From assembly GCA_025774865.1 (NCBI GenBank), contig JALGZO010000488.1, forward strand, positions 1 to 7,122: a stretch of 7,122 nucleotides of DNA, given 5' to 3'. A program made the position numbers and the translations under genes. Under the pieces are notes generated by a model. That model searched no databases. It saw nothing but the letters and a program-made list of their open reading frames with translations, and was not told where the DNA came from. Shown here piece by piece: positions 1 to 7,122 of this stretch (its first letter is position 1; each line of letters begins with the position of its first letter). This DNA is from a bacterium (lineage in GTDB: Bacteria; ARS69).

Positions 1-399
1 ACCATGAGTGGGACCCCGGCCTACATGGCTCCGGAGGTCCTCTCCGGCGATCACGAACCCGACGGGCGCGTCGACATCTACGCTCTGGGCTGCGTTGCCT
101 ACTGGCTCGTCACCGGCCACCTCGTCTTCGACGCCCCGAGCGGCATGAAGATGCTCTTGAGACACGCTTCCGAAGAGCCCGTTCCGCCGTCGCAACGCAG
201 CGAGCTGGAGATCCCGTCGTCGCTCGAGGAGATCATTCTGGCGTGCCTGGCCAAGGACCCCGACGATCGGCCGTCGTCGGTCACGGAGGTCGAGGCCTTG
301 CTGGCCGCGACCCGTCTGGACCGTCACTGGACCGTCGAGCAACGCGGCCGCTGGTGGGAGTCCCACCGGCCTCGCGCGAGCGCCGCGCCGCCAGGATGA
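1..399 (+). CDS. Serine/threonine protein kinase, C-terminal part (5' end outside window)
   Basis: This is the C-terminal lobe of a Hanks-type (eukaryotic-like) Ser/Thr protein kinase, which phosphorylates Ser/Thr on target proteins. Numbering from base 1, the visible 132 residues begin in the activation segment: T-M-S-GTPAYMAPE (residues 1-12, subdomain VIII, P+1 loop and APE motif). DIYALG follows (25-30, subdomain IX with the conserved Asp and Gly), then LAKDPDDRPS (83-92, subdomain XI with the conserved Arg90). The ATP-binding loop, HRD and DFG motifs would lie upstream of base 1 and cannot be checked. After the kinase fold only about 30 residues remain, with a Trp-rich tail (W110, W118, W119, H122, P124). 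I see no transmembrane helix or PASTA repeats after the kinase domain, so any sensor part would have to be N-terminal. The ATG at base 4 is internal to the motif, not a start. The stop is TGA at 397-399. The gene is separated from the efflux operon by 56 bases containing a promoter-like sequence, so a functional link is not implied. Confidence 0.93.
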   Translation, partial: TMSGTPAYMAPEVLSGDHEPDGRVDIYALGCVAYWLVTGHLVFDAPSGMKMLLRHASEEPVPPSQRSELEIPSSLEEIILACLAKDPDDRPSSVTEVEALLAATRLDRHWTVEQRGRWWESHRPRASAAPPG

Positions 400-408
400 C
401 TCCTCTCG

Positions 409-437
409 TTGAGAATCCCGAGCGCGGCTGCTAGTCT
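409..437 (+). promoter_or_regulatory. Predicted sigma70-type promoter of the efflux operon
   Basis: TTGAGA at 409-414 matches the -35 consensus at 5 of 6 positions. A 17-base spacer separates it from TAGTCT at 432-437, which matches the -10 consensus at only 3 of 6 (T, A and final T). It lies in the only gap between the kinase stop and the first efflux gene. Transcription would start around 443-446, giving a leader of only about 10-13 bases before the ATG at 456. The -10 core sits in GCTAGTCTCCC, which resembles GCTAGAATCCC at 7048-7058 ahead of the next gene start. This is inference from spacing and similarity; the weak -10 keeps confidence moderate. Confidence 0.4.
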
Positions 438-455
438 CCCTCGCACCCGCCGACC

Positions 456-2834
456 ATGGCGCCCTTCAAGGAAACTCGGTTGCGCTTGCTCTCGTCGGCT
501 CTTCTCATCGGTCTCGCGCTGCACGCCTCCGCGGCCCGCGCCGCCGACGATGGCACCGGCATCGCCATCATCGCCGATGGTCCGGGGCCACGAAATCTCG
601 AGATTCTGCAGATCTTCCACCAGGAGATTCGGGACCTTCTGGGAGAAGAGTTCCGTGTCACTTTCACCAACGACGGTTTGATCGAGGCGGACTGGACCGT
701 CGCCGGCGTCAACGCCGCCTTCGACGTCGCGTTCGCCGATCCCGCCGTGGACGTCGTGGTCGGACTCGGCCTCCTGGCCTCGCACGAACTGTGCGGGCGC
801 GGTCCGCTCGCGAAGCCGGCCGTCGCCCCGTTCGTGGTGGATCCCGAGGCGCAGGGGCTTCCCCTGGTCGGCGGCAAGAGCGGTGTGAAGAATCTCTCCT
901 ACGTGACCTCGATCTCGCAGCTGAAGCGCGACTTCGAGACGTTCCGCGAGGTCGTCGACTTTCGGAAGCTCACGATGATCGTCTCGTCGACCACCGCCGC
1001 GGCGATCCCGGAACTCGGCGAACGGGCTCGACGCATCGGCGCGGGAATCGGGATCGAGGTGACCGTTGTTCCCACCGGGCTCTCGGGTGAGGAGGCTCTC
1101 GCCGCGCTGCCGCCCAACACGGAGGCGGTCTACCTGGCTCCTCTGATCCGGATGTCCGGGCAGGAGTTCGACAAACTCGTCGCCGGCTTCATCGATCGCA
1201 GGCTGCCGAGCTTCTCCCTGCTCGGGCGTCGTGAGGTCGAGCGCGGCGTGCTCGCCGGTCTCACGCCGGAGTCCGAGTTCCCGCGACTCGCGAGGCGGAC
1301 CGCGATCAACATCCAGCGCATGCTCCTCGGCGAGGACGGCGGCTCCATCGCGGTCCACTTCTCCAACGAGGAGCGTCTGAGCCTCAACGTCGCGACGGCC
1401 CGCGCGATCGGCGCGCGTCCGAGCTGGTCGGTGCTCACCGTCGCGGACCGCGTCGACGACGAGCGGCGCGAGGTGGTCCGGACACTTTCGATCGGGCAGG
1501 CCGCTCATGAGGCGATCCTGGTGAACCTCGATCTGCTCGCCGCCGAGAGCGCGGTTCAGGCCGGCGCGCAGGACGTGAACGTGACGCGCTCCTTCCTTCT
1601 ACCGCAGCTCGACGTCTCCGCTCGAGGCATCCTCATCGACCAGGATCAAGCGAGCCAGTCGCTCGGACAGGCCGCCGAGCGCACGCTGGAGGGCTCCGTC
1701 ACACTCAACCAGCTCCTCTACGCCGATGACGCGTGGGCGAACTTCGACATCGAGAAGCATCTGCAGATCGGCCGCGAGCGGGCGCGCGATCAGCTCCGGC
1801 TCGACATCGGACAGGCCGCGGCGACTGCGTATTTGAACGTTCTCCGCGCGAAGACGGCCGAGCGCATCCAGAAGGACAACCTCGAACGAACGCAGGCGAA
1901 CCTCGACCTCGCGAGGGCCCGTGAATCGGTCGGCTACTCCGGCCCGGGGGAAGTCTATCGCTGGGAGGGAGAGATCGCGCGCCAACGACGGACGGTCATC
2001 GAAGTGAACTCGCTGCGAAACATCGCCGAGATCGAGCTCAACCGGCTCCTCCACCGACCGCTCGAGGAGCCCTTCGCCCTGGAGGACACCGATCTTGACG
2101 ATCCGGACGTGGGTATCCCGGACGAACGACTCGTCCGCTACCTCGGCGACAAGTGGTCGTTCGGGATCCTGCGCGAATTCATGTCGATCGTCGCCCGAGA
2201 GAACTCCCCCGAGCTTCAAGTGCTCGAAGAGTCGATCGCCGCGCAGGAGCGGGTCCACGAGGCGGCCAGTCGCTCGTTCTTCATCCCGACGATCGGCCTC
2301 GCGGGCGCACTGAACCACACCTTCACCCGCCGGGGTGAGGGATCGGACGGCGTCCTGACCCCTGAGGACACGGACTGGAACGTCGGGGTCCAGGCGTCGC
2401 TGCCGATCTTCTCCGGGGCCGGGCGGCTCGCAGAGAAACGCAGCGCCCAGGCGTCGCTCGATGATCTCACCACACAACGCGAAGCCATCGCGGAGCGAGT
2501 CGAACAACGGCTCCGTTCGGCGATGCACCGAGCCGGCGCGTCATTCGCCGCGATCGAGCTCTCGCGGGCCTCAGCCGAAGCGGCGCACAAGAACCTCGAC
2601 CTCGTGCTCGACTCTTACGCGAAGGGGATTCTGACGATCCTCGACCTGCTCGACGCGCAGAACACTTCCCTCGTGGCGGAGAGCGAGGCCGCCACCAGTG
2701 TCTACGACTTCCTGATCAACCTCCTGGAAGTCGAGCGAGCCGCCGGCTACCTCAGCTGCGTGTCCGACGCCGCCGAGAAGGCCGCCCTCATTGATCGCCT
2801 GGAACGATTCCGAAAGGAGCGAGAGGGCCCATGA
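456..2834 (+). CDS. TolC-family outer membrane efflux channel with N-terminal ABC substrate-binding-like domain
   Basis: This is the outer membrane factor of the tripartite pump: a trimeric beta-barrel plus alpha-helical tunnel that lets substrate leave the cell. Residues 1-29 form a Sec signal peptide (K5, R8, R10, a hydrophobic core, and ARA before a cut at 29/30). Residues about 31-330 resemble the ABC_sub_bind (TrpX-like) type of periplasmic binding fold: VDVVVGLG (98-105), KPAVAPFVVDP (120-130), NLSYVTS (146-152), a second-lobe strand LTMIVSS (172-178), and a C-terminal stretch 279-320 with the family-like pattern 'R-x-A-x-x-I-x-x-ML-x-GE ... LSLN-x-x-TARAIG'. Residues about 345-765 are a full TolC domain with two helical repeats: SFLLPQLDVSA (379-389) and FFIPTIGLAGA (608-618) precede the beta strands, and LASPIFSG-like SLPIFSGAG (648-656) and GILTILDLLDAQN (724-736) are typical. 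The total of 792 residues exceeds the usual 420-470 because of the extra domain. The reading frame is continuous across the junction, so this is a true fusion. The ATG at 456 lacks a Shine-Dalgarno; a TTG at 480 preceded by AAGGAA (468-473) is an alternative start. The stop overlaps the next gene by 4 bases. Confidence 0.9.
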   Translation: MAPFKETRLRLLSSALLIGLALHASAARAADDGTGIAIIADGPGPRNLEILQIFHQEIRDLLGEEFRVTFTNDGLIEADWTVAGVNAAFDVAFADPAVDVVVGLGLLASHELCGRGPLAKPAVAPFVVDPEAQGLPLVGGKSGVKNLSYVTSISQLKRDFETFREVVDFRKLTMIVSSTTAAAIPELGERARRIGAGIGIEVTVVPTGLSGEEALAALPPNTEAVYLAPLIRMSGQEFDKLVAGFIDRRLPSFSLLGRREVERGVLAGLTPESEFPRLARRTAINIQRMLLGEDGGSIAVHFSNEERLSLNVATARAIGARPSWSVLTVADRVDDERREVVRTLSIGQAAHEAILVNLDLLAAESAVQAGAQDVNVTRSFLLPQLDVSARGILIDQDQASQSLGQAAERTLEGSVTLNQLLYADDAWANFDIEKHLQIGRERARDQLRLDIGQAAATAYLNVLRAKTAERIQKDNLERTQANLDLARARESVGYSGPGEVYRWEGEIARQRRTVIEVNSLRNIAEIELNRLLHRPLEEPFALEDTDLDDPDVGIPDERLVRYLGDKWSFGILREFMSIVARENSPELQVLEESIAAQERVHEAASRSFFIPTIGLAGALNHTFTRRGEGSDGVLTPEDTDWNVGVQASLPIFSGAGRLAEKRSAQASLDDLTTQREAIAERVEQRLRSAMHRAGASFAAIELSRASAEAAHKNLDLVLDSYAKGILTILDLLDAQNTSLVAESEAATSVYDFLINLLEVERAAGYLSCVSDAAEKAALIDRLERFRKEREGP
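2813..2827 (+). promoter_or_regulatory. Ribosome binding site for the adaptor gene
   Basis: AAAGGAG at 2813-2819 is a strong Shine-Dalgarno match, 11 bases before the ATG at 2831. A second purine-rich stretch, GAGAGGG (2821-2827), ends 3 bases before the ATG. Both lie inside the 3' end of the channel gene. They support the ATG at 2831, with the ATGA overlap, as the real start. Confidence 0.6.
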
Positions 2835-3937
2835 AACGCCTCCCGAGGTGCGTGCCGTCGCTCGCGGCTCTGCTTCTCTCCACCGCCTGCGCATCCGAGC
2901 CGGCCGACGACGCGCCGATCATCCGCCCGGTGCGTTACCAGGAGGTGTTCGCGACGGGGGCGGGGCGCACGAGGTCGTTCTCGGGCACGGCCCAGGCGGG
3001 GCTCGAGACGCGCCTCAGCTTCAAGGTGGGCGGAACGATACAGCAGCTCGACCTCGAGATCGGGGACCGCGTGAACGCCGGCCAGACGATCGCGCGGCTC
3101 GACCCGACCGACTACCAGCTCAGCGTTCGTGACACCGAGGCTGCGCTCTCGAGGTACCAGGCGGAGTCCCGTCAGGCCCTCGCCGACTACGAGCGGGTTC
3201 GTTCGCTCTACGAGAACGACAACGCCTCGCGCGCCGACCTCGACGCGAGCCGCGCTGCCTCCGAAGCCAAGTCCGCCGGAGTCGGCTCGGCCGAGCAGAA
3301 GCTCGCGATGGCGCGCTTGAACGTGGAGTACACCACTTTGAAGGCGCCGGTGGCCGGCGCGATCTCCGACGTCGCCGTAGAGGTGAATGAAAACGTGAAC
3401 GCCGGTCAGGTGATCGCGGTACTGACCTCCGGCCAGCGGTCCGAGGTCACCGTGACGATTCCGGAAGCGCTCATCGGCGCGGTTCGCGAAGGCGACGCCG
3501 TCCGCGTCTCGCTCGACGCCCTCGCCGGCCGCGAGTTCGGGGCGACCGTCACGGAGGTGGGCGTCACCGCCGCGCGGACGGGAGCGGCGTTTCCGGTCAC
3601 GGCCCGCTTGAACGACGAGACCGACGACGTGCGCCCGGGCATGGCGGCGGAAGTCGAGTTCCGGTTCGCGGCCACCGGGCCGGAACGGATCTACGTGCCG
3701 GCGTCCTCCGTTCTGGAGGACCGCGAGGGGCGTTACGCGTTCGTCGTCGAGCGGACCGATCCCGGCTTCGGTGTCACGCGGCGCCGCGCCGTCGAGGTCG
3801 GGGACATCACCGCGAATGGACTGGTGATCCGCGCCGGCCTCGAAGACGGCGATCTCCTCGTCACGGCCGGTGTCACGAAGATCCAGGACGGCATGCGCGT
3901 GAGGCTCCCGCTGCCTGTGCCCCAGCCCGCTTCATGA
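2831..3937 (+). CDS. RND efflux periplasmic adaptor subunit (membrane fusion protein), lipoprotein
   Basis: This is the periplasmic adaptor that joins the inner-membrane RND pump to the TolC-like channel. It has 368 residues, normal for the HlyD/AcrA-type family. The N-terminus is a lipoprotein signal: K2, R3, R6, a short hydrophobic stretch and STAC with lipid-accepting Cys20. Residue -3 is Ser rather than the usual Leu, which is tolerated; Ala21 follows rather than Asp. Domains in order: first half of the lipoyl/barrel-sandwich domain with FKVGGTIQQL (64-73) and GDRVNAGQTIARLDP (78-92); a single alpha-hairpin coiled coil (about 95-165); second lipoyl half with LKAPVAGAISDVAVEVNE (170-187) and VNAGQVIAVL (189-198); beta-barrel domain (about 203-277) with VRPGMAAEVEF (267-277); and a membrane-proximal domain (about 283-360) with YVPASSVLEDREGRYAFVV (288-306). 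The start is fixed by the Shine-Dalgarno and the ATGA overlap with the channel gene. The stop again overlaps the next ATG by 4 bases. Only one adaptor gene is present, so the adaptor is probably homomeric. Confidence 0.95.
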   Translation: MKRLPRCVPSLAALLLSTACASEPADDAPIIRPVRYQEVFATGAGRTRSFSGTAQAGLETRLSFKVGGTIQQLDLEIGDRVNAGQTIARLDPTDYQLSVRDTEAALSRYQAESRQALADYERVRSLYENDNASRADLDASRAASEAKSAGVGSAEQKLAMARLNVEYTTLKAPVAGAISDVAVEVNENVNAGQVIAVLTSGQRSEVTVTIPEALIGAVREGDAVRVSLDALAGREFGATVTEVGVTAARTGAAFPVTARLNDETDDVRPGMAAEVEFRFAATGPERIYVPASSVLEDREGRYAFVVERTDPGFGVTRRRAVEVGDITANGLVIRAGLEDGDLLVTAGVTKIQDGMRVRLPLPVPQPAS

Positions 3938-6900
3938 CTGAGTTCGCGATCCGCAACAACCGGATCACGTTCGTCGCGATGCTCGTCATCCTCGTGAGCG
4001 GGCTGACCGCGTACCGGGGCATGCCGAGATCCGAGGACCCCGGCTTCATCATCCGCACCGCTGTCGTGCTGACCTACTTTCCGGGGGCCAGTCCCGCCCG
4101 CGTCGAGCAGCTCGTCACCGACAAGCTCGAAAAGACGATCCAGGAGATCCCGCAGATCGACTTCATCAACAGTCGTTCGAAGACCGGCCTCTCGGTCATC
4201 TACGTCAACATCCGCGAGGAGTTCTCCCAGATGCGCCCGATCTGGGACGATCTGCGCCGCAAGGTCGACAAGGGGCGCAGCGAGCCCCCGCCCGGCATCA
4301 TCGGCCCAATCGTGAACGACGAGTTCGGCGACGTCTTCGGAATCGTGATGACCGTCACCGGCGAGGGTTACTCTTACGCGGAGCTCAAGGAAATCGCGGA
4401 CGACGTCCGCGACGAGCTGCTGAGACTCCCGGACGCCGCCGAGGTCGACATCTACGGCGCCCAGGAGGAACGGGTCTTCGTCGAGTACAACAACGCGCGG
4501 CTTTCCGAGCTGAACATGTCGGCGGCGCAGCTCGAGCAGATCCTGGGGAGTCGAAACATCATCATTCCGGGTGGCGCGATCGACCTCGGCCCGGAACGAA
4601 TCGCGCTGGAGCCTTCCGGGAACTTCGAGTCCGTCGACGACGTGAGGCGGACCGTGATCAACCTGCCGGGGTCGAGCGAGCTCATCTACCTCGAGGACCT
4701 GGTCAGCATCAAGCGGGGGTACATCGATCCTCCCGAGTCGAGAGTGCGCTCGACCGGAGAGCCGGCGCTCGCGCTCGCGATCTCGATGAAGGACGACGGG
4801 GACATCATCGCACTGGGCGCCGGCGTCGAGGCCCTGAAGGCCCGACTCGAGTCGATCTACCCCATCGGCGTCGAGTTCCACCTCGTCGCGTTTCAGCCGC
4901 GTGTCGTCCAGAAGAAGGTCCAGGACTTCGTCCGTAGCCTGGCTCAGGCCGTCGGTATCGTGATCCTCGTGATGCTGGTCTCGCTCGGCCTGCGCACGGG
5001 GCTGGTCGTGGCGAGTCTCATACCCGCCGCCATCGTGACCGCGTTCATGGTCATGGGGTTCTTCGGGATGGGCATCAACCAGATGTCCCTCGCGGCCCTG
5101 ATCATCGCGCTCGGTCTCCTCGTGGATAACGCAATCGTCATGGCGGAATCCATCATGGTGCGGATGCAGGAAGGCGAGGAACCCGTGCGGGCCGCGGTGG
5201 AGAGCGCCGCGGAGCTTCGCATCCCGCTCCTCACCTCCTCTCTCACGACCGCCGCCGCCTTCCTCCCCATCTACCTGGCGGAATCCTCGACGGGTGAATA
5301 CACCGCCCCGATCTTCGAGGTGGTCACGATCACTCTGCTGTCGTCATGGGTGCTGGCGCTGACTCTCACGCCGCTCCTCTGTGTTCTGGTGCTGAAAGTC
5401 AAGAGGCGCCAGACCGAGGGCTCGTTCGACTCGCGGTTCTACCGGACCTACCGCGGCGCGCTCATCGGCGTTCTCGAGCATCCGCTGCTCTCGCTTCTCG
5501 GCGTGGGCTTGATCTTCTTCCTGGCGATGCAAGGCTTCCGTCTCGTGCCGAACATCTTCTTCCCCTCGGACGACACACCGATCTTCTCGGCGGAGTTCGA
5601 GCTTCCCGTCGGCAGCCGCATCCAGCGCACCGACGAAGTGGTCGCCGCATTCGAAGATTACGTTGCGACCAATTACCGGAAGGGGCCGGACGACGAGGAG
5701 GGCGTCACGAACTGGGGCAGTTTCATCGGCACGGGGGCACCGCGCTACATCCTGACCTACAGCCCGGAGCAGACAACCCCCGAGTACGCGTATCTGATCA
5801 TGAATGCGACGTCGCGAGACTACATCGATGGCATCATTCCCGACCTCGAGGAGTTCTGTCTCGAGCGCTTCCCCGACTTGAAGGTCACGATCGAACCGAA
5901 GCTCCTCGGACCTCCGATCGAGGCGCCCATCCAGGTCCGGCTCTCCGGAAACGACGCCTCCGAGCTCTTTCCCATCGTCGACGAAGTGAAGGAGATGCTC
6001 CGCGCCATTCCGGGCGCCAAGGACGTACGGGACGACTGGGGGGCTCGGGTCAAGAAGCTGGTGGTGGACGTGAACGAGGCCCGGGCGCTGCGGGCCGGAC
6101 TGACGAACCAAGATGTTGCCATTTCCCTCCAGACTCTCCTTTCCGGCTGGGAGTCGACACAGTATCGCGAGGACGACAAGATCATCCCGGTTGTCCTGCG
6201 TTCCGTCGCCGCCGACCGGCAAGACATCGGCAAACTCGAGAGCATGAACATCTACTCGCAGGCGACTGGACGCAACGTGCCGTTGCTGCAGATCGCGGAC
6301 GTCGAGCTCGAGTGGGAACCGTCGGTGATTCTACGCCGAGATCGATTGAAGACAGTGACCGTGTCCGCCGATGTGCGACGCGGCGTCACCCCGACCGAAG
6401 TCACGAACAAGCTGATCCCCATGATCGACGACGCGAAGCGGACTTGGCCCTTCGGCTACGTCTACGGAATGGGCGGCGAGCTCGAGGGGTCGGTGAAAGC
6501 CTCGCAATCGATCGGCGCGAAGTTACCCATCGGTTTCCTCATCATCGTGTTCTTGATGGTCGCCCAGTTCAACTCCATCCGCCGCCCGATCATCATCCTG
6601 CTGACGATTCCGCTCGGATTCGTCGGGGTCGTGATCGGCCTCATCGTGGGGCAGTCCTACTTCGGCTTCATGACGCTGCTGGGAGTCATCTCGCTCGCGG
6701 GCATCGTGATCAACAACGCCATCGTGTTGCTCGAACGGATCAAGCTCGAGATCGAAGAGACGGGGCTGGAACCGGCCCAGGCAGTGGTCGAGGCGGCCCA
6801 ACGACGCCTCCGGCCGATTCTCCTCACGACGGCGACGACCGTCGGCGGCCTCGTGCCGCTTTGGCTCGGGGGCGGCCCGATGTTCGAGCCGATGGCGATC

Positions 6901-7011
6901 GCGATTCTGTTCGGGCTTCTGTTCGCGACGTTTCTCACTCTCGGCGTCGTGCCGCTTCTCTACTCGCTGTTCTTCCGGGTCCGTTTCAAGGGATTCGAGT
7001 ACGACCGCTGA
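3934..7011 (+). CDS. RND-family efflux transporter permease (AcrB/HAE-1-like)
   Basis: This is the inner-membrane, proton-driven RND pump, expected to be trimeric, that takes substrate from the periplasm or outer leaflet and passes it to the channel. Its 1025 residues and two-fold repeat are standard for the family. Membrane segments fall at about 10-29, 333-352, 355-380, 384-404, 430-450, 462-488, 517-537, 863-878, 884-906, 910-933, 960-980 and 984-1012. Large periplasmic loops lie at 30-332 and 538-862. The first loop opens with the EDPG motif (34-37) and YFPGASP (48-54), frequent in one branch of COG0841 pumps. TM4 carries GLLVDNAIV (394-402). Lined up with AcrB, D398 matches Asp407, N399 replaces Asp408, N927 in GIVINNAIVLLE replaces Lys940, R958 matches Arg971 and T965 matches Thr978. 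CusA-type metal signatures were not seen, so drug, lipid or metabolite export is more likely; the substrate is unknown. The gene has no Shine-Dalgarno; the ATGA overlap (3934-3937) suggests translational coupling to the adaptor gene. Confidence 0.96.
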   Translation: MTEFAIRNNRITFVAMLVILVSGLTAYRGMPRSEDPGFIIRTAVVLTYFPGASPARVEQLVTDKLEKTIQEIPQIDFINSRSKTGLSVIYVNIREEFSQMRPIWDDLRRKVDKGRSEPPPGIIGPIVNDEFGDVFGIVMTVTGEGYSYAELKEIADDVRDELLRLPDAAEVDIYGAQEERVFVEYNNARLSELNMSAAQLEQILGSRNIIIPGGAIDLGPERIALEPSGNFESVDDVRRTVINLPGSSELIYLEDLVSIKRGYIDPPESRVRSTGEPALALAISMKDDGDIIALGAGVEALKARLESIYPIGVEFHLVAFQPRVVQKKVQDFVRSLAQAVGIVILVMLVSLGLRTGLVVASLIPAAIVTAFMVMGFFGMGINQMSLAALIIALGLLVDNAIVMAESIMVRMQEGEEPVRAAVESAAELRIPLLTSSLTTAAAFLPIYLAESSTGEYTAPIFEVVTITLLSSWVLALTLTPLLCVLVLKVKRRQTEGSFDSRFYRTYRGALIGVLEHPLLSLLGVGLIFFLAMQGFRLVPNIFFPSDDTPIFSAEFELPVGSRIQRTDEVVAAFEDYVATNYRKGPDDEEGVTNWGSFIGTGAPRYILTYSPEQTTPEYAYLIMNATSRDYIDGIIPDLEEFCLERFPDLKVTIEPKLLGPPIEAPIQVRLSGNDASELFPIVDEVKEMLRAIPGAKDVRDDWGARVKKLVVDVNEARALRAGLTNQDVAISLQTLLSGWESTQYREDDKIIPVVLRSVAADRQDIGKLESMNIYSQATGRNVPLLQIADVELEWEPSVILRRDRLKTVTVSADVRRGVTPTEVTNKLIPMIDDAKRTWPFGYVYGMGGELEGSVKASQSIGAKLPIGFLIIVFLMVAQFNSIRRPIIILLTIPLGFVGVVIGLIVGQSYFGFMTLLGVISLAGIVINNAIVLLERIKLEIEETGLEPAQAVVEAAQRRLRPILLTTATTVGGLVPLWLGGGPMFEPMAIAILFGLLFATFLTLGVVPLLYSLFFRVRFKGFEYDR

Positions 7012-7047
7012 CCGGGCGGGGACTCCTGGCGGGATCGGCGGGTCACG

Positions 7048-7058
7048 GCTAGAATCCC
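7048..7058 (+). promoter_or_regulatory. Predicted -10 element upstream of the next gene
   Basis: TAGAAT at 7050-7055 matches the -10 consensus at 5 of 6 positions and lies 43 bases ahead of the ATG at 7098, in the gap after the RND gene. No good -35 is seen: 18 bases upstream is CTGGCG (7026-7031), only 3 of 6. The context GCTAGAATCCC is nearly the same as GCTAGTCTCCC at 430-440 in front of the efflux operon (9 of 11 bases equal). If real, the downstream gene is a separate transcription unit. Confidence 0.35.
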
Positions 7059-7097
7059 CGTTCGCGCCGCCCGCTTCCTCTCCAACGCGAGTCGAGA

Positions 7098-7122
7098 ATG
7101 GCGAACCCGTTTCGTGCGTTTC
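7098..7122 (+). CDS. Probable start of an unidentified gene (3' end outside window)
   Basis: An ATG at 7098 opens a frame reading MANPFRAF up to the window edge. No alternative in-frame start was seen between the putative promoter and this ATG. Support is the -10-like element at 7050-7055, the 86-base gap after the RND stop, and co-direction with the operon. The Shine-Dalgarno is poor: GAG (7094-7096) is too close to the ATG. Eight residues are too few to recognise a family, so no function is proposed. It could also be a chance ATG. Confidence 0.35.

Follow-up and report, generated by a model that had tools for sequence, protein, structure and literature searches.

What is an uptake-type binding module doing at the N-terminus of a TolC outer-membrane channel that is encoded beside an efflux pump? 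The question is raised by an open reading frame of 792 amino acids (positions 456–2834), open throughout, in the window, by which we mean the whole stretch of 7,122 nucleotides analysed; all features described are on its forward strand. The frame begins with a signal peptide (residues 1–29, 456–542), read by eye as Sec type from its n-region, hydrophobic core and an ARA followed by AD at its end, and containing no lipobox. It continues with a domain of the ABC_sub_bind fold, a type I periplasmic binding protein (residues 30–334, 543–1457), a short linker (1458–1484) and a complete TolC/OEP outer-membrane channel domain that includes the stop codon (1485–2834). The uninterrupted frame of signal peptide, binding domain and full TolC described in an earlier note on this DNA is thus real. 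Its limits for the binding domain, 543–1445, are right at the start and are better extended to 1457 at the end.

The fused gene heads a compact operon. The start of an RND periplasmic adaptor (MFP) gene (2831–3937; TIGR01730 RND_mfp, 235 bits against a cut-off of 94.9) shares four bases with the stop of the fused gene, and the start of an RND efflux permease gene (3934–7011; ACR_tran, 2.6e-158) shares four bases with the stop of the adaptor gene. Adjoining adaptor and AcrB-type permease genes with overlapping starts identify an RND tripartite efflux operon. An importer function was rejected because importer genes, for permease or ATPase, are absent; an operon made of adaptor and exporter instead supports the earlier view that the domain was repurposed away from an ABC importer. 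Upstream, the window opens with the last part of a gene for a Ser/Thr protein kinase, coding for its C-terminus (1–399; Pfam Pkinase, 1.7e-14), co-directional with the fused gene and 56 bases from it. A kinase in this place is absent from nearly all other loci examined, and a search across the loci for a conserved upstream gene, regulator or kinase beside the operon found none, so the kinase fragment is probably incidental.

The identity of the N-terminal domain became visible only through a family alignment. The binding domain of the window by itself gave no match in Pfam or NCBIfam, and was also missed in a single-sequence search of the PDB. Four of five aligned domains (that of the window and four from other genomes) match ABC_sub_bind, and PF04392 was matched by 14 of 17 aligned relatives (best 3.8e-9); the sequence-profile assignment is therefore made via relatives, the window sequence alone staying below threshold. 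The domain profile matched 3LKV (1.1e-9), 3LFT (2.1e-6) and 6HNI (4e-6) in the PDB, and hhalign aligned the fused family with standalone ABC_sub_bind proteins over 290 columns (99.7%, E 2.7e-25). An AlphaFold2 model of the isolated domain (pLDDT 92, pTM 0.87) returned chains of the 3LKV, 3LFT and 6HNI proteins as the top five Foldseek matches (best E 2.1e-17). The VIA Z scores were 25.6 for 3LKV, 24.4 for 3LFT and 23.8 for 6HNI, spanning 20.9 to 25.6 over the five best chains, and the next binding proteins scored about 17 to 19. The window domain is thus predicted to fold as a type I periplasmic binding protein, like 3LFT, 3LKV and 6HNI. Profile and structural tests agree that the N-terminal domain has the ABC_sub_bind fold, which bears out the family pattern that had been noticed in about 300 residues; a check of residues 30–340, in which the lack of a periplasmic-binding fold would have spoken against it, found the fold present.

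The C-terminal part is TolC, with two OEP repeats (E 7.2e-40) and a full-length TolC fold (Z 28.6–29.9, about 29 to E. coli TolC 1EK9). In a model of the full-length protein, residues 3–305 align with 3LKV and residues 312–744 with TolC; TolC residue 1 falls at model residue 315, which, measured from the end of the 3LKV alignment at 305, leaves about 10 residues for the linker. This monomer model (pTM 0.69) gives no usable inter-domain confidence, so that the placement of the domains has to be taken from TolC itself. TolC is a trimer, and its N-terminus lies in the periplasmic equatorial region. By analogy we infer that each channel trimer carries three binding domains at its waist on short linkers, in agreement with the number proposed in the earlier note.

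One mundane explanation is that two genes were joined by an assembly or annotation error. The window is a single 7.1-kb contig of a fragmented genome of 785 contigs, so the join called for independent evidence. The TolC part, however, has no preceding signal peptide, none being found at the junction, and the identical join recurs in dozens of unrelated assemblies. Among five genomes of the same phylum, a second one encodes the entire fusion (47% identity), and another carries its two halves at the ends of two contigs. A scan of genome contigs gave 18 loci, recorded as Gemmatimonadota, Acidobacteria, Aminicenantes, Proteobacteria, Bacteroidota, Ignavibacteria and Thermodesulfobacteriota; all those with enough sequence are fused, and one (L036) has the domain split over two frames. 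With strong matches defined by E of at most 1e-40, 15 of 199 genomes from the phylum of an acidobacterial member and 16 of 274 from the class of Aliikangiella marina contained one, again fused except for BON variants, described below, and one truncated gene. In the latter (L103:4421-6459) the frame stops shortly past the binding domain and an RND fragment comes next, as would result from loss of TolC and adaptor or from misassembly. A fused member with both Pfam domains above their cut-offs also lies on the complete plasmid pSULKU01 of a cultured strain, Sulfuricurvum kujiense DSM 16994 (Campylobacterota). Since independent assemblies carry the fusion, the artefact reading was rejected, and we regard it as having next to no probability. 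Nearly every homologue is fused, the opposite of the always-separate homologues that would have undone the earlier proposal.

The association holds from the side of the channel as well. When the TolC part alone was used as a query against 193 genomes, 14 of 16 strong matches were fused; of the other two, one breaks off at the junction, where its contig ends, and the other, a weaker match, is truly unfused. Possession of the binding domain thus nearly defines this TolC subfamily. The fused TolC branch is old and conserved, and is present in at least seven phyla.

The pump encoded alongside is less constant. At 33 loci the fused gene is accompanied by an MFP and an RND permease, nearly always in the order fused gene, MFP, RND, whereas at eight loci it stands with an HlyD-type adaptor, an RbbA-like ATPase and a YhhJ-like ABC-2 permease, in two gene orders. 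At three loci (L015/L023, L017/L031 and L022) a pump next to the fused gene was not found. The earlier note had suggested checking whether the architecture always neighbours an RND/adaptor pair; it does so at the 33 loci and not at the eight with an RbbA/YhhJ-type ABC exporter. Given these two kinds of partner, the domain travels with the channel and not with pump type or energy source. On pSULKU01 (L136:7127-14933) a TetR regulator, the fused gene, an HlyD adaptor, RbbA and an ABC permease form a plasmid-borne exporter operon.

A tree was built from 60 domains, comprising 41 fused to TolC, three fused to BON domains and 16 from standalone ABC_sub_bind proteins. A branch with support 100/99 separates the 41 fused and three BON-fused domains from the 16 standalone proteins. 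Pairwise identities of domain and channel are strongly correlated (Mantel r 0.84; best of 5000 permutations 0.32). The dN/dS values in five close pairs are 0.06–0.10 for the domain and 0.06–0.11 for the channel, and in two more diverged pairs 0.22–0.24 and 0.25–0.31, respectively. Domain and channel have diverged together under purifying selection of about equal strength, and these data show that fusion to the channel N-terminus occurred once and was then kept. The BON-type proteins, all acidobacterial (L115:2188-3840, L119:2545-4266 and L134:1438-3096), have the same domain followed by one or more BON domains and no TolC; the Pfam run covered L115 and L119. They are nested within the fused clade, which indicates a partner swap, and no pump gene was seen beside any of the three. 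The nearest unfused relatives by profile score are standalone ABC_sub_bind proteins that are extended at the N-terminus (L101:5176-7658 and L102:4330-5523), two such genes standing in tandem at L101; the surroundings at both loci hint at no function. A further protein (L105:3680-5671) apparently contains two ABC_sub_bind-like domains in tandem.

In TrpX and its relatives, CD0873 and VC_1101 among them, the aromatic amino acid is bound by T108, A127, T129, D152 and N233 in the numbering of S. suis TrpX (PMC9382623, after PMC6816091). These positions were placed on the fused proteins by alignment; for N233 the alignments disagree by one residue. The window domain has L106, F126, V128, S152 and I231 (or R232) at these positions and keeps none of the five residues T, A, T, D and N that make contact in TrpX and CD0873; in the set of 41 fused proteins, too, each of the five is seldom present or missing altogether. 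Hydrophobic or small residues take their place in 95% (T108), 95% (A127), 93% (T129), 80% (D152) and 73% (N233) of the fused proteins, with Phe at the A127 position in 17 of 41, and the Asp of the DNT motif has become Leu in 36 of 41. Elsewhere in the domain, D41, G42, W80, K120, Y149, R281 and N285 are highly conserved among the fused proteins, and standalone members have other residues there. Judged from these alignments, the cleft is shown to be remodelled rather than left to drift, with a lining predicted to be mostly hydrophobic. A TrpX-type amino-acid ligand was accordingly rejected, the contact residues having been replaced, and the description "TrpX-like" that the domain had been given is, by its residues, true of the fold and not of the ligand. 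Some of the standalone ABC_sub_bind proteins compared likewise have no TrpX residues, so amino-acid binding is not general in ABC_sub_bind.

The explanation that we consider best, with a probability of roughly 40%, is a TolC subfamily, fused once, whose waist domains would bind a predicted ligand and so influence how readily the channel opens or the adaptor docks. The three domains, held on short linkers round the waist in the periplasmic equatorial region, would have as their ligand a hydrophobic or amphiphilic compound of the periplasm, probably one that is transported or acts as a signal. Opening and closing of the two lobes beside the waist would then favour or disfavour opening of the TolC iris or docking of the adaptor, an effect that could serve whichever adaptor and pump are encoded alongside, RND or ABC. 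A sensing role fits the surroundings of other family members: the other ABC_sub_bind protein of the window genome (L039:1-2442) directly adjoins a HAMP-HisKA sensor kinase, the two frames overlapping, and another ABC_sub_bind match adjoins a SpoIIE phosphatase gene. Counting against ligand control, cleft positions beyond the conserved Leu vary among relatives, the cleft could be occupied by bulky side chains, Phe for example, and there is no conserved upstream regulator or metabolic gene to hint at a ligand.

The closest rival, which we hold to be rather doubtful, is that the domain no longer binds any ligand and serves as a scaffold round the TolC waist, fixing the channel towards peptidoglycan or the outer membrane. 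What makes it serious is an analogy. The lipoprotein YbjP sits on the equatorial domain of E. coli TolC in a 3:3 complex, stays bound during opening and is dispensable for efflux in standard conditions (PMC13095208, PMC13082787); the waist can therefore carry three globular partners. Loss of the amino-acid contacts would suit such a collar, as would the three acidobacterial proteins in which BON, an envelope-binding module, replaces TolC as the partner. The same holds for the lipobox pattern: missing from the window protein, it is absent from all but one of the 41 fused proteins, which therefore have no lipid anchor of the OprM/CusC type. A scaffold, however, has no need of a two-lobed binding fold, and strand-end residues expected on the cleft side (D41, G42, G105, S109 and Y149) stay conserved; the Asp of the DNT motif has moreover turned into a conserved Leu instead of drifting. 

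The domain might instead gather export substrate in the periplasm, concentrating it near the pump or channel. A predicted hydrophobic cleft would suit the usual substrates of RND pumps, and nearly all copies of the domain are joined to an export channel whose operon includes a pump. However, the domain is retained alongside different types of pump, and no lateral entry into the sealed tunnel is known. In the complex of 33 nm the adaptor tube separates the TolC waist from the RND entry sites a long way below (PMC13095208), so hand-over of substrate to the pump looks unlikely; capture as a whole seems improbable to us, and more so than a collar.

Ligand control of the channel, the preferred reading, would have consequences beyond this locus. 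TolC channels are usually regarded as passive exit ducts that are opened by adaptors, and to our knowledge a ligand-gated control step is not known for TolC systems. It is conceivable, if on balance unlikely, that the fused proteins are ligand-gated outer-membrane exit ducts, in which detection of a compound by the channel's own domains would trigger its opening or recruitment of the pump, in RND and ABC exporters across phyla. More generally, a widespread branch of channels that carry a conserved binding-protein module of their own, beside RND or ABC pumps, would mean that the outer-membrane component can itself incorporate sensing of ligands, anchoring or capture; an outer channel with an uptake-type binding module may sense or hold a compound. 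The fused branch offers a clean comparison, with the domain present or absent and an RND or an ABC partner, on how channel opening is controlled.

In a literature search, which left aside a Burkholderia surface proteome paper containing both Pfam numbers, no paper was found that describes ABC_sub_bind joined to OEP/TolC. The architecture is visible in databases, as the earlier note had thought possible, and apparently unremarked: a Pfam scan of WP_041667226.1 of S. kujiense, named in RefSeq only "ABC transporter substrate binding protein", finds the same two domains as in the window, both above cut-off. This protein differs from that of the window in being paired with an MFP, RbbA and an ABC permease instead of RND. 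In common with TolC/OprM outer-membrane factors, the window protein has a complete OEP channel domain encoded with an adaptor and a pump, and it differs from them by the extra 300-residue domain between signal peptide and TolC N-terminus. YbjP offers a likeness in position, as a globular domain at the TolC waist with three copies per trimer, which by analogy would be expected of the window domain too; YbjP is a separate lipoprotein that is not covalently joined to the channel, and the relation between the two is one purely of analogy. TrpX (SP1069, 3LFT), VC_1101 (3LKV) and CD0873 (6HNI) share their two-lobed fold with the whole window domain (Z 24–26) at about 12–20% identity. Unlike these, the window domain is fused to TolC, has no importer genes beside it, follows a signal peptide without a lipobox and has its amino-acid-binding residues swapped, mostly for hydrophobic ones.
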